A stretch of 64,000 nucleotides of DNA, taken from the IMG/VR virus record IMGVR_UViG_3300036770_007703, positions 1 through 64,000 of that record; one strand, 5' to 3'. This stretch comes from a virus. Of the stretch, positions 1-64,000 are shown piece after piece. A program made the translations under genes and the position numbers. How positions within the stretch are numbered: the first letter of the stretch is position 1; each line of letters begins with the position of its first letter. Under the pieces are notes generated by a model. That model was not told the origin of the DNA, ran no database searches, and saw only the letters and a program-made list of their open reading frames with translations.

Positions 1-1188
1 GCCAACGGTGCGCCCTTTGTGTCGTCTTCTACAGGCAATATCACGTTTACTGATACCACGATGTCTCCTCCAGATGGGCAGGACATCTTCATCACTGCGG
101 CCAATTCAGAAGTAGAGATCACGGGCCTAGATTTCCGCGTGGAAGTCACGGATGATGTCAGAATCCAGGGCAACGACATCGTCAGCATCAGGAACACCAG
201 TAATAACGAGGCCATAACCATACGCACCGACTACAATGGTAATGACTACTCGTGGGAATTTGATGCCACAGGCAATCTCACCGCGCCTGGTAGCATCACT
301 GCATCGGGTGACATCACAGTGGCGGGCCACATCACCGGCACCTCAGCGGCTAGCACCTTGGTGCTTGCGGCCGAGCCCAACAGCAATACCGCCATACAAC
401 TCAACGACACTGTAGACAGCATCATCAGTACCGTTGCCAATCTTGAGGTCCGCACTGATGTGTCCAACACACCCCGGCTCTGGCGATTTGATACCAATGG
501 TGATTTGACTGTTCCAAATTACATCAATTTCAAAGATGGAACATTCATAGGTGATGAAGGCGGAGCCGGAACACCCGTGTTTAGAGTCGATTCGCCTCTG
601 GGTTTGGGAATAAATCTCACAACAGACAGTGATATAACTGGTAACAACTATACTTGGTCATTTGGCATTGATGGTGTTCTCACAGCACCAGGTAACATTT
701 CGGCCAACAACTTCATAGTTTCAGAATCCTTGATCGGGTCAGATGCCAGTCCGCAGCCAACGATATCAGGATTTAGCACTATATCGGCCACTGGCAACAT
801 CACTGGTGCTAACTTGATCACTACAGGCAACGTGGTGGGCAATGTCAGTGGTTATAGCATAGGTTACAGAGACATTCCACAGGTCTCATTCACTGGCAAC
901 GCCACCATGGCCACCACAGATGCCGGCAAGCATTTCTACTCAACAGAAAGCACCGACTATGTGCTGACCATAGCCAACAATGCCAGCCAGGGTTTTGCGA
1001 TGGGTGCTGCCATCAGCATCGTGAACCAGGGCACCGGCAACATCACCATAGCACAAGGTTCGGGTGTGACACTTTACTTGGCCGGTAACGCCACGTCGGG
1101 CAACAGGACTTTGAGCACATTTGGCATGGCCACCATAATGAAAGTGGCCACAGACACCTGGTTCATCAACGGTACCGGAGTATCTTAA
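1..1188 (+). CDS. Virion structural / tail-fibre-like protein, 5' truncated by window edge
   Basis: The frame is open from base 1, so the true start lies upstream; 395 residues are visible. The protein is rich in Gly, Asn, Thr and Ser and repeats a unit of about 100 residues built on 'Y-x-W-x-F-x-x-x-G-x-L/T-x-P' followed by 'G-N/D-I-x-A/V-x' (near residues 78-100, 155-170 and 215-240). Such beta-rich repeats are typical of phage fibre shafts. The C-terminal 110 residues are a different, less repetitive domain. It abuts a LamG-type protein, so it probably belongs to the host-contact structures. No catalytic motif is seen. Confidence 0.8.
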   Translation, partial: ANGAPFVSSSTGNITFTDTTMSPPDGQDIFITAANSEVEITGLDFRVEVTDDVRIQGNDIVSIRNTSNNEAITIRTDYNGNDYSWEFDATGNLTAPGSITASGDITVAGHITGTSAASTLVLAAEPNSNTAIQLNDTVDSIISTVANLEVRTDVSNTPRLWRFDTNGDLTVPNYINFKDGTFIGDEGGAGTPVFRVDSPLGLGINLTTDSDITGNNYTWSFGIDGVLTAPGNISANNFIVSESLIGSDASPQPTISGFSTISATGNITGANLITTGNVVGNVSGYSIGYRDIPQVSFTGNATMATTDAGKHFYSTESTDYVLTIANNASQGFAMGAAISIVNQGTGNITIAQGSGVTLYLAGNATSGNRTLSTFGMATIMKVATDTWFINGTGVS

Positions 1189-2568
1189 ATGACCGGAATC
1201 ATGATGAGCCTCATGAACAATGTGGTTCAAGGCATTCCCGATCCTGTGCTGTATCTAGACGCTGAGGATTATTCCGGATCAGGAACCACCTGGCAATCAT
1301 CAGTGGGCCCGGACGCTACCTTGGTCAATGCTCCAGTGTATGTGTCAGCGGCACCTACCTACTTTGATTTTGATGGCGTCAATCAGTATGCGGAGTTCTT
1401 GCACGACAGCGTGCTCAAACCCACAGCAGCCATCACCATGGAGCAGTGGATCTCAGCCGATGACTGGTCCGCGGGCGACAGCGTAAACTATCTAGCATCA
1501 TTGAGCTGCACCCAGGGCGGTGGCTATGCTCATTACATATGGTCAGGCACCTGGCGCAGTTATGTGCGTGTGGGAGCCAGTTACCAGATACCCACGGCCG
1601 ATGTCAGTGGGTTTGCTGATTATTCATACCATCACTTGGTGACCACTTTTGATGGAAGATATACCCGACTCTATGTGGATGGTGTGTTGACAGATACCGA
1701 AGATCTCGGCACCAGCGGCAATGTGATCGGTTATGATGCCGACAACAGCATCTTGATAGGTGCCGAAGCCACGGGCACCACGGGTGCAGCCGGACAGTAT
1801 TGGAGGGGCAAAGTGGGTCTCACACGCATCTGGAACCGGGCTCTCACAGACGCCCAGGTCACAGAGATCTACGCAGAAAACTCTGAGAGATTCGCCAACA
1901 TCGTCGCCACCAATCTCCAACTGTATCTCACAGCAGCTGATCCCAGCAGTTATCCTGGCACAGGCACCACCTGGACCGATCTCAGCGCCAATGGTTACAC
2001 AACTACCTTGTCGGGTGCTCCTGCGTTCAATTCAACTTATTTCACATTTGATGGTACCACGGAATACGTGGACACCAACCAAAGCCTGGGCGCAGAATCA
2101 TTCTCAGTGGGTGCTTGGTTCCGCACCACGGCCTCGGGCATCAACATGATCCTCAGCAAAGAGACCACAGCAGGCTGGCCTTGGAACTATCGCATATGGC
2201 TCAACAGCGGGCAGATCATCGGAGACATAGCACAGAGTGGGGGTACCAACAACGCCATTAACAGCAGTGGGCCTACCTACAATGATGGTAGTTGGCACCT
2301 GGTGATGTTTACCCGGAATGATTCAACCCTGACCTTGTATGTGGACGGAAGCCAGATCGCTTCACAGGGCGACACGCTGACCGGCACCATCGTCAACGCA
2401 CAGGAGCTCTGGATCGGGCGTAGTGCTTTCACAGCCGGCGGCACCAGGCCCACAGGCAGTTATCAATACACCGGCGACATCGGACAGATATTCATTTACG
2501 ACGCAGTTTTGACCCCCACTCAAGTCCTGCAAAACTACGACGCCACACGGGCCACATACGGTTTGTAG
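1189..2568 (+). CDS. Virion protein with two LamG/concanavalin A-like domains
   Basis: 459 residues starting directly after the preceding stop. Two tandem jelly-roll lectin-like domains are visible: about residues 20-225 and 235-459. Each begins with 'Y-L-x-A-x-D-x-S', followed by 'G-T-T-W' and 'Y-F-x-F-D-G-x-x-x-Y', and each carries 'L-Y-V-D-G' and 'G-x-I-G-x-x-x-I-Y/W' strands of the Laminin_G_3 type. These domains bind glycans or form adhesin tips, so a receptor-binding or fibre-associated role is inferred. The duplication within one gene suggests tandem domain copying. Confidence 0.8.
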   Translation: MTGIMMSLMNNVVQGIPDPVLYLDAEDYSGSGTTWQSSVGPDATLVNAPVYVSAAPTYFDFDGVNQYAEFLHDSVLKPTAAITMEQWISADDWSAGDSVNYLASLSCTQGGGYAHYIWSGTWRSYVRVGASYQIPTADVSGFADYSYHHLVTTFDGRYTRLYVDGVLTDTEDLGTSGNVIGYDADNSILIGAEATGTTGAAGQYWRGKVGLTRIWNRALTDAQVTEIYAENSERFANIVATNLQLYLTAADPSSYPGTGTTWTDLSANGYTTTLSGAPAFNSTYFTFDGTTEYVDTNQSLGAESFSVGAWFRTTASGINMILSKETTAGWPWNYRIWLNSGQIIGDIAQSGGTNNAINSSGPTYNDGSWHLVMFTRNDSTLTLYVDGSQIASQGDTLTGTIVNAQELWIGRSAFTAGGTRPTGSYQYTGDIGQIFIYDAVLTPTQVLQNYDATRATYGL

Positions 2569-2583
2569 CCCGTGAAAACCTGC

Positions 2584-2589
2584 TAAATA
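2584..2589 (+). promoter_or_regulatory. T4-type late promoter core (TAAATA)
   Basis: CTAAATA matches the T4 late -10 element and lies 19 nt before the ATG at 2609. A Shine-Dalgarno-like GAGG (2599-2602) sits between them, so this would be a conventional leadered late transcript. Confidence 0.6.
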
Positions 2590-2608
2590 CTCCAAAGCGA
2601 GGATAAAC

Positions 2609-2911
2609 ATGGCCAAGGAATTAATCAACATTGGAAACAATCCCAATGATGGATCTGGAGATCCGTTGCGCACGGCATTCAGCAAGTGCAACAACAACTT
2701 CAACGAACTTTACAGCCGTTTGCAGAGCCAAGTACCTGCCAGTGCAGTGGGATCCGTGGGCGACTTTGCCGGCATGATCGCCGTGGGGTCAAACCCCTTG
2801 AATGAAGCCACGTACGGCAAGTTTTTTTACTGTTTTGCAGACTACGACGGCAGCACAGAAATATGGCGCATGCTTGCTGGAACCACTTTTGACGGATCTA
2901 CCATAGAATGA
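2609..2911 (+). CDS. Small T4-like virion-associated protein
   Basis: 100 residues. The N-terminus (MAKELINIGNNPNDGSGDPL followed by R-T-A-F-x-K-C-N-N-N-F-N-E-L-Y) is a motif I recognise from structural proteins of marine T4-like phages, where it occurs at the start of fibre or baseplate-associated proteins. The rest has a Gly/Ala-rich middle and an acidic-aromatic end. The stop overlaps the start of the large Ig-like structural gene by 4 nt, so the two are probably co-translated. A late core and Shine-Dalgarno precede it. Exact location in the virion is unknown. Confidence 0.75.
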   Translation: MAKELINIGNNPNDGSGDPLRTAFSKCNNNFNELYSRLQSQVPASAVGSVGDFAGMIAVGSNPLNEATYGKFFYCFADYDGSTEIWRMLAGTTFDGSTIE

Positions 2912-5900
2912 CACAACCGGTATGGGTCACCGATTCCGGCAGCCTTGGCACAGTGCCCGAAGGACGCTTTTATCGTGTGCCTGTGGTGGCCGAAGCCGGA
3001 AGTGCCCGGGTATTTTATCGCGTCATCGCCGGAAATCTACCCGTGGGCATGCAAGTCACGCCCGATGGATTAGTGGAAGGTATACCCAAAAATCTAGTGC
3101 TCATACGCGGAGAGCCCCAGGATCTTGGCACCGACATCACCAGCTCGTTCGTGATACGAGCCTACACTGTACGACTTCTCAACGGAATACAAACAGTAGA
3201 TCGACTCAGTGACCGCACGTTCGAACTCACTGTGACCAGTCAAGCAGTGCCAAATTTCACTACCCCGCCCGGTCTCTTGGGCACTTACTACGACAGTGAT
3301 GCGGTGTCCATACAGTTGGAATTTTCTGACAGCAATCTCGATGAAACCATCACTGTGCGTTATCTGTCAGGATCGTTGCCGCCCGGACTTGCCATCACAC
3401 GCACCGGTCTCATCACCGGAGTGATACTGCCCTATACTGCCACCAGCCAAGGCATCAATCTGCCCGTGGGCACCACACCAGGTTATGATACCACGCCCAA
3501 GGGCGACTATCCCTATGATTTCATCACCAGGGGAGCGAGCCGCAATTATCAATTCGCGGTAGAAGTCAGTGATGGCAAAGATTCCAATGTACGCACTTTT
3601 GAGATCTATGTGTACTCGCGTGATAACATGACCGCTGACACCATAGATTTCACTGCCGACAACACTTTCTTGACCGCAGATCTCGTGCCAAGTCGAGTTC
3701 CGGTGATCATCACACCCGAGGGTGACGTCGGACGGGTTCGCAGCGACAACTATTTTAGCTACCAATTCTTCGCCCAGGACTTTGACGGTGATGACATACA
3801 GTTCGTGGCCACCACTGGTGCTGGTCTGGGCTACGATGAAACCCTGTACGACGAAGAAGGGTTTGGTTTTGACCGAGGCGCTTTGGCTCTGCCACCGGGA
3901 CTGACGTTTGATGTCAACACTGGTTGGCTGTACGGTTACATTCCCGATCTAGGCGCCACCGAGCTCACATATCGATTCGCACTGCGAGTGCGCAAAAAAG
4001 ACAATCTTGCTCTCATCAGCGATTTCTACTATTTCACGCTTACGATCACCGGTGACACTGACACTGACATCAATTGGCTCACCGAATCCAATCTCGGATA
4101 CATCATCAACGGTGCCATTAGCACGCTCAAAGTCGAGGCCGAAAATGTGGGCGGTCGCAGCCTTCTTTATCGTTTTGTTTCGGGATCCAAAAGCCGTTTG
4201 CCACAAGGCCTGAGACTGCTGCCATCAGGAAACATCACCGGGCGTGTGAGTTTCAACACTTTTGCTCTGGACAATGGTACCACCACATTTGATCGCAGCA
4301 CAAGAAAAGTGTACGACTATGACGAGACCACTTTTGATTCGCAGTTCTCGTTCTCTGTGAATGCCTATTCTCCACAGACTGAAAAGCTGGGTTATCAAGT
4401 CGAGCGCATCATAATCACCGACGGCGGATCGGGATACACCGAACAACCGCAGATCATCATATCTCCGCCGCCACTGAGTAGCAGCGCGATCCGTGCCACA
4501 GCCGGATTGGCCACACTGGACAGCAATGGGCGTATCACTTCGATATCAGTGGGTAACCCAGGTCGCGGTTATCTGAGTCCTCCCACCATCACCATCAGCG
4601 GAGGAGGAGGAAGTGGGGCCACCGCCGAGGCCGTGATCTCGATCCTGGACTTGGTCAATGCTGTGAGTTCGGTGCGCAGGTTCACTGTGCGCATCAATCG
4701 CGTTTACAACGAGCCTTATGAAAGCATCTACATCAAGGCCATGCCCACCAACGCAGATCGCAATTTCATCACAGGGCTGTTGTACAATCAAACCTTGCTG
4801 CCGTACGATAGTATCTACCGTGCCGACGATCCCAACTTTGGTATCGCTCAGTCCGTGAAATACATACACGCCTATGGACTCACTGCTGCCACCCTGGACG
4901 ACTATGTGGCAGCCATGCAGATCAATCACTACTGGAAAAACATCACACTGGGTCCCATCCGTACAGCACAGGCACTGGATGTAAACGGCAATCCCGAATA
5001 TGAAGTGATCTACTGTGACGTCATTGACAACTTGGTGAACAATTTCGGAGTCAGCGTGGGCAAATCCGTGCGCTTGCCTTATCAAGTCGAGTTGCCAGAC
5101 AGCAGCTTGGTCAGCACAGTGTATCCCAACAGTCTCATCAACATGCGAGACCAAATCATTGACAACATCGGTCAAGAGCCCACCATACTCCCAAGATGGA
5201 TGACCAGCCGACAGAAAAACGGCGAAGTCTTGGGTTTCCGACCGGTATGGGTCATAGCCTATGTCAAACCCGGCGAAGCTGATCGACTGGCCTATCGCAT
5301 AGATCGCAGCATCGGAGATCAGCTCAACACCATCGATTTCAAGGTAGATCGCTACGAGCTTGACAAGAGCCAGAGCTGGCTGTGGAATCCTGTGCTGAAA
5401 CGCTGGGGCGATGCTCCACCGGCTGCCACCACCTTTGACAGTTATACTCGGTACCTTTACAACATACCCATACTGGACACCAATGGTGTGGTGGCATCTA
5501 CCGAGACTTTCGTGGCCAATGGTACACAAACAGTGTTTGGTTTCGTGCCTCTGGAAAACATCGGCGCCATTATAGTCACCATCAATGGTATCCAACAGCC
5601 CTATCTCAGTCCCACCACCGCTGAGATCGACACCGCATATCGCATAGTTTACACCCGTATTTTGCCGTATTATGCTATCACAGAATGGGACATCACCGAA
5701 TTTTATCAACCCAACACAGTGGTGGTGTATGAAAATCTCTACTACGTGAGCCGTTATGAGGTACCGCCTGGGGTCAATATCACCAGTGAATTCTACTGGC
5801 GCCAGATAGATCCGCCCAATCAAGTGGTGTTCCAGACCGCGCCCTTGAACACTGCGGTGGTGTCGATCTATCAGATCAAAGATCGTTACATACTCAATCC

Positions 5901-6033
5901 CAATTCACCAACTCGATCTTCCACCACGTTTGATGGTGGCAGCACCACGTTCGTCAACGTGTCAGATACGTGGACCGGTGGTGATGAGCGTGATAAATAT
6001 CTCGCGTTCCCCAAGATCAACATTTTAGGATAA
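2908..6033 (+). CDS. Large virion structural protein with Ig-like (He_PIG) domains
   Basis: 1,041 residues. It opens with 'Q-P-V-W-V-T-D-S-G-S-L-G-T-V-P-E-G', a start shared with large structural proteins of T4-like marine phages. Several putative-Ig (He_PIG) signatures 'L-P-x-G-L-x-x-x-x-x-G-x-I-x-G' recur near residues 50, 155, 330 and 430. Two 'G-S-G-Y/R-G-Y-x-x-P-P-x-I-x-I-S' repeats lie near residues 510-570. The C-terminal third is distinct and ends in a beta-rich fold. These features suit a fibre or baseplate-edge protein. No enzymatic motif is visible. It is the largest gene of the structural block and sits 4 nt before the next structural gene. Confidence 0.8.
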   Translation: MTQPVWVTDSGSLGTVPEGRFYRVPVVAEAGSARVFYRVIAGNLPVGMQVTPDGLVEGIPKNLVLIRGEPQDLGTDITSSFVIRAYTVRLLNGIQTVDRLSDRTFELTVTSQAVPNFTTPPGLLGTYYDSDAVSIQLEFSDSNLDETITVRYLSGSLPPGLAITRTGLITGVILPYTATSQGINLPVGTTPGYDTTPKGDYPYDFITRGASRNYQFAVEVSDGKDSNVRTFEIYVYSRDNMTADTIDFTADNTFLTADLVPSRVPVIITPEGDVGRVRSDNYFSYQFFAQDFDGDDIQFVATTGAGLGYDETLYDEEGFGFDRGALALPPGLTFDVNTGWLYGYIPDLGATELTYRFALRVRKKDNLALISDFYYFTLTITGDTDTDINWLTESNLGYIINGAISTLKVEAENVGGRSLLYRFVSGSKSRLPQGLRLLPSGNITGRVSFNTFALDNGTTTFDRSTRKVYDYDETTFDSQFSFSVNAYSPQTEKLGYQVERIIITDGGSGYTEQPQIIISPPPLSSSAIRATAGLATLDSNGRITSISVGNPGRGYLSPPTITISGGGGSGATAEAVISILDLVNAVSSVRRFTVRINRVYNEPYESIYIKAMPTNADRNFITGLLYNQTLLPYDSIYRADDPNFGIAQSVKYIHAYGLTAATLDDYVAAMQINHYWKNITLGPIRTAQALDVNGNPEYEVIYCDVIDNLVNNFGVSVGKSVRLPYQVELPDSSLVSTVYPNSLINMRDQIIDNIGQEPTILPRWMTSRQKNGEVLGFRPVWVIAYVKPGEADRLAYRIDRSIGDQLNTIDFKVDRYELDKSQSWLWNPVLKRWGDAPPAATTFDSYTRYLYNIPILDTNGVVASTETFVANGTQTVFGFVPLENIGAIIVTINGIQQPYLSPTTAEIDTAYRIVYTRILPYYAITEWDITEFYQPNTVVVYENLYYVSRYEVPPGVNITSEFYWRQIDPPNQVVFQTAPLNTAVVSIYQIKDRYILNPNSPTRSSTTFDGGSTTFVNVSDTWTGGDERDKYLAFPKINILG
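5994..5999 (+). promoter_or_regulatory. Possible late promoter core inside CDS end
   Basis: TAAATA lies inside the last codons of the large structural gene, 38 nt before the ATG at 6038, which has an AGGA upstream (6029-6032). The position suits a leadered late promoter, but the bases are also coding (Asp-Lys-Tyr), so this could be chance. Confidence 0.35.
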
Positions 6034-6037
6034 CAAA

Positions 6038-6928
6038 ATGCCGTCAAATATCAACCCCAACAACATCAATGGTGCCTATCCAGTGGCCGGACAGGACAAC
6101 GACAGCCAGGGTTTTCGTGACAATTTCACGAATACCAAGACCAATTTCGCTTTTGCTTCGGCTGAGATCACTGATCTACAAGCCAAGGCTGTGCTGAAAT
6201 CTGCGCTCACCGGCACTGTTCTAGACAACAACATGAACAACAGCGTGCTCAGCAACGCACAGTTCATCAATTGCAGCGTGCCCAAGCGTGAGTTGGGCAC
6301 TGTCACTGCGGCCGAGCTCAACTTTGCCAGCTCGTCCTACTACACGTTCACCACGGGTGGATCAGTGACCATCAGCTTGGTGAATTTTCCGCCCTCGGGC
6401 CAGATGGGCAGCCTGCGATTCCAGGCCAACATCACCAACACCAACTACACCCTGATACTGCCCAGCGCAGTCAGCATCGGTGTCACCAATGTGCAAGGTT
6501 ACAGCAACAACGTGATCACCTTCAACAAGACCGGTGTCTACGAGTTTGAAATACTGACTTCGGATGCGGGCGGCAGTTTCAGTTTGTTCGATCTCAATCG
6601 CAACCGAGATCCTCTGTTCTTGCCCAGCAAAGAAAATCTCACATTTTCTTCCAACGTGGGCAATCCCAGCCTGCTGGTGACTGCCACTTATTTCACCACC
6701 ACTGGTACCTGCACTGGTACATTGGCCGTGGGCAGCGAAGGACAGCTCAAGACCATTATGGCACGAGATGTGACTTCGGGCACTTATACTCTCACAGTCA
6801 CTGATGCTGGGTGGCGTAGTTCGGGCAACGGTACCATAACATTTGATGCCGTGGGCGAGAGCGTGATGCTGCAATACATCGGTGCCAAGTGGTATGCCGT
6901 GGGCGTGAACGGTGCCACACTAGCCTAA
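6038..6928 (+). CDS. T4-like virion structural protein
   Basis: 296 residues. The N-terminus 'M-P-S-N-I-N-P-N-N-I-N-G-A-Y-P-V-A-G-Q-D' and 'S-Q-G-F-R-D-N-F' is a conserved opening of structural proteins in T4-like cyano- and other marine myoviruses. A short helical linker (about residues 45-80) is followed by two beta-rich domains. The C-terminal 'Y-x-L-T-V-T-D-A-G-W' and 'L-Q-Y-I-G-A-K-W-Y-A-V-G' strands resemble the last domain of the 5'-truncated fibre-like gene at the window start, suggesting related fibre modules. It ends the structural block. Confidence 0.75.
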   Translation: MPSNINPNNINGAYPVAGQDNDSQGFRDNFTNTKTNFAFASAEITDLQAKAVLKSALTGTVLDNNMNNSVLSNAQFINCSVPKRELGTVTAAELNFASSSYYTFTTGGSVTISLVNFPPSGQMGSLRFQANITNTNYTLILPSAVSIGVTNVQGYSNNVITFNKTGVYEFEILTSDAGGSFSLFDLNRNRDPLFLPSKENLTFSSNVGNPSLLVTATYFTTTGTCTGTLAVGSEGQLKTIMARDVTSGTYTLTVTDAGWRSSGNGTITFDAVGESVMLQYIGAKWYAVGVNGATLA

Positions 6929-6938
6929 CCAAAAATCG

Positions 6939-6968
6939 TTGACAGAGTCGCCGGGGTCGTGTTAAACT
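6939..6968 (+). promoter_or_regulatory. Sigma70-like promoter (TTGACA-18-TAAACT)
   Basis: TTGACA at 6939-6944 and TAAACT at 6963-6968 are separated by 18 nt. The predicted start near 6975 leaves an 11 nt leader before the ATG at 6986. It sits exactly at the junction of the structural block and the small early-type genes. Confidence 0.6.
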
Positions 6969-6985
6969 GATCCCGAGTCGACAAA

Positions 6986-7222
6986 ATGGAACATCCTTTA
7001 ATACACAATCTCGATGATCTCAGCCTGGAACAACTTCAGGAGCGCATCAACGACATCACCAAAAAACTGTCGTGGGCCACACGTCACAGTCCAGCTCTGG
7101 CCGGGCAACTCGGCATGGTTCTAGAAAGCTATCGAAACAAGTATCAAGAAAAACAGCAGAAGCTCTGGAACGATTCCAAAAACAAAGGGTCGGACTACTC
7201 AGATCGGATCGATGTATCATGA
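6986..7222 (+). CDS. Small conserved phage protein, unknown function
   Basis: 78 residues, mostly helical and charged, with a Leu-rich N-terminal half ('L-x-x-L-S-L-E-Q-L-Q-E-R-I-N-D-I-T-K-K-L') that suggests a short coiled coil, and a Lys/Gln-rich C-terminal half. It is first behind a sigma70-like promoter and overlaps the next gene through ATGA, so it is probably early and translationally coupled. I cannot assign a function. Confidence 0.6.
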   Translation: MEHPLIHNLDDLSLEQLQERINDITKKLSWATRHSPALAGQLGMVLESYRNKYQEKQQKLWNDSKNKGSDYSDRIDVS

Positions 7223-7818
7223 ATGTACAAATGTCTAAATCCTGGGAATTTGATTGCGTCATCGTGAGCGACCTTTACGATGATCCGTTGATCAATCGCT
7301 ACAGCGTGAGTTTGGTGTTTACCACCAACTGCGATGACAGCACAGACTACAACACCGCCTATCGTAGGATAAAGTTTTGGATCACACAAATCATGCAGGA
7401 TTCCGTGATCATCAATCATGACCATGCCAAAATCTCGGTGTGGCAAAACACTGGTATGCGTGTGTTGACCATAATGGATGAACCAGTAGACCAACTGGTG
7501 GGCATGATGTTATTCTCTAAGCTACAAGCGATTTGCGAGGATCGAGTCATCATAAATTCTCTCATGATTTCCAGCAGCCTGGACGAAGACATTGGTTATC
7601 ACCACGACTCGGACAGTGATTTGTCGGTGTTTGAATCGTCGGGTTGGTGGAATGATGCTCGACCCACCTGGGAGCATCACAAATCTCATAAAACACGTGG
7701 CAACAAAGTGATCAGCATTGATCGAACGCAGGACTGGAAGAAACTGGATCTAGGTTGGAGCTCTGAACAGGGCAACGTGGTGCTCAAGGCCGATTTTGGA
7801 AAAGATGAAAACCAATAA
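7219..7818 (+). CDS. Conserved phage protein, unknown function
   Basis: 199 residues. The ATG at 7219 overlaps the preceding stop (ATGA) and is preferred over upstream in-frame GTG/ATG codons; a second Met at 7231 is possible. The N-terminal 130 residues alternate beta strands and helices ('N-R-Y-S-V-S-L-V-F-T-T-N', 'Y-R-R-I-K-F-W-I'). The C-terminal region is His/Asp/Trp-rich and probably less ordered. It shares operon position with the Pol III alpha-like fragment downstream. I do not recognise the family. Confidence 0.6.
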   Translation: MNVQMSKSWEFDCVIVSDLYDDPLINRYSVSLVFTTNCDDSTDYNTAYRRIKFWITQIMQDSVIINHDHAKISVWQNTGMRVLTIMDEPVDQLVGMMLFSKLQAICEDRVIINSLMISSSLDEDIGYHHDSDSDLSVFESSGWWNDARPTWEHHKSHKTRGNKVISIDRTQDWKKLDLGWSSEQGNVVLKADFGKDENQ

Positions 7819-8323
7819 TCTCGGCGAGATCATCTACGACAGCAACGACGTCATTGACCTGGTCATGCGTGGAGTTGATGTCATGTCCTTGGAAAAACTC
7901 ACCGTGGACAGTGACATCAACGTCGATGAGTTGATGGCGCATTTCCAAGAAGCAGGAAAATTGTCAACATGGACACCAGCCAGCTCGGAACAAGACACAG
8001 GCATCTATGATCAGTGGCAGCAACAGCAATGGTTGATGCCCGAGGAATATCGCGATCTAGACATCGCACAACATGTGCTGTCTCTGTGCGAATCCCAAGC
8101 CGAGCTGCAACGCTGTGGACAAGAATTGTTGATGTTCCAAGAACGCGACATGTTTGATGTGTTGAAATATCTCAAGTACCTGGTCGACGTGATGCAAACA
8201 AATGGTGTGATCTGGGGTGTGGGCCGAGGCAGCTCGGTGGCCAGTTTTGTGCTCTATAAACTGGGAGTGCATCGCGTCAACAGCTTGTTCTATGATTTAG
8301 ATCCCAGCGAATTTCTGCGTTAA
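7805..8323 (+). CDS. DNA polymerase III alpha-like fragment (C-family GRGS motif)
   Basis: 172 residues. ATG at 7805 is chosen over an in-frame TTG at 7796; it overlaps the upstream gene by 14 nt. The C-terminal 45 residues contain 'W-G-V-G-R-G-S-S-V-A-S-F-V-L-Y', then 'G-V-H-R-V-N-S-L-F-Y-D-L' and 'F-L-R', closely like the G-x-G-R-G-S-(G/A)-x-x-S-L-V-x-Y ... D-P-(L/I)-x-Y-x-L-x-F-E-R-F-L segment of bacterial DnaE/PolC. The catalytic aspartates and the rest of the polymerase are absent, so it cannot polymerise by itself. The phage carries its own family-B polymerase, so a regulatory, clamp/host-replisome or decoy role is possible but unproven. Confidence 0.6.
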   Translation: MKTNNLGEIIYDSNDVIDLVMRGVDVMSLEKLTVDSDINVDELMAHFQEAGKLSTWTPASSEQDTGIYDQWQQQQWLMPEEYRDLDIAQHVLSLCESQAELQRCGQELLMFQERDMFDVLKYLKYLVDVMQTNGVIWGVGRGSSVASFVLYKLGVHRVNSLFYDLDPSEFLR

Positions 8324-8326
8324 ATA
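8321..8326 (+). promoter_or_regulatory. T4-type late promoter core (TAAATA) with leader and SD
   Basis: TAAATA overlaps the TAA stop of the preceding gene and is 25 nt before the ATG at 8352; AAGGAG at 8338-8343 provides a good ribosome site. Confidence 0.6.
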
Positions 8327-8351
8327 CCAATCTAAGCAAGGAGTTTCTAAT

Positions 8352-8849
8352 ATGTCTAGCACCTACCGTACCGCACAAGGCAAGATGGTGGATATCAATG
8401 CTCTGCGTCTCAAAAACGAAAGTGTGAGAGCCGTGGGCAACATGAATGTCAATGCCAAAGGCGACCTAATCGATTCTCGCAATCGAACCATCAGCACACG
8501 CAACAATCAGGTGGAAAATCAATATCGCAAACAAGTGGATCGTACTGGCAAGCCCGGAAATGTCAATCACAATCCTCCAGCCACCAGTCTGGCCGATCTC
8601 GAAGCCGAACAAAAATTGTCCGAAAAGCCCACGAGGAAAACCAAGACCAGTGCTGCCAAAGTCAAGGACGATGCAGCCAAACCAGTGTCTGAAAAACCCC
8701 AGGTACCCGAGACCAAGGTCGTAGACAAGCCGGCCGGCAGCAGTGGCGGTCTTTCGGCGGCCATAGCTCGTGCTCGCGAGATACGGCAAGAACCCATCGA
8801 CAACAAGGATGCGCTGGCGCAAAAACGTCCCGGCATCGTCAAGATCTAA
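8352..8849 (+). CDS. Conserved T4-like marine phage protein, Lys/Ala-rich
   Basis: 165 residues. The first 60 residues ('S-S-T-Y-R-T-A-Q-G-K-M-V-D-I-N-A-L-R-L', 'A-V-G-N-M-N-V-N-A-K-G-D') match a protein conserved across marine T4-like phages. The middle is disordered, rich in Lys, Pro, Ala and Glu, and the end 'I-A-R-A-R-E-I-R-Q-E-P' is helical. It is preceded by a late core and a strong Shine-Dalgarno, so it is probably a late product, perhaps virion associated. Function unknown. Confidence 0.65.
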   Translation: MSSTYRTAQGKMVDINALRLKNESVRAVGNMNVNAKGDLIDSRNRTISTRNNQVENQYRKQVDRTGKPGNVNHNPPATSLADLEAEQKLSEKPTRKTKTSAAKVKDDAAKPVSEKPQVPETKVVDKPAGSSGGLSAAIARAREIRQEPIDNKDALAQKRPGIVKI

Positions 8850-8858
8850 GGAGTTGAC

Positions 8859-9230
8859 ATGAGTATCAATCCAACTCGCATCAACAGTCTGCGAGCATTG
8901 CATGATCATGTGCTGGTCGAGGACATGGACTTTGGAGGCCGTCAACTGAGCTCGGGAATCATATTGCCCAGCGACAACGGCAAGAGTTCTGGCATACGTC
9001 CACGTTGGGGTCGTGTGTATGCAGTGGGGCCCGAACACCAGGATGTCACTGTGGGACAATGGATCTGCGTGGCACACGGTCGCTGGACTCGCGGCGTCAC
9101 CATCGAAGACAGCAGCGGGGTGAAAACCATCCGCAGGGTTGATCCCAATGACATCTTGCTGATCAGCGACGATCGGCCCAGCGATGATACCATGAGCGAT
9201 GCAGTGGTGGTGCCCGAACGCAGCCGTTGA
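8859..9230 (+). CDS. GroES/gp31-like co-chaperonin
   Basis: 123 residues. The opening 'L-R-A-L-H-D-H-V-L-V-E-D-M-D-F-G', then 'S-S-G-I-I-L-P-S-D-N-G', 'R-W-G-R-V-Y-A-V-G-P' and 'V-G-Q-W-I-C-V' match the Cpn10 beta-barrel with its mobile loop at about residues 22-45. In T4, gp31 replaces GroES so that host GroEL can fold the capsid protein; the same role is inferred. AAGGAG lies just upstream of the ATG. The stop overlaps the next ATG. The family call is secure; folding of the major head protein is inferred. Confidence 0.85.
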   Translation: MSINPTRINSLRALHDHVLVEDMDFGGRQLSSGIILPSDNGKSSGIRPRWGRVYAVGPEHQDVTVGQWICVAHGRWTRGVTIEDSSGVKTIRRVDPNDILLISDDRPSDDTMSDAVVVPERSR

Positions 9231-9457
9231 TGGGCTTCCACAAACCCAGCATAGAAGATGCTTATCAAGCGGTGCGTCGACTTTGTGGAGAAATCTCCAG
9301 TCCCTACAACGACGGTTACACCGCTTCCACTTGCAAACACGAACTCTATCTGCTAAAATGTTGGTTAGAAGACACTTATGCCAGTCTGCCCAATTTCACC
9401 AATGAAGCAGACTGGGAAAAACAACGATTGATGGATAAATTGCGAGACACAAAATGA
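9230..9457 (+). CDS. Small conserved T4-like protein
   Basis: 75 residues using ATG at 9230, which overlaps the upstream stop; an in-frame TTG three bases earlier is less likely. It contains 'S-T-C-K-H-E-L-Y-L-L-K-C-W-L-E-D-T-Y-A-S-L-P-N-F' and 'W-E-K-Q-R-L-M-D-K-L', a helical pattern I recognise from T4-like phage small proteins encoded next to replication genes. It overlaps the clamp loader gene by 4 nt. Function unknown. Confidence 0.65.
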   Translation: MGFHKPSIEDAYQAVRRLCGEISSPYNDGYTASTCKHELYLLKCWLEDTYASLPNFTNEADWEKQRLMDKLRDTK

Positions 9458-10374
9458 AACAACTCTGGACCGAAAAGTATCGCCCAGCCAAGTTAGATGA
9501 CTATGTTTTCCGTGACCAAGCACAAAAAAATCAAGTGGCAGGTTGGGTGCAATCGGGCGCCATCCCGCACCTGTTGTTTAGTGGTGCGCCGGGCGTGGGC
9601 AAGACCACCTTGGCCAAGATCTTGATCAATGAATTGGGCATCGACGACTACGATGTGCTAGAGATCAACGCCAGCCGTGAAAACTCGGTGGATACCATCC
9701 GCGACAAGATCACGGGATTCGTACAAACCATGCCGTTTGGTGCGTTCAAGGTGGTGTTGCTGGACGAGGCCGATTATATCAGTCCCAATGGCCAGGCCGC
9801 ACTGCGTGGCGTGATGGAAATGTATCACGCCAGTGCTAGATTCATTCTCACATGCAACTACCCAAATCGAGTGATCCCTGCTCTACACAGTCGATGCCAG
9901 GGCTTCCACATCGAACGAGTGGATGTCACTGAATTCACTGCTCGTGTGGCCACTGTGCTGGTCACCGAGGGCGTGGAATTCGATCTCGATGTCTTGGACA
10001 CTTATGTCAAAGCCACTTATCCCGATCTGCGCAAGTGCCTCAACATGTGCCAGATGAATTCCACGTCGGGTCAGTTGTCCCGACCACACGGTGATGAAGG
10101 CGGCAGCCAGGACTGGAAATTGTCGGCCGTGGATCTCTTCAAGAAAGGGCGTGTCACAGATGCCCGGCGCTTGATATGCTCGAACGTGAGACCCGATGAG
10201 ATGGAAGATCTCTTCCGCTGGATGTACGACAATCTAGAACTCTGGAGCCAGGATGTTGACAAACAAGACGAAGCCATCGTGATAATCCGCAATGGATTGG
10301 TGAACGTGCCCATGGTGGCTGATCAGGAGATCAATGTGTCTGCCACACTGATCGAATTGTGTCGTCTTAGATAA
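9454..10374 (+). CDS. 44: Clamp loader large subunit (gp44-like AAA+ ATPase)
   Basis: 306 residues, close to T4 gp44 (319). Walker A G-A-P-G-V-G-K-T at 44-51, Walker B V-V-L-L-D-E-A-D at 100-107, and the clamp-loader S-R-C arginine-finger motif at 146-148. The opening 'L-W-T-E-K-Y-R-P' is the RFC/gp44 signature. It loads the gp45 clamp (encoded at 45789) onto primer-template DNA using ATP. A small subunit (gp62) is not recognisable next to it, which is unusual relative to T4. Confidence 0.93.
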   Translation: MKQLWTEKYRPAKLDDYVFRDQAQKNQVAGWVQSGAIPHLLFSGAPGVGKTTLAKILINELGIDDYDVLEINASRENSVDTIRDKITGFVQTMPFGAFKVVLLDEADYISPNGQAALRGVMEMYHASARFILTCNYPNRVIPALHSRCQGFHIERVDVTEFTARVATVLVTEGVEFDLDVLDTYVKATYPDLRKCLNMCQMNSTSGQLSRPHGDEGGSQDWKLSAVDLFKKGRVTDARRLICSNVRPDEMEDLFRWMYDNLELWSQDVDKQDEAIVIIRNGLVNVPMVADQEINVSATLIELCRLR

Positions 10375-10383
10375 CCAAAGATT

Positions 10384-10650
10384 ATGCGATATCTCATAGT
10401 AAACTATTACCAAAAGCCTTCGGGACAAATGGACGAAGTGGTGCAGATTTCCAAACGCACCCGCAACAGTGATTTACAGTCCGCTGGTGTGATCCTGGAT
10501 TTCAAAACACAACAAGTGCTCAAATGCAGTGTCAACGGGCAGGTGGGAGATCGTGATTGGACACGAGTGCGAGATTTTTACAATCAGCATTATCCCGAGA
10601 TCGTGTCCCAACTGGAAAAAGTCAATGAAAAGCAAGATAATCCTGGTTGA
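10384..10650 (+). CDS. Small conserved T4-like protein downstream of clamp loader
   Basis: 88 residues. The pattern 'M-R-Y-L-I-V-N-Y-Y-x-K-P-x-G-x-x-D-E-V-V', 'D-L-Q-x-x-x-V-I-L-D-F-K-x-Q-x-V-x-K-C' and a helical C-terminus ('F-Y-N-Q-H-Y-P-E-I-V-S-Q-L-E') is shared with small proteins of T4-like marine phages. Its position after gp44 suggests a replication-time product. It overlaps the HAD phosphatase gene by 26 nt. Function unknown. Confidence 0.65.
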   Translation: MRYLIVNYYQKPSGQMDEVVQISKRTRNSDLQSAGVILDFKTQQVLKCSVNGQVGDRDWTRVRDFYNQHYPEIVSQLEKVNEKQDNPG

Positions 10651-11251
10651 TGCCGACGGTGTACTCCTGGACTGGGAGTATGCGTTCGATATCTATCTCC
10701 GCACACACGGGTTCAACAAAGTAGAGGGCGGCAATCTCAAGTACGACATCGGCAAACGCTACGGCATCGATCGAGATCAAGGCAAAAGACTGATCAAGAT
10801 CTTCAATGAATCAGCTCACATCGGATTCTTGCCACCCTTGCGCGATGCCATGTACTATGTAAAACGCTTGCACGAAGAGCATGGCTATGTGTTCCACTGC
10901 ATCACCAGCCTTAGCCGCGACGAAGACGCCCAAGAATTGCGCAGGATGAATCTCCGCAAACTGTTTGGTGAAACCGCGTTTGAAAAATTTGTTTTCTTGG
11001 ACACCGGTGCCGACAAAGACGATGCCTTGCTGCCTTATCGTGGGTCGGGGCTGTGGTGGATCGAGGACAAGATCGTGAACTGCCAAACCGGGTTGGCCTT
11101 GGGTCTGCGTCCCTTGCTCATGGAGCACGGACACAACATGGACTACGAGGATGACAACATCCCCCGTGTGCGCAACTGGCGCGAGATCTACGAAATCGTC
11201 ACCGGGCAGCGCGACGAACTGGCGGCCACTGCCCCGATGACAACGTTCTAA
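10625..11251 (+). CDS. HAD-superfamily phosphatase / 5'-nucleotidase-like
   Basis: 208 residues from ATG at 10625; an upstream in-frame extension exists but would overlap the previous gene heavily. HAD motif I 'V-D-A-D-G-V-L-L-D-W' at residues 8-17 (nucleophile Asp9, Asp11). Motif II-like 'C-I-T-S-L-S' near residue 98, and an acidic motif 'W-W-I-E-D-K' near 143. These fit a nucleotidase-type HAD enzyme acting on small phosphorylated molecules. Substrate unknown. It meets phoH tail to tail with a 4 nt overlap of stop regions, leaving no room for a terminator. Confidence 0.75.
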   Translation: MKSKIILVDADGVLLDWEYAFDIYLRTHGFNKVEGGNLKYDIGKRYGIDRDQGKRLIKIFNESAHIGFLPPLRDAMYYVKRLHEEHGYVFHCITSLSRDEDAQELRRMNLRKLFGETAFEKFVFLDTGADKDDALLPYRGSGLWWIEDKIVNCQTGLALGLRPLLMEHGHNMDYEDDNIPRVRNWREIYEIVTGQRDELAATAPMTTF

Positions 11252-11985
11252 GAGTACATTTCTAGAACTTTTTCGATGATGGGGTGACGTTGCACGTCGT
11301 TGGACCCTAATCGGCAGATACGTAGGCCGTCATACCTTTGCTTTTCCAATCTCGCAGCAAGGTCGATCAAGCCATTGTTGGCAACTGTTCGATCCGTTTG
11401 TTCAACGTCACCCGTGACCACTATCCTCGAACCTTCGCCGATTCGAGTCAGTAACATTTTCATCTGATTGGGCGTGGCATTTTGCATCTCGTCGGCCACG
11501 ATCCAAGCTCGCTTGAAGGTGCGTCCACGCATGAACGCCAGGGGCGAAATCTCGATGATTTCTTCCTCGATGAGGCGCACTACTTCGCGAGGGTGATAGA
11601 ATTCTTTCATGATGTCCAGCAAGGGGCGGGTCCAGGGTTCCATTTTACGCACTAGATCCCCGGGAAGGAAACCGTGTTTTTCATCTTCCACGCCCACGGC
11701 TGGACGTGTGAGTATGATACGGTCCACTGCTCCCATGCGCAAATCTCGCATGGCAGCCATCATGGCTAGATAGCTTTTACCGGTACCAGCTGGTCCTAAC
11801 ACCACTGTGGCCACGGCAGCGGGATCCAAGAGATTCACGATCAGTTGTTCTTGACCGCGTGTCTTGGGCCTTAGCTCGATGTGCCGGGATTTTCTAGCTT
11901 GGTTGAAGTCTATGGTGTTTTCTTGCTGGGGCTCTTGCTGATATTGCTGGCGGCGCTGCGCCTTGGTTCCACGTGCTCTGCTCAA
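11248..11985 (-). CDS. phoH: PhoH-like ATPase, only minus-strand gene; TTG start
   Basis: 245 residues. Walker A 'G-P-A-G-T-G-K-S' at about 64-71, 'I-L-T-R-P-A-V' and 'E-K-H-G-F-L-P-G-D' characteristic of PhoH, and Walker B-like 'W-I-V-A-D-E-M-Q-N' with 'V-T-G-D-V-E-Q-T-D'. PhoH is common in marine phages; its role is unclear (RNA/phosphate-stress metabolism is proposed for bacteria). I place the start at TTG 11985 because AAAGGAGG lies 6 nt upstream. An in-frame ATG at 12012 lies only 3 nt after a TAAATA core on the same strand, too close for a leadered start. Confidence 0.9.
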   Translation of the reverse strand: MSRARGTKAQRRQQYQQEPQQENTIDFNQARKSRHIELRPKTRGQEQLIVNLLDPAAVATVVLGPAGTGKSYLAMMAAMRDLRMGAVDRIILTRPAVGVEDEKHGFLPGDLVRKMEPWTRPLLDIMKEFYHPREVVRLIEEEIIEISPLAFMRGRTFKRAWIVADEMQNATPNQMKMLLTRIGEGSRIVVTGDVEQTDRTVANNGLIDLAARLEKQRYDGLRICRLGSNDVQRHPIIEKVLEMYS

Positions 11986-11991
11986 GTTGAT

Positions 11992-11999
11992 CCTCCTTT
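11992..11999 (-). promoter_or_regulatory. Strong Shine-Dalgarno deciding the phoH TTG start
   Basis: The minus strand reads AAAGGAGG, six bases before TTG at 11985. This favours TTG over the in-frame ATG at 12012. Confidence 0.65.
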
Positions 12000-12015
12000 G
12001 AACGTGTTGCATAGA

Positions 12016-12021
12016 TATTTA
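12016..12021 (-). promoter_or_regulatory. Late promoter core for phoH (minus strand TAAATA)
   Basis: On the minus strand CTAAATATCT precedes the phoH region. If it acts as a T4-type late promoter, transcription begins about 6 nt downstream and gives a short leader containing the AAAGGAGG. It is the only late core found pointing left. Confidence 0.5.
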
Positions 12022-12128
12022 GGTGAACCCGATCCAGAGAAATCTAGAAGTGTTTTGAGCGTAGAATCTGTATAAGTAAAAGACTGGGTTGACTATCACT
12101 GCTAAAATCCCAATCACACACACGCGGA

Positions 12129-12134
12129 TAAATA
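12129..12134 (+). promoter_or_regulatory. Late promoter core, leaderless type
   Basis: TAAATA ends 5 nt before ATG 12140, with no Shine-Dalgarno between. It shares CACGCGGATAAATA with the core at 32119. The 12022-12128 stretch between the divergent phoH and 12140 genes shows nothing else I can name. Confidence 0.6.
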
Positions 12135-12139
12135 ATTGC

Positions 12140-12718
12140 ATGGACAAAGATCTGTTTAAAAATCACGAAGACTACTGGATGGTGTCGGACAACATCCGAA
12201 AACTGTATCTCAGTGAAGGCAGCATCGTGAGTCTCTTGGATTTCGAGCGTGTGCTGGACGAGCTTGATCTCTATGCTTTCAAAAACTGGCAGTTGGGCGA
12301 ATTGGTGCAAGGTCCCGTGATCAATAGATACACCGTGACCTGCACTTTTATGTGGCCAGAAAAACTCATGCCCGATCCCCGCGGCGGTCGCCGACTGTTG
12401 CCATTTGACTGCAAGATATCGTATCGTCGCACCAAGATAAAAATACCTGTCAAGATCGAAGATCCCGATGACTTTGTGCCCGGCACACACAAAGCAAGAT
12501 TGATAGAAAAATCGGTTTGGTTGGTAGAGATCGAGATGCCCAAGCGCCTCATGAATGACATACGCACGGGATCGGTGGAACTGGAAGATCAAGACATTGA
12601 TCTAGCCGAACTTGATGCGGCCTATGAAGAAGATCTGGATCAGAAAGAATATCGCGAGCAAGATGCCGACGCTCAATCTCCCGAACAAGGACAGCAAAAT
12701 GTTCCAGCCACTATCTGA
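12140..12718 (+). CDS. Conserved T4-like phage protein, unknown function
   Basis: 192 residues from ATG 12140, chosen because a late core sits 5 nt upstream and upstream in-frame codons lie in the intergenic gap. It has mixed alpha/beta character ('G-P-V-I-N-R-Y-T-V-T-C-T-F' beta segment resembling 'L-I-N-R-Y-S-V-S-L-V-F' in the gene at 7219, so the two may be distant relatives). The last 45 residues are strongly acidic. It overlaps the next gene by 20 nt. Function unknown. Confidence 0.65.
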   Translation: MDKDLFKNHEDYWMVSDNIRKLYLSEGSIVSLLDFERVLDELDLYAFKNWQLGELVQGPVINRYTVTCTFMWPEKLMPDPRGGRRLLPFDCKISYRRTKIKIPVKIEDPDDFVPGTHKARLIEKSVWLVEIEMPKRLMNDIRTGSVELEDQDIDLAELDAAYEEDLDQKEYREQDADAQSPEQGQQNVPATI

Positions 12719-13238
12719 AGCCCTAGAATACAAAGACATGGAAGGCATGATCAAGCCCACCATACACGTGGACGAATTCTCGGCCAAGATGGGCGACGAC
12801 GATGACATCATCGTGATCAGCTTTTTCGTACGAGATCGACAGGCCGCAGCAGATCTCGCAGACTGGTTTGAAAAAGGCTATGACTGGGTGCTGGATGCTG
12901 ACACATCACCGGGCGAAATCAAACCCGGACGTTATCTTGTGTATATCGAAATGCGTCGCCGCAGCTCGATAGGTCGACATCTCCAGACCATGATCGAAGA
13001 TCTCAACACCTTGACCGAGCTCGAGCCCAACGAATGGCTCATGCACTATGAGGATTCTGAAACACCGTTCACGGTGGAAAACTTTGACCGCATCGTGCCA
13101 CTCAGTCCCAAAGAATACCGAGCTCGACGCGAGACCGATCTCAACGAAGTGCGCATAGCAGCCGGCTTGCCCACTCATCGCATCTATGATCAACGCGATG
13201 CTGATCTACGGAAACTGCAAAGCGCCGCGGGATTCTAG
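12699..13238 (+). CDS. Conserved phage protein, unknown function
   Basis: 179 residues from ATG 12699, with AAGG upstream. The visible layout is an acidic 'D-D-D-D-I-I-V-I-S-F-F-V' strand near residue 30, 'G-R-Y-L-V-Y-I-E-M-R-R-R' near 75, and a charged helical C-terminus. It pairs with the upstream gene by overlap. No known motif is recognised. Confidence 0.6.
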   Translation: MFQPLSEALEYKDMEGMIKPTIHVDEFSAKMGDDDDIIVISFFVRDRQAAADLADWFEKGYDWVLDADTSPGEIKPGRYLVYIEMRRRSSIGRHLQTMIEDLNTLTELEPNEWLMHYEDSETPFTVENFDRIVPLSPKEYRARRETDLNEVRIAAGLPTHRIYDQRDADLRKLQSAAGF

Positions 13239-13250
13239 CACATCAACCCA

Positions 13251-13901
13251 ATGAAGCTCAAGAGTTTTGGGTGCAGTTTTATCTTTGGTACCGATTTATG
13301 CGACATCGCGCACAGCACACATCAAGCTCTGCCCAGCAAATTGACTTGGCCGGCGCTGGTGGCACAACGACTCGAACTTGAATATTGCTGTTATGCCCGT
13401 CCCGGGGCCGGAAACCTGCGCATAGCAGAAAATGTGTTGGCACACGCTGCCAGCGGCGAACATGATTTGTTCGTGATCGGATGGACCTGGATCGATAGAT
13501 TTGACTACACCGACACCGAAGATCGCTGGCACACGTTGTTGCCCAATGACACAGGATCAGTGGCACGCACCTATTATCGTGATTTACACAGCCAGTATCG
13601 CGACAAACTCACCAATCTCATAATCATGCGCGACACTGTGTCAGTGTTGGAAAAACATGGCATACCCTATGTGATGACCTGCATGGACGAGCTGATAATG
13701 GAACAAAAGTGGCATGCCACCACAGCCGTGACCCAAGCCCAGGATTTCCTTGGTGCTAGATTGAGCGATTTTGACGGCACCAATTTCTTGGGCTGGAGCG
13801 AACGACAAGGATTTGACATCAGTGCCACCATGCATCCCTTGGAGCAGGCACATCGTGCTGCGGCAGATTTAATGTTAGCGTCATGTCAAGCAAGACTCTG
13901 A
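13251..13901 (+). CDS. SGNH/GDSL hydrolase-like protein (paralog 1)
   Basis: 216 residues. Block I 'S-F-G-C-S-F-I-F-G' at residues 4-12 places Ser8 as the candidate nucleophile. 'A-R-P-G-A-G-N-L-R-I-A-E' near 45-56 is the Gly/Asn oxyanion region. 'I-G-W-T-W-I-D-R-F' follows, and 'M-H-P-L-E-Q-A-H' near 198 supplies candidate His residues. SGNH proteins hydrolyse or transfer acyl groups, often acetyl on sugars. It is one of five such proteins in the window. Substrate unknown. Confidence 0.65.
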   Translation: MKLKSFGCSFIFGTDLCDIAHSTHQALPSKLTWPALVAQRLELEYCCYARPGAGNLRIAENVLAHAASGEHDLFVIGWTWIDRFDYTDTEDRWHTLLPNDTGSVARTYYRDLHSQYRDKLTNLIIMRDTVSVLEKHGIPYVMTCMDELIMEQKWHATTAVTQAQDFLGARLSDFDGTNFLGWSERQGFDISATMHPLEQAHRAAADLMLASCQARL

Positions 13902-13905
13902 ATGC

Positions 13906-13925
13906 TAAATATCCGGGTAAAGGAG
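13906..13925 (+). promoter_or_regulatory. Late promoter core and Shine-Dalgarno of the lysis gene
   Basis: TAAATA at 13906-13911, then AAAGGAG at 13919-13925, 6 nt before ATG 13932. The leader would be very short but includes the ribosome site. Confidence 0.6.
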
Positions 13926-13931
13926 ACTATT

Positions 13932-14396
13932 ATGCAACTCACCCAAAATTTCAGTCTGGCCGAGATGGTCAAAAGCGAAACTGCACTGCGTCGCGGTCTA
14001 GACAACACACCCGGTGATACCGAGATTGAAAATCTACGCACATTATGCGAGCAAGTGTTACAACCCTTGCGTGATGCCTATGGACGAGGCATCAAAGTAA
14101 ACTCGGGATTCCGCCACCCCGACGTCAACGCTGCCGTGGGCGGTAGCCGCACATCGGACCACTGCAAGGGCATGGCCGCTGACATCGAGATTCCTGGAGT
14201 CCCCAACTATGACTTGGCTGCATATATTGAGCAATATTTTGATTTCACTCAACTTATTCTTGAGTTTTATACTCCTGGTATACCCGACTCGGGTTGGGTA
14301 CACGTCAGCTACGACCCCAACAACCTCAAAAAGCAGGTCATGACAGCCATGCGCGAAAACGGCAAGACTGTTTACAAACAAGGATTGATAGCCTGA
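13932..14396 (+). CDS. M15-family zinc endopeptidase (endolysin)
   Basis: 154 residues from ATG 13932 (strong Shine-Dalgarno upstream). Motifs of peptidase M15_3: 'I-K-V-N-S-G-F-R-H-P-D-V-N', 'S-x-x-S-D-H-C-K-G-M-A-A-D' (zinc His and Asp of H-x6-D) and 'G-W-V-H-V-S-Y' (third zinc His). It cleaves peptide cross-links of the cell wall. No signal peptide is seen, so export needs the holin. It is followed by spanin-like and lipoprotein genes, which supports a lysis role. Confidence 0.85.
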   Translation: MQLTQNFSLAEMVKSETALRRGLDNTPGDTEIENLRTLCEQVLQPLRDAYGRGIKVNSGFRHPDVNAAVGGSRTSDHCKGMAADIEIPGVPNYDLAAYIEQYFDFTQLILEFYTPGIPDSGWVHVSYDPNNLKKQVMTAMRENGKTVYKQGLIA

Positions 14397-14397
14397 C

Positions 14398-15048
14398 ATG
14401 ATCGGCATCGGTGGTGCCATCAAGGCCATATCAGCATTGTTGATCGTGGCCATCATAGCCGCAGGCGGGTGGTACATCACCGGCCTGCGAGCCGATCTAG
14501 CCATAAGCCAATCCAACGAAGTCAAGCTGCGAGAAGGCATCGAAGAGCAACAACGACTCATGGAAAAGATGCGTGTAGACATCGCGGCCATACAGCGTGC
14601 CAATAATCAGCTCAATGAAACCATCAAACGCCAGGCCGAGGATGTCACGGCACTGACAAAGAAATTCAGCCAGGATCGACAAGGCAATGCCCGAGATTTT
14701 GGTGAGTTTGCCAGTACCAAGCCCGAGTTGGTGCAAAATCTAGTGAATCGTGGCACCAAAAATGCCTATCGCTGCATGGAGATCGCATCAGGTTCACCGC
14801 TCACAGACGAAGAGCGGTCGGCCACTACCCGAGACAAAATCAACCGCGAATGTCCCAGCATCGCCAATCCCAATTATCGCGGTGGTGCCTTGGATGCTGT
14901 GGTAAAGTCGGCCGAGCGTGCGAGCGAACCTGTTCGGCCCGCCACGGTTGAAACAGTGGCACCAAAAACAGAGAGCGCACCTGCTGCTCCGGTACGCACA
15001 GCACCGCCCCCGCCAGTGCGACCACCTCCGCCGGGAGCCAAGAAATGA
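14398..15048 (+). CDS. Inner-membrane spanin-like protein (Rz type)
   Basis: 216 residues. One N-terminal transmembrane helix (about 6-29), then a long charged coiled coil (about 40-100), a region with two Cys (near 125 and 148), and a Pro/Ala-rich tail (180-216). This layout, directly after the endolysin and overlapping a lipoprotein gene by 4 nt, fits an i-spanin that bridges the periplasm. The assignment rests on topology and context, since spanins are poorly conserved in sequence. Confidence 0.6.
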   Translation: MIGIGGAIKAISALLIVAIIAAGGWYITGLRADLAISQSNEVKLREGIEEQQRLMEKMRVDIAAIQRANNQLNETIKRQAEDVTALTKKFSQDRQGNARDFGEFASTKPELVQNLVNRGTKNAYRCMEIASGSPLTDEERSATTRDKINRECPSIANPNYRGGALDAVVKSAERASEPVRPATVETVAPKTESAPAAPVRTAPPPPVRPPPPGAKK

Positions 15049-15440
15049 TGCACAAGTTGATGACGATGGCTGTGTTGGTGCTGGCATTGCCAGGCTGCGC
15101 TGTGTTGCCCAACATCTGGGGCAAGTCCACAGAGCCGGTGGTGATAAAAAAAGAAGAAGTGGCTCGCACACCTTTGAACTTGCCCGACCCCGGTGCTCTC
15201 AAAACCACACCAGTGACTTGGATCGTGGTGACTCCTGAAAACATCAATCGTGTTTGGGAAGAGTTGCGCAACAAAAAAGCCGATCTAGTGTTGTTTGCTC
15301 TCACCGACGATGGTTACGAACAACTTTCCATAGATTTCGCACAGATCCGCAACTTCATCGAACAACAACGTCAAGTGATCGTGGAATATCGACGCTATTA
15401 CGAACCCGCCAAACCCGATCCCAAGGAAAGTAAAAAATGA
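15045..15440 (+). CDS. Outer-membrane lipoprotein in lysis cassette, possible o-spanin
   Basis: 131 residues. Signal peptide with lipobox 'L-A-L-P-G-C' (Cys19; start 15045, or 15048 one codon later). The mature part contains 'L-N-L-P-D-P-x-x-L-K-T-T-P-V-T-W-I-V-V-T-P-E-N' and 'V-L-F-A-L-T-D-D-G-Y-E', a pattern I recall from small phage proteins next to lysis genes. Overlap with the spanin-like gene suggests it is the o-spanin partner; size is larger than a classical Rz1, so a separate envelope role remains possible. Confidence 0.6.
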   Translation: MMHKLMTMAVLVLALPGCAVLPNIWGKSTEPVVIKKEEVARTPLNLPDPGALKTTPVTWIVVTPENINRVWEELRNKKADLVLFALTDDGYEQLSIDFAQIRNFIEQQRQVIVEYRRYYEPAKPDPKESKK

Positions 15441-15835
15441 AAAAATTTTTCGTGATCTCAGTGCTGGCACTATCAATGTCTGGTTGTGCAGCCATCAAAG
15501 ACCAAATACCAAGTTTTTGGGACGACAATCAAAGTGCCAGCATAGTCAGCGTGCGCCAGCATGTAGAAAACATCGATTGCGCCAAACCACAGGCACCGCA
15601 AGTGATGACCATCTCTCAGAACATACGTTGGTTCCAGCTCTACAGCGAAAGCAAGGGCAGTCTGCAGAAAGATGTGCTGCGAGTGGTGGATCCCATGAGC
15701 AAGACCGTGGCCGATTGGCAATCCCGGCTGGATCAACAAGCCGAGGCGCCATCCCGGGCCTACTGCGAAATCAAGAAAAAACTCTTGACAGCGCAGTCAA
15801 AACTGGCGGCCCAGGCAGTGCTGGGACGTTATTGA
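15437..15835 (+). CDS. Second lipoprotein in lysis cassette
   Basis: 132 residues. Signal peptide with lipobox 'L-S-M-S-G-C' (Cys17). The mature region is helical and charged, with Cys near 43 and 111. It overlaps the preceding lipoprotein gene by 4 nt. Two consecutive lipoproteins after an endolysin and an i-spanin-like gene are unusual; this one could be the true o-spanin, or an envelope-modifying exclusion factor. Confidence 0.55.
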   Translation: MKKFFVISVLALSMSGCAAIKDQIPSFWDDNQSASIVSVRQHVENIDCAKPQAPQVMTISQNIRWFQLYSESKGSLQKDVLRVVDPMSKTVADWQSRLDQQAEAPSRAYCEIKKKLLTAQSKLAAQAVLGRY

Positions 15836-16093
15836 ATGATAAATCCCGAAAGGTTCGAAAAAATGGAAGCATTGAGAGAAATGTTGGGCTGTGGCCATGG
15901 TTGGGCTGAGGAGCGTGCTCGCATCGCGCTAGAGATCACTGATCAGTATCATCAGCAAGCCATCAGTCGCGACGAATATGTAGAGCTGTTGGAAGATCTC
16001 ATCCGTACCGATGAACTGGATGTGGAAGCCAACGATGTGGCCGTGCGCGGCATGCTTGTGACCGGTGTCATGGGATTGATTTCGGTGGCCTGA
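15836..16093 (+). CDS. Small hypothetical protein with hydrophobic C-terminus
   Basis: 85 residues starting one base after the lipoprotein stop. The helical, acidic body is followed by a hydrophobic end ('M-L-V-T-G-V-M-G-L-I-S-V-A') that might be a tail anchor. Position within the lysis cassette makes a lysis-related role possible. No recognisable family. Confidence 0.55.
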   Translation: MINPERFEKMEALREMLGCGHGWAEERARIALEITDQYHQQAISRDEYVELLEDLIRTDELDVEANDVAVRGMLVTGVMGLISVA

Positions 16094-16094
16094 T

Positions 16095-16862
16095 ATGCGT
16101 GTCATAGCCGGTCCTTGTCAGCACGAAAATCTCGCACACAGTCTCAAAATAGCCGAGCATTGCGCTCGCGTGTGTTCAAGACACGGTGTCGAATATTTTT
16201 TCAAAGCCAGTTATGACAAGGCCAATCGCAGCAGCGCTCTAGGAGTGCGTGGTCGCGGCATCGAACAGACCATGTACGATTTCACCAGCATGAAAGAACA
16301 GATGCCGGGCATACGCATACTCACCGACATACATGAACGACAGCACATAGACTACATCATGACCAAATGGCGCGATTCGGTGGATGTGTTACAGATACCC
16401 GCATTTCTATGCCGCCAAACCGACCTCGTTCAAGCAGCATGCGACACTGGTAAAATCGTGAACATCAAGAAAGGTCAGTTCTTGGCACCCTGGGACGTGG
16501 CCGGTATACTCACCAAGACCCAGGGCGAAGTATGGATCACCGAACGCGGTACCAGCTTTGGCTACAACACCTTGGTGGTAGATTTTACCGGCATCGATTA
16601 CATGTTGAATCACTACGATGTGCCCATAGTTTTTGACGTCACGCATGCGGTACAAAAACCCGGGGGCAATGGCATGAGTTCGGGCGGTAATCGAGACTAT
16701 GTTCCTGGTCTGACACGGGCTGCCGCGGCCTTGGGAGTGCGCAACTTCTTCATGGAGGTGCACGACGATCCCGATCAAGCTCCCAGTGATGGTGCCAACA
16801 TGCTGCGGCTAGACGACTTTGAATCAGTGATAGGAGCCATGGTGAGACATGCAAATGCCTGA
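16095..16862 (+). CDS. kdsA: 3-deoxy-D-manno-octulosonate 8-phosphate synthase (KdsA-like)
   Basis: 255 residues. 'A-G-P-C-Q-H-E-N' at 5-12 and 'F-K-A-S-Y-D-K-A-N-R-S-S' at about 36-47 are hallmarks of KDO-8-P synthase. Downstream are 'Q-I-P-A-F-L-C-R-Q-T-D-L', 'I-K-K-G-Q-F-L-A-P-W', 'E-R-G-T-S-F-G-Y-N' and 'V-F-D-V-T-H-A-V-Q', all in family order. It condenses PEP with arabinose 5-phosphate to make KDO-8-P for LPS inner core. It is about 30 residues shorter than E. coli KdsA at the N-terminus, but all motifs remain. It lies inside the lysis cassette. Active enzyme likely; biological purpose inferred. Confidence 0.88.
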   Translation: MRVIAGPCQHENLAHSLKIAEHCARVCSRHGVEYFFKASYDKANRSSALGVRGRGIEQTMYDFTSMKEQMPGIRILTDIHERQHIDYIMTKWRDSVDVLQIPAFLCRQTDLVQAACDTGKIVNIKKGQFLAPWDVAGILTKTQGEVWITERGTSFGYNTLVVDFTGIDYMLNHYDVPIVFDVTHAVQKPGGNGMSSGGNRDYVPGLTRAAAALGVRNFFMEVHDDPDQAPSDGANMLRLDDFESVIGAMVRHANA

Positions 16863-17226
16863 GATCGAAATGTATCATGGCATGGGCGCACTGTTGGCCG
16901 TGGTGGTGGGTGTGCTGGTGCTGATCCTTTGGAATTTCCAGCGCGATCGAGACAATCGCGTGGACATCAAGGATCTCATCTGCACCGATGGCGCCATCGA
17001 TGACAACAAATTTTTCCGTTTCACGGCCTGGCTGGTGTCGACCTGGGGATTCGTGTATCTCATAGTGGACCAGAGATTCAGCGAATGGTATTTTACCGGA
17101 TACATGGCCGCTTGGGTGGGCAATGCTCTGTTTGCCCGATATCTGGAATCTCGCGACACCAATTCACGCAAATCATCACCACCAACACCGCCAAAACCTA
17201 GCACTCCGTCCACAGACGTGCTATAA
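16849..17226 (+). CDS. Holin-like inner-membrane protein
   Basis: 125 residues. Three hydrophobic segments: about 12-30 ('G-A-L-L-A-V-V-V-G-V-L-V-L-I-L-W'), 58-74 and 80-97 ('Y-F-T-G-Y-M-A-A-W-V-G-N-A-L-F'). The C-terminal tail is polar and Pro/Ser/Lys rich. Such a topology next to lysis genes fits a holin, but the type is assigned by context only. It overlaps kdsA by 14 nt; a second Met two codons in is an alternative start. Confidence 0.5.
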   Translation: MQMPEIEMYHGMGALLAVVVGVLVLILWNFQRDRDNRVDIKDLICTDGAIDDNKFFRFTAWLVSTWGFVYLIVDQRFSEWYFTGYMAAWVGNALFARYLESRDTNSRKSSPPTPPKPSTPSTDVL

Positions 17227-17227
17227 T
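17219..17227 (+). promoter_or_regulatory. Extended -10 sigma70-like promoter for dnaJ
   Basis: TG-C-TATAAT is a perfect extended -10 element; no good -35 is seen. The TATAAT ends 7 nt before the GTG start at 17235, so the transcript would begin at the start codon. No Shine-Dalgarno lies between. Confidence 0.55.
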
Positions 17228-17234
17228 AACTGTT

Positions 17235-18032
17235 GTGAAAGACCTATATCAGATACTGGGTGTGCCAAGATCGGCCAGCGGCGAAGAAATCAAGCGGGCC
17301 TACCGTCGCCTGGCCAGCCAGCATCACCCCGACAAAGGTGGGGACAAATCAGTTTTCCAGGACATACAACAGGCCTACAGCATACTCAGCGACCCTGTTC
17401 AGCGTCAGCAGTACGACAATCCCGAACCTCGCATGCAGTTCAATCGTGGCCGGGGCGCTGGTCCCATGTGGAACTTCGATGACATCTTTGAAATGTTTGG
17501 CGCTCGCATGTCACCCGAGCAGGAGTTTGGTCGTGGCCGCATATCACACATACAACTCTGGATCAATCTCGAAGACGCACTGGGTGGTGAACCCAAACTC
17601 GTGAGCTTGGCCACTCCGGGCGGGCAGACCACTGCCGAAATAAACATACCACCCGGCATACAAGACGGTGATGCTGTGCGCTATGCTGGACTGGCACCTG
17701 GTGGCATGGACGTGGTGTGTACTTTTCGATTGCGCCCGCATCCGCAATGGCAGCGAGAAAATGACAATCTCATAACCGAAGTGCGAGTGGATTTTTGGCA
17801 ACTGATCGCGGGTACCACTCTCAATCTCAAGACCATTACTGGCACCATGGTCAGCGTGACCATACCCGAAAAAACCGATCCCAGCACTGTGCTGCGGGTG
17901 CGTGGCCATGGTATGCCGCGCAAACACAACGCTGCCCAGCGCGGAGACCTCATGCTGAAGCTGCAGGCGCAAATGCCCAAAGAAATACCCGATGATTTGC
18001 TACAGAGAATACGTTTGATCAACCCCCAATAA
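17235..18032 (+). CDS. DnaJ-like co-chaperone (type II J protein)
   Basis: 265 residues with GTG start. J domain at residues 1-65 with H-P-D at 31-33 ('Q-H-H-P-D-K-G-G'). A short Gly/Phe/Arg linker follows, then two C-terminal beta domains ('I-N-I-P-P-G-I-Q-D-G', 'L-R-V-R-G-H-G-M-P'). The zinc finger is absent, so it resembles CbpA. J proteins stimulate DnaK ATPase; the phage protein probably redirects host DnaK. It adjoins deformylase and ClpA genes, forming a protein-maturation block. Confidence 0.9.
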   Translation: MKDLYQILGVPRSASGEEIKRAYRRLASQHHPDKGGDKSVFQDIQQAYSILSDPVQRQQYDNPEPRMQFNRGRGAGPMWNFDDIFEMFGARMSPEQEFGRGRISHIQLWINLEDALGGEPKLVSLATPGGQTTAEINIPPGIQDGDAVRYAGLAPGGMDVVCTFRLRPHPQWQRENDNLITEVRVDFWQLIAGTTLNLKTITGTMVSVTIPEKTDPSTVLRVRGHGMPRKHNAAQRGDLMLKLQAQMPKEIPDDLLQRIRLINPQ

Positions 18033-18035
18033 ATA
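18030..18035 (+). promoter_or_regulatory. Late promoter core, leaderless type
   Basis: TAAATA uses the dnaJ stop (TAA) and ends 5 nt before ATG 18041. Only T residues lie between, so no Shine-Dalgarno exists. Confidence 0.6.
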
Positions 18036-18040
18036 TTTTT

Positions 18041-18487
18041 ATGAAGCTGGATGACTCGATTTTACATGACACAGTACCGCACACCGAGCTGGGCAGCCTG
18101 ATGTCCAATCGCAGACTGGCCGATCGCATGTTCCGGGTCATGCGTCGCGAAGGTGGTATCGGTCTTGCAGCCACTCAAGTGGGCGTGGCCAAACGCATGT
18201 TTGTGATGGAGGTGCAGGGCCGTGACCGTGCTTGCTGGAATCCAGAAATCCTGGATTCCAGTTCCGAACAACAAGAATCGGTGGAAGGTTGTTTGAGTTT
18301 TCCCGGAGACTCGTGTACAATCAAAAGACCAACCACTGTGCGAGTGAGGTATTACAACTGTGCTGGGAAACTGCAAGAAGAAACGCTGACGGGTCTAGAA
18401 GCTCGATGTTTCCAACACGAGCTGGATCATCTAGACGGAATAACCATGTGGGATAGACAGAGAGAGCAGAATGCAACAAAATCCTGA
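18041..18487 (+). CDS. def: Peptide deformylase
   Basis: 148 residues. All three family motifs are intact: 'G-I-G-L-A-A-T-Q-V-G' (39-48), 'E-G-C-L-S-F-P-G' (82-89, metal ligand Cys84) and 'H-E-L-D-H-L-D-G' (126-133, metal His and catalytic Glu). It removes N-formyl from nascent proteins. Phage deformylases are known in marine T4-like phages. It overlaps the ClpA gene by 17 nt. Confidence 0.93.
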   Translation: MKLDDSILHDTVPHTELGSLMSNRRLADRMFRVMRREGGIGLAATQVGVAKRMFVMEVQGRDRACWNPEILDSSSEQQESVEGCLSFPGDSCTIKRPTTVRVRYYNCAGKLQEETLTGLEARCFQHELDHLDGITMWDRQREQNATKS

Positions 18488-20750
18488 AATTGAAGCCATC
18501 ATCGAATTCGCGGTCAACCTGGCACGCGAAAAAAATCATCAATACGTGGTCACCGAACATCTGCTCATGGCCTTGATATGCCATCAGCCCTTTCAAAAAG
18601 TCATGGCCAAGTTTGGCATCGATGTCGACAAAATGGCCAGCGAGCTCAACGGTTACCTCGACAGTCTCACCAGCATCCATACCCGAGATTCCGATACTGT
18701 GCCCAAGAAAACACATGCTCTAGAGCGCATCTTCAATCGAGCCCTCACACAGGTATTGTTCACTGGTCGTCGACATGTCACCACCGGTGATCTCTATCTC
18801 GCTATCATGAGCGAGACCAATAGCCATGCACACTACTATCTGCTCAAGTACGGTGCCACCAAACAAGAATTCATCAAGTTCTGGGATCAAAACTACAATC
18901 ACAATCACAGCGACATGCCCATCACCAATGAACAAGCCGATGAGATACTCAACGAATACTGTGTTAACATCACCGAACTCTCCAAAAAGAATAGCCTAGA
19001 ACCCGTGATCGGGCGCGAGCATGACATCGATGAGATGGTGGCTGTGCTGGCACGCAGGTTCAAAGCCAATGTGCTGTTGGTGGGCGATCCCGGTGTGGGC
19101 AAAACTGCGCTCATCGAAGGTCTAGCACAACGCATCACTGCCGGCGAGGTGCCGCGTTTCCTCAAAGATCATGAAATATGGAGCCTGGAGATCGGCAGTC
19201 TCTTGGCCGGCAGCAAATATCGCGGCGACTTTGAAGAAAAGCTCAAGAGCGTGATCATGGCCTTGGAAACCAAAAAGAAATGCATATTGTTCATCGACGA
19301 AGCACACACCATGCGCGGAGCAGGTGCTTCGGGCAACAGCACCATGGATTTTGCCAACATGATCAAGCCCGCTATCACCAAGGGCAGTCTCAAAGTAGTG
19401 GCCAGCACCACCTGGGAAGAATTCTACGAGAGCTTTGAAAAAGATCGTGCCCTGATGCGCAGATTCCATAGACTGGGAGTGGACGAGCCCACAGCATCCG
19501 TGACCGAAAAAATCCTGATCGGACTCAGCCCCAGGCTGGAACAATTCCATGATGTCATGATCGACACCGAGGCCATCACCACCGCGGTAGAACTCAGTGC
19601 CAGATATCTCACCGATCGTAAAAATCCCGACAAGAGCATCGATCTCTTGGATGCCGCGTGTGCTCGCGAGCGTGTGCGAGACAGCGGTACAGTGACCGTG
19701 ACACGCGAGATGATACAACAACAATTGAGCCGCGTGACCGGTGTGCCCATGGATCGCCTCACCAACAACACCACTTCCAAGATACGCGACCTCGAGCGCA
19801 ACATCAAACAGCATCTATACGGCCAGGACTCGGTGGTGGATTCAGTGTTGGAGCGAGTGTATGTGAGTTTCGCCGGCATTGGATCATCGCGTCGGCCCAT
19901 GGCCAGTTTCTTGTTCTTGGGTCCCACTGGCACCGGCAAGACCGAATTGGCAAGACTGTTGAGCCAGCACTTGGACATGCACTTGCTGAAATACGACATG
20001 AGCGAGTATCAAGAGCGACACACTGTGTCGAGCCTGATAGGAGCGCCTCCGGGCTATGTGGGTTTCGAAGATGGCAACTTGTCAGGCGGCAAACTGATTT
20101 CAGATCTCTCCAAGCATCCTTTTGCCATCATCCTGTTCGACGAGATCGAAAAAGCGCACCCCGATGTCAGCAATATCTTGTTGCAGATGCTGGACGAGGG
20201 TCGGGTCACAGGCAGCAACGGCAAGACCGTGGACTGCAAGAACACCATCATCATCATGACATCGAACCTGGGTGCCAGAGACAACGAAAACAACAACATC
20301 GGCTTTGGCCACAGTCTAGAAAAGACCGGTGAAGAAGATCGTGCAGTCAAAGATTTCTTCCGGCCTGAGCTGCGCAATCGCATCGATTCGATCTGCAAGT
20401 TCAATCGATTGGAAAAACTCAGTATCAAGAAGATCGTGGTCAAGTTCGTTGACGAATTGCGCAACAGTTTGTCGACCCGGGCCATTGGTGTCAATCTCAC
20501 CGAACCCGCGGTGGAATACCTGGCCCAGGTGGGATATGATCCAAAGATGGGCGCCCGTCCCCTGGGTCGCAAGATCGACGAGCTCTTGCGTGTGCCCATC
20601 AGTAAAAAAATACTGTTCGAGGATCTCCGCGACACTGACCTCACCGTGGACTATCGTGATCAAAAAATAGAAATCGATGTACGACCCGCACGCACCGTGG
20701 CATCGGCCACCATCGATGAAGATGGCATCATACATGTCGGCGAAACATGA
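18471..20750 (+). CDS. clpA: ClpA-type AAA+ unfoldase
   Basis: 759 residues, the usual ClpA length. N-terminal Clp_N repeats (about 1-150), first AAA+ with 'G-D-P-G-V-G-K-T' near 205-212 and 'I-L-F-I-D-E-A-H', second AAA+ with 'G-P-T-G-T-G-K-T' near 483-490 and 'F-D-E-I-E-K-A-H-P-D-V'. It lacks a ClpB middle coiled coil. An 'I-G-F' tripeptide at about 610-612 sits where ClpA/ClpX carry the ClpP-docking loop. It could therefore feed substrates to host ClpP. No phage ClpP or ClpS gene is visible in the window. Confidence 0.93.
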   Translation: MQQNPEIEAIIEFAVNLAREKNHQYVVTEHLLMALICHQPFQKVMAKFGIDVDKMASELNGYLDSLTSIHTRDSDTVPKKTHALERIFNRALTQVLFTGRRHVTTGDLYLAIMSETNSHAHYYLLKYGATKQEFIKFWDQNYNHNHSDMPITNEQADEILNEYCVNITELSKKNSLEPVIGREHDIDEMVAVLARRFKANVLLVGDPGVGKTALIEGLAQRITAGEVPRFLKDHEIWSLEIGSLLAGSKYRGDFEEKLKSVIMALETKKKCILFIDEAHTMRGAGASGNSTMDFANMIKPAITKGSLKVVASTTWEEFYESFEKDRALMRRFHRLGVDEPTASVTEKILIGLSPRLEQFHDVMIDTEAITTAVELSARYLTDRKNPDKSIDLLDAACARERVRDSGTVTVTREMIQQQLSRVTGVPMDRLTNNTTSKIRDLERNIKQHLYGQDSVVDSVLERVYVSFAGIGSSRRPMASFLFLGPTGTGKTELARLLSQHLDMHLLKYDMSEYQERHTVSSLIGAPPGYVGFEDGNLSGGKLISDLSKHPFAIILFDEIEKAHPDVSNILLQMLDEGRVTGSNGKTVDCKNTIIIMTSNLGARDNENNNIGFGHSLEKTGEEDRAVKDFFRPELRNRIDSICKFNRLEKLSIKKIVVKFVDELRNSLSTRAIGVNLTEPAVEYLAQVGYDPKMGARPLGRKIDELLRVPISKKILFEDLRDTDLTVDYRDQKIEIDVRPARTVASATIDEDGIIHVGET

Positions 20751-21454
20751 TCAAAAAAATCCAAACCAGCCAACTGTTTTTCAACCAGTATCGCTGGGGT
20801 GCCGATGTTTATCTCACCGGCATCAGTTGTCTCCGGGGTTGGAAAAACACCGATCACTTCGACGAAAAAAATCTCGCCAGGGTACTGTCTCGCCGGCGAT
20901 CGGCCTGGATATATGTGAGCCAAAGACCACACAATGTGGTGGGATCATGGGGCGACCCCACCACTGACCCACAGCTCTTTGTCGAGTCTGCGCGACAACT
21001 GCAAAAACTGCATGTCCTGCTGAAACATCATCGCGAGCGTATAAAATTCACTGTGGGCTTTGATCATGGATATGTTTACACCAATGGTCAAGATGTGTTG
21101 GACGACATTTCTTCCTTGGATTTTTTGCGCATGACCAATGTGCGCGAAGCCGTGGTCACGCTGCCACGTGACACTGTGCTGTTGCGTGAAACCGAGCATA
21201 ATCTGCGCACATATTTCCGAGAGAAAAGCCTGGATCGAGGCACGGCTGCTGCCCTCAAGAAATTTCTCAGCTCACAAAAACACATGCGGCTGGGGCCCAG
21301 CTTGAAAAATTGGTGTGGTAGCCATGAAAAAGACATATATACTCGCAGCCATTGGTTCCTGGATCACGAAACTGTGCAGGATCTCATGCTGCTAAACATC
21401 GTGTGCCACAACATCGTGAGGCGGACGATACCCATCATAAAGGTAAATAATTGA
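20747..21454 (+). CDS. Conserved phage protein, unknown function
   Basis: 235 residues, overlapping clpA by 4 nt. Basic, with a C-terminal segment 'H-E-K-D-I-Y-T-R-S-H-W-F-L-D-H-E-T' and 'L-N-I-V-C-H-N-I-V-R-R'. Predicted mixed alpha/beta. Coupling with clpA suggests related expression, but nothing identifies an adaptor role. Confidence 0.6.
   Translation: MIKKIQTSQLFFNQYRWGADVYLTGISCLRGWKNTDHFDEKNLARVLSRRRSAWIYVSQRPHNVVGSWGDPTTDPQLFVESARQLQKLHVLLKHHRERIKFTVGFDHGYVYTNGQDVLDDISSLDFLRMTNVREAVVTLPRDTVLLRETEHNLRTYFREKSLDRGTAAALKKFLSSQKHMRLGPSLKNWCGSHEKDIYTRSHWFLDHETVQDLMLLNIVCHNIVRRTIPIIKVNN
21444..21449 (+). promoter_or_regulatory. Late promoter core, near-leaderless
   Basis: TAAATA ends 7 nt before ATG 21457; no Shine-Dalgarno is seen between. 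It starts the short structural operon 21457-22422. Confidence 0.5.
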
Positions 21455-21456
21455 CT

Positions 21457-21621
21457 ATGGCAAAGATACAAGAAGAAATCATCGTGATCAAAATCAGTCA
21501 GCTCGTCAAAAATGACGACGAGTCTGCGCCCCGGGCCACTGCCGAAGTGGTGGCTGCCCTTGCCCAAGTGGCCGAAGAACTCGTGGGAGCCGGTGCAGTG
21601 GTCGAGATCGAACAAGCATAA
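21457..21621 (+). CDS. Small acidic protein (54 residues)
   Basis: 54 residues beginning MAKIQEEIIVIKISQLVKND, then a helical Ala/Val/Glu-rich stretch ending 'V-V-E-I-E-Q-A'. It is supported by a late core 7 nt upstream and by ATG overlap with the next structural gene. Function unknown; it may be a small virion or assembly protein. Confidence 0.6.
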   Translation: MAKIQEEIIVIKISQLVKNDDESAPRATAEVVAALAQVAEELVGAGAVVEIEQA

Positions 21622-21986
21622 TGAAAACAACCACGTTCCAGTTGTTGCCCACCACCACATATGGCACACCATCGGGCAACTATGATGGTAGCAGCGAAGA
21701 TTTCGCCGGTGATGCGCAAAAAGCCGCCAACTACTATGTCAGCACAGGTGGTCTCCAGACCGTGGCTGTGTTTTTGTCTGGATTCGTGGGCAACATCGTT
21801 TTGCAGGCCAGCCTAGATTCATCTCCCACCAGTGATGCCAATTGGTTTGACGTGGATCGACTCGAGTACACGTCAAGCACCACCAGCAATTTCAGTCGCA
21901 ACATCACTGGCAACTTTACTTGGTTACGGGCCAAGGTCACTGACTTCCAAGCCGGCAGCATCGAAAAAATACAAATGTCGTACTGA
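21621..21986 (+). CDS. Small beta-rich virion protein
   Basis: 121 residues. 'G-L-Q-T-V-A-V-F-L-S-G-F-V-G-N-I-V-L-Q-A-S-L' and 'W-F-D-V-D' with 'F-T-W-L-R-A-K-V-T-D-F' make a beta-sandwich pattern seen in small structural proteins of T4-like marine phages. It overlaps both neighbours closely. Virion location unknown. Confidence 0.65.
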   Translation: MKTTTFQLLPTTTYGTPSGNYDGSSEDFAGDAQKAANYYVSTGGLQTVAVFLSGFVGNIVLQASLDSSPTSDANWFDVDRLEYTSSTTSNFSRNITGNFTWLRAKVTDFQAGSIEKIQMSY

Positions 21987-21987
21987 C

Positions 21988-22422
21988 ATGTCTGGCACGC
22001 TGGAATTTGATATCAGCGCCACTGGCCAGGACCTGGTCCTAGAGCTTGCGCTAGATGGCAAGATTTTCTGGCGCGGCAATCCTGGGCTGGTCATGACCAC
22101 AGTGACACACGAGTTCGATGACACCAAATTCCAAGATCATTGTGCCACTGCCACATTGTCAAACAAACTACCCCATCACACCATGTTGGACTCACAAGGA
22201 AACATAGTGCATGATCGTGTTGTGCGCTTGCATGACCTTCGTCTGCGGGGACGCAGCATATGGCATCAGATACAAGGCACCAACATCTATCGACACGACG
22301 GCAACGGCGATGCCCAGATCCAGGATCATGCTTTTTTTGGCGATCTCGGCTGCAACGGCACAGTGAGCGTGGAGTTCCGCAGTCCGGTGTTGTTGTGGAT
22401 GCTAGAATATCCTGGCGCATAA
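21988..22422 (+). CDS. Small beta-rich phage protein, probably structural
   Basis: 144 residues from ATG 21988, one base after the preceding stop; a longer in-frame extension overlaps the upstream gene and is rejected. It is rich in beta strands ('L-E-F-D-I-S-A-T-G-Q-D-L-V-L-E-L-A-L-D-G'). It is grouped with structural genes behind one late core. Its TAA stop forms part of the next late core. Function unknown. Confidence 0.6.
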   Translation: MSGTLEFDISATGQDLVLELALDGKIFWRGNPGLVMTTVTHEFDDTKFQDHCATATLSNKLPHHTMLDSQGNIVHDRVVRLHDLRLRGRSIWHQIQGTNIYRHDGNGDAQIQDHAFFGDLGCNGTVSVEFRSPVLLWMLEYPGA

Positions 22423-22425
22423 ATA
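22420..22425 (+). promoter_or_regulatory. Late promoter core, leaderless type
   Basis: TAAATA begins with the upstream stop codon and ends 4 nt before ATG 22430; no Shine-Dalgarno between. Confidence 0.6.
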
Positions 22426-22429
22426 AGTG

Positions 22430-23356
22430 ATGCGCAAATTAGTGATCATCCCTGGTGGTTTCCACCCTTTCCATGCCGGGCACAAGGCTCTCTACGATGC
22501 TGCCCAGGCGGCTTTTCCCTCGGCCGAAATCTATGTGGCCGCTACAGCAGACACCAGCAACCGACCTTTTCCCTTTGAAGTCAAACAAAAGCTGGCTCAC
22601 CTAGCTGGTATACCCAAGCACCGATTCATCCAAGTGCGATCACCGTTCCAAGCTCGTGAAATCACTCAACACTTTGATCCCAACGATACCCAGCTGATTT
22701 TTGTGCGCAGCGAAAAAGATCGAGAACAACAGCCACAGGCCGGTGGCGTCAAACGCGATGGCACGCCGGGTTACCTGCAACCTTACAAACGCAACGGCCT
22801 TGCTCCCATGACTCAGCATGGTTACATGGCCTATCTACCTGTGGTGCAATTCGCCGATGGCATGACTTCGGCCACAGAGATCCGCGCCAAATGGCCGGAA
22901 ATGCAGCCCGAACAAAAAGCTGCGCTGATCAACAAACTGTATCCCGCCACACAGGGCAATGATCGTCTCATCGACGTAGTGGTGAAAATGTTTGACACTG
23001 TGATGGCACCTTCCGAACCCAAAGTCAAAGAAGCTGTGCTGATCAATGATCCCGATGCTGGTGTGCAGATACAACCCGACGGCGGCATGGGCACCTGGGA
23101 CGAAGCCAGCTTGGTCAGCAATCTCGCACGCAAGTTCGCTGACATGGTGAACATGGTCAAGAATCAGAACTATCAGGGACTGTATCATGTGTTGTACAAG
23201 TCAGGTGCCACAGAAAACATGGTGCGTGCTTTGGCCGAACTGGAAGGTTTCCAAAAGCAGCAGGGTCGCAGACCCATCGCTCGTGGACGCTCCATCGATC
23301 TCACTGACTATCTCGACGAAAAAAGAACCGATCAAGAAACAACCAACCGGGATTGA
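22430..23356 (+). CDS. Nucleotidylyltransferase-like protein
   Basis: 308 residues. 'I-I-P-G-G-F-H-P-F-H-A-G-H' at residues 5-17 is the (H/T)xGH motif of the cytidylyl/adenylyltransferase fold (CoaD, NadD, TagD). A second motif, 'S-A-T-E-I-R-A-K', near 145-152 parallels the 'S-S-T-x-I-R' element. The C-terminal 130 residues are helical and extra to the family. The substrate is unknown; an NMN/NaMN or sugar-alcohol phosphate activity is possible. It heads the run of cargo-type genes. ATG 22430 is preferred to GTG 22427. Confidence 0.75.
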   Translation: MRKLVIIPGGFHPFHAGHKALYDAAQAAFPSAEIYVAATADTSNRPFPFEVKQKLAHLAGIPKHRFIQVRSPFQAREITQHFDPNDTQLIFVRSEKDREQQPQAGGVKRDGTPGYLQPYKRNGLAPMTQHGYMAYLPVVQFADGMTSATEIRAKWPEMQPEQKAALINKLYPATQGNDRLIDVVVKMFDTVMAPSEPKVKEAVLINDPDAGVQIQPDGGMGTWDEASLVSNLARKFADMVNMVKNQNYQGLYHVLYKSGATENMVRALAELEGFQKQQGRRPIARGRSIDLTDYLDEKRTDQETTNRD

Positions 23357-23362
23357 TACTGT

Positions 23363-23521
23363 ATGCGTGCTCGTGAATTCGTCGGCGAAAAACAAGATGC
23401 CTGCTACCACAAGGTAAAAAGCAGATACAAGGTGTGGCCAAGCGCCTATGCATCTGGTGCATTGGTACAGTGCCGCAAGAAAGGTGCCAAGAACTGGGGC
23501 ACTGGCGGAAAGAAAAAATGA
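23363..23521 (+). CDS. 52-residue basic protein with capsid-targeting-like leader
   Basis: The leader M-R-A-R-E-F-V-G-E resembles the T4 capsid-targeting sequence MKTYQEFIAE, with a hydrophobic-x-Glu site for the prohead protease. The mature part carries 'C-Y-H-K-V-K-S-R-Y-K-V-W-P-S-A-Y-A-S-G' and 'C-R-K-K-G-A-K-N-W', a small basic two-Cys module I recognise in marine T4-like phages. A DNA-binding, head-internal role is inferred. It overlaps the next gene by 4 nt. Confidence 0.75.
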   Translation: MRAREFVGEKQDACYHKVKSRYKVWPSAYASGALVQCRKKGAKNWGTGGKKK

Positions 23522-23925
23522 GACAGTACATCAACCTCCTGGAAGCCATCGAACGGGGCTGTCCTCCTGCCACACAAAGCATCGATCTCAACCTCGAGAA
23601 TCGTCAGAAAGCCATCGACGAATATCACTATGGTCCGCTCAATCCTGCAGAGCCCAACGAAGAATACTGGCAAGAGTTGGCTGACAAGTGGAACACCGAT
23701 GACATCGAGTCGGTGAAACAGAATCGCTGCGGCAACTGCGCAGCCTTTGACATCACAGAAAAGATGTTGGACTGCATAGCCCGGGGCATCGGTGAGGAGC
23801 CGGGCAGTGATCCGCACGACACCATTGATGCTGGCCAGTTGGGCTACTGCAAGTTCCTCAAGTTCAAATGTGCTGCCAAGCGTACCTGTGATGCTTGGGT
23901 GGAAGGCGGACCTGTTCGAGACTGA
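23518..23925 (+). CDS. Cys-rich protein with capsid-targeting-like leader
   Basis: 135 residues from ATG 23518 (overlapping the upstream stop). The leader is M-R-Q-Y-I-N-L-L-E-A. The C-terminal 70 residues hold six Cys: 'C-G-N-C' then 'M-L-D-C-I', 'G-Y-C-K-F', 'F-K-C' and 'R-T-C-D-A-W', a pattern suited to zinc or an Fe-S cluster. This Cys-rich domain is recurrent in T4-like marine phages. Metal identity and function unknown; packaging in the head is inferred from the leader. Confidence 0.7.
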   Translation: MRQYINLLEAIERGCPPATQSIDLNLENRQKAIDEYHYGPLNPAEPNEEYWQELADKWNTDDIESVKQNRCGNCAAFDITEKMLDCIARGIGEEPGSDPHDTIDAGQLGYCKFLKFKCAAKRTCDAWVEGGPVRD

Positions 23926-23926
23926 T

Positions 23927-24592
23927 ATGAGAGCACAGGAATTCGTCCGAGAAAAGATCAATCCCAGCATACTCGAGCCCGATTTCTCTGAAGAAAAAAC
24001 AGTGATGATCCAAGGCGAGCCCTACGTGCTGCGGGCATCCACCTTGAACAGTCGCATGGTACCACAGATACGCATCGAAGCCATCGCTCCCAATGGCAAG
24101 AGCGTGGGCTATGTGAGATTCGTGGTACACAATGCCGATCAGCGCCCGGGGTGGTTTTCCCGCCCCGAAGAACCTTACTTGTCGGCAGGAAATCTCTCGG
24201 TGTGGAACGACTACAAGCGCCGCGGCATAGCTTCGGCCATGTACAACTTTGCACGTGAGCTGGGCAACGACATCCAGCCCAGCGGTACACAAACCGATCA
24301 AGGTCGTGCTTTCTGGCGAGCTGGTGCCGGTGAACGTGATCTCCAAGTCATGTCGGAAAATCTGCGCAAGTGGTTCCGTGAAAAATGGGTGCGGTTCAAC
24401 CCCCAAGGCAAGATCATGGGACCATGCGCCCGGGGTAGCAGCCGAGAAGGCAAGCCCAAGTGTTTGCCACAAAGCAAGGCACACGCCCTAGGCAAAAAAG
24501 GTCGTGCATCAGCTGCGGCCAGAAAGCGCAAGCAAGACCCCAATCCCGAACGCCGGGGCGCTGCCCGAAACGTGGCCACAAAGAAAAAATAA
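23927..24592 (+). CDS. GNAT-like acyltransferase with packaging leader and basic tail
   Basis: 221 residues from ATG 23927. The leader M-R-A-Q-E-F-V-R-E is followed by a GNAT-like domain (about 20-145): 'L-S-V-W-N-D-Y-K-R-R-G-I-A-S-A-M-Y' matches the acetyl-CoA pyrophosphate loop (R/Q-x-x-G-x-G/A). The C-terminal 70 residues are very basic: 'G-P-C-A-R-G-S-S-R-E-G-K-P-K-C-L-P' then 'G-K-K-G-R-A-S-A-A-A-R-K-R-K', a module common in marine T4-like phages. It may be an injected acetyltransferase held on DNA. Substrate unknown. Confidence 0.7.
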   Translation: MRAQEFVREKINPSILEPDFSEEKTVMIQGEPYVLRASTLNSRMVPQIRIEAIAPNGKSVGYVRFVVHNADQRPGWFSRPEEPYLSAGNLSVWNDYKRRGIASAMYNFARELGNDIQPSGTQTDQGRAFWRAGAGERDLQVMSENLRKWFREKWVRFNPQGKIMGPCARGSSREGKPKCLPQSKAHALGKKGRASAAARKRKQDPNPERRGAARNVATKKK

Positions 24593-24656
24593 AAATTTGG
24601 CCGTCGTACTGCCACTCTCGTAAATATATGCATATATTACCTACCGAGAGGATCAA
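24593..24656 (+). promoter_or_regulatory. Late promoter in a palindrome with Shine-Dalgarno
   Basis: TAAATA at 24621-24626 overlaps the perfect palindrome AATATATG/CATATATT (24623-24638), flanked by CTCTCG (24615-24620) and CGAGAG (24645-24650). GAGAGGA precedes ATG 24657. The hairpin could affect initiation or translation. Confidence 0.5.
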
Positions 24657-25562
24657 ATGGCAGACCAAACCCAAGAACAGCAAACTCCCGCTGGACAGCA
24701 ACAAGTCACAGTAAACGTAGACTATCTACGCACCACTCGTGTGCATATCTGCATGCCTTGTTATGGTGGCATGCTCACAGAAAGCACGTTCATGAGCTAC
24801 ATCAAATGGGCCAACACTTGTCGACAGCTGGGCATCGATTGGACCATGGAGACCATGACCAATGAGAGCTTGATCTCGCGTGCTAGAAACACCCTGGTGG
24901 CCAAGTTCCTCAACAACCCTGATTCGACACACCTCATGTTCATTGACGCTGACATTGGCTGGGAGCCTTGGCATCTACTGGTCATGCTGAATCGTGACGT
25001 TGATGTGATTGGTGGTCTCTATCCCATGAAGACTTTGCCGGTGCGTTGGGTAGTGAACGGATTTGATGGTGCCGAAACCGGGCCCGATGGGCTCCAGGAA
25101 GTATCAAAGACCGGTACCGGATTCATGTTGGTCAAGCGTCATGTGTTTGAAAAACTCAATGCACACCCTGCAGTGAAACCATTCCGCAATGACATCGGTC
25201 TTCCCAAGGAGCTGGACAAGCATCTCAAGACCTACTACGATACCGCAGTGCGGGAAAATCGCTACTACAGCGAAGACTGGACTTTCTGCGAAAACTGGCG
25301 TGACATCGGCGGCAAAGTATGGGTAGACAAGCGTGTGCTGCTCAAGCACACCGGTACCTATGTGTTTGATTTCCAGGCACAAGAACCCTTGTACAAGGCC
25401 TTGCATGAAATGGCACAGCAAAACCAGTCGCCCGTGGACAAGCCTGCCGCAGTGTCGGAATCCGCACCAGTGGCTGAGCCGCGAGTGGTGGCCACCAACA
25501 AAGATGCCAAGCCGGCTGCCAAACCCGCGGCCAAACGGGCCAACGCCAAGAAAAAAGACTAA
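24657..25562 (+). CDS. Glycosyltransferase-like protein
   Basis: 301 residues. The GT-A-like fold is suggested by 'V-H-I-C-M-P-C-Y-G-G', 'E-S-L-I-S-R-A-R-N' and the 'M-F-I-D-A-D-I-G-W' DxD motif near residue 100, then 'G-T-G-F-M-L-V-K-R' and 'S-E-D-W-T-F-C-E-N-W'. Such proteins are frequent in marine T4-like phages. The C-terminal 60 residues are a low-complexity Lys/Ala/Pro tail. It lies between packaged-type genes but lacks the packaging leader. Acceptor unknown. Confidence 0.75.
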   Translation: MADQTQEQQTPAGQQQVTVNVDYLRTTRVHICMPCYGGMLTESTFMSYIKWANTCRQLGIDWTMETMTNESLISRARNTLVAKFLNNPDSTHLMFIDADIGWEPWHLLVMLNRDVDVIGGLYPMKTLPVRWVVNGFDGAETGPDGLQEVSKTGTGFMLVKRHVFEKLNAHPAVKPFRNDIGLPKELDKHLKTYYDTAVRENRYYSEDWTFCENWRDIGGKVWVDKRVLLKHTGTYVFDFQAQEPLYKALHEMAQQNQSPVDKPAAVSESAPVAEPRVVATNKDAKPAAKPAAKRANAKKKD

Positions 25563-25564
25563 GC

Positions 25565-25570
25565 TAAATA
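25565..25570 (+). promoter_or_regulatory. Late promoter core, leaderless type
   Basis: TAAATA ends 6 nt before ATG 25577 of the 1,291-residue gene; no Shine-Dalgarno in between. Confidence 0.6.
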
Positions 25571-25576
25571 TAGTTC

Positions 25577-28500
25577 ATGCAGATACATGAACTAGGTCCT
25601 AGTCCCGAGTACCCCAAACCACTGTACGTCCAGGAGCTTGCACGCTTCTGGCGTACATCCTCGGAACAAGAACGCATGGCCATGCGTGTGGCCTTGAAAA
25701 TGAAGGATAGAGATGCTGTGATGCGTCTCTTGACCCCTTACACCGATGCAGCTCTGGCCGAAGCACGCCGGAAAAAAGGCCGCAAAGCCAGCCAGCGCCC
25801 AAAGAAAAAATTCCAGTACGGTGTTTATGGAGGATGGTTCTATCCCGGTTATCACAACAACAGCGGGGCTGACTCCAGCAGCTCGGACAGTGGTGCCGAG
25901 GGCGGCGGTGGCGAAAGCATACACGAAAACACTGAAAATCCACAAGACATCATAGAGAGATTCTCCAAAAGTTGTTGTCAATATCTCGGATTGAAAAATG
26001 CACCCCGGATACGGCTGCGACGAGATCCTGAATGGACACGCAGAAACGGCACGTTTGGTCGTTACATTGCCGAACCCCACAACACCATCGAGCTGGCCAC
26101 TGCGGGCCGACACATCATCGACATACTGCGCACACTGGCGCATGAAATGACCCATGCCGCACAAAACGAGCGTGTGGGCTTGCCTGACCATGCCGGGGAA
26201 ACTGGCAGCGAGTTCGAGGATGGTGCCAATGCCATGGCTGGTCGTATCATGCGCCACTGGGCCGAACAAGAACCCGAACTGTTTCAAGGCATGGATCTCG
26301 ACGAAAACTGGAGGCGCACTGCCGGGGCCGCCGCTGCCGCTGCGTGTATCGCCGGCACACCTGGATGCGCTACCACCAAGGGCGTGTCTGGCATGGATGC
26401 CTTGAGAACCATACAAACTGTTGGGCGTGCTGCGCAGAATCTTCCCACTCGTGCCGGTGCCGAAGAAGAGCTGCGACAAGAATTGAAAAACATAATCAAC
26501 AAAGGTCGTGGCACACATGTAGAACCTCGTATAAAAGAAACTGTTGCGACACCGGTCAAGAAAAACAAAGATGCTCATCAAGACTACTACAATTTTTTAA
26601 AAGCCAAGCGCATCGCAGGGCGTCCACTCAGCCGTCAAGAACAACAGTTTCTAATCAGCTTCGCGGCACTGAAAAATATACGTTCCAAGGAAGTGGCCGA
26701 AAGCTCGGGTTACATACCCACTGCGGCCGAAAAAAATGATCCACGTTTCTCCATGGCTCTCACTGTGGATGTTCGACCCGGTGAAACTGGCCGCCAAGCC
26801 AACAAGTTGGGTTTGAAGACTGACAGTGAAGGTCGTCCTGCGCTGTTGATGAAGCGACTCGAGAATCTCTTGGAAAGCGTCAAGACTGACGAAGATTGCT
26901 GGTCAGGATATCAACAACAAGGCATGAAGAAAAAAGGTAACCGCCAGGTACCCAACTGCGTGCCTGTGGCGGAAGACGAAGAGTTGATGGAAGTAGAGAT
27001 GAGCCCATCGGCGTTTAAAAAGTTCCTCAACAGTCCCGAAGCCGAGGGTATCCGTGCCGGCTTCGAAGCCGAACTCATATTCCGCAACGCTCAGCACGAC
27101 AGCGACAGTGGTGAGAGCGAGCCCGACTGGGACATGGACGAGCGTACTGGTAGCATACAAGACATCATAGCCTTCTTCCAGGGTGGCGAAAACGGCATGA
27201 CCGGTCGACAGGCTGATCGCTTGAACCAAGAACTCACAGAACAGTTCATGGACTGGGCCAGAGAAGAGTTTGCCAACAATTATTTCGATCAAGATCGTTT
27301 CATGTCATGGGCCGAAGAAAATGTGTGGCCCGACGATGCTGACAGTTATCGCGAAGATGCCCGTGCCAATCTCGATGATGAGGATGCCACCGACGAGGAC
27401 GTCGAGAAAGAAGCAGTGACCCTGTTCCGCGATGATGTGGAACGCGACTGGGATCGCAGCGGAGCCTGGTACGAGATGGCATCGGAAGAACTGTTCGACG
27501 AATTCATGGGCGACTTGGACGAATCAGATTGGTTAGATAGTGCTGGTCTCCGCTACATGAGCGATGTCTCCAACGAATACAGCCTGGACTGGCCTTACTG
27601 GACCGAAGGCAGTGGCGGCGGGGGCGAGCGTGATTGGCAAGAGATTGGTAATAGTCTGGCGCGTGCCACCAGCCGAGATGTCAAGGTCAGCAGTGGATAT
27701 CACAACACGCGTCGCGGCGATTACTATGTGATAGAACCCGACAGCAGCCTGGATTCTGATGATTCAGAAGATTTTGGACTAGAAGTGGTATCACCGCCCA
27801 TGCCCTTGCCCGAAGCCATCGAGCAACTGAACAAGGTCATAGACTGGGCCAACGGCGACGGTGATGCCTACACTAACTCAAGCACAGGACTGCACATGGG
27901 CGTGAGCCTGCCGTTCAAGGGCGAGGATGTGGATCCCATCAAGTTGATCCTGTTCATGGGCGACAAGAACATACTAGAAACATTTGGTCGAGAAAGCAAC
28001 ACCTATGCTCGATCCGCTTACGACAAATTGCAAAGCAAACTGAAAAGTCTGCGATATTCTAACTCGGAAAATTTTGAAAATGCGCTGAGTCTCATGAAAG
28101 GCAATCTCATCGAATTGGCCGAGCGCGAACTCAAGCGCGGTGTGTTGGGCGAAAAATATGTGAGCGTGAATCCGCACGATGGCTACATCGAATTCCGTGG
28201 GCCCGGTGGCGACTATCTCAGCAAAGAGAGCGAGATCGACGGTGTGTTGGAAAACACCATGCTGAGATTGGCCTATGCCATGAGCATAGCCGGCAGACCC
28301 GATCTATATAGACGAGAATACGCCAAGAAACTCTACAAGGTGTTGACTGGTTACAAAGGTGCCGAGATTTCCAAAGGTGCCCAAGACACCCGGTACAAAA
28401 CCCGTATCGAGACCGAGGGCGAAAATCCCTTTATGCGTTTGTTTGCCGACTATTCGGCCGGTGTCATCTCAGGCGATGAACTCAAGCGCCAGTGGGCCGA

Positions 28501-29452
28501 TACTGTGCTGGATGCCGAGCGTCAAAAAGACATGGAAGATGTACCTCTCTACACCACCACCGGTGAATACGAAGTGTACGACCGAAGCACTGGCACCCGA
28601 GGTGACCGAGACAGTTTCACAGTGATCGATACTTTCCGTGCCGACAGCGATGAACAAGCTCTGGAGATCGCACAGCAAAAATGGTCAGGCAAAGGCATCA
28701 GCTTTGGTGTGCGTGTGAAAGTAGTGGAGCCCGAAGGTAAAAAATCTTCCAGCCGCAGAGCCGAACTGGCCAAGCGTGTGACCCGCAGCACGCGGGATGT
28801 GGGCGAGCAACTGTGGCGCGTGAATCATCACAGCAGTGTCCGGTATGTGACAGCACGCAGCCAGGCCGAGGCCGTGAAAAAAGCCGTGAAGATGGATCGT
28901 GCATTCAACGATGTCGAGACCCGTGCCAGGATCGCCACCGATCAGGAAAAGATGCAATATCAGCAGGATCAGGAACGTGAGCGGTTGAGAAACGTGGCCT
29001 CGGGCGCGGTCGAAACACTCCGTAACACCAGCAGAGACCCCAATGCCAACTGGGCCATCGCTCGCAAACACAACGACGAAATCGTGATACCTTTCACTAG
29101 GAATACACAGCAAGAGGCCGAAAAGTACTTTAGAGACTGGATACAGGACAGAGTCGGTGGGCCCGATCAGTACAAATTGGTGCAGCTGGCTTCATCGGCC
29201 CAGCTCGGCCAACAGCAGGCTCTGGCTCGTGAACTAGAGCAGATGGCGGATTTACACAATCGAGCGATGGATGATGCCCAGGGTGAATGGACCGGTCATT
29301 GGATCGTGAGAGATGCCTCGGGACGAGAACTCACTAGATTCCACGGTATAGGCAACAATCAAAGCGATGCCAACCGTTATGCCATGAACTGGCTGCGACA
29401 AAACCCAGGACACATGCAGACAGGTGTCGAAGTAGTTCCGGAGATGCAGTGA
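25577..29452 (+). CDS. 1,291-residue metallopeptidase / amidoligase-like multidomain protein
   Basis: Domains by eye: basic N-terminus (1-80); linker; a zincin-like segment with 'L-A-H-E-M-T-H-A-A-Q' (HExxH near 187-191); an Ala-rich hydrophobic stretch (about 240-265); a small basic Cys module 'D-C-W-S-G-Y-Q-Q-Q-G-M-K' to 'P-N-C-V-P' (about 439-460); then an amidoligase-like (glutamine-synthetase-fold ligase) region with 'G-F-E-A-E' near 494, 'G-L-E-V-V-S-P-P' near 735 and 'S-S-T-G-L-H-M-G-V-S' near 770. The C-terminal 300 residues contain about four repeats of a beta-beta-alpha unit. Start MQIHELG follows a late core. Catalytic roles are inferred from motifs only. Confidence 0.75.
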   Translation: MQIHELGPSPEYPKPLYVQELARFWRTSSEQERMAMRVALKMKDRDAVMRLLTPYTDAALAEARRKKGRKASQRPKKKFQYGVYGGWFYPGYHNNSGADSSSSDSGAEGGGGESIHENTENPQDIIERFSKSCCQYLGLKNAPRIRLRRDPEWTRRNGTFGRYIAEPHNTIELATAGRHIIDILRTLAHEMTHAAQNERVGLPDHAGETGSEFEDGANAMAGRIMRHWAEQEPELFQGMDLDENWRRTAGAAAAAACIAGTPGCATTKGVSGMDALRTIQTVGRAAQNLPTRAGAEEELRQELKNIINKGRGTHVEPRIKETVATPVKKNKDAHQDYYNFLKAKRIAGRPLSRQEQQFLISFAALKNIRSKEVAESSGYIPTAAEKNDPRFSMALTVDVRPGETGRQANKLGLKTDSEGRPALLMKRLENLLESVKTDEDCWSGYQQQGMKKKGNRQVPNCVPVAEDEELMEVEMSPSAFKKFLNSPEAEGIRAGFEAELIFRNAQHDSDSGESEPDWDMDERTGSIQDIIAFFQGGENGMTGRQADRLNQELTEQFMDWAREEFANNYFDQDRFMSWAEENVWPDDADSYREDARANLDDEDATDEDVEKEAVTLFRDDVERDWDRSGAWYEMASEELFDEFMGDLDESDWLDSAGLRYMSDVSNEYSLDWPYWTEGSGGGGERDWQEIGNSLARATSRDVKVSSGYHNTRRGDYYVIEPDSSLDSDDSEDFGLEVVSPPMPLPEAIEQLNKVIDWANGDGDAYTNSSTGLHMGVSLPFKGEDVDPIKLILFMGDKNILETFGRESNTYARSAYDKLQSKLKSLRYSNSENFENALSLMKGNLIELAERELKRGVLGEKYVSVNPHDGYIEFRGPGGDYLSKESEIDGVLENTMLRLAYAMSIAGRPDLYRREYAKKLYKVLTGYKGAEISKGAQDTRYKTRIETEGENPFMRLFADYSAGVISGDELKRQWADTVLDAERQKDMEDVPLYTTTGEYEVYDRSTGTRGDRDSFTVIDTFRADSDEQALEIAQQKWSGKGISFGVRVKVVEPEGKKSSSRRAELAKRVTRSTRDVGEQLWRVNHHSSVRYVTARSQAEAVKKAVKMDRAFNDVETRARIATDQEKMQYQQDQERERLRNVASGAVETLRNTSRDPNANWAIARKHNDEIVIPFTRNTQQEAEKYFRDWIQDRVGGPDQYKLVQLASSAQLGQQQALARELEQMADLHNRAMDDAQGEWTGHWIVRDASGRELTRFHGIGNNQSDANRYAMNWLRQNPGHMQTGVEVVPEMQ

Positions 29453-31074
29453 TGAGAGATTTATTGAACAAATTAGATGAAGTGTTGCTCGTTGAAAAAG
29501 CCCGGGGTCTGTTGTATCGTGATCCCGGTGATACATTTTTCCAAGGCACACTACAGTCTCCCACGGCCGAGATCGTGTTCCGCGATCTAGACTACTATCC
29601 GTCACAGCCCGGGGCCTATGACAGCTACGAAGAGATGGCCCAGGCCGGACAAAAATTAGCTGCCCAGTATCCCAATGGCATCATCTGGAGCAATCGACCC
29701 GGTGCTCGCAGTCGTGCTTTTGCTGTGCTCACTTTTGATGGCCCCGGCAAAGGTGAGACCACCAGTTTTGGTAGATTCTTTGATCAAATCAAGCCCGACA
29801 TGTCGGGACTGTGGAAGAACAATGAGCTGCCTGGCAACTGGCAATTGAAAAAGGCCACCAGCCTCAAAGGCAGTTACTACAAACTCAAGCCTTCGGATCT
29901 GTTTCCACCCGAGAGCAAATTTGATTCACCTGCAGACTGCATCTCCGGCATCGGCAGCAATGCCGACGCTTCGTCCCCGGGGCAGGAACAGGCCATACAA
30001 CAGATACTACCTGGCATGCAGATGCTGCTGAAAAAGCAGTATCCGATTTTCTCCAACATTGACCCCAACATGATATCGGCTGTGAGAGATGACCTCGGTG
30101 AAACCATTGGTCCCATAGCCATGGTCCAGGGCATGATCAAAGATGCCACGCTGGACAAAGCTCGAATAGACATACTCGGACAACGTGGCACATTCGCCGG
30201 CAGCCAAATTTACTTTCCGGCCAGCAAGATCAACGGTTTGGTCGACAGCTATCTCCTGCAGCCAGGTGGCGTCGAAATCGGTGTTTCCAGCAAAGGCGAA
30301 AGCGGGGCCAAGGCGTCGGTGAAGAACATCGCCGATGGTGTGGTGCGTGCCCGAGAAAAAGGCATGACCGATCTCTTAGACCAATACGCTGATCAAGTCG
30401 AGATCATCGAGCGTGTGGGATCTCTGGGCAGCCGAGATTTGCCCTTGGTGCTGGGACAAGAGTACGGATACATCACCAAGAGCCAGGCCGCTGCCATACT
30501 CAAGCTGATAGATTCGGGTGCCAAAAATCTCAATTCTGTCAATGTTGACAGCGAAGATCGCAAGGTCCTGCAAGGTCTCATGGATGAATACAAGCCCAAG
30601 ACCGACAACCCCAAATACAACGTGGGCTACCATGTGTTGGCGGTGCTGGCCAAGAAAGTCATGACCGACATCAACAAGGATCCCAAATTTGGAGAAGCCT
30701 GTCTCAAGTTTCTCAACACCAGCCCCATCGTGCAACTGCACCTCAAGGGACGCGAAGGCAAGGATTCGTACACGGTGTCGGGTTTTGATGTCAAATATCC
30801 TCCGGATTTCCGTGGCACAGTGGCCTTGGATGCATCAAAGGTGTATGCGGCCACCGGCACCAATGGTCGTGTGAGCTTTGCCTACAATCCCACGGTCGAC
30901 GCCGAAGCCTTGGTATCACCCGCAGACGAGCCCGGGGACAGTCCGGCGGCCTCTTCAGCGGCTGCTGTAGATCAAGATTTCGAAACACCGCGATCCAATA
31001 TCAAAGCTCGCAGAGAACCAGCGAAACCCGCCGGTGATCAAGCAGTGCTGGGAAGACAGCGCAGATCACGGTAA
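29452..31074 (+). CDS. Large cargo-type protein, unknown function
   Basis: 540 residues from ATG 29452, overlapping the previous stop. The N-terminus 'M-R-D-L-L-N-K-L-D-E-V-L-L-V-E-K-A' resembles a packaging leader with a V-E cleavage point. The centre contains 'G-G-V-E-I-G-V-S-S-K-G-E-S-G-A-K-A-S', weakly reminiscent of an E-x-K nuclease core, but the full motif set is not evident. The C-terminal 60 residues are Ala/Asp/Arg-rich. It ends with TAA used by the next late core. A head-internal effector is inferred from leader and neighbours. Confidence 0.6.
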   Translation: MRDLLNKLDEVLLVEKARGLLYRDPGDTFFQGTLQSPTAEIVFRDLDYYPSQPGAYDSYEEMAQAGQKLAAQYPNGIIWSNRPGARSRAFAVLTFDGPGKGETTSFGRFFDQIKPDMSGLWKNNELPGNWQLKKATSLKGSYYKLKPSDLFPPESKFDSPADCISGIGSNADASSPGQEQAIQQILPGMQMLLKKQYPIFSNIDPNMISAVRDDLGETIGPIAMVQGMIKDATLDKARIDILGQRGTFAGSQIYFPASKINGLVDSYLLQPGGVEIGVSSKGESGAKASVKNIADGVVRAREKGMTDLLDQYADQVEIIERVGSLGSRDLPLVLGQEYGYITKSQAAAILKLIDSGAKNLNSVNVDSEDRKVLQGLMDEYKPKTDNPKYNVGYHVLAVLAKKVMTDINKDPKFGEACLKFLNTSPIVQLHLKGREGKDSYTVSGFDVKYPPDFRGTVALDASKVYAATGTNGRVSFAYNPTVDAEALVSPADEPGDSPAASSAAAVDQDFETPRSNIKARREPAKPAGDQAVLGRQRRSR

Positions 31075-31077
31075 ATA
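31072..31077 (+). promoter_or_regulatory. Late promoter core, leaderless type
   Basis: TAAATA begins with the upstream stop codon and ends 4 nt before ATG 31082; no Shine-Dalgarno. Confidence 0.6.
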
Positions 31078-31081
31078 GAAA

Positions 31082-31900
31082 ATGCGCCTTGTAGACTTGT
31101 TCGAAGATTCTCCCCGCGACCGATTTGAACGTGATCCCTCGGCCACGGGCAAGCTGGTGATCTTTGACATCGACGATACCTTGGTGAACACCACTACAAA
31201 AGTGGGTGTGCGCAGAAATGGCAAACTTGTCAAAAAACTCAACAGCCATGATTTCACGCACTACGAACTACAGCCCGGCGAAGAGTTTGACTTTGGAGGA
31301 TTCCGCGACGCTCGCGAATTCTACACACAGGCCCGACCCATCCCGGGCATGATCCGACAGCTCAAACAGGACATAGAGTCGGGCAACAAGGTGATAATGC
31401 TCACAGCACGCAGCGACTTCAATGATCGTGACGTGTTTCTGGATACATTCCGGCAGTACGGTATTGACATGGATCGCATACACGTTTACCGCGCCGGCAA
31501 TCTGGTCACCAAAGCCGCCACAGAAGAAAAGAAAAAGATAATCTTGAAGCATTTGCTGGGCAAGCATCCCTACGAAAAGGTCATCATGTATGACGACTCG
31601 GTGCCCAATCTCAATGCTTTCCTCAGCCTCAAGCAAGACTTTCCTTACACAGAATTCTATGCCTGGCATGTGGATCCCAATGGGCAGGCCGCGGAATATC
31701 ACAGAACCAATGCAGGCGTCAAAGAAAACTTTGCGGATGGTAAGGTCAAAGGTAAGAGTCGCCCTGGCCGTGTGAAGCGTAGTGGTGCTAGTTGTAAAGG
31801 CAGCGTCACAGACCTGCGTGCCCGGGCAAAAAAGTATGGTGGTGAGCGCGGCCGGATGTACCATTGGTGCGCTAACATGAAGAGCGGTAAGAATAAGTAA
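31082..31900 (+). CDS. HAD phosphatase with packaging-like leader and basic Cys tail
   Basis: 272 residues. Leader M-R-L-V-D-L-F-E-D. HAD motif I 'F-D-I-D-D-T-L-V-N-T' at 28-37; motif II 'M-L-T-A-R-S' near 103; a late acidic motif 'M-Y-D-D-S' near 170. This resembles the phosphatase part of T4 polynucleotide kinase and related HADs. The C-terminal 50 residues 'K-S-R-P-G-R-V-K-R-S-G-A-S-C-K-G-S-V' to 'M-Y-H-W-C-A-N-M-K' form a recurrent basic module of marine T4-like phages. DNA-end or nucleotide phosphatase is possible; substrate unproven. Confidence 0.75.
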   Translation: MRLVDLFEDSPRDRFERDPSATGKLVIFDIDDTLVNTTTKVGVRRNGKLVKKLNSHDFTHYELQPGEEFDFGGFRDAREFYTQARPIPGMIRQLKQDIESGNKVIMLTARSDFNDRDVFLDTFRQYGIDMDRIHVYRAGNLVTKAATEEKKKIILKHLLGKHPYEKVIMYDDSVPNLNAFLSLKQDFPYTEFYAWHVDPNGQAAEYHRTNAGVKENFADGKVKGKSRPGRVKRSGASCKGSVTDLRARAKKYGGERGRMYHWCANMKSGKNK

Positions 31901-31904
31901 ACAC

Positions 31905-32108
31905 ATGAGAGCGCGAGACTTCACCAACCGTCAGTTAAAAACACTGAACACTTATCGTGTTCGCCTGCGTTTAAAGCAACCGGGTGGGTATACCCAGCAG
32001 CTGGACACCACGATCATGGCGAGAAATCCCATGATGGCTAGACGCATGTTGCAACAGCAATACAGCAATCGCAATGTCATGGTAGGAAATCCCCGACTCA
32101 TCAAATAA
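31905..32108 (+). CDS. 67-residue basic protein with packaging-like leader
   Basis: Starts M-R-A-R-D-F and continues with Arg/Gln-rich strands and a helix ('M-M-A-R-R-M-L-Q-Q-Q-Y'). Strongly basic. The N-terminus matches the leader of neighbouring cargo-type genes but lacks a clear hydrophobic-x-Glu site. A DNA-associated head protein is plausible. ATG lies 5 nt after the previous stop. Confidence 0.6.
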   Translation: MRARDFTNRQLKTLNTYRVRLRLKQPGGYTQQLDTTIMARNPMMARRMLQQQYSNRNVMVGNPRLIK

Positions 32109-32118
32109 AACACGCGGA

Positions 32119-32124
32119 TAAATA
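32119..32124 (+). promoter_or_regulatory. Late promoter core, leaderless type
   Basis: TAAATA ends 4 nt before ATG 32129; the 14 nt CACGCGGATAAATA is identical to that upstream of 12140. Confidence 0.6.
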
Positions 32125-32128
32125 CAAC

Positions 32129-32428
32129 ATGGGAAAAAAGAACAGTCCATGTTTTGTCCGTGCGGTGTTTGATCTCGACTGCGAATGGGAGGGATTGCCT
32201 CCGGTATATCGCATCTATTTCAACGAAGAGCTTTTTACCGAGCGTGAATGGAGATGGCAAAATGTCTATCTCCAGGAAAATCTGCGCATAATGGCACCTC
32301 CCGGACGTTACGTGGTGCGTATACAGCCCGTGGGCCCAAATCTAGCCATATTCAGACCCTCCAATCATCGTGTCATGGCCGGCAATGCCGAATGGATAAG
32401 ACCAGACATACTGGAGATACGTCGATGA
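32129..32428 (+). CDS. Small conserved phage protein, beta-rich
   Basis: 99 residues. Strand-rich ('C-F-V-R-A-V-F-D-L-D-C', 'Y-R-I-Y-F-N-E-E-L-F-T-E-R-E-W', 'G-R-Y-V-V-R-I-Q-P-V-G'), likely a single beta-sandwich. No packaging leader. Expressed from its own late core and overlapping the next gene by 4 nt. Possibly structural; function unknown. Confidence 0.6.
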   Translation: MGKKNSPCFVRAVFDLDCEWEGLPPVYRIYFNEELFTEREWRWQNVYLQENLRIMAPPGRYVVRIQPVGPNLAIFRPSNHRVMAGNAEWIRPDILEIRR

Positions 32429-32601
32429 GAGCTCGAGAATTCATACGCGAAAACTCAGACAGTGTCACCAGCGGTGACATAGCCACAGCAGCGGCACCCA
32501 TTGGTGGAGTTATTAGTCGCATGTTGAAACCAGTGACAACTAAATATAGAAATGCTGTGACAAATTACACCCTGGAAAAGACAAAAAATGTTGGTAGATG
32601 A
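32425..32601 (+). CDS. 58-residue protein with capsid-targeting-like leader
   Basis: Begins M-R-A-R-E-F-I-R-E-N, the clearest copy of the leader. After it comes 'S-G-D-I-A-T-A-A-A-P-I-G-G-V-I-S-R', seen in short proteins of other T4-like marine phages, and a basic C-terminus. It overlaps the Dps-like gene by 14 nt and contains a late core for it. Inferred head-internal peptide precursor. Confidence 0.65.
   Translation: MRAREFIRENSDSVTSGDIATAAAPIGGVISRMLKPVTTKYRNAVTNYTLEKTKNVGR
32541..32546 (+). promoter_or_regulatory. Late promoter core inside the upstream small gene
   Basis: CTAAATA 41 nt before ATG 32588 of the Dps-like gene, preceded by no other promoter. The leader has only a weak GGAA-like ribosome site. 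Confidence 0.5.
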
Positions 32602-33031
32602 CCTCAAAACACTGTTGGCCACGCAATATGCGTTCGTGATCAAAGCACAGTTCTTCCACTGGAACGTGGAAGGTCCTGACTTTGCACAATTACATCGATT
32701 CTTTGGCAAGATCTACGAAGAGGTGTACGAAAACAGCATAGACCAGACCGCAGAATTCATACGCATACTCGACGACTACACACCTGGCAGTTTTGAGAGA
32801 TTCGGCGAGCTCAGCCTCATCACTGGACAGATCAAGGTACCGCGTGCCAGTCTCATGATCCAGGAGCTCTTGGCCGACACACAGACCTTGATCGATCAGC
32901 TCAACACCACGTTTGATGCAGCCGAGGCCGAAGATCAACAGGGCATCATGGACTTCCTGGCCGGACGAATCGACGCCATGGGCAAACACCGTTGGATGCT
33001 GAAGAGTTTCCTGAAAGAAGATCGAGCATGA
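32588..33031 (+). CDS. Dps-like ferritin-fold protein
   Basis: 147 residues. 'F-F-H-W-N-V-E-G-P-D-F-A-Q-L-H' at about 22-36 is the Dps ferroxidase/ DNA-protection signature, followed by 'Y-E-E-V-Y-E-N-S-I-D-Q-T-A-E-F-I' carrying the D-x3-A-E pattern. Dps proteins store iron, limit Fenton damage and may bind DNA. It sits among candidate head-packaged genes but lacks the leader. Iron site residues look present; DNA binding unproven. Confidence 0.8.
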   Translation: MLVDDLKTLLATQYAFVIKAQFFHWNVEGPDFAQLHRFFGKIYEEVYENSIDQTAEFIRILDDYTPGSFERFGELSLITGQIKVPRASLMIQELLADTQTLIDQLNTTFDAAEAEDQQGIMDFLAGRIDAMGKHRWMLKSFLKEDRA

Positions 33032-33789
33032 AGATACGCGATGTCAAACAATTGCCGGCCCGCTTTCAGCCCGCCAATACATCACCGCAGCTGAGTGGTC
33101 CCTATCCCGGACGCAATGCCACACGCGGATATCTCGTAGGTGAAGACCAAGAACAAAATGTTTCGGAAGCTGGCTACAATCCCTTGGATGCGGAACGTCG
33201 CGAGCAACGTGCCATGGATCAAGAACGTCGGCAGTTCAAGAGAGATGAACTTGAATTTGAACTGGGCGGCGAAGAAGAGCGCATGCGTGCCTACAATGAA
33301 GGCACCTTCTATCTGCGCATCAACGGACGCATCTGGCGGCGAAATGGAGAACCTGTTGCTTTCCAAGGACGCCAGCATGCAGCACGCGCCGGACAGACCA
33401 TCAAGGATCGTGATCCTAAACGCGATGTGGTGATCACCCGTGATGCTCGAGATCAGACTCCGGTGTCTGAAGCACGTGATACCACCTACGAGGACATACT
33501 CAGTAGCCTACAGCGCAAACTGGGCGACTATCTACAGGATGTGGCCACTGCTGTGAAAAACGATCCCGACCTCCTGGACAAAAAGCCGCAGCTCAAAGAC
33601 ATACAAGCTGTGAAAACTCTGCGCACCGATGATGGGCACGAGATCAAGATACACGGCAACGAAGATGATGGATTCCGTATTTCGATCCGCAACCGAGACA
33701 TCCCCACACATTTCCGAGATCTCGATGAGGCCATCATGGCTTCGGAGATGTACTGCCAGCGCCGGCGTGATTATCGACAAGAAGCCTGA
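33028..33789 (+). CDS. Cargo-type protein with candidate internal protease sites
   Basis: 253 residues from ATG 33028. N-terminus 'M-K-I-R-D-V-K-Q-L-P'. It contains 'N-V-S-E-A' near 49 and 'P-V-S-E-A' near 153, both of hydrophobic-x-Glu-Ala type like T4 gp21 sites. Between them is a small domain ('F-Y-L-R-I-N-G-R-I-W-R-R-N-G-E-P-V-A-F') and after them an alpha/beta domain. It overlaps the Dps-like gene by 4 nt. Processing by a prohead protease is inferred. Confidence 0.6.
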   Translation: MKIRDVKQLPARFQPANTSPQLSGPYPGRNATRGYLVGEDQEQNVSEAGYNPLDAERREQRAMDQERRQFKRDELEFELGGEEERMRAYNEGTFYLRINGRIWRRNGEPVAFQGRQHAARAGQTIKDRDPKRDVVITRDARDQTPVSEARDTTYEDILSSLQRKLGDYLQDVATAVKNDPDLLDKKPQLKDIQAVKTLRTDDGHEIKIHGNEDDGFRISIRNRDIPTHFRDLDEAIMASEMYCQRRRDYRQEA

Positions 33790-33791
33790 TC

Positions 33792-34955
33792 ATGAACCTA
33801 CAAGATCTATTTGAGAACAACGAACCCACTGCCATGGCCCAGGCTGTGACACGGAGGATACTGAGCACACGCAGTGACCTCTTGAGCCGCTACGGAGTCG
33901 AAGCTGTGAGCCAGGCCATTGATGATGTCACAGGCGACGGTGATTGGGAAGAGATCGGCAGCTCAGACGTGAGTGCTTATGTGAGATATGTGGAAGATTA
34001 CCTGCGAGATCACCATGGCAGCCGCGAGGAGATGGCGGACCGAAAGCCATTCGCCGAACAAGGTGTCTCGGAAGGCTTCATAGACACCATAAAGGGTGCT
34101 GCCAAAGAACTCACCAGAGACAGCCTGCAGAAGAAGATCAAGCAGGCCTGGGAAAATACATTCTGGCCCCGGCATGTGGAGCCTGCACTGAACCGCATCC
34201 AGATCGATGGTCGACCATTCCGCAAAATGGTCTTGGGAGAGCCACGCATGATCGAAAATGATCGCAGCCAGCGTGCCTTGCTCAAGCAGTATACCGTGAA
34301 CATAGTGTTCCCCATCGACCCCCAGGACTGGTCCGGTGATGAGATCCGGTATCTAGAAGGACAACTGCAAGACATCCAAGATGGAGCATGGAATCCCAAG
34401 GTACAGGGGCTGGGATTGGTCAGTTTCGACCAGCCCATGAAGAGTTTCCAATATACCCGCAGCGAGACACCCGACCTTGTGATACCTGTGAGGATCACCA
34501 GCCTGGACATCAATCGAGGATTGGTGGGCGAGCAAGGTGTGGCGGAAAACCAACGCCGTTTCAACAACGTCAACGACGATGATCTCTATGCTGTAGATCC
34601 ACGAACCAAAGAGATCATAGCTCACCTTGGCAATCCCTACAACAATAGAACGGCTGTATTGATCAAAAAGAGACAGCATGAACAGCAGGGCCATGAGGTC
34701 ATGTCAGGCATGCGAGCTAAATTCAACAGAGATGTCAACGAGCAACAGATCCAAGAAGATCGTGTTGTGCCTGTGGTCGTCATTGGATCTGACAACAAGA
34801 AAATAGATCGTCGAATTCGTATCGCACCTGGCACCAAAGATCCCATACTTGCCATCATGAGATACTACGCCCGGCAAGGACAAGAACTTTACTCGGTGAA
34901 CGGCCAACGAGTGGGAGCGGGTGCTCTGGCCGAAGCAGACTCAGATCATGAATGA
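33792..34955 (+). CDS. Cargo-type protein with EQGV(S/A)E linkers
   Basis: 387 residues. Leader 'M-N-L-Q-D-L-F-E-N'. Two linkers 'E-Q-G-V-S-E-G' (near 91) and 'G-E-Q-G-V-A-E-N' (near 250) divide it into three parts; both carry V-x-E sites like gp21 cleavage points. The middle domain (100-245) is alpha/beta; the last part contains 'V-V-P-V-V-V-I-G-S-D-N'. Function of the domains unknown. Overlap with the following gene is 8 nt. Confidence 0.6.
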   Translation: MNLQDLFENNEPTAMAQAVTRRILSTRSDLLSRYGVEAVSQAIDDVTGDGDWEEIGSSDVSAYVRYVEDYLRDHHGSREEMADRKPFAEQGVSEGFIDTIKGAAKELTRDSLQKKIKQAWENTFWPRHVEPALNRIQIDGRPFRKMVLGEPRMIENDRSQRALLKQYTVNIVFPIDPQDWSGDEIRYLEGQLQDIQDGAWNPKVQGLGLVSFDQPMKSFQYTRSETPDLVIPVRITSLDINRGLVGEQGVAENQRRFNNVNDDDLYAVDPRTKEIIAHLGNPYNNRTAVLIKKRQHEQQGHEVMSGMRAKFNRDVNEQQIQEDRVVPVVVIGSDNKKIDRRIRIAPGTKDPILAIMRYYARQGQELYSVNGQRVGAGALAEADSDHE

Positions 34956-35130
34956 TGGATTGTTGCGCGAGTATCGATTCGAAGTGATCGATCGCCAAGA
35001 GCGGATCACCGAATACTTGATCATGGCCAACAATTTTGAACAAGCCCGGCTTGATCTCAGCAAACTCATCATGCCCGACACTGTGATCAAACTGATCGAT
35101 CGACAGGCCAACCCGGATCGATATCTATGA
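34948..35130 (+). CDS. Small hypothetical protein (60 residues)
   Basis: Starts at ATG 34948 overlapping the upstream stop. 'Y-R-F-E-V-I-D-R-Q-E-R-I-T-E-Y-L-I-M-A-N-N-F-E-Q-A-R-L-D-L' suggests a beta-alpha unit similar in style to the C-terminal repeats of the 1,291-residue protein. No leader. Overlaps the kinase-like gene by 4 nt. Confidence 0.55.
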   Translation: MNDGLLREYRFEVIDRQERITEYLIMANNFEQARLDLSKLIMPDTVIKLIDRQANPDRYL

Positions 35131-35786
35131 GAGCAAAAGAATTCGCCCAATCAGTAAAAGAATATGAACAGGACACCACTCGATCAAACGAGATAGAGAG
35201 AGTGATGACTCGAGCCGGTTACAAAATGTTGGGTGGCGGTGCTGAGGCAACAGCATGGGCTCGACAGTCTGGACCAGTCATCAAAGTGATCATGCCTGAT
35301 GAACACATCATAAACACCGATCCGGCCATGCAGTCATTTAAACGTTTCTATAAACTTACTAAAAAATATCCCAGCAAACATTGGCCAATTTTTTACAGTA
35401 TGAAGGATGAGAATGGTGTCGCTTCAGAGTTCGCCAAGTTCCGAATCGGAAACAGAAAGTACATGCAAATAGCCATCGAGAGACTGCAAGAACTAACTCC
35501 CAGAGAAGAAGAACTTGTAGAAGAAATGTCATCGCTTATTGCTGATGGAACATCATACAAAGAGTTCGTGGAAGAAGAACTTCCAGTGATAAAAAGATTC
35601 AATCCACCCACATACAAAATAGCACAGGCAATAAAACTTCAGTTGCCCACGTTATGGGCTGCCATGGAAATGGCATACAAAAAATCAAGTCATAGATACG
35701 AGTGGGATCTACATGGCGGCAATGTCATGAAACGTGCAGATGGAACCCTGGTCATCACCGATCCTTTTATACAATGGGCAGGTTGA
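35127..35786 (+). CDS. Protein-kinase-like fold with packaging-like leader
   Basis: 219 residues. Leader M-R-A-K-E-F-A-Q-S-V-K-E. 'M-L-G-G-G-A-E-A-T-A-W-A' near 33-44 resembles a Gly-rich ATP loop, 'V-I-K-V-I' carries a candidate catalytic Lys, and 'W-D-L-H-G-G-N-V-M' with 'V-I-T-D-P-F' near 192-212 parallels the catalytic H-x-x-N and D-P-x motifs of kinase-fold enzymes. The reading frame is more AT-rich and uses different codons from its neighbours, suggesting recent acquisition. Substrate unknown. Confidence 0.65.
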   Translation: MRAKEFAQSVKEYEQDTTRSNEIERVMTRAGYKMLGGGAEATAWARQSGPVIKVIMPDEHIINTDPAMQSFKRFYKLTKKYPSKHWPIFYSMKDENGVASEFAKFRIGNRKYMQIAIERLQELTPREEELVEEMSSLIADGTSYKEFVEEELPVIKRFNPPTYKIAQAIKLQLPTLWAAMEMAYKKSSHRYEWDLHGGNVMKRADGTLVITDPFIQWAG

Positions 35787-35787
35787 T

Positions 35788-36075
35788 ATGAGAGCCAGCG
35801 AATTCGTCACCGAAAAGTGGAGCCAAAAATACAAGCGTAGCATCAACTGTGATCGTCCCCGTGGATTCAGCCAGCGTGCGCATTGTGCTGGGCGCAAGAA
35901 AACCGACGAAGAAGAGCAATTGGATGAGCTGAATTTCTTGGGCAGTCCCTGTACCAAGGATTGCAGTGGGCATCGTGCCGGTTATGAATGGAGCCGTCGA
36001 AACGGAGGACGAGCTCCGGCTTCTTGGAGTCCCAGTTTCAACAAAGGTGCGGCTTTACAACGATCGGGCAAATAG
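35788..36075 (+). CDS. Basic two-module Cys protein with capsid-targeting-like leader
   Basis: 95 residues. Leader M-R-A-S-E-F-V-T-E-K. Module one 'K-Y-K-R-S-I-N-C-D-R-P-R-G-F-S-Q-R-A-H-C-A-G-R' and module two 'S-P-C-T-K-D-C-S-G-H-R-A-G-Y-E-W-S-R' with 'S-F-N-K-G-A' are both recurrent in marine T4-like phages. Very basic, so DNA association is likely. It closes the cargo locus. Confidence 0.75.
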   Translation: MRASEFVTEKWSQKYKRSINCDRPRGFSQRAHCAGRKKTDEEEQLDELNFLGSPCTKDCSGHRAGYEWSRRNGGRAPASWSPSFNKGAALQRSGK

Positions 36076-36083
36076 TGTATACT
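36054..36083 (+). promoter_or_regulatory. Sigma70-like promoter (TTTACA-18-TATACT)
   Basis: TTTACA 36054-36059 and TATACT 36078-36083, spaced 18 nt. Predicted start falls about at ATG 36090. It marks the change from late cargo genes to the early-type block. Confidence 0.6.
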
Positions 36084-36089
36084 AAAGGC

Positions 36090-36323
36090 ATGCCCAAGAA
36101 TCCTGTGATTTTCGAAAGTCCCGATGGCGGACATACTGTGTACCAAAGAGAAATAGGCAGCGATCATCGAGAACTCATCATAGAGGACTCGACCATACTC
36201 ACTCAGCGCGAACGATTGGTGGAAAAACAGTTATGGCACAACATACTGGAGGCCAGCCGCAGCGATGCCGTGCTCCGAGAACTGTTGGATCGAGCTCTTG
36301 TCTACTATGAACTCAAAAAATAA
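36090..36323 (+). CDS. Small hypothetical protein
   Basis: 77 residues from ATG 36090. 'F-E-S-P-D-G-G-H-T-V-Y-Q-R' then a Leu/Glu-rich helix ('E-R-L-V-E-K-Q-L-W-H-N-I-L-E'), ending 'V-Y-Y-E-L-K-K'. First gene behind a sigma70-like promoter. Function unknown. Overlaps the next gene by 17 nt. Confidence 0.6.
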   Translation: MPKNPVIFESPDGGHTVYQREIGSDHRELIIEDSTILTQRERLVEKQLWHNILEASRSDAVLRELLDRALVYYELKK

Positions 36324-36885
36324 ATCCATATCCGAAAGCAGCGGATACAGCCTCAAAGGCAGCTTCACTCGAGACCTCACCACCAGCAAGGTATGGTTGC
36401 TGATGGAACTTGCTCGCATACGACCACGAGTGGGAACTGTTTACAATCTAGGTTCTTGGTATGGAAATCTGGCCATGTACTTCAATCTGCTGCCCCTGGT
36501 TCGAGCTCGCAAAATCATCAATGTAGAACAACAATCTCAATGGTTGCGCCAAGGTGCACGCATGCTGCGCCTCATGGGTGCCCAGAACGTGATCAACATG
36601 CACCAAGATGCCAATGATCTAGACTATCCACAGCTGGATGGCAACGGAGTGGTCATCAATACCAGTGTCAACGACATGCCTGGACGAGACTGGTATGATC
36701 ATGTGCCAAACAACACACTGATGATCATGCAGACCCGAGATCACAATCCCAATCGCAGCGACTACGAAAACAACGACGAAATCTTGCAAGCGTTTCCCTT
36801 GCGCCGTGTGCTGTATCGCGGCCGCCTGGATCTCACAGACCCTGAAACCGAATACACACGCTACATGGTGATTGGCATCAAATGA
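36307..36885 (+). CDS. Methyltransferase-like protein
   Basis: 192 residues from ATG 36307. 'V-Y-N-L-G-S-W-Y-G-N-L-A-M-Y-F' near 40-54 resembles the SAM-binding G-x-G loop (here G-S-W-Y-G), followed by an acidic residue at the end of strand two ('I-I-N-V-E-Q') and 'N-T-S-V-N-D-M' in the motif-IV position. A class I methyltransferase fold is likely but the loop is atypical. Substrate unknown. Confidence 0.55.
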   Translation: MNSKNKSISESSGYSLKGSFTRDLTTSKVWLLMELARIRPRVGTVYNLGSWYGNLAMYFNLLPLVRARKIINVEQQSQWLRQGARMLRLMGAQNVINMHQDANDLDYPQLDGNGVVINTSVNDMPGRDWYDHVPNNTLMIMQTRDHNPNRSDYENNDEILQAFPLRRVLYRGRLDLTDPETEYTRYMVIGIK

Positions 36886-38015
36886 CATTGAACGCAACAG
36901 TGTCAGGCCTGGATCATCATCTCCTCACTCCGCACGAAGGTTTTGATATACAGCACTGGGATCAGTGTTTGGATCATACCCAACGGGTGTTTGATTGGTT
37001 GCCTTCGGTGTTTCGAGATGGAAAATCCACCTATTGCCTGCTCAATGTCAACAATCCCACGGACTCCACCATACCCGATCTCCCACAGCATTACGATCGC
37101 TATGTGATATCTTTCCATCTCGAGTATCCGCGTTATTGGTGGATAGAGAAATTTTGTCAGCATTTCTCGGATCGAGAAGTGGTGCTGATAACCCAGTTCG
37201 ATCATTTTCATCTCCACATACCCAATCTCCGTGTGCTGTGCTATGATGTGTGGCCCGAGGTTCTGGAACTGCTGCGCGAACACGGCCATTTCGTTCCGTT
37301 ACCATCAACACCGCGCACACACAAGCTCAGCGCACTGTGCAACCGTGTCAGCCAGATCAAGGCTTACGTGGTGTGGTATCTCTATCGAAGACACGATGCC
37401 GACCAATGCATATTGTCATGGCATTGCAATGTGACCAAGCCCGAAGATTTGTTTTTTATGTCGGCCACTGGCAATGCCCGCATCGACGATCTCACGACGT
37501 GGATGCAACAAAACCGTGTGCTAGAAAAGCGCATCATACCCGATCGTTTCTCCAACACTCCACTGGCCAATTTTGACTATAGCATACCGGCCTATCTAGA
37601 CTGCGTGGTCAACTGCACCAACGAAAGCTGGAACCATTCGTATCAGCGTGTGGATGGTCGAGAATATGTGTTGCCCGGACCTTATCTCACTGAAAAGACC
37701 TGGAAACCTTTGCTGTCCGGCACCGCGCTGTTGCCGGCCGGGCAGTACAACAACTATCGCACCCTAGAATCCCTGGGATTCCGCTTTGATTATCCCTGGG
37801 ATCTCAGTTACGACGACGAAGTTGGCGACCTAAAAAGATTTGATCGACTGTTTGATGTGCTGGATTCCATCATGTCCCTGGATCTAGATTATCTGCGACG
37901 GCGCACACAACGCAGCAATGAGCACAATCAGCGCCACATACTACAGGGCGGCTTCACCCAGCGTGCTCGACGAGTCAATCAACAACGATTGGAAAAATAT
38001 CGATATGGTCAATGA
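36882..38015 (+). CDS. Putative glycosyltransferase-like protein (LTEKTWKP motif)
   Basis: 377 residues. 'Y-L-T-E-K-T-W-K-P-L-L-S-G-T-A-L-L-P-A-G' near 268-287 followed by 'L-E-S-L-G-F-R-F-D' matches a motif found in many phage/virome proteins that resemble GT10-like or other GT-B transferases, where (F/L)-T-E-K binds nucleotide sugar. The N-terminal half is divergent. It is followed by an SGNH paralog, so glycan modification is a reasonable inference; not certain. Confidence 0.5.
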   Translation: MTLNATVSGLDHHLLTPHEGFDIQHWDQCLDHTQRVFDWLPSVFRDGKSTYCLLNVNNPTDSTIPDLPQHYDRYVISFHLEYPRYWWIEKFCQHFSDREVVLITQFDHFHLHIPNLRVLCYDVWPEVLELLREHGHFVPLPSTPRTHKLSALCNRVSQIKAYVVWYLYRRHDADQCILSWHCNVTKPEDLFFMSATGNARIDDLTTWMQQNRVLEKRIIPDRFSNTPLANFDYSIPAYLDCVVNCTNESWNHSYQRVDGREYVLPGPYLTEKTWKPLLSGTALLPAGQYNNYRTLESLGFRFDYPWDLSYDDEVGDLKRFDRLFDVLDSIMSLDLDYLRRRTQRSNEHNQRHILQGGFTQRARRVNQQRLEKYRYGQ

Positions 38016-38823
38016 GCTGGGCGTGACTGGTGCCAGTATATCACGCTGTCCTTGGTTGACCTGGGTGGACTTTTTGCTCGACGATCTAGGATCGCCGGCC
38101 CTGCGCAACTATGCTTGCAAGGGTGCCGGAAATAGGTATATTTCGCACAGCGCCATGAAACTGTCACAGGATCTAGTTGATGAAGCTGTTGTGGCTGTGA
38201 TGTTCACCAACTTTGACAAGTTTGATCAATGGGTACAAGGCAGTGTATTGGAAAGCCTGCGCGATGAACGGCATGTTCCAAGATGGATCAACGGCGACGT
38301 GGCACGAGATCGCGGCTATTGGTGTACCGGCAGTCATTTTCCCAAAATCAAATCTCTGTATCGAGACCACTACTTCGATGTCACGCAGTTGGCTCTCCAG
38401 TCGTTGAACGACATCGCAGCCGCTGTGGCTGTGCTGAAACGGCGCCGTCCTTCGCTGTTGGTGATGTTTGACAGTCCGGTGTTGTGTTGCACCGAACAAC
38501 ACATCAACACGCTGACACAACGCAGCCATGGAGATCTATCACTGGAATCTGATCGGTCCATGCAACCGTTGATCGACTATGTACGAGATCATGTCGTGGA
38601 TTTCCGGGGACTGATTGGACACTGCTGGGACCACGATCTTCCCTGGCAGCACTCGGTGTATGGACCGCACCCGCCCAGCAACAGCCACCTCAGTTACTAC
38701 GAACTGTGTGTGAGACCCTGGATACAAAGGAATTGGACCCACTGTGATCTAATGGGCATAGCAAATGAAACTCGCAGCATGGCCGACAAGATGACGAAAA
38801 AATGGCATCAGTCGGGATTTTGA
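38005..38823 (+). CDS. SGNH-like protein (paralog 2)
   Basis: 272 residues from ATG 38005; an earlier in-frame ATG at 37918 would overlap the upstream gene by nearly 100 nt. 'G-A-S-I-S' stands in the nucleophile position, '[14 protein letters not shown]' matches the G-A-G-N-x-x-I-S-H block of paralog 3 at 40431, and '[10 protein letters not shown]' matches its catalytic His block. The nucleophile block is degenerate, so activity is uncertain. Confidence 0.55.
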
Positions 38824-38834
38824 TATATAATCTT

Positions 38835-40120
<1,286 letters not shown>

Positions 40121-40124
<4 letters not shown>

Positions 40125-40148
40125 CATTCTTCTAGCATCTGTTATACT
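40121..40148 (+). promoter_or_regulatory. Sigma70-like promoter (TTGACA-16-TATACT) before dsbA
   Basis: TTGACA 40121-40126 overlaps the ahcY stop; TATACT 40143-40148, spacing 16. The palindrome ATACTAGTAT (40144-40153) covers the -10 and is followed by five T. GGAG at 40161-40164 precedes ATG 40170. Confidence 0.7.
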
Positions 40149-40169
40149 AGTATTTTTCCTGGAGATAAA

Positions 40170-40430
40170 ATGGACACTCGAACTTTCAGCGCAGAACAAA
40201 AAGCCAAACTCACACAGATCATCAACGAAGGCATGCAGGTCATGCATGAAGTGGAAACACTCAACGGTGGACTCAGCGACACCATCAAGGCCGTGGCCGA
40301 AGAACTTGAGATCAAACCCAATGTGCTCAAAAAGGCCATACGACTGGCACACAAGGCTGAATTTGGCAAAGAGCAGCAGGATCATGCCTTGCTGGAAACC
40401 ATCCTTACCACAGTGGGCAAAACTCTTTGA
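40170..40430 (+). CDS. DsbA-like double-stranded DNA-binding protein
   Basis: 86 residues, small and helical. 'D-T-I-K-A-V-A-E-E-L-E-I-K-P-N-V-L-K-K-A-I-R-L-A-H-K' resembles the T4 DsbA family (dsDNA-binding protein that aids late transcription) as annotated in cyanophages. It has a strong sigma70-like promoter of its own, which suits an early product preparing late transcription. Assignment is by pattern and size. Confidence 0.65.
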   Translation: MDTRTFSAEQKAKLTQIINEGMQVMHEVETLNGGLSDTIKAVAEELEIKPNVLKKAIRLAHKAEFGKEQQDHALLETILTTVGKTL

Positions 40431-41213
40431 ATGTTTGTGCGCAGATCGTACCTGGAACAGAACCCGGTATTTTCGATCGCGCACGATTTTGGATATGAAA
40501 ATCTGGTAGTAAGTGGTTGCAGTTTCACTTTCAACAACAGTGAAACCCATGCCAGCAGCTGGCCCTACTACCTGAGAGAGTTGGGTGGATTCAAGAAAGT
40601 GTATGATTGTTCGTTGCCCGGGGCCGGCAACTATCACATCAGTCATGCATTGCAATGGTCACTGACCCAAGAAGGCCTGGATCCCAGTGAGACCTTGGTA
40701 TTGGTGATGTGGTCCGGCCATGACCGAGATGACACCATTGCCGGTGTATCAGCATTGGATCCCGGCTACACGACCAAACACTACTACACCCCGGGAGTGG
40801 TGTCTGCGGTCACAGGAGGCAGCATCTTGGATGCTCGCGGAAACACACGCAATGGACTGGACTGCATGCGATCGATCAAGACTCCAGAGTCTCGAGCCGT
40901 GGAAAACTATCTCTACATCGATGCTCTGCGAGCCTGGCTGGTTCACAATGGTTATCGGTCGGTGTTTGTGGATTATCTAGATCCGTCTCTGCCCAATCGC
41001 ACCCGGAATTTCAACATACGAGATCATCTCCCAACTGCGTGCCAACAACGATTGGATGCTGTGTTTGCTGACTGTGTGGACATCTATGCATTTTGTGTCA
41101 AAAATGATCTGTTGTACGAAGATGATCTGCACCCCAGTGCCAACGGACATCTGGCTTGGACCCGCCAATGTTTGATACCTTGTCTCAAATCGCTGAACAT
41201 CGACAACAAGTGA
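40431..41213 (+). CDS. SGNH/GDSL hydrolase-like protein (paralog 3)
   Basis: 260 residues. Block I 'V-S-G-C-S-F-T-F-N' near 24-32; oxyanion block 'L-P-G-A-G-N-Y-H-I-S-H-A-L' near 62-74; catalytic block 'D-D-L-H-P-S-A-N-G-H' near 231-240 (Asp-x-x-His). The three blocks make it the most complete SGNH paralog here. An O-acyl esterase or transferase acting on glycans is likely; the substrate cannot be read. Follows dsbA directly. Confidence 0.7.
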   Translation: MFVRRSYLEQNPVFSIAHDFGYENLVVSGCSFTFNNSETHASSWPYYLRELGGFKKVYDCSLPGAGNYHISHALQWSLTQEGLDPSETLVLVMWSGHDRDDTIAGVSALDPGYTTKHYYTPGVVSAVTGGSILDARGNTRNGLDCMRSIKTPESRAVENYLYIDALRAWLVHNGYRSVFVDYLDPSLPNRTRNFNIRDHLPTACQQRLDAVFADCVDIYAFCVKNDLLYEDDLHPSANGHLAWTRQCLIPCLKSLNIDNK

Positions 41214-41220
41214 GCACATC

Positions 41221-42111
41221 GTGTCCAATCAAGCGCGGATCACACTGACTTCGCCCGATGGCAAGGATTCGGTGTGGGCCACCATCAACCTCATTGACAA
41301 TCCCGGAGTGCAGGCCTGGCAACAAGCCGTGAGGAAGAATCCCCGGCAGCGTGATGTTTTGCCCATGCATCGATTCCGAGAACCCTATGCTCGAGATCCG
41401 CAGTTCGATCGAGCATATCGAGATCTCTTGATCGTGGCCCACCAGTTAAAGGACACCGATTATGCACTGCCCGAACCAGTGCCCTCGGTGCAGGAAATAT
41501 CACAGCCGTGGTGCAATCGTGCGCATCGGCATTTCACTCACGCACATCAACGATTGACCGAAAACTACAGCTGGGATCACCCGCACTATGTGAAACACTA
41601 TCCGTTGCTGTCGCGATTGAACGATCATGTACACATGGTAGAGATATATCATGATTGTTGGCCGCGGCACATGAACACTTGGTTCACTCCACACATCACT
41701 TGCTTGGCCAACATGGACTACGAAGCTGTGCCGATTCCTGATGCTGGTCAGTATCACAGCTGGCAACATCATGACGTGATACTGGATGCCTACATCTTGG
41801 GCAAGACCACTATATGCAGTTTCCTCGACGACGACGATCCTCGAGATTGGGATACCACCGGACATCACATCACTGCCGGTGGATTCATGATACTGTTTGA
41901 CGATCATCGCCAGAAAATCTATCAAAGTCCGGAGTTCCAGGCATGGCTGTCTAAATACCAGGTCACCAAGCAAGATATTCCCGGAGACTTTCCCTTGGGA
42001 AATCTGGATCCAGCTCACCGACAACGGTTGCAGCAGTTTTGGCCACGCATGGATCCAAATTGGCGATGCGACATCGAATTGACCGTTGACCATCACAGAG
42101 AAACATGTTAG
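41221..42111 (+). CDS. Hypothetical protein, His/Trp-rich
   Basis: 296 residues with GTG start. Rich in His, Trp and Asp ('H-R-H-F-T-H-A-H-Q-R', 'G-Q-Y-H-S-W-Q-H-H-D-V-I-L-D-A-Y-I'), with 'G-G-F-M-I-L-F-D-D-H' near 218. Several paired His might bind metal, but no catalytic pattern is established. Its 3' end contains the -35 of the polymerase promoter. Family unknown. Confidence 0.6.
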   Translation: MSNQARITLTSPDGKDSVWATINLIDNPGVQAWQQAVRKNPRQRDVLPMHRFREPYARDPQFDRAYRDLLIVAHQLKDTDYALPEPVPSVQEISQPWCNRAHRHFTHAHQRLTENYSWDHPHYVKHYPLLSRLNDHVHMVEIYHDCWPRHMNTWFTPHITCLANMDYEAVPIPDAGQYHSWQHHDVILDAYILGKTTICSFLDDDDPRDWDTTGHHITAGGFMILFDDHRQKIYQSPEFQAWLSKYQVTKQDIPGDFPLGNLDPAHRQRLQQFWPRMDPNWRCDIELTVDHHRETC

Positions 42112-42114
42112 AAT
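42086..42114 (+). promoter_or_regulatory. Sigma70-like promoter (TTGACC-17-TAGAAT) for polymerase
   Basis: TTGACC 42086-42091 and TAGAAT 42109-42114, spaced exactly 17 nt. A start near 42121 gives a leader with GAGGG before TTG 42137. Confidence 0.65.
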
Positions 42115-42125
42115 AACTCATCAAC

Positions 42126-42130
42126 GAGGG
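42126..42130 (+). promoter_or_regulatory. Shine-Dalgarno deciding the polymerase TTG start
   Basis: GAGGG lies 6 nt before TTG 42137. The other in-frame TTG (42086) overlaps the upstream gene and the -35, so 42137 is favoured. Confidence 0.6.
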
Positions 42131-42136
42131 AAAACA

Positions 42137-44797
42137 TTGAGCTACATTGACGCTTTATACGACCGAGAACGCGATCGCATACATGTGGTAGGGCGACGGG
42201 ATGGCGAACGCTATTACGAAGAGTTTCCGGCCAACTATGTGTTTTACTACGACGATCCGCGAGGCAAATTCCGCAGCATCTATGGCAACCCAGTAAGCAG
42301 ATTCAGCACACGCAACAACAAAGAGTTCCGCAAAGAATTGGCCATACAAAAAGGCAAACGCTGTTACGAAAGTGACATCAATCCGGTGTTCCGTTGCCTG
42401 GAAGAGAATTACAAAGGTGTCGATGCTCCCAGGCTGCACACAGCGTTCTTTGACATCGAAGTAGACTTTGATCCCGAGCGTGGGTTCTCGCGCCCCGAAG
42501 ATCCCTTCAATCCCATCACTGCTATTTCGGTGTACATGGACTGGTTGGATCGACTGGTGACTTTGGTGATCCCACCTCGTTCCATGAGTCGTGAAACAGC
42601 TCAAGAGATCGCGGCCGAGTTCGAAGACACCTTCGTGTTCGAGCAGGAATCACAACTGCTGGATGCGTTCCTCAACATCATCGAAGATGCCGATGTGTTG
42701 AGTGGTTGGAACTCCGAGGGTTATGACATACCTTACACCGTGCAACGCATCACACGGGTGCTGTCAAAAGATGACACGCGGAGATTTTGTCTCTGGCATC
42801 AATTGCCCAAACAGAGGACTTTCGAGCGCTTTGGTGCCGAAAACATCACGTTTGATCTCATAGGTCGTGTGCATCTCGACTACATGCAACTGTACAGGAA
42901 ATACACCTACGAAGAGCGACACAGCTACAGCCTGGATGCCATTGGTGAATACGAAGAGCTGGGGAGCAAGACTGCGTTCGAAGGCACCCTGGATCAGCTC
43001 TACAACCAAAACTGGAAGACATTCATCGAGTACAACCGGCAAGATGTCCGGCTCCTGGCCAACATCGACAAAAAACTCCGGTTCCTGGATCTAGCCAACA
43101 CGCTGGCACATGAAAACACTGTGCTCCTGCCCACCACCATGGGTGCGGTGGCTGTCACAGAGCAGGCCATCATCAATGAAGCACACGAACGTGGCATGGT
43201 TGTGCCCAATCGTCGAGATCAACTGTCAGACGAAGAGACACAGGCCGCTGGCGCTTATGTGGCCTATCCCAAGAAAGGCATGCATGACTGGGTGGGATCG
43301 ATAGACATCAATAGTCTATATCCATCTACCATCCGGGCCCTGAACATGGGACCCGAGACCATCGTTGGTCAGCTTCGGCCCACGATGACCGATCGTTACA
43401 TACGCGAACGACAACAAGGTGGCATGAGCTTTGCGGCTGCTTGGGAAGGCCTGTTTGGAACGCTGGAGTACACGGCCGTGATGGAGCAACAGCGAGGCAC
43501 AGAGATCACCATCGACTGGGCACAGGGCGGGGATGATGTGCTCAGTGCCGCTGAAGTATGGCAACTGATATTTGACAGCAATCGACCCTGGATGCTTTCG
43601 GCCAATGGCACCATATTCACCTACGAGACTGAGGCAGTGATCCCTGGCTTGTTGAAACGCTGGTATGCAGAACGCAAAGAAATGCAAGCCAAACTCAAGG
43701 AGTCGACTACAAAAGAAGACGAGGAATACTGGGACAAAAGACAGCTGGTCAAGAAGATCAATCTAAATAGTCTGTATGGAGCTATCTTGAATCCCGGCTG
43801 TAGATTTTTTGACAAACGCATCGGTCAGAGCACCACGCTCACGGGCCGGGCCATCGCACAGCACATGGATGCCTATGTCAACGAGTGCATCACCGGAAAG
43901 TATGATCACGTGGGCGAAACCATCATCTACGGTGACACAGACTCGTGTTACTTCTCGGCCTGGCCTGTGCTACGCAAAGAAGTGGAGGCCGGCCACATGC
44001 AGTGGAGCAAAGAGACCTGCATCCAGCTCTATGATGGCATCGCCGAACAAGTGAACCAGAGCTTCCCGGGATTCATGGAGCGTGCTTTCCATGTGCCGCG
44101 TGAGATGGGCAGTGTGATCCGAGGCGGTCGCGAAGTTGTGGCCAGCCGGGGCTTGTTCATCACCAAGAAGCGTTATGCTGTGATGATCATTGACAAAGAA
44201 GGCAAACGCATCGATGTCAACGGTCGCCCCGGTAAAGTCAAGGCCATGGGTCTGGATCTCAAGCGCAGTGACACACCTCGTGTGATCCAGGACTTCCTCA
44301 GCGATCTCCTGGAACGTGTGCTAAATGGATCTCAGCGCGACGAGATCGTGGAAATCGTCAAGGAGTTCAAGTATGCGTTCAAAGAGCGTCCAGGCTGGGA
44401 GAAAGGTTCGCCCAAGCGTGCCAACAACATCACACAATATGCCAAGAAAGAAGAACGCGAAGGCCGAGCCAACATGCCGGGACATGTGCGTGCCAGCTTG
44501 AACTGGAATACCATGCGCCGAATGAACAGCGACAACTACTCGATGCAGATCGTGGATGGCATGAAAGTGATCGTGTGCAAGCTCAAGTCAAATGCCTTGG
44601 GCTGGACATCGATAGCTTATCCCACAGATGAACTGCATCTACCCACGTGGTTCAAAGAACTACCGTTTGATGACGGAGAGATGGAAGCCACCATCATTGA
44701 CGGCAAGATCGATAACCTCTTGGGTGTGTTGGATTGGGATCTAGAATCTGCCACCAATACCGACAACACTTTCCAGACCTTGTTCGAATTCCAATGA
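42137..44797 (+). CDS. 43: Family-B DNA polymerase (gp43-like)
   Basis: 886 residues (T4 gp43: 898), TTG start. ExoI 'F-F-D-I-E-V-D-F' at 104-111, ExoII 'L-S-G-W-N-S-E-G-Y-D-I-P-Y' near 193-205, ExoIII 'Y-N-R-Q-D-V'. Polymerase motif A 'D-I-N-S-L-Y-P-S' near 391, motif B 'K-K-I-N-L-N-S-L-Y-G' near 538, motif C 'Y-G-D-T-D-S' near 598. Both proofreading and polymerase sites look intact. It replicates the phage genome with the gp44 loader and gp45 clamp. Confidence 0.96.
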   Translation: MSYIDALYDRERDRIHVVGRRDGERYYEEFPANYVFYYDDPRGKFRSIYGNPVSRFSTRNNKEFRKELAIQKGKRCYESDINPVFRCLEENYKGVDAPRLHTAFFDIEVDFDPERGFSRPEDPFNPITAISVYMDWLDRLVTLVIPPRSMSRETAQEIAAEFEDTFVFEQESQLLDAFLNIIEDADVLSGWNSEGYDIPYTVQRITRVLSKDDTRRFCLWHQLPKQRTFERFGAENITFDLIGRVHLDYMQLYRKYTYEERHSYSLDAIGEYEELGSKTAFEGTLDQLYNQNWKTFIEYNRQDVRLLANIDKKLRFLDLANTLAHENTVLLPTTMGAVAVTEQAIINEAHERGMVVPNRRDQLSDEETQAAGAYVAYPKKGMHDWVGSIDINSLYPSTIRALNMGPETIVGQLRPTMTDRYIRERQQGGMSFAAAWEGLFGTLEYTAVMEQQRGTEITIDWAQGGDDVLSAAEVWQLIFDSNRPWMLSANGTIFTYETEAVIPGLLKRWYAERKEMQAKLKESTTKEDEEYWDKRQLVKKINLNSLYGAILNPGCRFFDKRIGQSTTLTGRAIAQHMDAYVNECITGKYDHVGETIIYGDTDSCYFSAWPVLRKEVEAGHMQWSKETCIQLYDGIAEQVNQSFPGFMERAFHVPREMGSVIRGGREVVASRGLFITKKRYAVMIIDKEGKRIDVNGRPGKVKAMGLDLKRSDTPRVIQDFLSDLLERVLNGSQRDEIVEIVKEFKYAFKERPGWEKGSPKRANNITQYAKKEEREGRANMPGHVRASLNWNTMRRMNSDNYSMQIVDGMKVIVCKLKSNALGWTSIAYPTDELHLPTWFKELPFDDGEMEATIIDGKIDNLLGVLDWDLESATNTDNTFQTLFEFQ

Positions 44798-45792
44798 AAC
44801 TAAGCGAACTCATCAAATACCGAGAAAATCTCGCACAGCTAAGACCGCAAGATCCCGAGTCCACTATATCGTTGTCCTTGGATCCGGTGAGGCATCATAT
44901 CATGACTCATGAACCGCGTTTTAAAAAGCTCGCAGCCGATCTCGAGCAATCGCGGATACGAGTCAGCGCAGGCATACAAGATTATCTCAACACGCTCAAT
45001 GCCTATGATCACGAAGTCCAACGCCAGATCGATCAACTGCATGCCGAGTACATGGCCCGCAGTTATCGCATCTACGAACAAGAAATGAGCCGCGACGACG
45101 TGGACGTGATATTGAATCGCAAACTGGGTTACGAGCTGGAAAAACGCGAATACCTACGAGGTAGGATCGCGGCCCAGTGCGATTGGAAAAATCCCGGCAT
45201 GATCTTGAGACCGGCACGCGAGCAGTGGATACTCAAACTGGTGGGCTTGGATCCGCTTTACATCGTGGATCAAAGCCATGATCTCTTGCGACCATCTATC
45301 ACGCAGTTCACTCCCGAATATCAGCGTCGGTTGAGACCGTACATCATACGAGAAAGCGTGAGCGGCACCGTGGGACTGGATCTTCCCGATCGGCAAATGG
45401 GCTATGCGCTGATCTACAATTTTTTCAACTACAAGCCCATGGAACTGATAAGAGCCTACATGGAATGCATCGACAAAAAAATGGCCACGGGATCCATAGT
45501 TCATCTCACCATCAATGATTGTGACCGCAGTGGCGGTGCTTTGCTGGCCGAAAGTGGTTACATGTGTTACACGCCCGGTGGCATGGTCATCAGCATGTTG
45601 GAAAGCATGGAGTACGATCTCATCAACAGTTTTCACATCGATGAGGCAGTGACCTGGCTTGAGTTCCGCAAGTCCGGTGAGAGGATCAGTTATCGAGGCG
45701 GACAGACTCTGGCTAAAATTATTGACAAAAGCAATCGTTTCTATTACAATGACGATGACGTAGATACATCAAACCCCAAGGAGATATTATGA
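44794..45792 (+). CDS. Conserved T4-like protein between polymerase and clamp
   Basis: 332 residues from ATG 44794. N-terminal half helical and charged; C-terminal half holds 'H-L-T-I-N-D-C-D-R-S-G-G-A-L-L-A-E', 'Y-T-P-G-G-M-V' and 'L-I-N-S-F-H-I-D-E-A-V-T-W-L-E-F-R', followed by 'R-G-G-Q-T-L-A-K-I-I'. I recognise these from conserved proteins of marine T4-like phages but not their function. Its 3' end hosts the clamp promoter. Confidence 0.65.
   Translation: MKLSELIKYRENLAQLRPQDPESTISLSLDPVRHHIMTHEPRFKKLAADLEQSRIRVSAGIQDYLNTLNAYDHEVQRQIDQLHAEYMARSYRIYEQEMSRDDVDVILNRKLGYELEKREYLRGRIAAQCDWKNPGMILRPAREQWILKLVGLDPLYIVDQSHDLLRPSITQFTPEYQRRLRPYIIRESVSGTVGLDLPDRQMGYALIYNFFNYKPMELIRAYMECIDKKMATGSIVHLTINDCDRSGGALLAESGYMCYTPGGMVISMLESMEYDLINSFHIDEAVTWLEFRKSGERISYRGGQTLAKIIDKSNRFYYNDDDVDTSNPKEIL
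45722..45750 (+). promoter_or_regulatory. Sigma70-like promoter (TTGACA-17-TACAAT) for sliding clamp
   Basis: TTGACA 45722-45727 and TACAAT 45745-45750, spacing 17, inside the end of the upstream CDS. Predicted start near 45757; AAGGAG (45779-45784) precedes ATG 45789. Confidence 0.7.
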
Positions 45793-46520
45793 GAGATTAC
45801 CTATTAGATTTAGTATCACACACCTACGATCTTGGCTGCATAGATCTTGTCAAGATCACTGGCACAGACCAAGAAACCGTGATCGATGGCTTGGCCGAAG
45901 ATCGTTCAGTGGTGCTCAGTGCTCGGTTCTCGGGACCTGTGGCCGACTTCATTGGCACGTTTGGCATGCCAAATCTCGCCAAGCTCAAGATCCTGCTGAA
46001 TCTACAAGAATATCGCGAGGATGCTGACATCACTGTCAAGCGACAGGACCGCAACGGACAAGAAGTTCCTGTGGGACTGCACTTCAAGAACGCAGCCGGT
46101 GATTTCAAGAACGATTATAGATTCATGACTTCGGAGATCGTGGCCGAGAAACTCAAGACCGTGAAGTTTCGCGGTGTGAACTGGAACATCGAGTTCGAGC
46201 CCACAGTGGCAGGCATCCAGCGTCTCAAGATGCAGGCCCAAGCCAACAGCGAAGAGCCCATGTTCCAGGTCAAAGTAGACAACGGAAACTTGTTGTTCCA
46301 GTTCGGTGATCATAGCACACACGCCGGTGAGTTCATCTTCCATGCCGGTATCACTGGAGATCTCAAACGCACCTGGAGCTATCCGGTCAAACAAGTGATC
46401 TCGATCCTGGATCTCGTGGGCGACAAAGTGGTTCGCATCAGCGACGACGGAGCTGCTGAGATCACTGTGGACTCGGGCATGGCCCAGTATCGTTACATCC
46501 TACCAGCTCAAGTCAAGTGA
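45789..46520 (+). CDS. 45: Sliding clamp (gp45-like)
   Basis: 243 residues (T4 gp45: 228). Beta-rich pattern 'V-V-L-S-A-R-F' , 'F-I-G-T-F-G-M-P-N-L-A-K-L-K-I-L-L-N' and C-terminal 'Y-P-V-K-Q-V-I-S-I-L-D-L' plus 'M-A-Q-Y-R-Y-I-L-P-A' are typical of T4-like clamps. It tethers the polymerase and, in T4, activates late transcription. It has its own sigma70-like promoter. The stop overlaps the GTG start of the DpdA-like gene. Confidence 0.9.
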   Translation: MRDYLLDLVSHTYDLGCIDLVKITGTDQETVIDGLAEDRSVVLSARFSGPVADFIGTFGMPNLAKLKILLNLQEYREDADITVKRQDRNGQEVPVGLHFKNAAGDFKNDYRFMTSEIVAEKLKTVKFRGVNWNIEFEPTVAGIQRLKMQAQANSEEPMFQVKVDNGNLLFQFGDHSTHAGEFIFHAGITGDLKRTWSYPVKQVISILDLVGDKVVRISDDGAAEITVDSGMAQYRYILPAQVK

Positions 46521-48043
46521 CCGAACAATACGACCTCACTGGCCGACAACAGGATTATGCTGTGTTTTTGCCGGCCATATCCAGCTTTTATGCCACTTAC
46601 ATAGGCAAGCAACGCTACGACAACAATTTTGTTCCAGCTTCGCGCATGCCCGCTGGCATTCCTGACATGGAACAACTGAACTGGTTGAATGCCCAGAAAT
46701 CGTTGTTTCCCTATCGTTGGAGCCTGTACTCAGCGGGCCATGCCAACTTGGACGTATCAAAGTTGGTGCCCAAAGAAGACATGGTCAGGAACCGTGACCC
46801 CAACACCGTGATGTTGTGCGACTCAGGTGGATTTCAGATCGCCAAAGGTGTGTGGCCAGGACGCTGGGCCGATCCACGAGATCAGGCCGCAGAACGAAAA
46901 CGCAGAGAAGTCCTGGAGTGGCAATGTAGTATCGCCACTTATGGCATGACCATGGACATTCCCACCTGGACCTATCGCAATCCCGAATGGGCTGCGTTGG
47001 CTGGAATTTCCAGCTACGATGATGCTGTCACAGCCACCAAAAACAACAACGACTTCTGGATCGCCAATCGCCACGGTGATACCAAGATACTCAATGTGTT
47101 GCAGGGCGGTAACCATGCCGAAGCCGACCACTGGTACGACATCATGAAAGTGTATTCGGATCCCAAGCACTACCCAGAACGACACTTCAACGGCTGGGGC
47201 ATGGGCGGACAAAACATGTGTGACGTGCATCTCGTTCTCAAACGTCTGGTGCATCTCATACACGATGGCTTGCTGGAAAAAGGTGCCCATGATTGGATGC
47301 ACTTCTTGGGAACATCAAAACTGGAGTGGGCCGTGTTGCTCACTGACATCCAGCGCGCCATTCGCAAGTATCACAACAGCAACTTCACCATCAGTTTCGA
47401 TTGCGCTTCACCGTTCTTGGCCATCGCCAATGGTCAACTCTATCACGAGATCGTTACCGGAAATCGGGAAAAGTGGAGCTATCGCATGGAGCCCACGGCC
47501 GACAACAAAAAGTATGCCACAGACAATCGTCTGTTCCGAGACGCAGTGATACAGGACAGCATACATTCTGTTTTTGAGGACAGTCCGGTGAGCTCGCGTC
47601 TCAAGATTTCCGATGTGTGCGTGTACCGTCCTGGCGACGTCAACAAAGTGGGAAAAGAAGGCAAGACGTCATGGGACAGCTTCAGCTATGCTCTTCTCAT
47701 GGCGCACAATGCCTGGATGCACATTGAAGCGGTACAGCGAGCCAATCGACTCTATGATCAAGGCATCGTACCAGACATGATGGCACACCCCACCGACAAT
47801 GCTTTTGATGCCCGGACCGTGATAGACAAAGTGTTTGCCGCTCGTGATCGCCAAAAGAGCTTGCGCATAATCGATGAACATGCTAAAGTTTGGGAACGGG
47901 TGATTGGTACTCGTGGATTCACCGGAAAACGAGCTGTCAATGCCCATACCATGTTCAACAGTCTTTTTGATGTGACAGAAGAAGTCGAACCCGACAACGA
48001 ATTTGACCAAACCTGTCTTGACCGACTCGAGGAAAGTGTATAA
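46517..48043 (+). CDS. DpdA/TGT-like DNA 7-deazaguanine transglycosylase
   Basis: 508 residues, GTG start overlapping the clamp stop. 'M-L-C-D-S-G-G-F-Q-I' near 100-109 (TGT catalytic/base-binding D-S-G-G-F-Q), 'L-N-V-L-Q-G-G-N' near 194, 'G-W-G-M-G-G-Q' and 'F-D-C-A-S-P-F' near 294 (catalytic Asp region). The gene is longer and more divergent than bacterial tRNA TGT and lacks an obvious zinc Cys set, fitting phage DpdA, which swaps guanine in DNA for 7-deazaguanines. FolE, QueD-like and QueE in the window support this. A tRNA role cannot be excluded. Confidence 0.75.
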   Translation: MTEQYDLTGRQQDYAVFLPAISSFYATYIGKQRYDNNFVPASRMPAGIPDMEQLNWLNAQKSLFPYRWSLYSAGHANLDVSKLVPKEDMVRNRDPNTVMLCDSGGFQIAKGVWPGRWADPRDQAAERKRREVLEWQCSIATYGMTMDIPTWTYRNPEWAALAGISSYDDAVTATKNNNDFWIANRHGDTKILNVLQGGNHAEADHWYDIMKVYSDPKHYPERHFNGWGMGGQNMCDVHLVLKRLVHLIHDGLLEKGAHDWMHFLGTSKLEWAVLLTDIQRAIRKYHNSNFTISFDCASPFLAIANGQLYHEIVTGNREKWSYRMEPTADNKKYATDNRLFRDAVIQDSIHSVFEDSPVSSRLKISDVCVYRPGDVNKVGKEGKTSWDSFSYALLMAHNAWMHIEAVQRANRLYDQGIVPDMMAHPTDNAFDARTVIDKVFAARDRQKSLRIIDEHAKVWERVIGTRGFTGKRAVNAHTMFNSLFDVTEEVEPDNEFDQTCLDRLEESV

Positions 48044-48044
48044 T
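48018..48044 (+). promoter_or_regulatory. Weak sigma70-like promoter candidate
   Basis: TTGACC 48018-48023 and TATAAT 48039-48044 are only 15 nt apart, and the -10 overlaps the ATG at 48043. It might serve downstream genes rather than the one it overlaps. Confidence 0.35.
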
Positions 48045-48252
48045 GTACGAAAATCGTATCCGGCACCTAGAAGAAATGCACCAGAATCTCAACAAGCGCA
48101 TCGATGGTTTGGAAAAAACCGGTGTTTTCGAAGACAAGAATCTGCTCGAACTCAAGAAACAAAAATTGGCCATACGTGATGAATTGAGCCGATTGCAGAA
48201 ACTGCAATGGGAGCATAATCACGAAAGCGTGAACTTGGAGGAAGATCGATGA
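48043..48252 (+). CDS. YdcH-like small coiled-coil protein
   Basis: 69 residues, one long charged coiled coil: 'R-I-R-H-L-E-E-M-H-Q-N-L-N-K-R-I-D-G-L-E' then 'L-K-K-Q-K-L-A-I-R-D-E-L'. This follows the DUF465/YdcH pattern (L-x-x-x-H-x-x-L-x-x-x-I ... L-K-K-x-x-L-x-x-K-D-E-I). Function of the family is unknown. The ATG overlaps the upstream stop by one base. Confidence 0.65.
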   Translation: MYENRIRHLEEMHQNLNKRIDGLEKTGVFEDKNLLELKKQKLAIRDELSRLQKLQWEHNHESVNLEEDR

Positions 48253-48773
48253 ACCGACCCGGGCACAAAGACACCGAGTTTTTCTGGGGCGACGAAGTAG
48301 AGCATACTCCGGTTCATGGTGAACCTACCTTGTTCGTGGTAGGATATCAGACCCAAGAAGCCATTGACTCTGCATTGCGTGACGCCAACTTTGCCAACAT
48401 TCCCGGAACAATCCGACACATCTTTTTTGGTGCCAACGACAGCTATCGTCCACGCACCGCAGATGATTTCACAGCCTGGGAGAACGTGATCATGACTTAT
48501 CTGGATCGTGGATTCTGGTGCAGTCTGGACGTTCCGTTCCAGTATGTGGAAGAGTTCCACGAAGGTGGCTTGTGCGAGCGTGATCGATTCATCCCCATCA
48601 TCAAGGTTCCCGTTCCTTACATCCGGCTCTGGAACTACAACACCTGTGTCAAGATCGATGATAGAGATTTCGCAGCCAGCAATCCCGGTGTGTGGGTACA
48701 TCAGCTACATGACCTCTTGCCACGTGACCGTTTCACGTCATGGGCCGACTACGACAAGGACCGCACTGTATGA
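48249..48773 (+). CDS. Conserved T4-like hypothetical protein
   Basis: 174 residues. 'H-K-D-T-E-F-F-W-G-D-E-V-E-H-T-P', 'T-L-F-V-V-G', 'I-R-H-I-F-F-G-A-N' and 'F-W-C-S-L-D-V' are conserved stretches in T4-like marine phages. The overall alpha/beta pattern gives no catalytic hint. It overlaps both neighbours by 4 nt in a tight early-type operon. Confidence 0.65.
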   Translation: MNRPGHKDTEFFWGDEVEHTPVHGEPTLFVVGYQTQEAIDSALRDANFANIPGTIRHIFFGANDSYRPRTADDFTAWENVIMTYLDRGFWCSLDVPFQYVEEFHEGGLCERDRFIPIIKVPVPYIRLWNYNTCVKIDDRDFAASNPGVWVHQLHDLLPRDRFTSWADYDKDRTV

Positions 48774-49084
48774 AATGGTTTGACCGATGGTTTGTCCGCA
48801 AATGCAAATGGGCCTGGGACAATCGAGATATCGCCGATGTGGCAGAGACATCGCGTCTCAATTCGGCGAAATATGCCACAGCAATAGAAGAGGATTCGAC
48901 ACCATGGAACGATGGTCTCCGCATCAATATAAAAAAGATGATCGGCGGGTTTGTTGTTAGTTTCCGTGTGTATGATCGAAAAACAGATCGCACAGATGAC
49001 CGTGCTTACATCATCACCGACGAGCAGGATTTCAACACCGAACTGGGCAAGATTATAACCATGGAATCAATGAGGCAGACATGA
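48770..49084 (+). CDS. Small conserved T4-like protein
   Basis: 104 residues from ATG 48770. 'A-E-T-S-R-L-N-S-A-K-Y-A-T' and 'I-G-G-F-V-V-S-F-R-V-Y-D-R-K-T-D-R-T-D' recur in marine T4-like phages. Basic N-terminus with Trp residues. Function unknown. Confidence 0.65.
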   Translation: MKWFDRWFVRKCKWAWDNRDIADVAETSRLNSAKYATAIEEDSTPWNDGLRINIKKMIGGFVVSFRVYDRKTDRTDDRAYIITDEQDFNTELGKIITMESMRQT

Positions 49085-49521
49085 ATCAAGACGAAAGAGC
49101 CACAGCAGAACGCATCAAAGACCGAGCACGGCGCATGATCTGGGTCACTTTCCGCAAGGAAGGCATCCATCGTTATCCGGCAGCGGCCACAGATCCCCGA
49201 CTGTGTGCCGCCGGCGAGTATGATGTCAGTTTCCTGGCCAATGCACACAGACACATCTTTCACTTCCGGGTGGGCATCCAGGTGTTCCACAATGATCGGG
49301 ACATCGAGTTTATCCAGTTCAAACGCTGGCTGGAAAATCTCTATAACAAAGGCACCTTGGAGTTAGACTTCAAAAGTTGCGAGATGATTTCTGACGACTT
49401 ATATATACACATAGCAGATCGATATCCCGGACGCGACGTGTACATCGAAGTGGCAGAAGACGGCGAGAACGGTTGTGAGATCCGCTACGAAACCCATCAA
49501 CCACAAACCATTTCAGTCTAA
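49081..49521 (+). CDS. Conserved T4-like hypothetical protein
   Basis: 146 residues. 'M-I-W-V-T-F-R-K-E-G-I-H-R-Y-P-A-A', 'D-V-S-F-L-A-N-A-H-R-H-I-F-H-F-R-V' and 'D-I-E-F-I-Q-F-K-R-W' are highly conserved across exo-T-even phages. Probably a small alpha/beta protein. Function unknown; the conservation suggests a core role. Confidence 0.7.
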   Translation: MNQDERATAERIKDRARRMIWVTFRKEGIHRYPAAATDPRLCAAGEYDVSFLANAHRHIFHFRVGIQVFHNDRDIEFIQFKRWLENLYNKGTLELDFKSCEMISDDLYIHIADRYPGRDVYIEVAEDGENGCEIRYETHQPQTISV

Positions 49522-49533
49522 CAAGGAGTAATC

Positions 49534-49746
49534 ATGGGCCGGCCCCAGATCAAATCCAATCCACGAACCCAGTCCACTTTTGAGGATCTGGAAAACTTTC
49601 TGGACTTTTGTCGCAACTATGGATACAAGTTCCATGAAGGTGATCTCTACAACTGGAAGAGCTACGCCTTCCAGCAATTCAACAAATTCCAACAAGGCAA
49701 GCCCGCCAAAGACATGTGGGCCATCGACGCACGCCGCGCAGGGTAG
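49534..49746 (+). CDS. Small conserved phage protein
   Basis: 70 residues with AAGGAG upstream. 'F-E-D-L-E-N-F-L-D-F-C-R-N-Y-G-Y-K-F-H-E-G-D-L-Y-N-W-K-S-Y-A-F-Q-Q-F' forms two helices with aromatic faces; such short proteins occur beside replication genes of T4-like phages. No known function. Confidence 0.6.
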   Translation: MGRPQIKSNPRTQSTFEDLENFLDFCRNYGYKFHEGDLYNWKSYAFQQFNKFQQGKPAKDMWAIDARRAG

Positions 49747-49747
49747 C

Positions 49748-50437
49748 ATGGACTTTGATCGAGTCGGTCCAAAGTCTCGCGAACTGTGGCAACGTGTTTT
49801 TGATGGCAAGTCCGTCTTAGACATTGCCAGTCACACCGGGCGCACCAGTCAAGACATATTAGATTTTGGTGCGCGACGAGTCGTGGGACTAGAGCCCAGA
49901 CCCGACATGGTGATAGAAGCCCGCAGACAGAGATCCGATCCAAGGATAGAGTTCATCTGCGGTGATGCCACCGATGCCAGGATCATGCCGGCTTTGCTCG
50001 CCGAGGTAGACACAGTGGCCTGCCTGGGTGTACTATATCACATGCATGATCACTTCAACTTCTTCAAGTCGGTATGCGTGAGTCCGGTGCGATATCTCGT
50101 GATCGAGACCTTGTTTGGACTCGAAAGTCCCAATCCCACCATGCTATGCAACGTGGAATCGTCGCAGGAACAGGACCGAACATGTGGCATCAACGTGGGA
50201 TTTGATCGTGTCATGGTGGGCGCTCCCAACTTGGCCTGGATACATTCGGTGTTGGAGATATTTGGGTGGCACATCACATGGTTCAGCACCTACATCAGCC
50301 ACTTGCCCGATGACCGGATGTTGATCGTGGCCGAGAACAGCAGATACAGTGCTGGGACGCTGTTGCCCGGAGATCTCTGGCAGTGGCATGTTGAACCCGG
50401 TCACACAGTTGGTAGCAAGCATTTCAGTTTATATTAA
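49748..50437 (+). CDS. Class I SAM-dependent methyltransferase
   Basis: 229 residues from ATG 49748. Motif I 'V-L-D-I-A-S-H-T-G-R-T' near 27-37, acidic end of strand two 'V-V-G-L-E-P-R' near 47-53, motif 'I-E-F-I-C-G-D-A-T-D' and motif IV 'V-A-C-L-G-V-L-Y-H-M' near 91-100. The 'L-G-V-L-Y-H-M' block resembles the CmoB/tRNA (mo5U34) and sugar methyltransferase type. It precedes a glycosyltransferase and GalE, so methylation of a glycan is one option. Confidence 0.75.
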   Translation: MDFDRVGPKSRELWQRVFDGKSVLDIASHTGRTSQDILDFGARRVVGLEPRPDMVIEARRQRSDPRIEFICGDATDARIMPALLAEVDTVACLGVLYHMHDHFNFFKSVCVSPVRYLVIETLFGLESPNPTMLCNVESSQEQDRTCGINVGFDRVMVGAPNLAWIHSVLEIFGWHITWFSTYISHLPDDRMLIVAENSRYSAGTLLPGDLWQWHVEPGHTVGSKHFSLY

Positions 50438-50446
50438 CAAGGACGC

Positions 50447-51667
50447 ATGATGAGAAAACTTTTTTACATGGGGCTGGAAAGTTATGAGGCCCGTTATACC
50501 CTGCAACTCACAGAGTGGAACCGCCGTGTGTTTGAACGACGCGGTATCGATGTTGTGTATGTGCCCGGCAGCACCATCGATGACACCCAGAGTATCTCTG
50601 TGGGACAGGTCTTGGATGCACATGGTCGCAGTTATTTCTCAATGAGCCAGATGATGAATCTGGTACAATGGATGCGCAACGGAGAGGTCACCAATGAAGA
50701 TGTTATCTACTTTGAAGACATGTTTCAGCCCGGTATCGAGAGCTTACCTTATATTCTTGATCAAGTGCCTGAGTCTCAGCGTCCTCGCATTTTTGTCCGT
50801 TGTCTTGCTCAAGCCATTGATCCTGATGACTTCGTTCATGTCTGGGGCATGGCAGGCTGGATGTCAACGTATGAAAAGATGGTGAATCAGATCCCCGGCG
50901 TCACTGTGTTGGCCACCAACGAAGAGATGGTTGCTCACATGCGTATCGCGGGCTGGACTGCTCCCATCTACAATATCTCGGGCCTGGCGTTTGGCAAGGC
51001 GGAAGTGCTGGAACGCATTGGTGGTGCTGATTACATAAAACCATTCGCAAACAGAACCATGCGTGTAGGGTTTGCTGCCAGATTTGATCAGGAGAAACAG
51101 CCCGACTTTTATATGGACTTGATCGAGATGTATCTTGCGCAAGGTCGTCACAAGCACGTTGAGTTCGCTGTGTTTTCGGGTGGACCCTTGCGTAGCAATA
51201 ATCCTCGATACCTCGAACGTGCTCGGGACATGCAAGCCCAAGGCAAGTTAAAAATCTATGACGGGCTGAAGAAAAATGATTATTACCATCTCCTCAATGA
51301 TACTCGCGTGTTGTTCAATTGCGCCCTCCAAGATTGGGTCAGCAACACTGTTAGCGAAGCCGACACCTTGGGTTGTAATGTGCTGTATCCTGCATATCGC
51401 AGTTTCCCCGAGACCTTTGCCAACGACCCCCAGCGCTTGTATGTGCCTTGGAGCATAGATGATGCCTTCCACAAGTTGGAGAATCTCTTGGCAGAGCCAC
51501 ATCACAACATGGGCTTGATCTCGGCATGGACCAATGGCACAGTGGATCGTTGTCTAGACATCATGCTGGGCCAAGGCGAAGAATGGCGCAGAGACGGTGC
51601 TCGTTATCGAGATCATGTGAACACAGCCAAGTATGCTGTGCGGAAAGTCGAGGATCAAAATGTCTGA
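50447..51667 (+). CDS. GT4-like glycosyltransferase
   Basis: 406 residues (second ATG at 50450). GT-B pattern: 'V-G-F-A-A-R-F-D-Q-E-K-Q-P-D' near 203-216, 'L-K-I-Y-D-G-L-K-K-N-D-Y-Y' near 270, and 'W-V-S-N-T-V-S-E-A-D-T-L-G-C' near 294-307, the E-x7-E-like nucleotide-sugar region. It probably transfers a hexose onto a phage or host glycan. It heads a sugar operon with GalE and a DegT-like gene. Confidence 0.75.
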   Translation: MMRKLFYMGLESYEARYTLQLTEWNRRVFERRGIDVVYVPGSTIDDTQSISVGQVLDAHGRSYFSMSQMMNLVQWMRNGEVTNEDVIYFEDMFQPGIESLPYILDQVPESQRPRIFVRCLAQAIDPDDFVHVWGMAGWMSTYEKMVNQIPGVTVLATNEEMVAHMRIAGWTAPIYNISGLAFGKAEVLERIGGADYIKPFANRTMRVGFAARFDQEKQPDFYMDLIEMYLAQGRHKHVEFAVFSGGPLRSNNPRYLERARDMQAQGKLKIYDGLKKNDYYHLLNDTRVLFNCALQDWVSNTVSEADTLGCNVLYPAYRSFPETFANDPQRLYVPWSIDDAFHKLENLLAEPHHNMGLISAWTNGTVDRCLDIMLGQGEEWRRDGARYRDHVNTAKYAVRKVEDQNV

Positions 51668-52619
51668 ACGTGTGGTAGTTACCGGTAGTTCGGGTTATAT
51701 CGGAGGCCAGACCACGATACGCCTCAAGGAACTGGGGTATCATGTGATCGGTATCGATGTGCAATCGTGTCCGCAAAGGTTGCGCAGTTATCAGGATCGT
51801 TCCTTTCAAGAAGACTACGCCAGTCGATTCGCCTTGGACTTGATCGCAGACTCGCAGCCCTTGGCCATCATCCATTGTGCTGGCACCAGTTTGGTGGGTC
51901 CCAGCCTCTTGGACCCAGAAAGATACTACAACAACAACTTCGTGAAAACCAAGCGTTTGATGGATCATGTGCGGGTGCGTGTTCCAAAAACACGCATGGT
52001 GTTTTCGAGCTCGGCTGCGGTGTACGGGGAACCAGTGATGACTCCATGTCACGAAGTTGATCCCACTCTCCCGATATCGCCTTATGGCGAAAGCAAACTC
52101 ATGATCGAAATGCTGCTACAGGCCTATCAACGTGCGTATGGAACCGATTTCGTGGCACTGAGATATTTCAATGCCGCCGGCGCTGACCCCAAGGGACGTC
52201 ATGGACAAAATCCAGCAGCCACACATCTCGTGGCTCGTGTGTTAGAGGCCAGCTTGAATCAATCCATGTTCACGCTCAACGGCAACGATTACCCCACACC
52301 TGATGGAACCTGCATCCGAGATTACATACACGTGGACGATCTCGCCGATGCACATGTGCGTGCCATGCTGCCAGAAACTGCGCCCGGGATTTACAATCTT
52401 GGCACCAATTCAGGACACAGCAATCTAGAAGTGATCGACACTGCCCGGAAAATCACTGGCATCGAACTGACCGTGGCACAAGGCCCCGCACGGGTGGGGG
52501 ATCCAGCACAGCTCACTGCGAACTCAGAAAAGTTTCGTTTGGCCACCGATTGGAAGCCCAAGTGGACGCTCGAGGACATCATTGCACATGCCTGGAGATG
52601 GTATCGCGATGGCGTTTGA
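51660..52619 (+). CDS. galE: UDP-glucose 4-epimerase-like (GalE)
   Basis: 319 residues from ATG 51660, GAGGA upstream. NAD loop 'T-G-S-S-G-Y-I-G-G' at 8-16, 'S-S-S-A-A-V-Y-G' with catalytic Ser, 'Y-G-E-S-K' (Tyr142, Lys146), 'L-R-Y-F-N-A-A-G-A' and 'I-R-D-Y-I-H-V-D-D-L-A'. All match GalE rather than other short-chain epimerases. It would supply UDP-galactose or a related sugar to the adjacent glycosyltransferases. Confidence 0.88.
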   Translation: MSERVVVTGSSGYIGGQTTIRLKELGYHVIGIDVQSCPQRLRSYQDRSFQEDYASRFALDLIADSQPLAIIHCAGTSLVGPSLLDPERYYNNNFVKTKRLMDHVRVRVPKTRMVFSSSAAVYGEPVMTPCHEVDPTLPISPYGESKLMIEMLLQAYQRAYGTDFVALRYFNAAGADPKGRHGQNPAATHLVARVLEASLNQSMFTLNGNDYPTPDGTCIRDYIHVDDLADAHVRAMLPETAPGIYNLGTNSGHSNLEVIDTARKITGIELTVAQGPARVGDPAQLTANSEKFRLATDWKPKWTLEDIIAHAWRWYRDGV

Positions 52620-53190
52620 TGCTCTGTTTGATTTCGAAAAAGCCTTGGCCGAATTCACTGGTGCACCTTATGTGGTGGTCACTGACGGTTGTACACATGC
52701 CATTGAACTTTGCATGAGATACCACGGTGTAAAGAAAACACGATTCACAGCATTTACCTATCTCAGCATACCGCAGCTGATGCGTCAACTTGACATCGAA
52801 CACGATCTGATCGGAGAAGAGTGGCACGGAGAATACCAATTCTATGACACCTGTATCTGGGATTCGGCCCGGCGGCTCGAATCCAACATGTACCGCAGTG
52901 GACAACGACAGTGCGTGAGTTTTGGTTTCGACAAACCGTTGGCCTTGGGCAAGGGTGGTGCTGTGTTGTTGGATGATCATCACGAATGGGAAGTGCTGTC
53001 ACGCTGGCGAGCCGATGGTCGAGATCTGCGAATATCACCGTGGCAACAACAGGTGAGATTTGGTCCTGGATGGCATTATTGTCCCACTCTAGAACTGTGT
53101 CGCCAAGGTTTGGCATTGCTGTCGGGGTTCTCTGGTGCTTGCCAGACAGCAAAGTATCCAGATTGTCGACAAATAGTGCTGGAATCTTGA
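52609..53190 (+). CDS. Compact DegT/DnrJ-like protein, possibly degenerate
   Basis: 193 residues from ATG 52609, about half the normal DegT/EryC1 aminotransferase length. N-terminal 'F-E-K-A-L-A-E-F-T-G-A-P-Y-V-V-V-T-D-G-C-T-H-A-I-E-L' and 'S-F-G-F-D-K-P-L-A-L-G-K-G-G-A-V' (candidate PLP lysine) match the family, while the C-terminal domain is missing. It may be a minimal PLP protein or a relic; no frameshift is apparent. Overlaps galE by 11 nt. Confidence 0.55.
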   Translation: MAFDALFDFEKALAEFTGAPYVVVTDGCTHAIELCMRYHGVKKTRFTAFTYLSIPQLMRQLDIEHDLIGEEWHGEYQFYDTCIWDSARRLESNMYRSGQRQCVSFGFDKPLALGKGGAVLLDDHHEWEVLSRWRADGRDLRISPWQQQVRFGPGWHYCPTLELCRQGLALLSGFSGACQTAKYPDCRQIVLES

Positions 53191-53198
53191 CCACGACC

Positions 53199-53204
53199 TA
53201 AATA
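53199..53204 (+). promoter_or_regulatory. Late promoter core upstream of folE
   Basis: CTAAATA 50 nt before ATG 53255, with an in-frame ATG at 53222 in between. Confidence 0.45.
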
Positions 53205-53244
53205 TCTTGTACAATAACAGCATGGCGATCCACCGCCCTAACTC

Positions 53245-53248
53245 GGAG
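53245..53248 (+). promoter_or_regulatory. Shine-Dalgarno favouring the folE ATG at 53255
   Basis: GGAG lies 6 nt before ATG 53255, while the earlier in-frame ATG 53222 has no ribosome site. Confidence 0.5.
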
Positions 53249-53254
53249 ACTGTA

Positions 53255-53953
53255 ATGGAAAATGGGAAATACCTCAGCGATATTATCCGCAAGAACATGC
53301 GGGACAACAACAAACGATTCTGGGCCGGAGACAACATCTCCGACTATGTGCGTGACACAGATGTACCGTTCCTGATAGACGAAGCCACCGAAGCCTTTGA
53401 ACTGGTGTTGGATCGGCTCCTGATCGATAGAGAAACCGATCCCAACTCAAAGGGCACAGCACGCAGATTGGCCAAGATGTACTACAACGAGATCATGGCC
53501 GGTCGCTATGATGCCGCGCCTGATTGCACAGCGTTTCCCAATGATTCAGAGGATAGATATGAAGGAATGTTGGTGGTGCGGAGCGAAATCCGCAGCATGT
53601 GCAGCCATCATCACCAACCTGTTGTGGGTGTGGCTTATATTGGCATATTGGCTGCTCACAAGCTCATCGGGCTTTCCAAATATACCCGGATCGCCCAGTG
53701 GTGCAGCCGGCGTGGCACGCTACAGGAAGAACTCTGCAACGACATCGCCAGAGAGATCATGAAGGTCACTGACAGCCAGGACGTGGGAGTGTATATCCAA
53801 GCCACCCACGGCTGTTGCGAGAATCGTGGCATCATGGCACATTCCAGCCTCACCCAGACCACTGTGCTACATGGCATGTTCAAGACCGATCCTGCCGTGA
53901 AAAAAGAGTTCATCGACAACATCAAACTACAGCAGGACTTTGCACCAAGATGA
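53255..53953 (+). CDS. folE: GTP cyclohydrolase I (FolE)
   Basis: 232 residues from ATG 53255 (53222 possible, adding 11). Zinc/catalytic motif 'M-C-S-H-H-H-Q-P-V-V-G' near 109-119, 'I-G-L-S-K-Y-T-R-I' and 'A-T-H-G-C-C-E-N-R-G-I' near 178 with the second zinc Cys. It converts GTP to dihydroneopterin triphosphate, the first step to 7-deazaguanines and folates. With QueD-like and QueE nearby, the deazaguanine route is favoured. Confidence 0.9.
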   Translation: MENGKYLSDIIRKNMRDNNKRFWAGDNISDYVRDTDVPFLIDEATEAFELVLDRLLIDRETDPNSKGTARRLAKMYYNEIMAGRYDAAPDCTAFPNDSEDRYEGMLVVRSEIRSMCSHHHQPVVGVAYIGILAAHKLIGLSKYTRIAQWCSRRGTLQEELCNDIAREIMKVTDSQDVGVYIQATHGCCENRGIMAHSSLTQTTVLHGMFKTDPAVKKEFIDNIKLQQDFAPR

Positions 53954-54345
53954 CAGATCTAGAACAAGCCCAACAACAACGAATAGCACCCTGGGATGAC
54001 GTGGTATGGGAGGACTTCCATGTCACGGTGTTTCGTGATCGGTATCCCGTGACTCCCGGCCATTTGTTGTTTGTGCCCAAATACAACAACAACGGCGTGA
54101 TACGCGAAGCACTGGCCAGTGCCCAGATCGAAGGAGACAACATGGTAGCCCGTGGCGACTGCGACGGCTACAACATCGGTCTCAACCAGGGACGATCGGC
54201 CGGACAAACAGTGATGTACCCTCATGTGCATCTCATTCCGCGACGCACCGGCGACTGCGCCGACCCCACAGGTGGTGTTCGTGGTGTGATACCCACTCAA
54301 CAGAATTACAAAAACACAGACTACAAAGATCCCACAGGTAAGTAA
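53950..54345 (+). CDS. HIT-family protein
   Basis: 131 residues from ATG 53950 overlapping folE. 'N-I-G-L-N-Q-G-R-S-A-G-Q-T-V-M-Y-P-H-V-H-L-I-P-R-R' contains the HIT core (histidines in H-V-H-L-I-P) although the first His of the triad is replaced by Tyr. HIT proteins hydrolyse or transfer nucleoside phosphates. 'F-R-D-R-Y-P-V-T-P-G-H' is the usual N-terminal strand. Substrate unknown; activity may be altered. Confidence 0.75.
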   Translation: MTDLEQAQQQRIAPWDDVVWEDFHVTVFRDRYPVTPGHLLFVPKYNNNGVIREALASAQIEGDNMVARGDCDGYNIGLNQGRSAGQTVMYPHVHLIPRRTGDCADPTGGVRGVIPTQQNYKNTDYKDPTGK

Positions 54346-54431
54346 CTGCTCAGCGGTCTCTCAATGACGCTCATCCCGCTCTATAAATTCTGCGTGTCAT
54401 CAAACTTGCCCCTTATCACAGGAGACTAGAG
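54346..54431 (+). promoter_or_regulatory. 86 nt gap with possible late-type element
   Basis: CTATAAATTC at 54381-54390 holds TATAAATT, one base from the T4 late consensus TATAAATA, about 42 nt before ATG 54432; AGGAG precedes the ATG. No terminator hairpin with a T-run is seen. Confidence 0.35.
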
Positions 54432-54947
54432 ATGGCAAAATTCTATTCAACAAAAACCTATGGCAATGATCGCGGACTCAGCTGTTGTTTCCGGCAGTGG
54501 AGATCCACTCACAGTCATTGTTCTACCTTGCATGGATACAGCATAGGTATACGATTGATCTTTGAAAGCGAAACACTAGATGAACGCAACTGGGTCATGG
54601 ACTTCGGTGGACTCAAAGACTTCAAGGCCTGGGCCGACTACATGTTTGATCACACTCTGGTCATTGCCGAGGATGACCCGCATCTAGACTTTTTTAAAAT
54701 GATGGCCCAGCAGGTCACTGCGGGGTCCGAGAATCCCAACAGCTTTGTTCCACACGAGCGAGGAGCATTGTGCGACTTGCGTATAGTGCCAGCTGTGGGC
54801 TGTGAAATGTTTGCCAAACTGGCCTATGACAAAATGGCCGAATTGCTAAAGTCCGGCAAATCTAGGTATGTTATCAACCCAGGAGTTCGTGTAAAATCAG
54901 TTGAAGTATTCGAACACGGCGCCAACTCAGCGATCTACGAGGGCTAA
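54432..54947 (+). CDS. QueD-like (6-carboxytetrahydropterin synthase family), divergent zinc site
   Basis: 171 residues. 'S-T-H-S-H-C-S-T-L-H-G-Y' near 25-36 parallels the QueD catalytic Cys and 'L-H-G-H', 'W-V-M-D-F-G-G-L-K' and 'F-D-H-T-L-V' parallel 'I-D-F-A-x-L-K' and 'L-D-H-x-x-L', and 'S-V-E-V-F-E-H-G-A-N-S-A-I-Y' the C-terminal Glu motif. Two of the classic zinc His (A-A-H and the second H of L-H-G-H) appear changed to Phe and Tyr; neighbouring His could substitute. It fits the preQ0 pathway, or a QueD-derived branch enzyme. Confidence 0.78.
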   Translation: MAKFYSTKTYGNDRGLSCCFRQWRSTHSHCSTLHGYSIGIRLIFESETLDERNWVMDFGGLKDFKAWADYMFDHTLVIAEDDPHLDFFKMMAQQVTAGSENPNSFVPHERGALCDLRIVPAVGCEMFAKLAYDKMAELLKSGKSRYVINPGVRVKSVEVFEHGANSAIYEG

Positions 54948-54959
54948 AAGGACTTGGTC

Positions 54960-55673
54960 ATGTCATACATCTATGAATACCGATACTATCAACGCAGTGA
55001 TGGTATTCAAAGCTGGAAGAACCGTTCGTTAAAATTCGGTGACGCCATGGCTGCCTTGTGTTATGCCCACGACATACCCTGGGACTATCTCGAAGTATCG
55101 TTCCCCGAATGTTTCAAGCGCAACGAACTGGGACGATTGGAACGTCATCCCTACAGCGTCGACGATCAGATCGAGTTCATGCAAGAGATGGCGCAGCGGC
55201 ACCCCAAACGTGTGCTGGAGATTGGTGGCGGAAGAGGTGAGGTGGCCAATGTGTTGACACACATGGGCATACCCACAGTCAGCATCGAGACCGGACCCGA
55301 TTGTGATCGATGGTATCGAGAAACCGGACAGCAATTCTTTGGCAACGATGCATTGGTACAGCCCTTGAACATTGGTCTAGATCAAGCTCGGCGCGATCTA
55401 GATCTGTCTGAGTTTGACACCATCATCATGGTAGAGACACTGGAACACATTCCTGTCGAAGAGTTTGATCCTTTCTGGGATCATGTGGTAGAAAAATTCC
55501 GTGGTAGATTCGTAGTCACTAACTGGAAAAATTTCCATCCCATTTGGGTAGGTCGTGGTGCAGGCCCCCAAGAACATTGCCGTTTGGTAGACGACGATCT
55601 CTATGATCGATTCAGTTCGCAGGCACGAGAAGTCGTGATCCGAGACGGTAGCCATCTAGTATTGGATTTGTAA
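54960..55673 (+). CDS. Class I methyltransferase-like protein
   Basis: 237 residues from ATG 54960 (AAAAGG upstream; TTG 54954 less likely). Motif I 'V-L-E-I-G-G-G-R-G-E-V-A' near 81-92, 'S-I-E-T-G-P' for strand two, and 'I-I-M-V-E-T-L-E-H-I' near 153-162, a motif-IV pattern seen in UbiE-type methyltransferases. N-terminal 75 residues are a separate helical region. Substrate unknown. Confidence 0.75.
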   Translation: MSYIYEYRYYQRSDGIQSWKNRSLKFGDAMAALCYAHDIPWDYLEVSFPECFKRNELGRLERHPYSVDDQIEFMQEMAQRHPKRVLEIGGGRGEVANVLTHMGIPTVSIETGPDCDRWYRETGQQFFGNDALVQPLNIGLDQARRDLDLSEFDTIIMVETLEHIPVEEFDPFWDHVVEKFRGRFVVTNWKNFHPIWVGRGAGPQEHCRLVDDDLYDRFSSQAREVVIRDGSHLVLDL

Positions 55674-56471
55674 ATGTTATCTATATTATTGCCCACTCGC
55701 GGTCGACAGGAATCTCTCAAGCACAGCGTGATGAGCCTGGTAGATCTGGCCAACGACAACACCCAGATCGAATGGTGGTTTGGTTTTGACGACGATGATC
55801 AAAGCAGTTTGGAATATTGCCAGCGTGAAATCTTGCCCGAGCTTGATCGTCGAGGCAGTGTTTATACCGTGATGCAGTTCCAGCGACTGGGCTACGGTCG
55901 CCTCAATGAATACGTGAATGCCCTGGCACGTGATGCCACCGGCGATTGGTTGATCTTCTGGAACGACGATGCTGTGATGCGCACCCAAGACTGGGACGTG
56001 GTGATACGCAGCCACACCGGGAAGTTCGTGATACAGGCGTTTGACACACACAAAAAACACCCGTATTCGATATTTCCCATCGTTCCGCGCGAGTGGAGAG
56101 ACGAACTTGGGCTGTTGAGCCATCATCCGCTCAATGATGCCTGGATCAGCCAGATCGCCTGGATCTTGGACATCATGGTGAGGATCGACGTGGTAGTGGA
56201 TCACGAACGATTTGATCTCACCGGCAAAAACGGTGATGACACCTACAAAGAACGGCAGATCTACGAAGGCAATGTCAACGATCCCAGAGATTTCAATCAC
56301 ATCAGCAATCGACGTGTGAGACTTGATGCTGCTAACCGGCTGGCCCGCTACATGGCCAAACGCAAAGATTGTGATCTCACTCACTGGAACGAAGTGGCAC
56401 AGGGACGCAGAGATCCTTGGTCCAAGATGCTGGAGTCAGATGTCAACAACCAAATGATGAGGATAGTTTGA
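55674..56471 (+). CDS. GT2-like glycosyltransferase
   Basis: 265 residues starting directly after the upstream stop. 'L-S-I-L-L-P-T-R-G-R' near 2-11 is the GT2 nucleotide-sugar opening; 'W-W-F-G-F-D-D-D-D-Q' and 'W-L-I-F-W-N-D-D-A' (DxD-type, near 100) bind the metal. Probably another glycan transferase. One-base overlap with the phosphoribosyltransferase gene. Confidence 0.7.
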   Translation: MLSILLPTRGRQESLKHSVMSLVDLANDNTQIEWWFGFDDDDQSSLEYCQREILPELDRRGSVYTVMQFQRLGYGRLNEYVNALARDATGDWLIFWNDDAVMRTQDWDVVIRSHTGKFVIQAFDTHKKHPYSIFPIVPREWRDELGLLSHHPLNDAWISQIAWILDIMVRIDVVVDHERFDLTGKNGDDTYKERQIYEGNVNDPRDFNHISNRRVRLDAANRLARYMAKRKDCDLTHWNEVAQGRRDPWSKMLESDVNNQMMRIV

Positions 56472-57046
56472 TGAAAAAAGTCTATGTGAGTTGGACCGAT
56501 GTACAACGTCAAACACAGGATATCATTCGTCAGATGAATCTAGACGACTGGAGACCCGACTACGTGGTGGGTATCACTCGCGGAGGATTGGCGCCAGCGG
56601 TGCTGATAAGCCAATATCTAAATGTGCGCATGGAAACGCTCAAGGTCAGTTTGCGTGACAACGTGGATTGTGAAACCAATTGCTGGATGCCCGAGGATGC
56701 GTTTGGATATGTGTGGAAAGAACATCGCAAGGATCCAGAGGTCACCAGCGACATCGATCGCAGACAACGCATACTCATCGTGGACGACATCAATGATTCC
56801 GGTGAAACCTTGAACTGGATAAAAAACGACTGGCAAAGTTCTTGCATGCCCAATGATCCGGCCTGGCAAGACATATGGAATCACAACGTGCGCATCGCTG
56901 TGTTGTACCAAAACGAAAGCAGCCATTCTGAATTGACTCCTGACTATGCAGCCGAAGTCATCAACAAACTGGAGGAACCACAGTGGGTGGTGTTTCCCTG
57001 GGAAGAGTGGTGGCGGAGATGGAACCCCAGCGAGGAGCATCAATGA
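56471..57046 (+). CDS. Phosphoribosyltransferase (Gpt-like)
   Basis: 191 residues from ATG 56471. The PRPP motif 'I-L-I-V-D-D-I-N-D-S-G-E-T' near 99-111 and the N-terminal 'V-V-G-I-T-R-G-G-L-A-P-A' near 33-44 match xanthine-guanine/hypoxanthine phosphoribosyltransferases. Purine salvage is inferred, possibly feeding GTP to FolE. The C-terminus 'W-V-V-F-P-W-E-E-W' is typical of the group. Confidence 0.82.
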   Translation: MKKVYVSWTDVQRQTQDIIRQMNLDDWRPDYVVGITRGGLAPAVLISQYLNVRMETLKVSLRDNVDCETNCWMPEDAFGYVWKEHRKDPEVTSDIDRRQRILIVDDINDSGETLNWIKNDWQSSCMPNDPAWQDIWNHNVRIAVLYQNESSHSELTPDYAAEVINKLEEPQWVVFPWEEWWRRWNPSEEHQ

Positions 57047-57378
57047 AGGATCAGCCAGATCTCAACATCATGACCACCGGTGTTTATGATGATGCACGCT
57101 CATTTCGTGTGGCCTGTGACTGCCATGACAATGATCACGATGTCGACGTCTGGATCGAAGTTGAAACTGAGGAGGAATCGCCGGGAATCACCGTAACATT
57201 TTATCGTGAACTAGATACTCCGTGGTGGGAATCGGGTTTCAACCGATTCCGCGAAGCCTGGCGCATCCTGGTGCATGGACGCAGCCGATTCTCTGGCACA
57301 TTGATCATGCAGGCCGAAACTGCCGAGGCCTTGTGTGACGCTATCCGATCATCAATTGAAAGATTAAAGAAACGATGA
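57043..57378 (+). CDS. Small conserved T4-like protein
   Basis: 111 residues from ATG 57043 overlapping the upstream stop. 'F-R-V-A-C-D-C-H-D-N-D-H-D-V-D-V-W-I-E-V' with 'C-x-C' and His may bind a metal; 'G-I-T-V-T-F-Y' and an Arg-rich helix follow. A homologous pattern exists in exo-T-even phages. Function unknown. Confidence 0.65.
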   Translation: MKDQPDLNIMTTGVYDDARSFRVACDCHDNDHDVDVWIEVETEEESPGITVTFYRELDTPWWESGFNRFREAWRILVHGRSRFSGTLIMQAETAEALCDAIRSSIERLKKR

Positions 57379-57626
57379 CACTACCCGACGAACGCTATCG
57401 TGCCGTCAAGCACACTGAACAGTTCCTACGGCGTCTAGCAGCTGGAGATATTCCCCGTGTGCCCAAGGCAGTTCGCGATGAAGCTCGAGCCCTGTTGCGA
57501 CACTATCCTAATCAATGGGATATAGACAGGTTGGCAGAAAAATCACCTGATGTGATAACAAAAGAAATGGAACCACTCACCAAAATGGTGATGCAATACG
57601 ATATCAACCAAAAGGAAAATCCATGA
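57375..57626 (+). CDS. Small helical protein (BPSL0761-like pattern)
   Basis: 83 residues. 'D-E-R-Y-R-A-V-K-H-T-E-Q-F-L', 'P-R-V-P-K-A-V-R-D-E-A-R-A-L-L-R-H-Y-P' matches a small family also found in bacterial chromosomes, where 'T-P-D-E-R-x-R-A-V-x-x-T' is typical. No function is known. Shared with bacteria, so possibly acquired. Confidence 0.6.
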   Translation: MTLPDERYRAVKHTEQFLRRLAAGDIPRVPKAVRDEARALLRHYPNQWDIDRLAEKSPDVITKEMEPLTKMVMQYDINQKENP

Positions 57627-57985
57627 GCGACGTTTTCAGCGATCAAAGAAAATTCATGACCGTGTCCGGCCAGTCCGTGGACCGTTACAATCCCGACCAA
57701 TTCGAGCTTTACAAACGCTTGATACAAGAAGAAGTCACTGAACTGGAAGAAGCTGTTGACATGGAGGCCGAACTGGATGCTCTCATCGACATCTTGGTGG
57801 TGACTGTGGGTGCCATCCACAGCATGGGCGCCGATGCTGAAAGTGCCTGGAAAGAAGTGTTCCGCAGCAACATGGCCAAAGTGGATCCCATCACAGGTCG
57901 TGTGATGAAACGCGAAGATGGCAAAGTGCTCAAACCCGCCAATTGGGAACCACCTAGGTTGTCTGGTTTTCTCAGGAAATCATGA
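57623..57985 (+). CDS. MazG-like nucleotide pyrophosphohydrolase
   Basis: 120 residues. 'L-I-Q-E-E-V-T-E-L-E-E-A-V' near 29-41 and 'E-L-D-A-L-I-D-I-L-V-V-T-V-G' near 46-61 give the E-E-x-x-E ... E-x-x-D metal motif of the all-alpha MazG/PRA-PH superfamily. The C-terminal 'D-G-K-V-L-K-P-A-N-W-E-P-P' is common in phage versions. It would hydrolyse nucleoside triphosphates, perhaps cleaning modified or non-canonical dNTPs. Confidence 0.82.
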   Translation: MSDVFSDQRKFMTVSGQSVDRYNPDQFELYKRLIQEEVTELEEAVDMEAELDALIDILVVTVGAIHSMGADAESAWKEVFRSNMAKVDPITGRVMKREDGKVLKPANWEPPRLSGFLRKS

Positions 57986-58419
57986 CTGCCATGATCGAAC
58001 CCTTGCGCGATGACCTCATGGTACAGCAACAACTGCCGGCGGGGTTTGGCCCGATTGGTGCCTGGCAACACATGGTGGCAGTGATCATGCTGAACCAGAC
58101 TGGACGAAAACCTGTGAAAACGGTATTTCCCATTTTCATGCACCGATGGCCCACACCCCTGTCTTTCTACAAGGCCACGGAACAGGAAGTCAAAGATGTG
58201 ATATGGCCTCTGGGTATGATGAATGTGCGTTATAAACGACTCAAAGGCATGACCCAAGACTTCTTGACGTGGGACCAAGATGATGCTACAATGTTGTATG
58301 GCATCGGCAAATATGGTTCGGACTCATATGAGATCTTTTTCAAGAACAACTACACTGTGGAACCCACTGACAAAGAACTGCGGCGCTACTTGGACGAAGA
58401 AATTTTCACAACGGCCTAA
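57982..58419 (+). CDS. MBD4-like HhH DNA glycosylase
   Basis: 145 residues. '[13 protein letters not shown]' near 27-39, '[13 protein letters not shown]' near 107-119 and 'P-T-D-K-E-L' near 127 follow the glycosylase domain of MBD4 (G-I-G-K-Y-G-N-D-S-Y-R-I-F ... E-D-H-K-L), so the catalytic Asp position is kept. MBD4 removes T or U opposite G. In this phage it may repair deaminated bases or act on modified DNA. Overlaps the MazG-like gene. Confidence 0.72.
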
Positions 58420-58422
58420 ATA
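58417..58422 (+). promoter_or_regulatory. Late promoter core, leaderless type (queE)
   Basis: TAAATA starts with the upstream stop and ends 5 nt before ATG 58428; no Shine-Dalgarno. Confidence 0.6.
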
Positions 58423-58427
58423 AAATC

Positions 58428-59315
58428 ATGGAAAAAATCACTTACACTGAAATCTTTTACAGCCTGCAAGGCGAGGGCAAATGGGCCGGTGTGCCCTCGG
58501 TGTTCTTCCGCACATACGGTTGCAACTTCCGTTGCCGCAAGTTTGGTCGCACAGACGACTTCGAAGGGCACAACCCCGAAGTGGTGGACATCATCAAGAT
58601 GGTGCAAGCCGAGCCCGAGAAATACAAAAAGTTCGAAGACTTGCCCCTTGTGACCACAGGCTGCGATACCTATGCCAGCATCTATCCCGAATTCAAGAGT
58701 TTCAACGAACAGGATGATGTTGACACCATCGTGGATCGCATGCATGCCTTGATTCCCAACAACACCTGGGACCAAGGCTGGAACGATGATGTGCATCTCG
58801 TGATCACGGGTGGAGAACCACTCTTGGGTTATCAAAAATTGTATCCCGAGATGCTTCAACGCTGCCGAGACAATGGTCTACGCAACCTCACATTTGAGAC
58901 CAACGGCAGCCAGGAGCTCTATCCCGAAGTCGAACGATATCTCTTTGAAGAATTTACACGCAACGGTAGAGACTATGATCGGCTCACATTCAGTGTCAGC
59001 CCCAAATTGCCCTGTTCGGGTGAGCGGTGGGAATCGGCTATCAACCCCAAGGTGGTCAAAAGCTACGAGATGGTGGGTATGACCTATCTCAAGTTTGTAG
59101 TGGCCACGAGGCAGGACGTAGAAGATGCTGAACGTGCTGTCACAGAGTTCCGCGAAGCCGGCTTTGGTGGACCGGTGTATCTCATGCCCATGGGCGGTGT
59201 GCCGCAGGTTTACAATCTCAACACACAAGAAGTGGCTCGCTTGGCCATGGAGCGAGGTTGGCGCTACAGTCCCAGGCTGCAAGTGGATATCTGGAGGAAC
59301 GCATGGGGAACTTGA
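58428..59315 (+). CDS. queE: QueE-like 7-carboxy-7-deazaguanine synthase with split radical-SAM motif
   Basis: 295 residues. '[18 protein letters not shown]' near 12-29 is the QueE substrate signature. The first two radical-SAM Cys are Cys32 and Cys36 (G-C-N-F-R-C), but the third, in 'G-C-D-T-Y-A' , is Cys79: 42 residues lie between Cys36 and Cys79 instead of two. 'V-I-T-G-G-E-P-L-L' and 'F-E-T-N-G-S-Q' follow as normal. It makes CDG from carboxytetrahydropterin using SAM and an Fe-S cluster. Overlaps nadE by 13 nt. Confidence 0.88.
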
Positions 59316-60070
59316 CCACCAAACAACGCATCAAATCCATCACTGGCTGGATCAAAGACTACGCCAAGAAAAATCGCATCAAGACCTTGGTGGTAGGAGT
59401 TTCTGGCGGCATCGATTCCGCAGTGGTCAGTGCCTTGTGTGCTCGCACTGGCTTGCCCACCATCGCAGTGAGCATGCCCATCCATCAGAGCAAAAAGACA
59501 CACAGCCTTAGCGTGGCCCACGGTGCTTGGTTGAGAGAAAATTTTGAAAACGTGCGGCACGAGACTGTAGATCTCACACCCACGTTCCGGCAGTTTGAAC
59601 GACTGTTTGATGGCGGATCCGAGCTGGGCTTGGCCAACAGCCGTGCCCGACTCAGGATGATGTGCCTATACCAGACTGCACAAGATGCTGGTGGTATCGT
59701 GGTAGGCACCGGTAACCGTGTGGAAGACTTTGGTGTGGGCTTCTTTACCAAGTACGGTGATGGCGGTGTGGATATCAGCCCCATCGGCGACTGTCTCAAA
59801 ACCGAAGTCTGGGCCATGGGACGCGAGTTGGGCATTCTCGACGAAATCATCGATGCACCCCCCACTGACGGTCTCTGGGCCGATGGACGCACCGACGAAA
59901 CACAATTGGGCATGACCTATCCCGAACTGGAAGAGGCCATGCAGCTGGACGAGGTCGCCGAGACCGCTGACCTAGATCGCGGGCAACGAGCAAGGTTGAA
60001 ACGCTATCGAGAGATCCGTGCCCGTAACTTGCACAAGATGCTGCCCATCCCGGTGTGCAAGATAGATTAA
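59303..60070 (+). CDS. nadE: NAD synthetase (NadE-like)
   Basis: 255 residues from ATG 59303 with GGAGG upstream. PP-loop 'S-G-G-I-D-S-A-V' at 34-41, '[10 protein letters not shown]' near 112, '[20 protein letters not shown]' near 136 and 'A-P-P-T-D-G-L-W' with 'D-E-x-Q-L-G' near 185. These are NadE motifs. It amidates nicotinic-acid adenine dinucleotide to NAD, using ammonia (no glutaminase domain). It is not QueC, which has a different C-terminal Cys zinc site. Confidence 0.92.
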
Positions 60071-60085
60071 AAAGAAAGGCAACAC

Positions 60086-61186
60086 ATGAGTTATCTGTTT
60101 ACCAGCGAAAGCGTCAGTGAAGGTCATCCCGACAAAGTGGCCGATGCCATCTCGGATGCAGTGGTGGATTATTTCATGGAGCAAGGCACCGATCGTGTGC
60201 GATGTGCCTGTGAGACCTTGGTCACCACAAATCGCGTGATCATTGCCGGCGAGTACAAAGGCGAATTTGATGCCGGCAACATCGAAGATCGCATACGCGA
60301 AACCGTGCGCGGCATTGGCTATCATCAGAGCGGATTTGATGCCGACACTTTTACATTCACCAACCTCATGCACGGTCAGAGCGCGGACATCGCCTTGGGC
60401 ACCGATTCGTTTGGTGCCGGAGATCAAGGACTCATGTTTGGCTATGCATGCAAAGAAACCGATGCTTACATGCCTGCAGCCATTTACTGGAGTCATCGCA
60501 TCGTGGAAACACTGGCACAACTGCGCCACGGTGGCAAGATGTCATGGCTGGGACCCGATGCCAAAAGCCAGGTCACGTTCGAATACAACGACAGCGGAGT
60601 ACCAACTCGGGTGGCTCGAGTGGTGTGTAGCACGCAGCACGAAGAAGGCATGAACATCGAATCTCTTCGACATGCTGTGGAAACCGTGATACGATCAGTG
60701 TTGCCGCAAAAATACATAGACTCCAACACTGAATTTTACATCAATCCCACGGGACGGTTCGTTATAGGTGGGCCCGATGGCGACACTGGTGTCACGGGAC
60801 GCAAGATCATCGTGGACACTTATGGTGGTTCAGCACCGCATGGCGGAGGTGCATTTTCTGGCAAAGATCCCACCAAAGTGGATCGCAGTGCTGCCTACAT
60901 GATGCGTTACATTGCCAAGAACATCGTGGCCTCGGGACGAGCATCATGGGCCACCTGCCAAATCAGTTATGCCATTGGTGTATCCCAGCCCATGAGTTTT
61001 TACATCGAGTGTGATGACACAGCATTGGCAAGAGACTTGACATTACTGATTCCAAAGGTAGTAGACTTGACTCCTCGGGGAATCATCGAGCGCTTTGATC
61101 TTTTCCGACCCATATATCACAACACCACTAATTACGGACACTTTGGAAAACCAGGATTGCCCTGGGAAAAAATCGATTTGTTCTAA
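60086..61186 (+). CDS. metK: S-adenosylmethionine synthetase
   Basis: 366 residues (bacterial MetK about 384). 'F-T-S-E-S-V-S-E-G-H-P-D-K-V-A-D' at the start, 'G-A-G-D-Q-G-L-M-F-G-Y-A' near 110-121, 'G-G-G-A-F-S-G-K-D-P-T-K-V-D-R-S' near 252-267 are all intact. It makes SAM from methionine and ATP. With ahcY it would complete both sides of SAM turnover for QueE and methyltransferases. AAAGG precedes the ATG. Confidence 0.95.
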   Translation: MSYLFTSESVSEGHPDKVADAISDAVVDYFMEQGTDRVRCACETLVTTNRVIIAGEYKGEFDAGNIEDRIRETVRGIGYHQSGFDADTFTFTNLMHGQSADIALGTDSFGAGDQGLMFGYACKETDAYMPAAIYWSHRIVETLAQLRHGGKMSWLGPDAKSQVTFEYNDSGVPTRVARVVCSTQHEEGMNIESLRHAVETVIRSVLPQKYIDSNTEFYINPTGRFVIGGPDGDTGVTGRKIIVDTYGGSAPHGGGAFSGKDPTKVDRSAAYMMRYIAKNIVASGRASWATCQISYAIGVSQPMSFYIECDDTALARDLTLLIPKVVDLTPRGIIERFDLFRPIYHNTTNYGHFGKPGLPWEKIDLF

Positions 61187-61189
61187 GTG

Positions 61190-61438
61190 ATGCCGGTACC
61201 ATTCATGGACATACAGTACTATGATTTTTTTGACGAGCTTGCCACTCTACAGCATCGCTGGAGTTGGTGGCCGCGTCGATGCCATATATCCGGGCGTTGG
61301 TTGTTTTGCCAACCAGCAGTTCGTGCCCGTGTTGTGTACACTGGTCCCGGTGATCCCGTCGTAAAAGATCGATGGTATCACCGTCAAGAAGCATTGGTAA
61401 AAATTATGAGAGGATCACATCATGGGTTTGTTCGATAG
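61190..61438 (+). CDS. Small hypothetical protein, Trp/Arg-rich
   Basis: 82 residues from ATG 61190 (GTG 61187 alternative). 'F-D-E-L-A-T-L-Q-H-R-W-S-W-W-P-R-R' then 'Y-T-G-P-G-D-P-V-V-K-D-R-W-Y'. It overlaps the next gene by 17 nt. It fills the gap between metK and the next gene, and is supported by frame and spacing only. Confidence 0.5.
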   Translation: MPVPFMDIQYYDFFDELATLQHRWSWWPRRCHISGRWLFCQPAVRARVVYTGPGDPVVKDRWYHRQEALVKIMRGSHHGFVR

Positions 61439-61811
61439 ATTTAAGAAAAAACCTGCGGCCCCTGCAGAACCTAAAGAAAAACCTGAAAAGGTAACAAAAA
61501 AATCTGCCAAGGAACTGGCCACCGAACGCGGAGAGCCCTATGTGTCGATCGTGCGCATGGATGTCAATCCCGAAAATCTGCACGAAGGCAGTTTCGAACT
61601 GGACTGGAACGACAAGTTCATAGCCAACCTGGTGCGAGCAGGATATCAGATGAAGCCCAACGAATCCGAAGACATCATAGTAGATCGTTGGTTCCAGAAT
61701 GTGTGCCGCAACGTGGTCATGGAGACCTGGGAACAAGAACAGGCCATGAACCCCAATGTTCGTTACACCCAGAGTCGTGATCTCGGTGGAGGTCGGCGAG
61801 AAGTATCATGA
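61422..61811 (+). CDS. Conserved T4-like protein with Lys/Pro-rich N-terminus
   Basis: 129 residues, with GAGAGGA upstream. After a Lys/Pro-rich stretch (7-35) come 'E-L-A-T-x-x-G-E-P-Y-V-S-I-V', 'G-S-F-E-L-D-W-N-D-K-F' and 'I-V-D-R-W-F-Q-N-V-C-R-N-V', conserved among T4-like marine phages. Often a late protein in relatives; function unknown. Confidence 0.65.
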   Translation: MGLFDRFKKKPAAPAEPKEKPEKVTKKSAKELATERGEPYVSIVRMDVNPENLHEGSFELDWNDKFIANLVRAGYQMKPNESEDIIVDRWFQNVCRNVVMETWEQEQAMNPNVRYTQSRDLGGGRREVS

Positions 61812-62371
61812 ACATCCTGCTGTGCGGTGACAGTTTCGCTGCCGACTGGAATCATCGTTCCACCCAGGCATGGTGGCAACAACTGTCACAGCATCATGAC
61901 ATGGTCAATGTGGCCCAGGCCGGATGCAGCGAATATCGCATCCTACAACAACTGAGAAATCAATGCCTCAACGACTTTGACGCTGTGATCATTTGCCACA
62001 CCAGTCCATATCGCATCTATGTGCAAAAGAATCCCTTGCACCCCAGTGGTACTCATGCCAACAGCGATCTCATATTCAGTGATGTGGAAAACAGCAAAAA
62101 CACTGAGGTACGTGAGCATCTGCTGTACTGGTTCCAGCATCTCTTGGATCTAGATCATGCCAGAGACATGTATGGCATGATACGCAGAGAGATACAAGAC
62201 CTGGTGTCCGGGCGGCCATGCCTGCATCTCAATTTTTTTGAACAAACACTTTCCGGTGACGTCAGCATGCATAGATTCTGGCGAGATCATCCCGGCGACA
62301 TCAATCACATGGATCCCACTGGAAATCGCAGGGTCTACCAATACATCAAGGAACTGATCAATGATCTTTAA
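61808..62371 (+). CDS. SGNH-like protein (paralog 4)
   Basis: 187 residues. 'L-L-C-G-D-S-F-A-A-D-W' at 4-14 is a standard block I with Ser9. 'A-G-C-S-E-Y-R-I' near 38-45 is the oxyanion block, and 'H-P-G-D-I-N-H-M-D' near 160-168 the catalytic Asp/His block. Overlaps the cytidylyltransferase gene by 11 nt, hinting at a shared glycan pathway. Substrate unknown. Confidence 0.68.
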   Translation: MNILLCGDSFAADWNHRSTQAWWQQLSQHHDMVNVAQAGCSEYRILQQLRNQCLNDFDAVIICHTSPYRIYVQKNPLHPSGTHANSDLIFSDVENSKNTEVREHLLYWFQHLLDLDHARDMYGMIRREIQDLVSGRPCLHLNFFEQTLSGDVSMHRFWRDHPGDINHMDPTGNRRVYQYIKELINDL

Positions 62372-62837
62372 TCACATCAAACAACTCAAAGCCGAAGGCA
62401 AAAAGATCGGCATCACTTTCAGCACCTTTGATATGCTGCATGCCGGGCACATCGCCATGCTGAGTGAAGCCAAGAACCACTGCGATTATCTCATCTGTGG
62501 CTTGCAGACCGATCCCACCATAGATCGTCCCGACACCAAGAACCGTCCAGTGCAGAGCATAGTAGAACGCCAGATCCAGTTGGCCGCTTGCCGCTATGTG
62601 GACGAAGTGGTGGTGTATGAGACCGAGCAGGATCTCGTGGATCTCTTGCTGATCCTGCCCTTGGATGTTCGCATCCTGGGAGTAGAGTACGAAGGCAAAC
62701 ACTTCAGCGGCCGGGACGAATGCGAACATCGCTGCATCGACATCATCTTCAATGCCCGAGATCACAGTTTCTCTAGTTCAAGTTTGCGCAAGCGTGTGGT
62801 TCAAGCCGAAGTAGAAAAAGGTCTCCGTCAATCATGA
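62361..62837 (+). CDS. Cytidylyltransferase-like protein (TagD/RfaE type)
   Basis: 158 residues. 'G-I-T-F-S-T-F-D-M-L-H-A-G-H-I' near 17-31 carries the H-x-G-H motif, and 'F-S-S-S-S-L-R-K-R-V' near 136-145 the S-S-T/S-x-L/I-R element. It would activate a polyol or sugar phosphate with CTP. Flanked by two SGNH genes, it suggests a glycan or teichoic-like precursor. Could equally supply the KDO/heptose branch. Confidence 0.82.
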   Translation: MIFNHIKQLKAEGKKIGITFSTFDMLHAGHIAMLSEAKNHCDYLICGLQTDPTIDRPDTKNRPVQSIVERQIQLAACRYVDEVVVYETEQDLVDLLLILPLDVRILGVEYEGKHFSGRDECEHRCIDIIFNARDHSFSSSSLRKRVVQAEVEKGLRQS

Positions 62838-63547
62838 AACTCTACATCAACGGTGACAGCCATGCTGCAGCCGCCGAGGCTGTGAATACCTATGCTTTTG
62901 CCGAAGACGATCACAAATTCTTGTATCTAGGTCGAGCACCGCACCCCGACAATGCTCGCGTGAGCTGGCCACGCAGGCTGGCCGATGTCATGAAGGCCAC
63001 TTTGCACAACGACTCTGAAAGTGCCAGCAGCAACGACCGCATCATGCGCACCACGCGCCAGTGGTTGCAACAACATTCGAGATGGTTGCCCGAGACCTTG
63101 GTGATCATACAGTGGAGCACCTGGGAGCGCGAAGAATGGTGGATCGATGGTAGATCCTATCAGGTCACTGCATCTGGTACCGACGATGTGCCAGAAAATC
63201 ACCGCGAACAATACAAGCAATTTGTGAGCCAGATCAATTGGCAGCAGACCACGAAACGAGCACATCAGCGTGTGTGGGATTTCCACGTCGAGCTCCAGAA
63301 TCTGGGCGTGCGCCATGTGTTCATGAACGGCAACAATCATTTTGGTGACATTTCTGGACCAGAACAACGCGACTGGCAAGGCAGCTACATCTCTCCGTAT
63401 GACCCCGCGGGCACCTATGATGCGTGGCTCAAACACAACGGATTCCACACGGTTTCTCCAAAATCCTGGCATTTTGGACGAGATGCTCATGCGGCCTGGG
63501 CCAATTTTGTGTTACAATATGTTATCGACAACCAACTCATGACATGA
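62834..63547 (+). CDS. SGNH-like protein (paralog 5)
   Basis: 237 residues. 'Y-I-N-G-D-S-H-A-A-A' at 3-12 is block I (G-D-S-H). 'I-I-Q-W-S-T-W-E-R-E-E-W' near 95-106 corresponds to the central strand, and 'F-G-R-D-A-H-A-A-W' near 215-223 to the catalytic Asp-x-His. More divergent than paralogs 3 and 4. Overlaps the upstream gene by 4 nt. Confidence 0.6.
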   Translation: MKLYINGDSHAAAAEAVNTYAFAEDDHKFLYLGRAPHPDNARVSWPRRLADVMKATLHNDSESASSNDRIMRTTRQWLQQHSRWLPETLVIIQWSTWEREEWWIDGRSYQVTASGTDDVPENHREQYKQFVSQINWQQTTKRAHQRVWDFHVELQNLGVRHVFMNGNNHFGDISGPEQRDWQGSYISPYDPAGTYDAWLKHNGFHTVSPKSWHFGRDAHAAWANFVLQYVIDNQLMT

Positions 63548-63550
63548 TCT

Positions 63551-64000
63551 ATGCGATATCTATTGATGGACACTGCCAATGTATTTTTCCGAGCCAGGCA
63601 CGCGGCTTTTCGTGCCGCTGACGCTTGGGAAAAAGTCGGCTACGCTCTGCACATCACCTTGAGTTCTATCAACAAGGTGTATCGGCAGTTTCCCGCAGAT
63701 CATGTGGTGTTTGCGCTGGAGGGTCGCAGTTGGCGCAAAGATGTGTATGCACCCTACAAGCGCAATCGTGCCGATGCCCGGGCAGCTCTCACTGAAAAAG
63801 AACGCGAAGAAGATCAGCTGTTCTGGGAAACCTATGATAATCTGACTAAATACTTGGCTGAAAACACCAACTGCTCGGTGATCAGACACGAGCGAGCCGA
63901 AGCTGATGACGTGATAGCTCGCTGGATAGCATTACATCCCAACGACGAACACATCATCGTTTCCAGCGACACTGACTTTGCACAACTCTTGGCCCACAAC
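63551..64000 (+). CDS. rnh: T4 RNase H / FEN1-type 5'-3' nuclease, truncated by window end
   Basis: 150 residues visible. Acidic motif 'L-L-M-D-T-A-N' (Asp7), 'V-V-F-A-L-E-G' , 'E-A-D-D-V-I-A-R-W' and 'V-S-S-D-T-D-F-A-Q-L' match the PIN-like 5' nuclease family including T4 RNase H, which removes RNA primers and flaps. The remainder of the gene lies beyond base 64000. Confidence 0.82.
   Translation, partial: MRYLLMDTANVFFRARHAAFRAADAWEKVGYALHITLSSINKVYRQFPADHVVFALEGRSWRKDVYAPYKRNRADARAALTEKEREEDQLFWETYDNLTKYLAENTNCSVIRHERAEADDVIARWIALHPNDEHIIVSSDTDFAQLLAHN

What the first reader, a model, noticed from the sequence alone, without database searches (positions are those of the whole stretch)
17235..20750. 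DnaJ, deformylase and ClpA cassette with ClpP-docking tripeptide
Three protein-quality genes are adjacent. ClpA keeps both ATPase sites and I-G-F at the position of the ClpP loop, but no ClpP or ClpS is visible. The phage may redirect host ClpP and DnaK, for instance to degrade host or antiphage proteins or remodel virion proteins.
Basis: partly seen in the sequence, partly recalled or inferred. Interest (0 to 1): 0.72.

Follow-up and report, generated by a model that had tools for sequence, protein, structure and literature searches.

The report
Part of a phage's own protease
A fragment of a giant bacterial virus carries a co-chaperone, a protein-finishing enzyme and the ClpA unfolding motor; its relatives carry the matching ClpP protease and ClpS adaptor elsewhere in their genomes, so the virus probably brings its own protein-destruction machine rather than borrowing the bacterium's.

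Summary
dnaJ (17235-18032), def (18041-18487) and clpA (18471-20750) are intact, closely spaced genes. ClpA has both ATPase sites and an IGF tripeptide (20298-20306). No ClpP or ClpS lies in the window or in the whole 85-kb record.

That absence is best explained by the record being a fragment. It is collinear with a relative (G004) that carries clpP1, clpP2, clpS and clpX 49-71 kb upstream of clpA, beyond the left end of our record. All 8 relatives of 300 kb or more encode ClpP1, ClpS and ClpX. All 7 isolate phages with a ClpA homologue also encode ClpP and ClpS; 0 of 8 large phages without ClpA encode ClpS.

IGF is invariant in 73 of 73 phage ClpAs within a variable loop, so the motor is evidently selected to dock on a ClpP, most likely the phage's own. 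Borrowing host ClpP is less likely, though not excluded. Recruitment of host DnaK remains plausible (HPD kept in 77 of 78).

The kind is known: phage ClpA is PHROG 4871, the cassette is annotated in Sinorhizobium phage Phosso, and Atu_ph07's Clp set is published. Less noted are the strict ClpA-ClpP-ClpS co-occurrence and a second ClpP with an intact triad but degraded docking pocket.

The parts
17235..18032 (+). dnaJ-like gene: class B (CbpA/DnaJ-B type) J-domain protein, 265 aa, GTG start
   Evidence: Pfam DnaJ and DnaJ_C, no zinc-finger domain; HPD in 77/78 homologues and no CXXC pair in any
17325..17333 (+). HPD tripeptide of the J domain (residues 31-33)
   Evidence: read directly; conserved 77/78
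18041..18487 (+). def: peptide deformylase, 148 aa, all three motifs (GIGLAATQ, EGCLS, HELDH)
   Evidence: Pfam 3.9e-41; motifs
18471..20750 (+). clpA: two-ring AAA+ unfoldase, 759 aa; overlaps the end of def by 17 bases
   Evidence: Pfam, PDB ClpA 2e-177, PHROG 4871 9e-238
18471..18896 (+). ClpA N-terminal domain (ClpS-binding domain in E. coli)
   Evidence: Clp_N; matches the E. coli ClpA N-domain chain at 3e-14 over residues 4-138
19083..19106 (+). D1 Walker A GDPGVGKT
19284..19310 (+). D1 Walker B ILFIDEAHT
19920..19943 (+). D2 Walker A GPTGTGKT
20127..20162 (+). D2 Walker B IILFDEIEKAHP
20298..20306 (+). ClpP-docking tripeptide I-G-F (residues 610-612)
   Evidence: invariant 73/73 in a variable loop; the loop (602-625) is a low-confidence flexible segment in the model
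20747..21454 (+). conserved gene of unknown function overlapping the end of clpA by 4 bases
   Evidence: found downstream of clpA in most relatives, 21-34% identity; no family match
16849..17226 (+). small membrane protein gene directly upstream of dnaJ
   Evidence: PHROG 1322; present in some relatives
13902..15440 (+). lysis genes upstream: endolysin and two Rz-like spanins (context)
   Evidence: PHROG 894, 739, 812
42086..44797 (+). DNA polymerase, anchor for synteny; five relatives carry clpP1 at about +18 kb from clpA, beside this gene in those inspected, and this phage does not

Best explanation
The three genes are the dnaJ-def-clpA part of a dispersed, phage-encoded Clp system in a giant phage of which we hold about a quarter. 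ClpA forms a hexamer that unfolds substrates and threads them, docked through its IGF loops, into a ClpP; the most likely partner is the phage's own ClpP1, encoded outside the record, with a phage ClpS as adaptor. The J protein probably recruits host DnaK to keep substrates soluble or to fold virion proteins. The deformylase finishes newly made proteins. The likely job is late-infection protein quality control, and possibly clearance of host proteins, while very large amounts of virion protein are made. Shown: gene content, motif integrity, IGF conservation, synteny, and co-occurrence in relatives. Inferred: that this phage has ClpP and ClpS, that the complex forms, its substrates and its timing.
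For: Window 19-68,871 is collinear with G004, where clpP1, clpP2, clpS and clpX lie 49-71 kb upstream of clpA. All 8 relatives of at least 300 kb with this ClpA have ClpP1, ClpS and ClpX. Isolates: ClpA present in 7, all 7 with ClpP and ClpS; among 8 without ClpA, 0 have ClpS and 1 has a strong ClpP (Fisher p = 1.6e-4 and 1.4e-3). IGF 73/73 invariant; isolates keep IG plus a hydrophobic residue. ClpP1 keeps the Ser-His-Asp triad in 17/17 and most docking-pocket residues, and ClpA and ClpP1 identities correlate (Mantel r 0.56, 0/5000 permutations as high). Phage ClpAs lie on one side of a fully supported branch, so this is an old phage gene.
Against: ClpP and ClpS were not seen in this phage; only 85 kb of a probably 300-350 kb genome is held. 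In 7 of 21 relatives clpP1 sits at a position our record covers (18-32 kb downstream of clpA), and it is absent there, so loss in this phage cannot be ruled out. The Mantel correlation also reflects shared descent. The isolates compared are partly related to each other and few. No expression or interaction data exist.
Confidence: 0.75

Rival explanations
1. Phage ClpA docks on host ClpP and redirects it to phage-chosen substrates.
For: No ClpP in the 85-kb record; IGF is also the commonest docking tripeptide found in the bacterial ClpAs compared (49 of 80), so cross-docking is plausible.
Against: Close and distant relatives carry their own ClpP and ClpS.
Confidence: 0.12
2. ClpA works without any ClpP as an unfoldase or disaggregase with the J protein and host DnaK, for instance to remodel virion proteins.
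For: Tight dnaJ-clpA linkage in 78 of 80 loci and in Phosso, Atu_ph07 and MIJ3; flanking structural or tail genes in isolates.
Against: The IGF tripeptide would not be expected to stay invariant in a variable loop; the ClpB-type middle domain that couples to DnaK is absent; ClpP co-occurs.
Confidence: 0.1
3. The genes are a recent, incidental capture from the host with no fixed role.
For: def is patchy, 15 of 80 loci.
Against: Phage ClpAs form their own branch apart from bacterial ClpAs; best bacterial identity is only about 42%; gene order is conserved.
Confidence: 0.03

Closest known systems
Escherichia coli ClpA / ClpAP-ClpS
   Same: Domain order N-D1-D2, Walker motifs, pore loops, docking loop, no middle domain
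   Different: About 40% identity; IGF instead of IGL; in related phages most ClpS proteins read NDN where E. coli ClpS reads NDD by my own knowledge
Sinorhizobium phage Phosso dnaJ-def-clpA (PV764938) and phage AP-J-162 (PMC11242549)
   Same: Exactly the same three-gene order in Phosso, with ClpP, a second weaker ClpP and ClpS elsewhere; AP-J-162 has adjacent deformylase gp154 and DnaJ gp155 and six Clp genes
   Different: Different lineage; Phosso ClpA only 40% identical
Agrobacterium phage Atu_ph07 Clp set (PMC6102473)
   Same: dnaJ-clpA adjacent, plus ClpX, ClpP, ClpS, ClpB reported in the paper
   Different: No def between dnaJ and clpA
Moraphages (PMC12619734) and bS21 huge phages (PMC9723584)
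   Same: Moraphages: ClpA in the core gene set, DnaJ common. bS21 phages: Hsp20 and Clp genes near bS21, as in our relatives
   Different: Whether this phage belongs to either group was not tested
RB43 Rki J protein (PMC3486835)
   Same: Phage J-domain protein shown to act on host DnaK
   Different: No ClpA partner gene described in its abstract; architecture of Rki not compared here

Membership tests
ClpA (Hsp100 class I unfoldase) | N-domain plus two AAA modules with intact Walker A/B and pore loops | tested here: met
ClpA (Hsp100 class I unfoldase) | No ClpB/ClpC-type middle domain | tested here: met
   single collinear alignment to E. coli ClpA 4-731, 759 vs 758 aa
ClpA (Hsp100 class I unfoldase) | IG-hydrophobic ClpP-docking loop in D2 | tested here: met
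   IGF 610-612, 73/73 in relatives
ClpAP protease | ClpP partner encoded by the same genome | tested here: inconclusive
   absent in the 85-kb fragment; present in 8/8 relatives of at least 300 kb and 7/7 isolates
ClpAP protease | Physical complex and ATP-dependent degradation | not testable with these tools
   needs biochemistry
ClpS adaptor system | ClpS encoded and ClpA N-domain present | tested here: inconclusive
   N-domain present; ClpS not in the fragment but in relatives
J-domain protein, class B | J domain with HPD, C-terminal substrate domain, no zinc finger | tested here: met
Peptide deformylase | Three metal/active-site motifs | tested here: met
   GIGLAATQ, EGCLS, HELDH
PHROG 4871 phage ATP-dependent protease | Match to family profile over full length | tested here: met
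   9e-238, residues 4-738

The most novel reading that the evidence does not exclude
This phage clade carries a self-contained Clp machine in which ClpA and ClpX dock on a standard-like ClpP1, while a second, catalytically intact ClpP2 with a degraded docking pocket joins it as the other ring of a phage-specific ClpP1P2 particle, making an asymmetric protease unlike the host's.
Probability: 0.3. Interest if true: 0.62.

Novelty: new member of a known kind. Interest (0 to 1): 0.38.

Why it matters
It changes the question from how the phage hijacks host ClpP to why giant phages bring a whole Clp system. A protease under phage control could clear host or defence proteins, time the switch to late genes, or handle misfolded virion proteins. 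The association ClpA-ClpP-ClpS in several phage lineages makes this testable in cultured phages of laboratory strains.

Tried and rejected
Late-promoter-like motifs (ATAAATA, CTATAAT) near dnaJ and def: not more frequent than chance. Defence-system models: only AAA-domain matches to ClpA, none to DnaJ or Def. Looking for ClpP beside the DNA polymerase, as in G005-G009: absent here. Predicting the ClpA fold: moderate quality (pLDDT 75.5, pTM 0.54); useful only to show the IGF loop is flexible. Literature searches for phage-encoded ClpP by that phrase: none held. The G006 clpP1 position was counted as downstream by joining the record's ends; if the record is not circular it is unplaced.

Full report
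What is there. The window is bases 1-64,000 of an 85,288-base virus record classed as linear. dnaJ (17235-18032), def (18041-18487) and clpA (18471-20750) lie on the same strand; dnaJ and def are 8 bases apart, clpA overlaps def by 17, and the next gene overlaps clpA by 4, which fits one co-translated unit. All three are well supported by Pfam. ClpA aligns to E. coli ClpA from residue 4 to 731, matches PHROG 4871 at 9e-238, and has intact Walker motifs in both rings. The J protein has the HPD motif and a C-terminal domain but no zinc finger, so it is class B (CbpA-like) rather than DnaJ proper.

Docking loop. In 73 ClpA sequences (this one and 72 from related viral contigs, list) the tripeptide IGF is invariant, while most residues around it between 602 and 628 vary. 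In six more distant isolate phages the tripeptide reads IGF, IGF, IGF, IGY, IGV and IGM. A predicted model has low confidence for residues 602-625, as expected of a flexible loop. This pattern is expected if ClpP docking is under selection. It does not by itself say whose ClpP.

Whose ClpP. The 85-kb record has no ClpP, ClpS or ClpX zinc finger. Relatives do. Of 50 records with a related ClpA, 22 carry a ClpP family match; counting one found later (G052), all eight records of 300 kb or more with this ClpA carry a full ClpP1 (E 1e-64 or better), all eight carry ClpS and a ClpX zinc-finger protein, and seven of eight a second ClpP. The window is collinear with relative G004 from base 19 to 68,871. 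In G004 clpP1, clpP2, clpS and clpX lie 49 to about 71 kb upstream of clpA; our record starts only 18 kb upstream. In 14 of 21 relatives clpP1 lies at a position our record would not cover; in seven (one clade of five, plus G040 and G044) it lies 18-32 kb downstream, where our record has none. So the phage probably has ClpP beyond its left end, but loss is possible.

Independent check. Six complete or near-complete isolate phages found through ClpA all carry ClpP and ClpS. Nine large or classical phages were then taken from memory without looking at their Clp genes, although RaK2 was already known from a paper to belong to a group with ClpA (a tenth accession is not held). Only RaK2 has a full ClpA, and only RaK2 has ClpS; strong ClpP occurs in RaK2 and in Bacillus phage G, where weak AAA+ matches lie in a neighbouring 449-residue frame. 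ClpA with ClpS: 7 of 7 against 0 of 8, p = 1.6e-4. The phages are not fully independent lineages, so this p-value is optimistic.

Origin. Phage ClpAs fall on one side of a branch with full support, bacterial ones on the other, and the best bacterial identity is about 42%. The tree is unrooted with long branches among isolates, so a single phage origin is likely but not proven. The exact dnaJ-def-clpA order in Phosso and dnaJ-clpA in Atu_ph07 and MIJ3 point to an old linkage; def is the optional member (15 of 80 loci).

A second ClpP. ClpP2 is widespread: 260 viral stretches encode a relative. Its Ser-His-Asp triad is invariant in 27 of 27, and its predicted model has the ClpP fold (pLDDT 83; best solved matches are all ClpP). 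Positions that in E. coli ClpP form the hydrophobic docking pocket (my own knowledge of that structure) are kept at most sites in ClpP1 but mostly replaced in ClpP2 (F82 to S, L114 to T, Y62 to M, L189 to S). In 9 of 13 records clpP2 is within about 4 kb of clpP1. A mixed particle docking through the ClpP1 face is one reading; a separate role in head maturation is another. Neither was tested.

Function. The kind of evidence here cannot name substrates. The genes follow lysis genes and in isolates neighbour structural genes, so late expression is plausible but not shown. Related phages also carry a clpX-bS21-Hsp20-clpS cluster, echoing the bS21 phages, whose bS21 is expressed late (PMC9723584). 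Published remarks on Atu_ph07 already propose roles in assembly, replication and aggregate clearance (PMC6102473), and a phage J protein acting on host DnaK has been shown for RB43 (PMC3486835).

Verdict. This is a new member of a known kind, with two less-noted points: strict co-occurrence of ClpA, ClpP and ClpS, and the docking-pocket-poor ClpP2.

Noticed in passing
relatives, e.g. L214:14953-15528 (-) and L251:7001-7573: Second ClpP paralogue with invariant catalytic triad but degraded unfoldase-docking pocket; 260 viral stretches encode a relative.
   Followed up: partly
L215:10878-13195 (-): Cluster clpX, ribosomal protein bS21, Hsp20 and clpS in the collinear relative G004.
   Followed up: partly
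window 16095-16862: DAHP/KDO-8-phosphate synthase-like gene between the lysis genes and dnaJ; found in only a few relatives, there on the other strand.
   Followed up: no
window 53207-54947 and 58428-59315: GTP cyclohydrolase I and a PTPS/QueD-like gene, with a 58428 gene that looks QueE-like by eye but has no Pfam match: possible 7-deazaguanine pathway.
   Followed up: partly
window 59258-61186: NAD synthase and S-adenosylmethionine synthetase genes side by side.
   Followed up: partly
window 32588-33031: Ferritin/Dps-like gene in a phage.
   Followed up: no
L001:13499-14032 (record 77499-78032): AhpC/TSA peroxiredoxin gene.
   Followed up: no
ClpS of relatives (L203-L208, L215-L227): Most read NDN where E. 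coli ClpS has NDD, while the His of the N-degron pocket is kept; substrate preference may differ.
   Followed up: no
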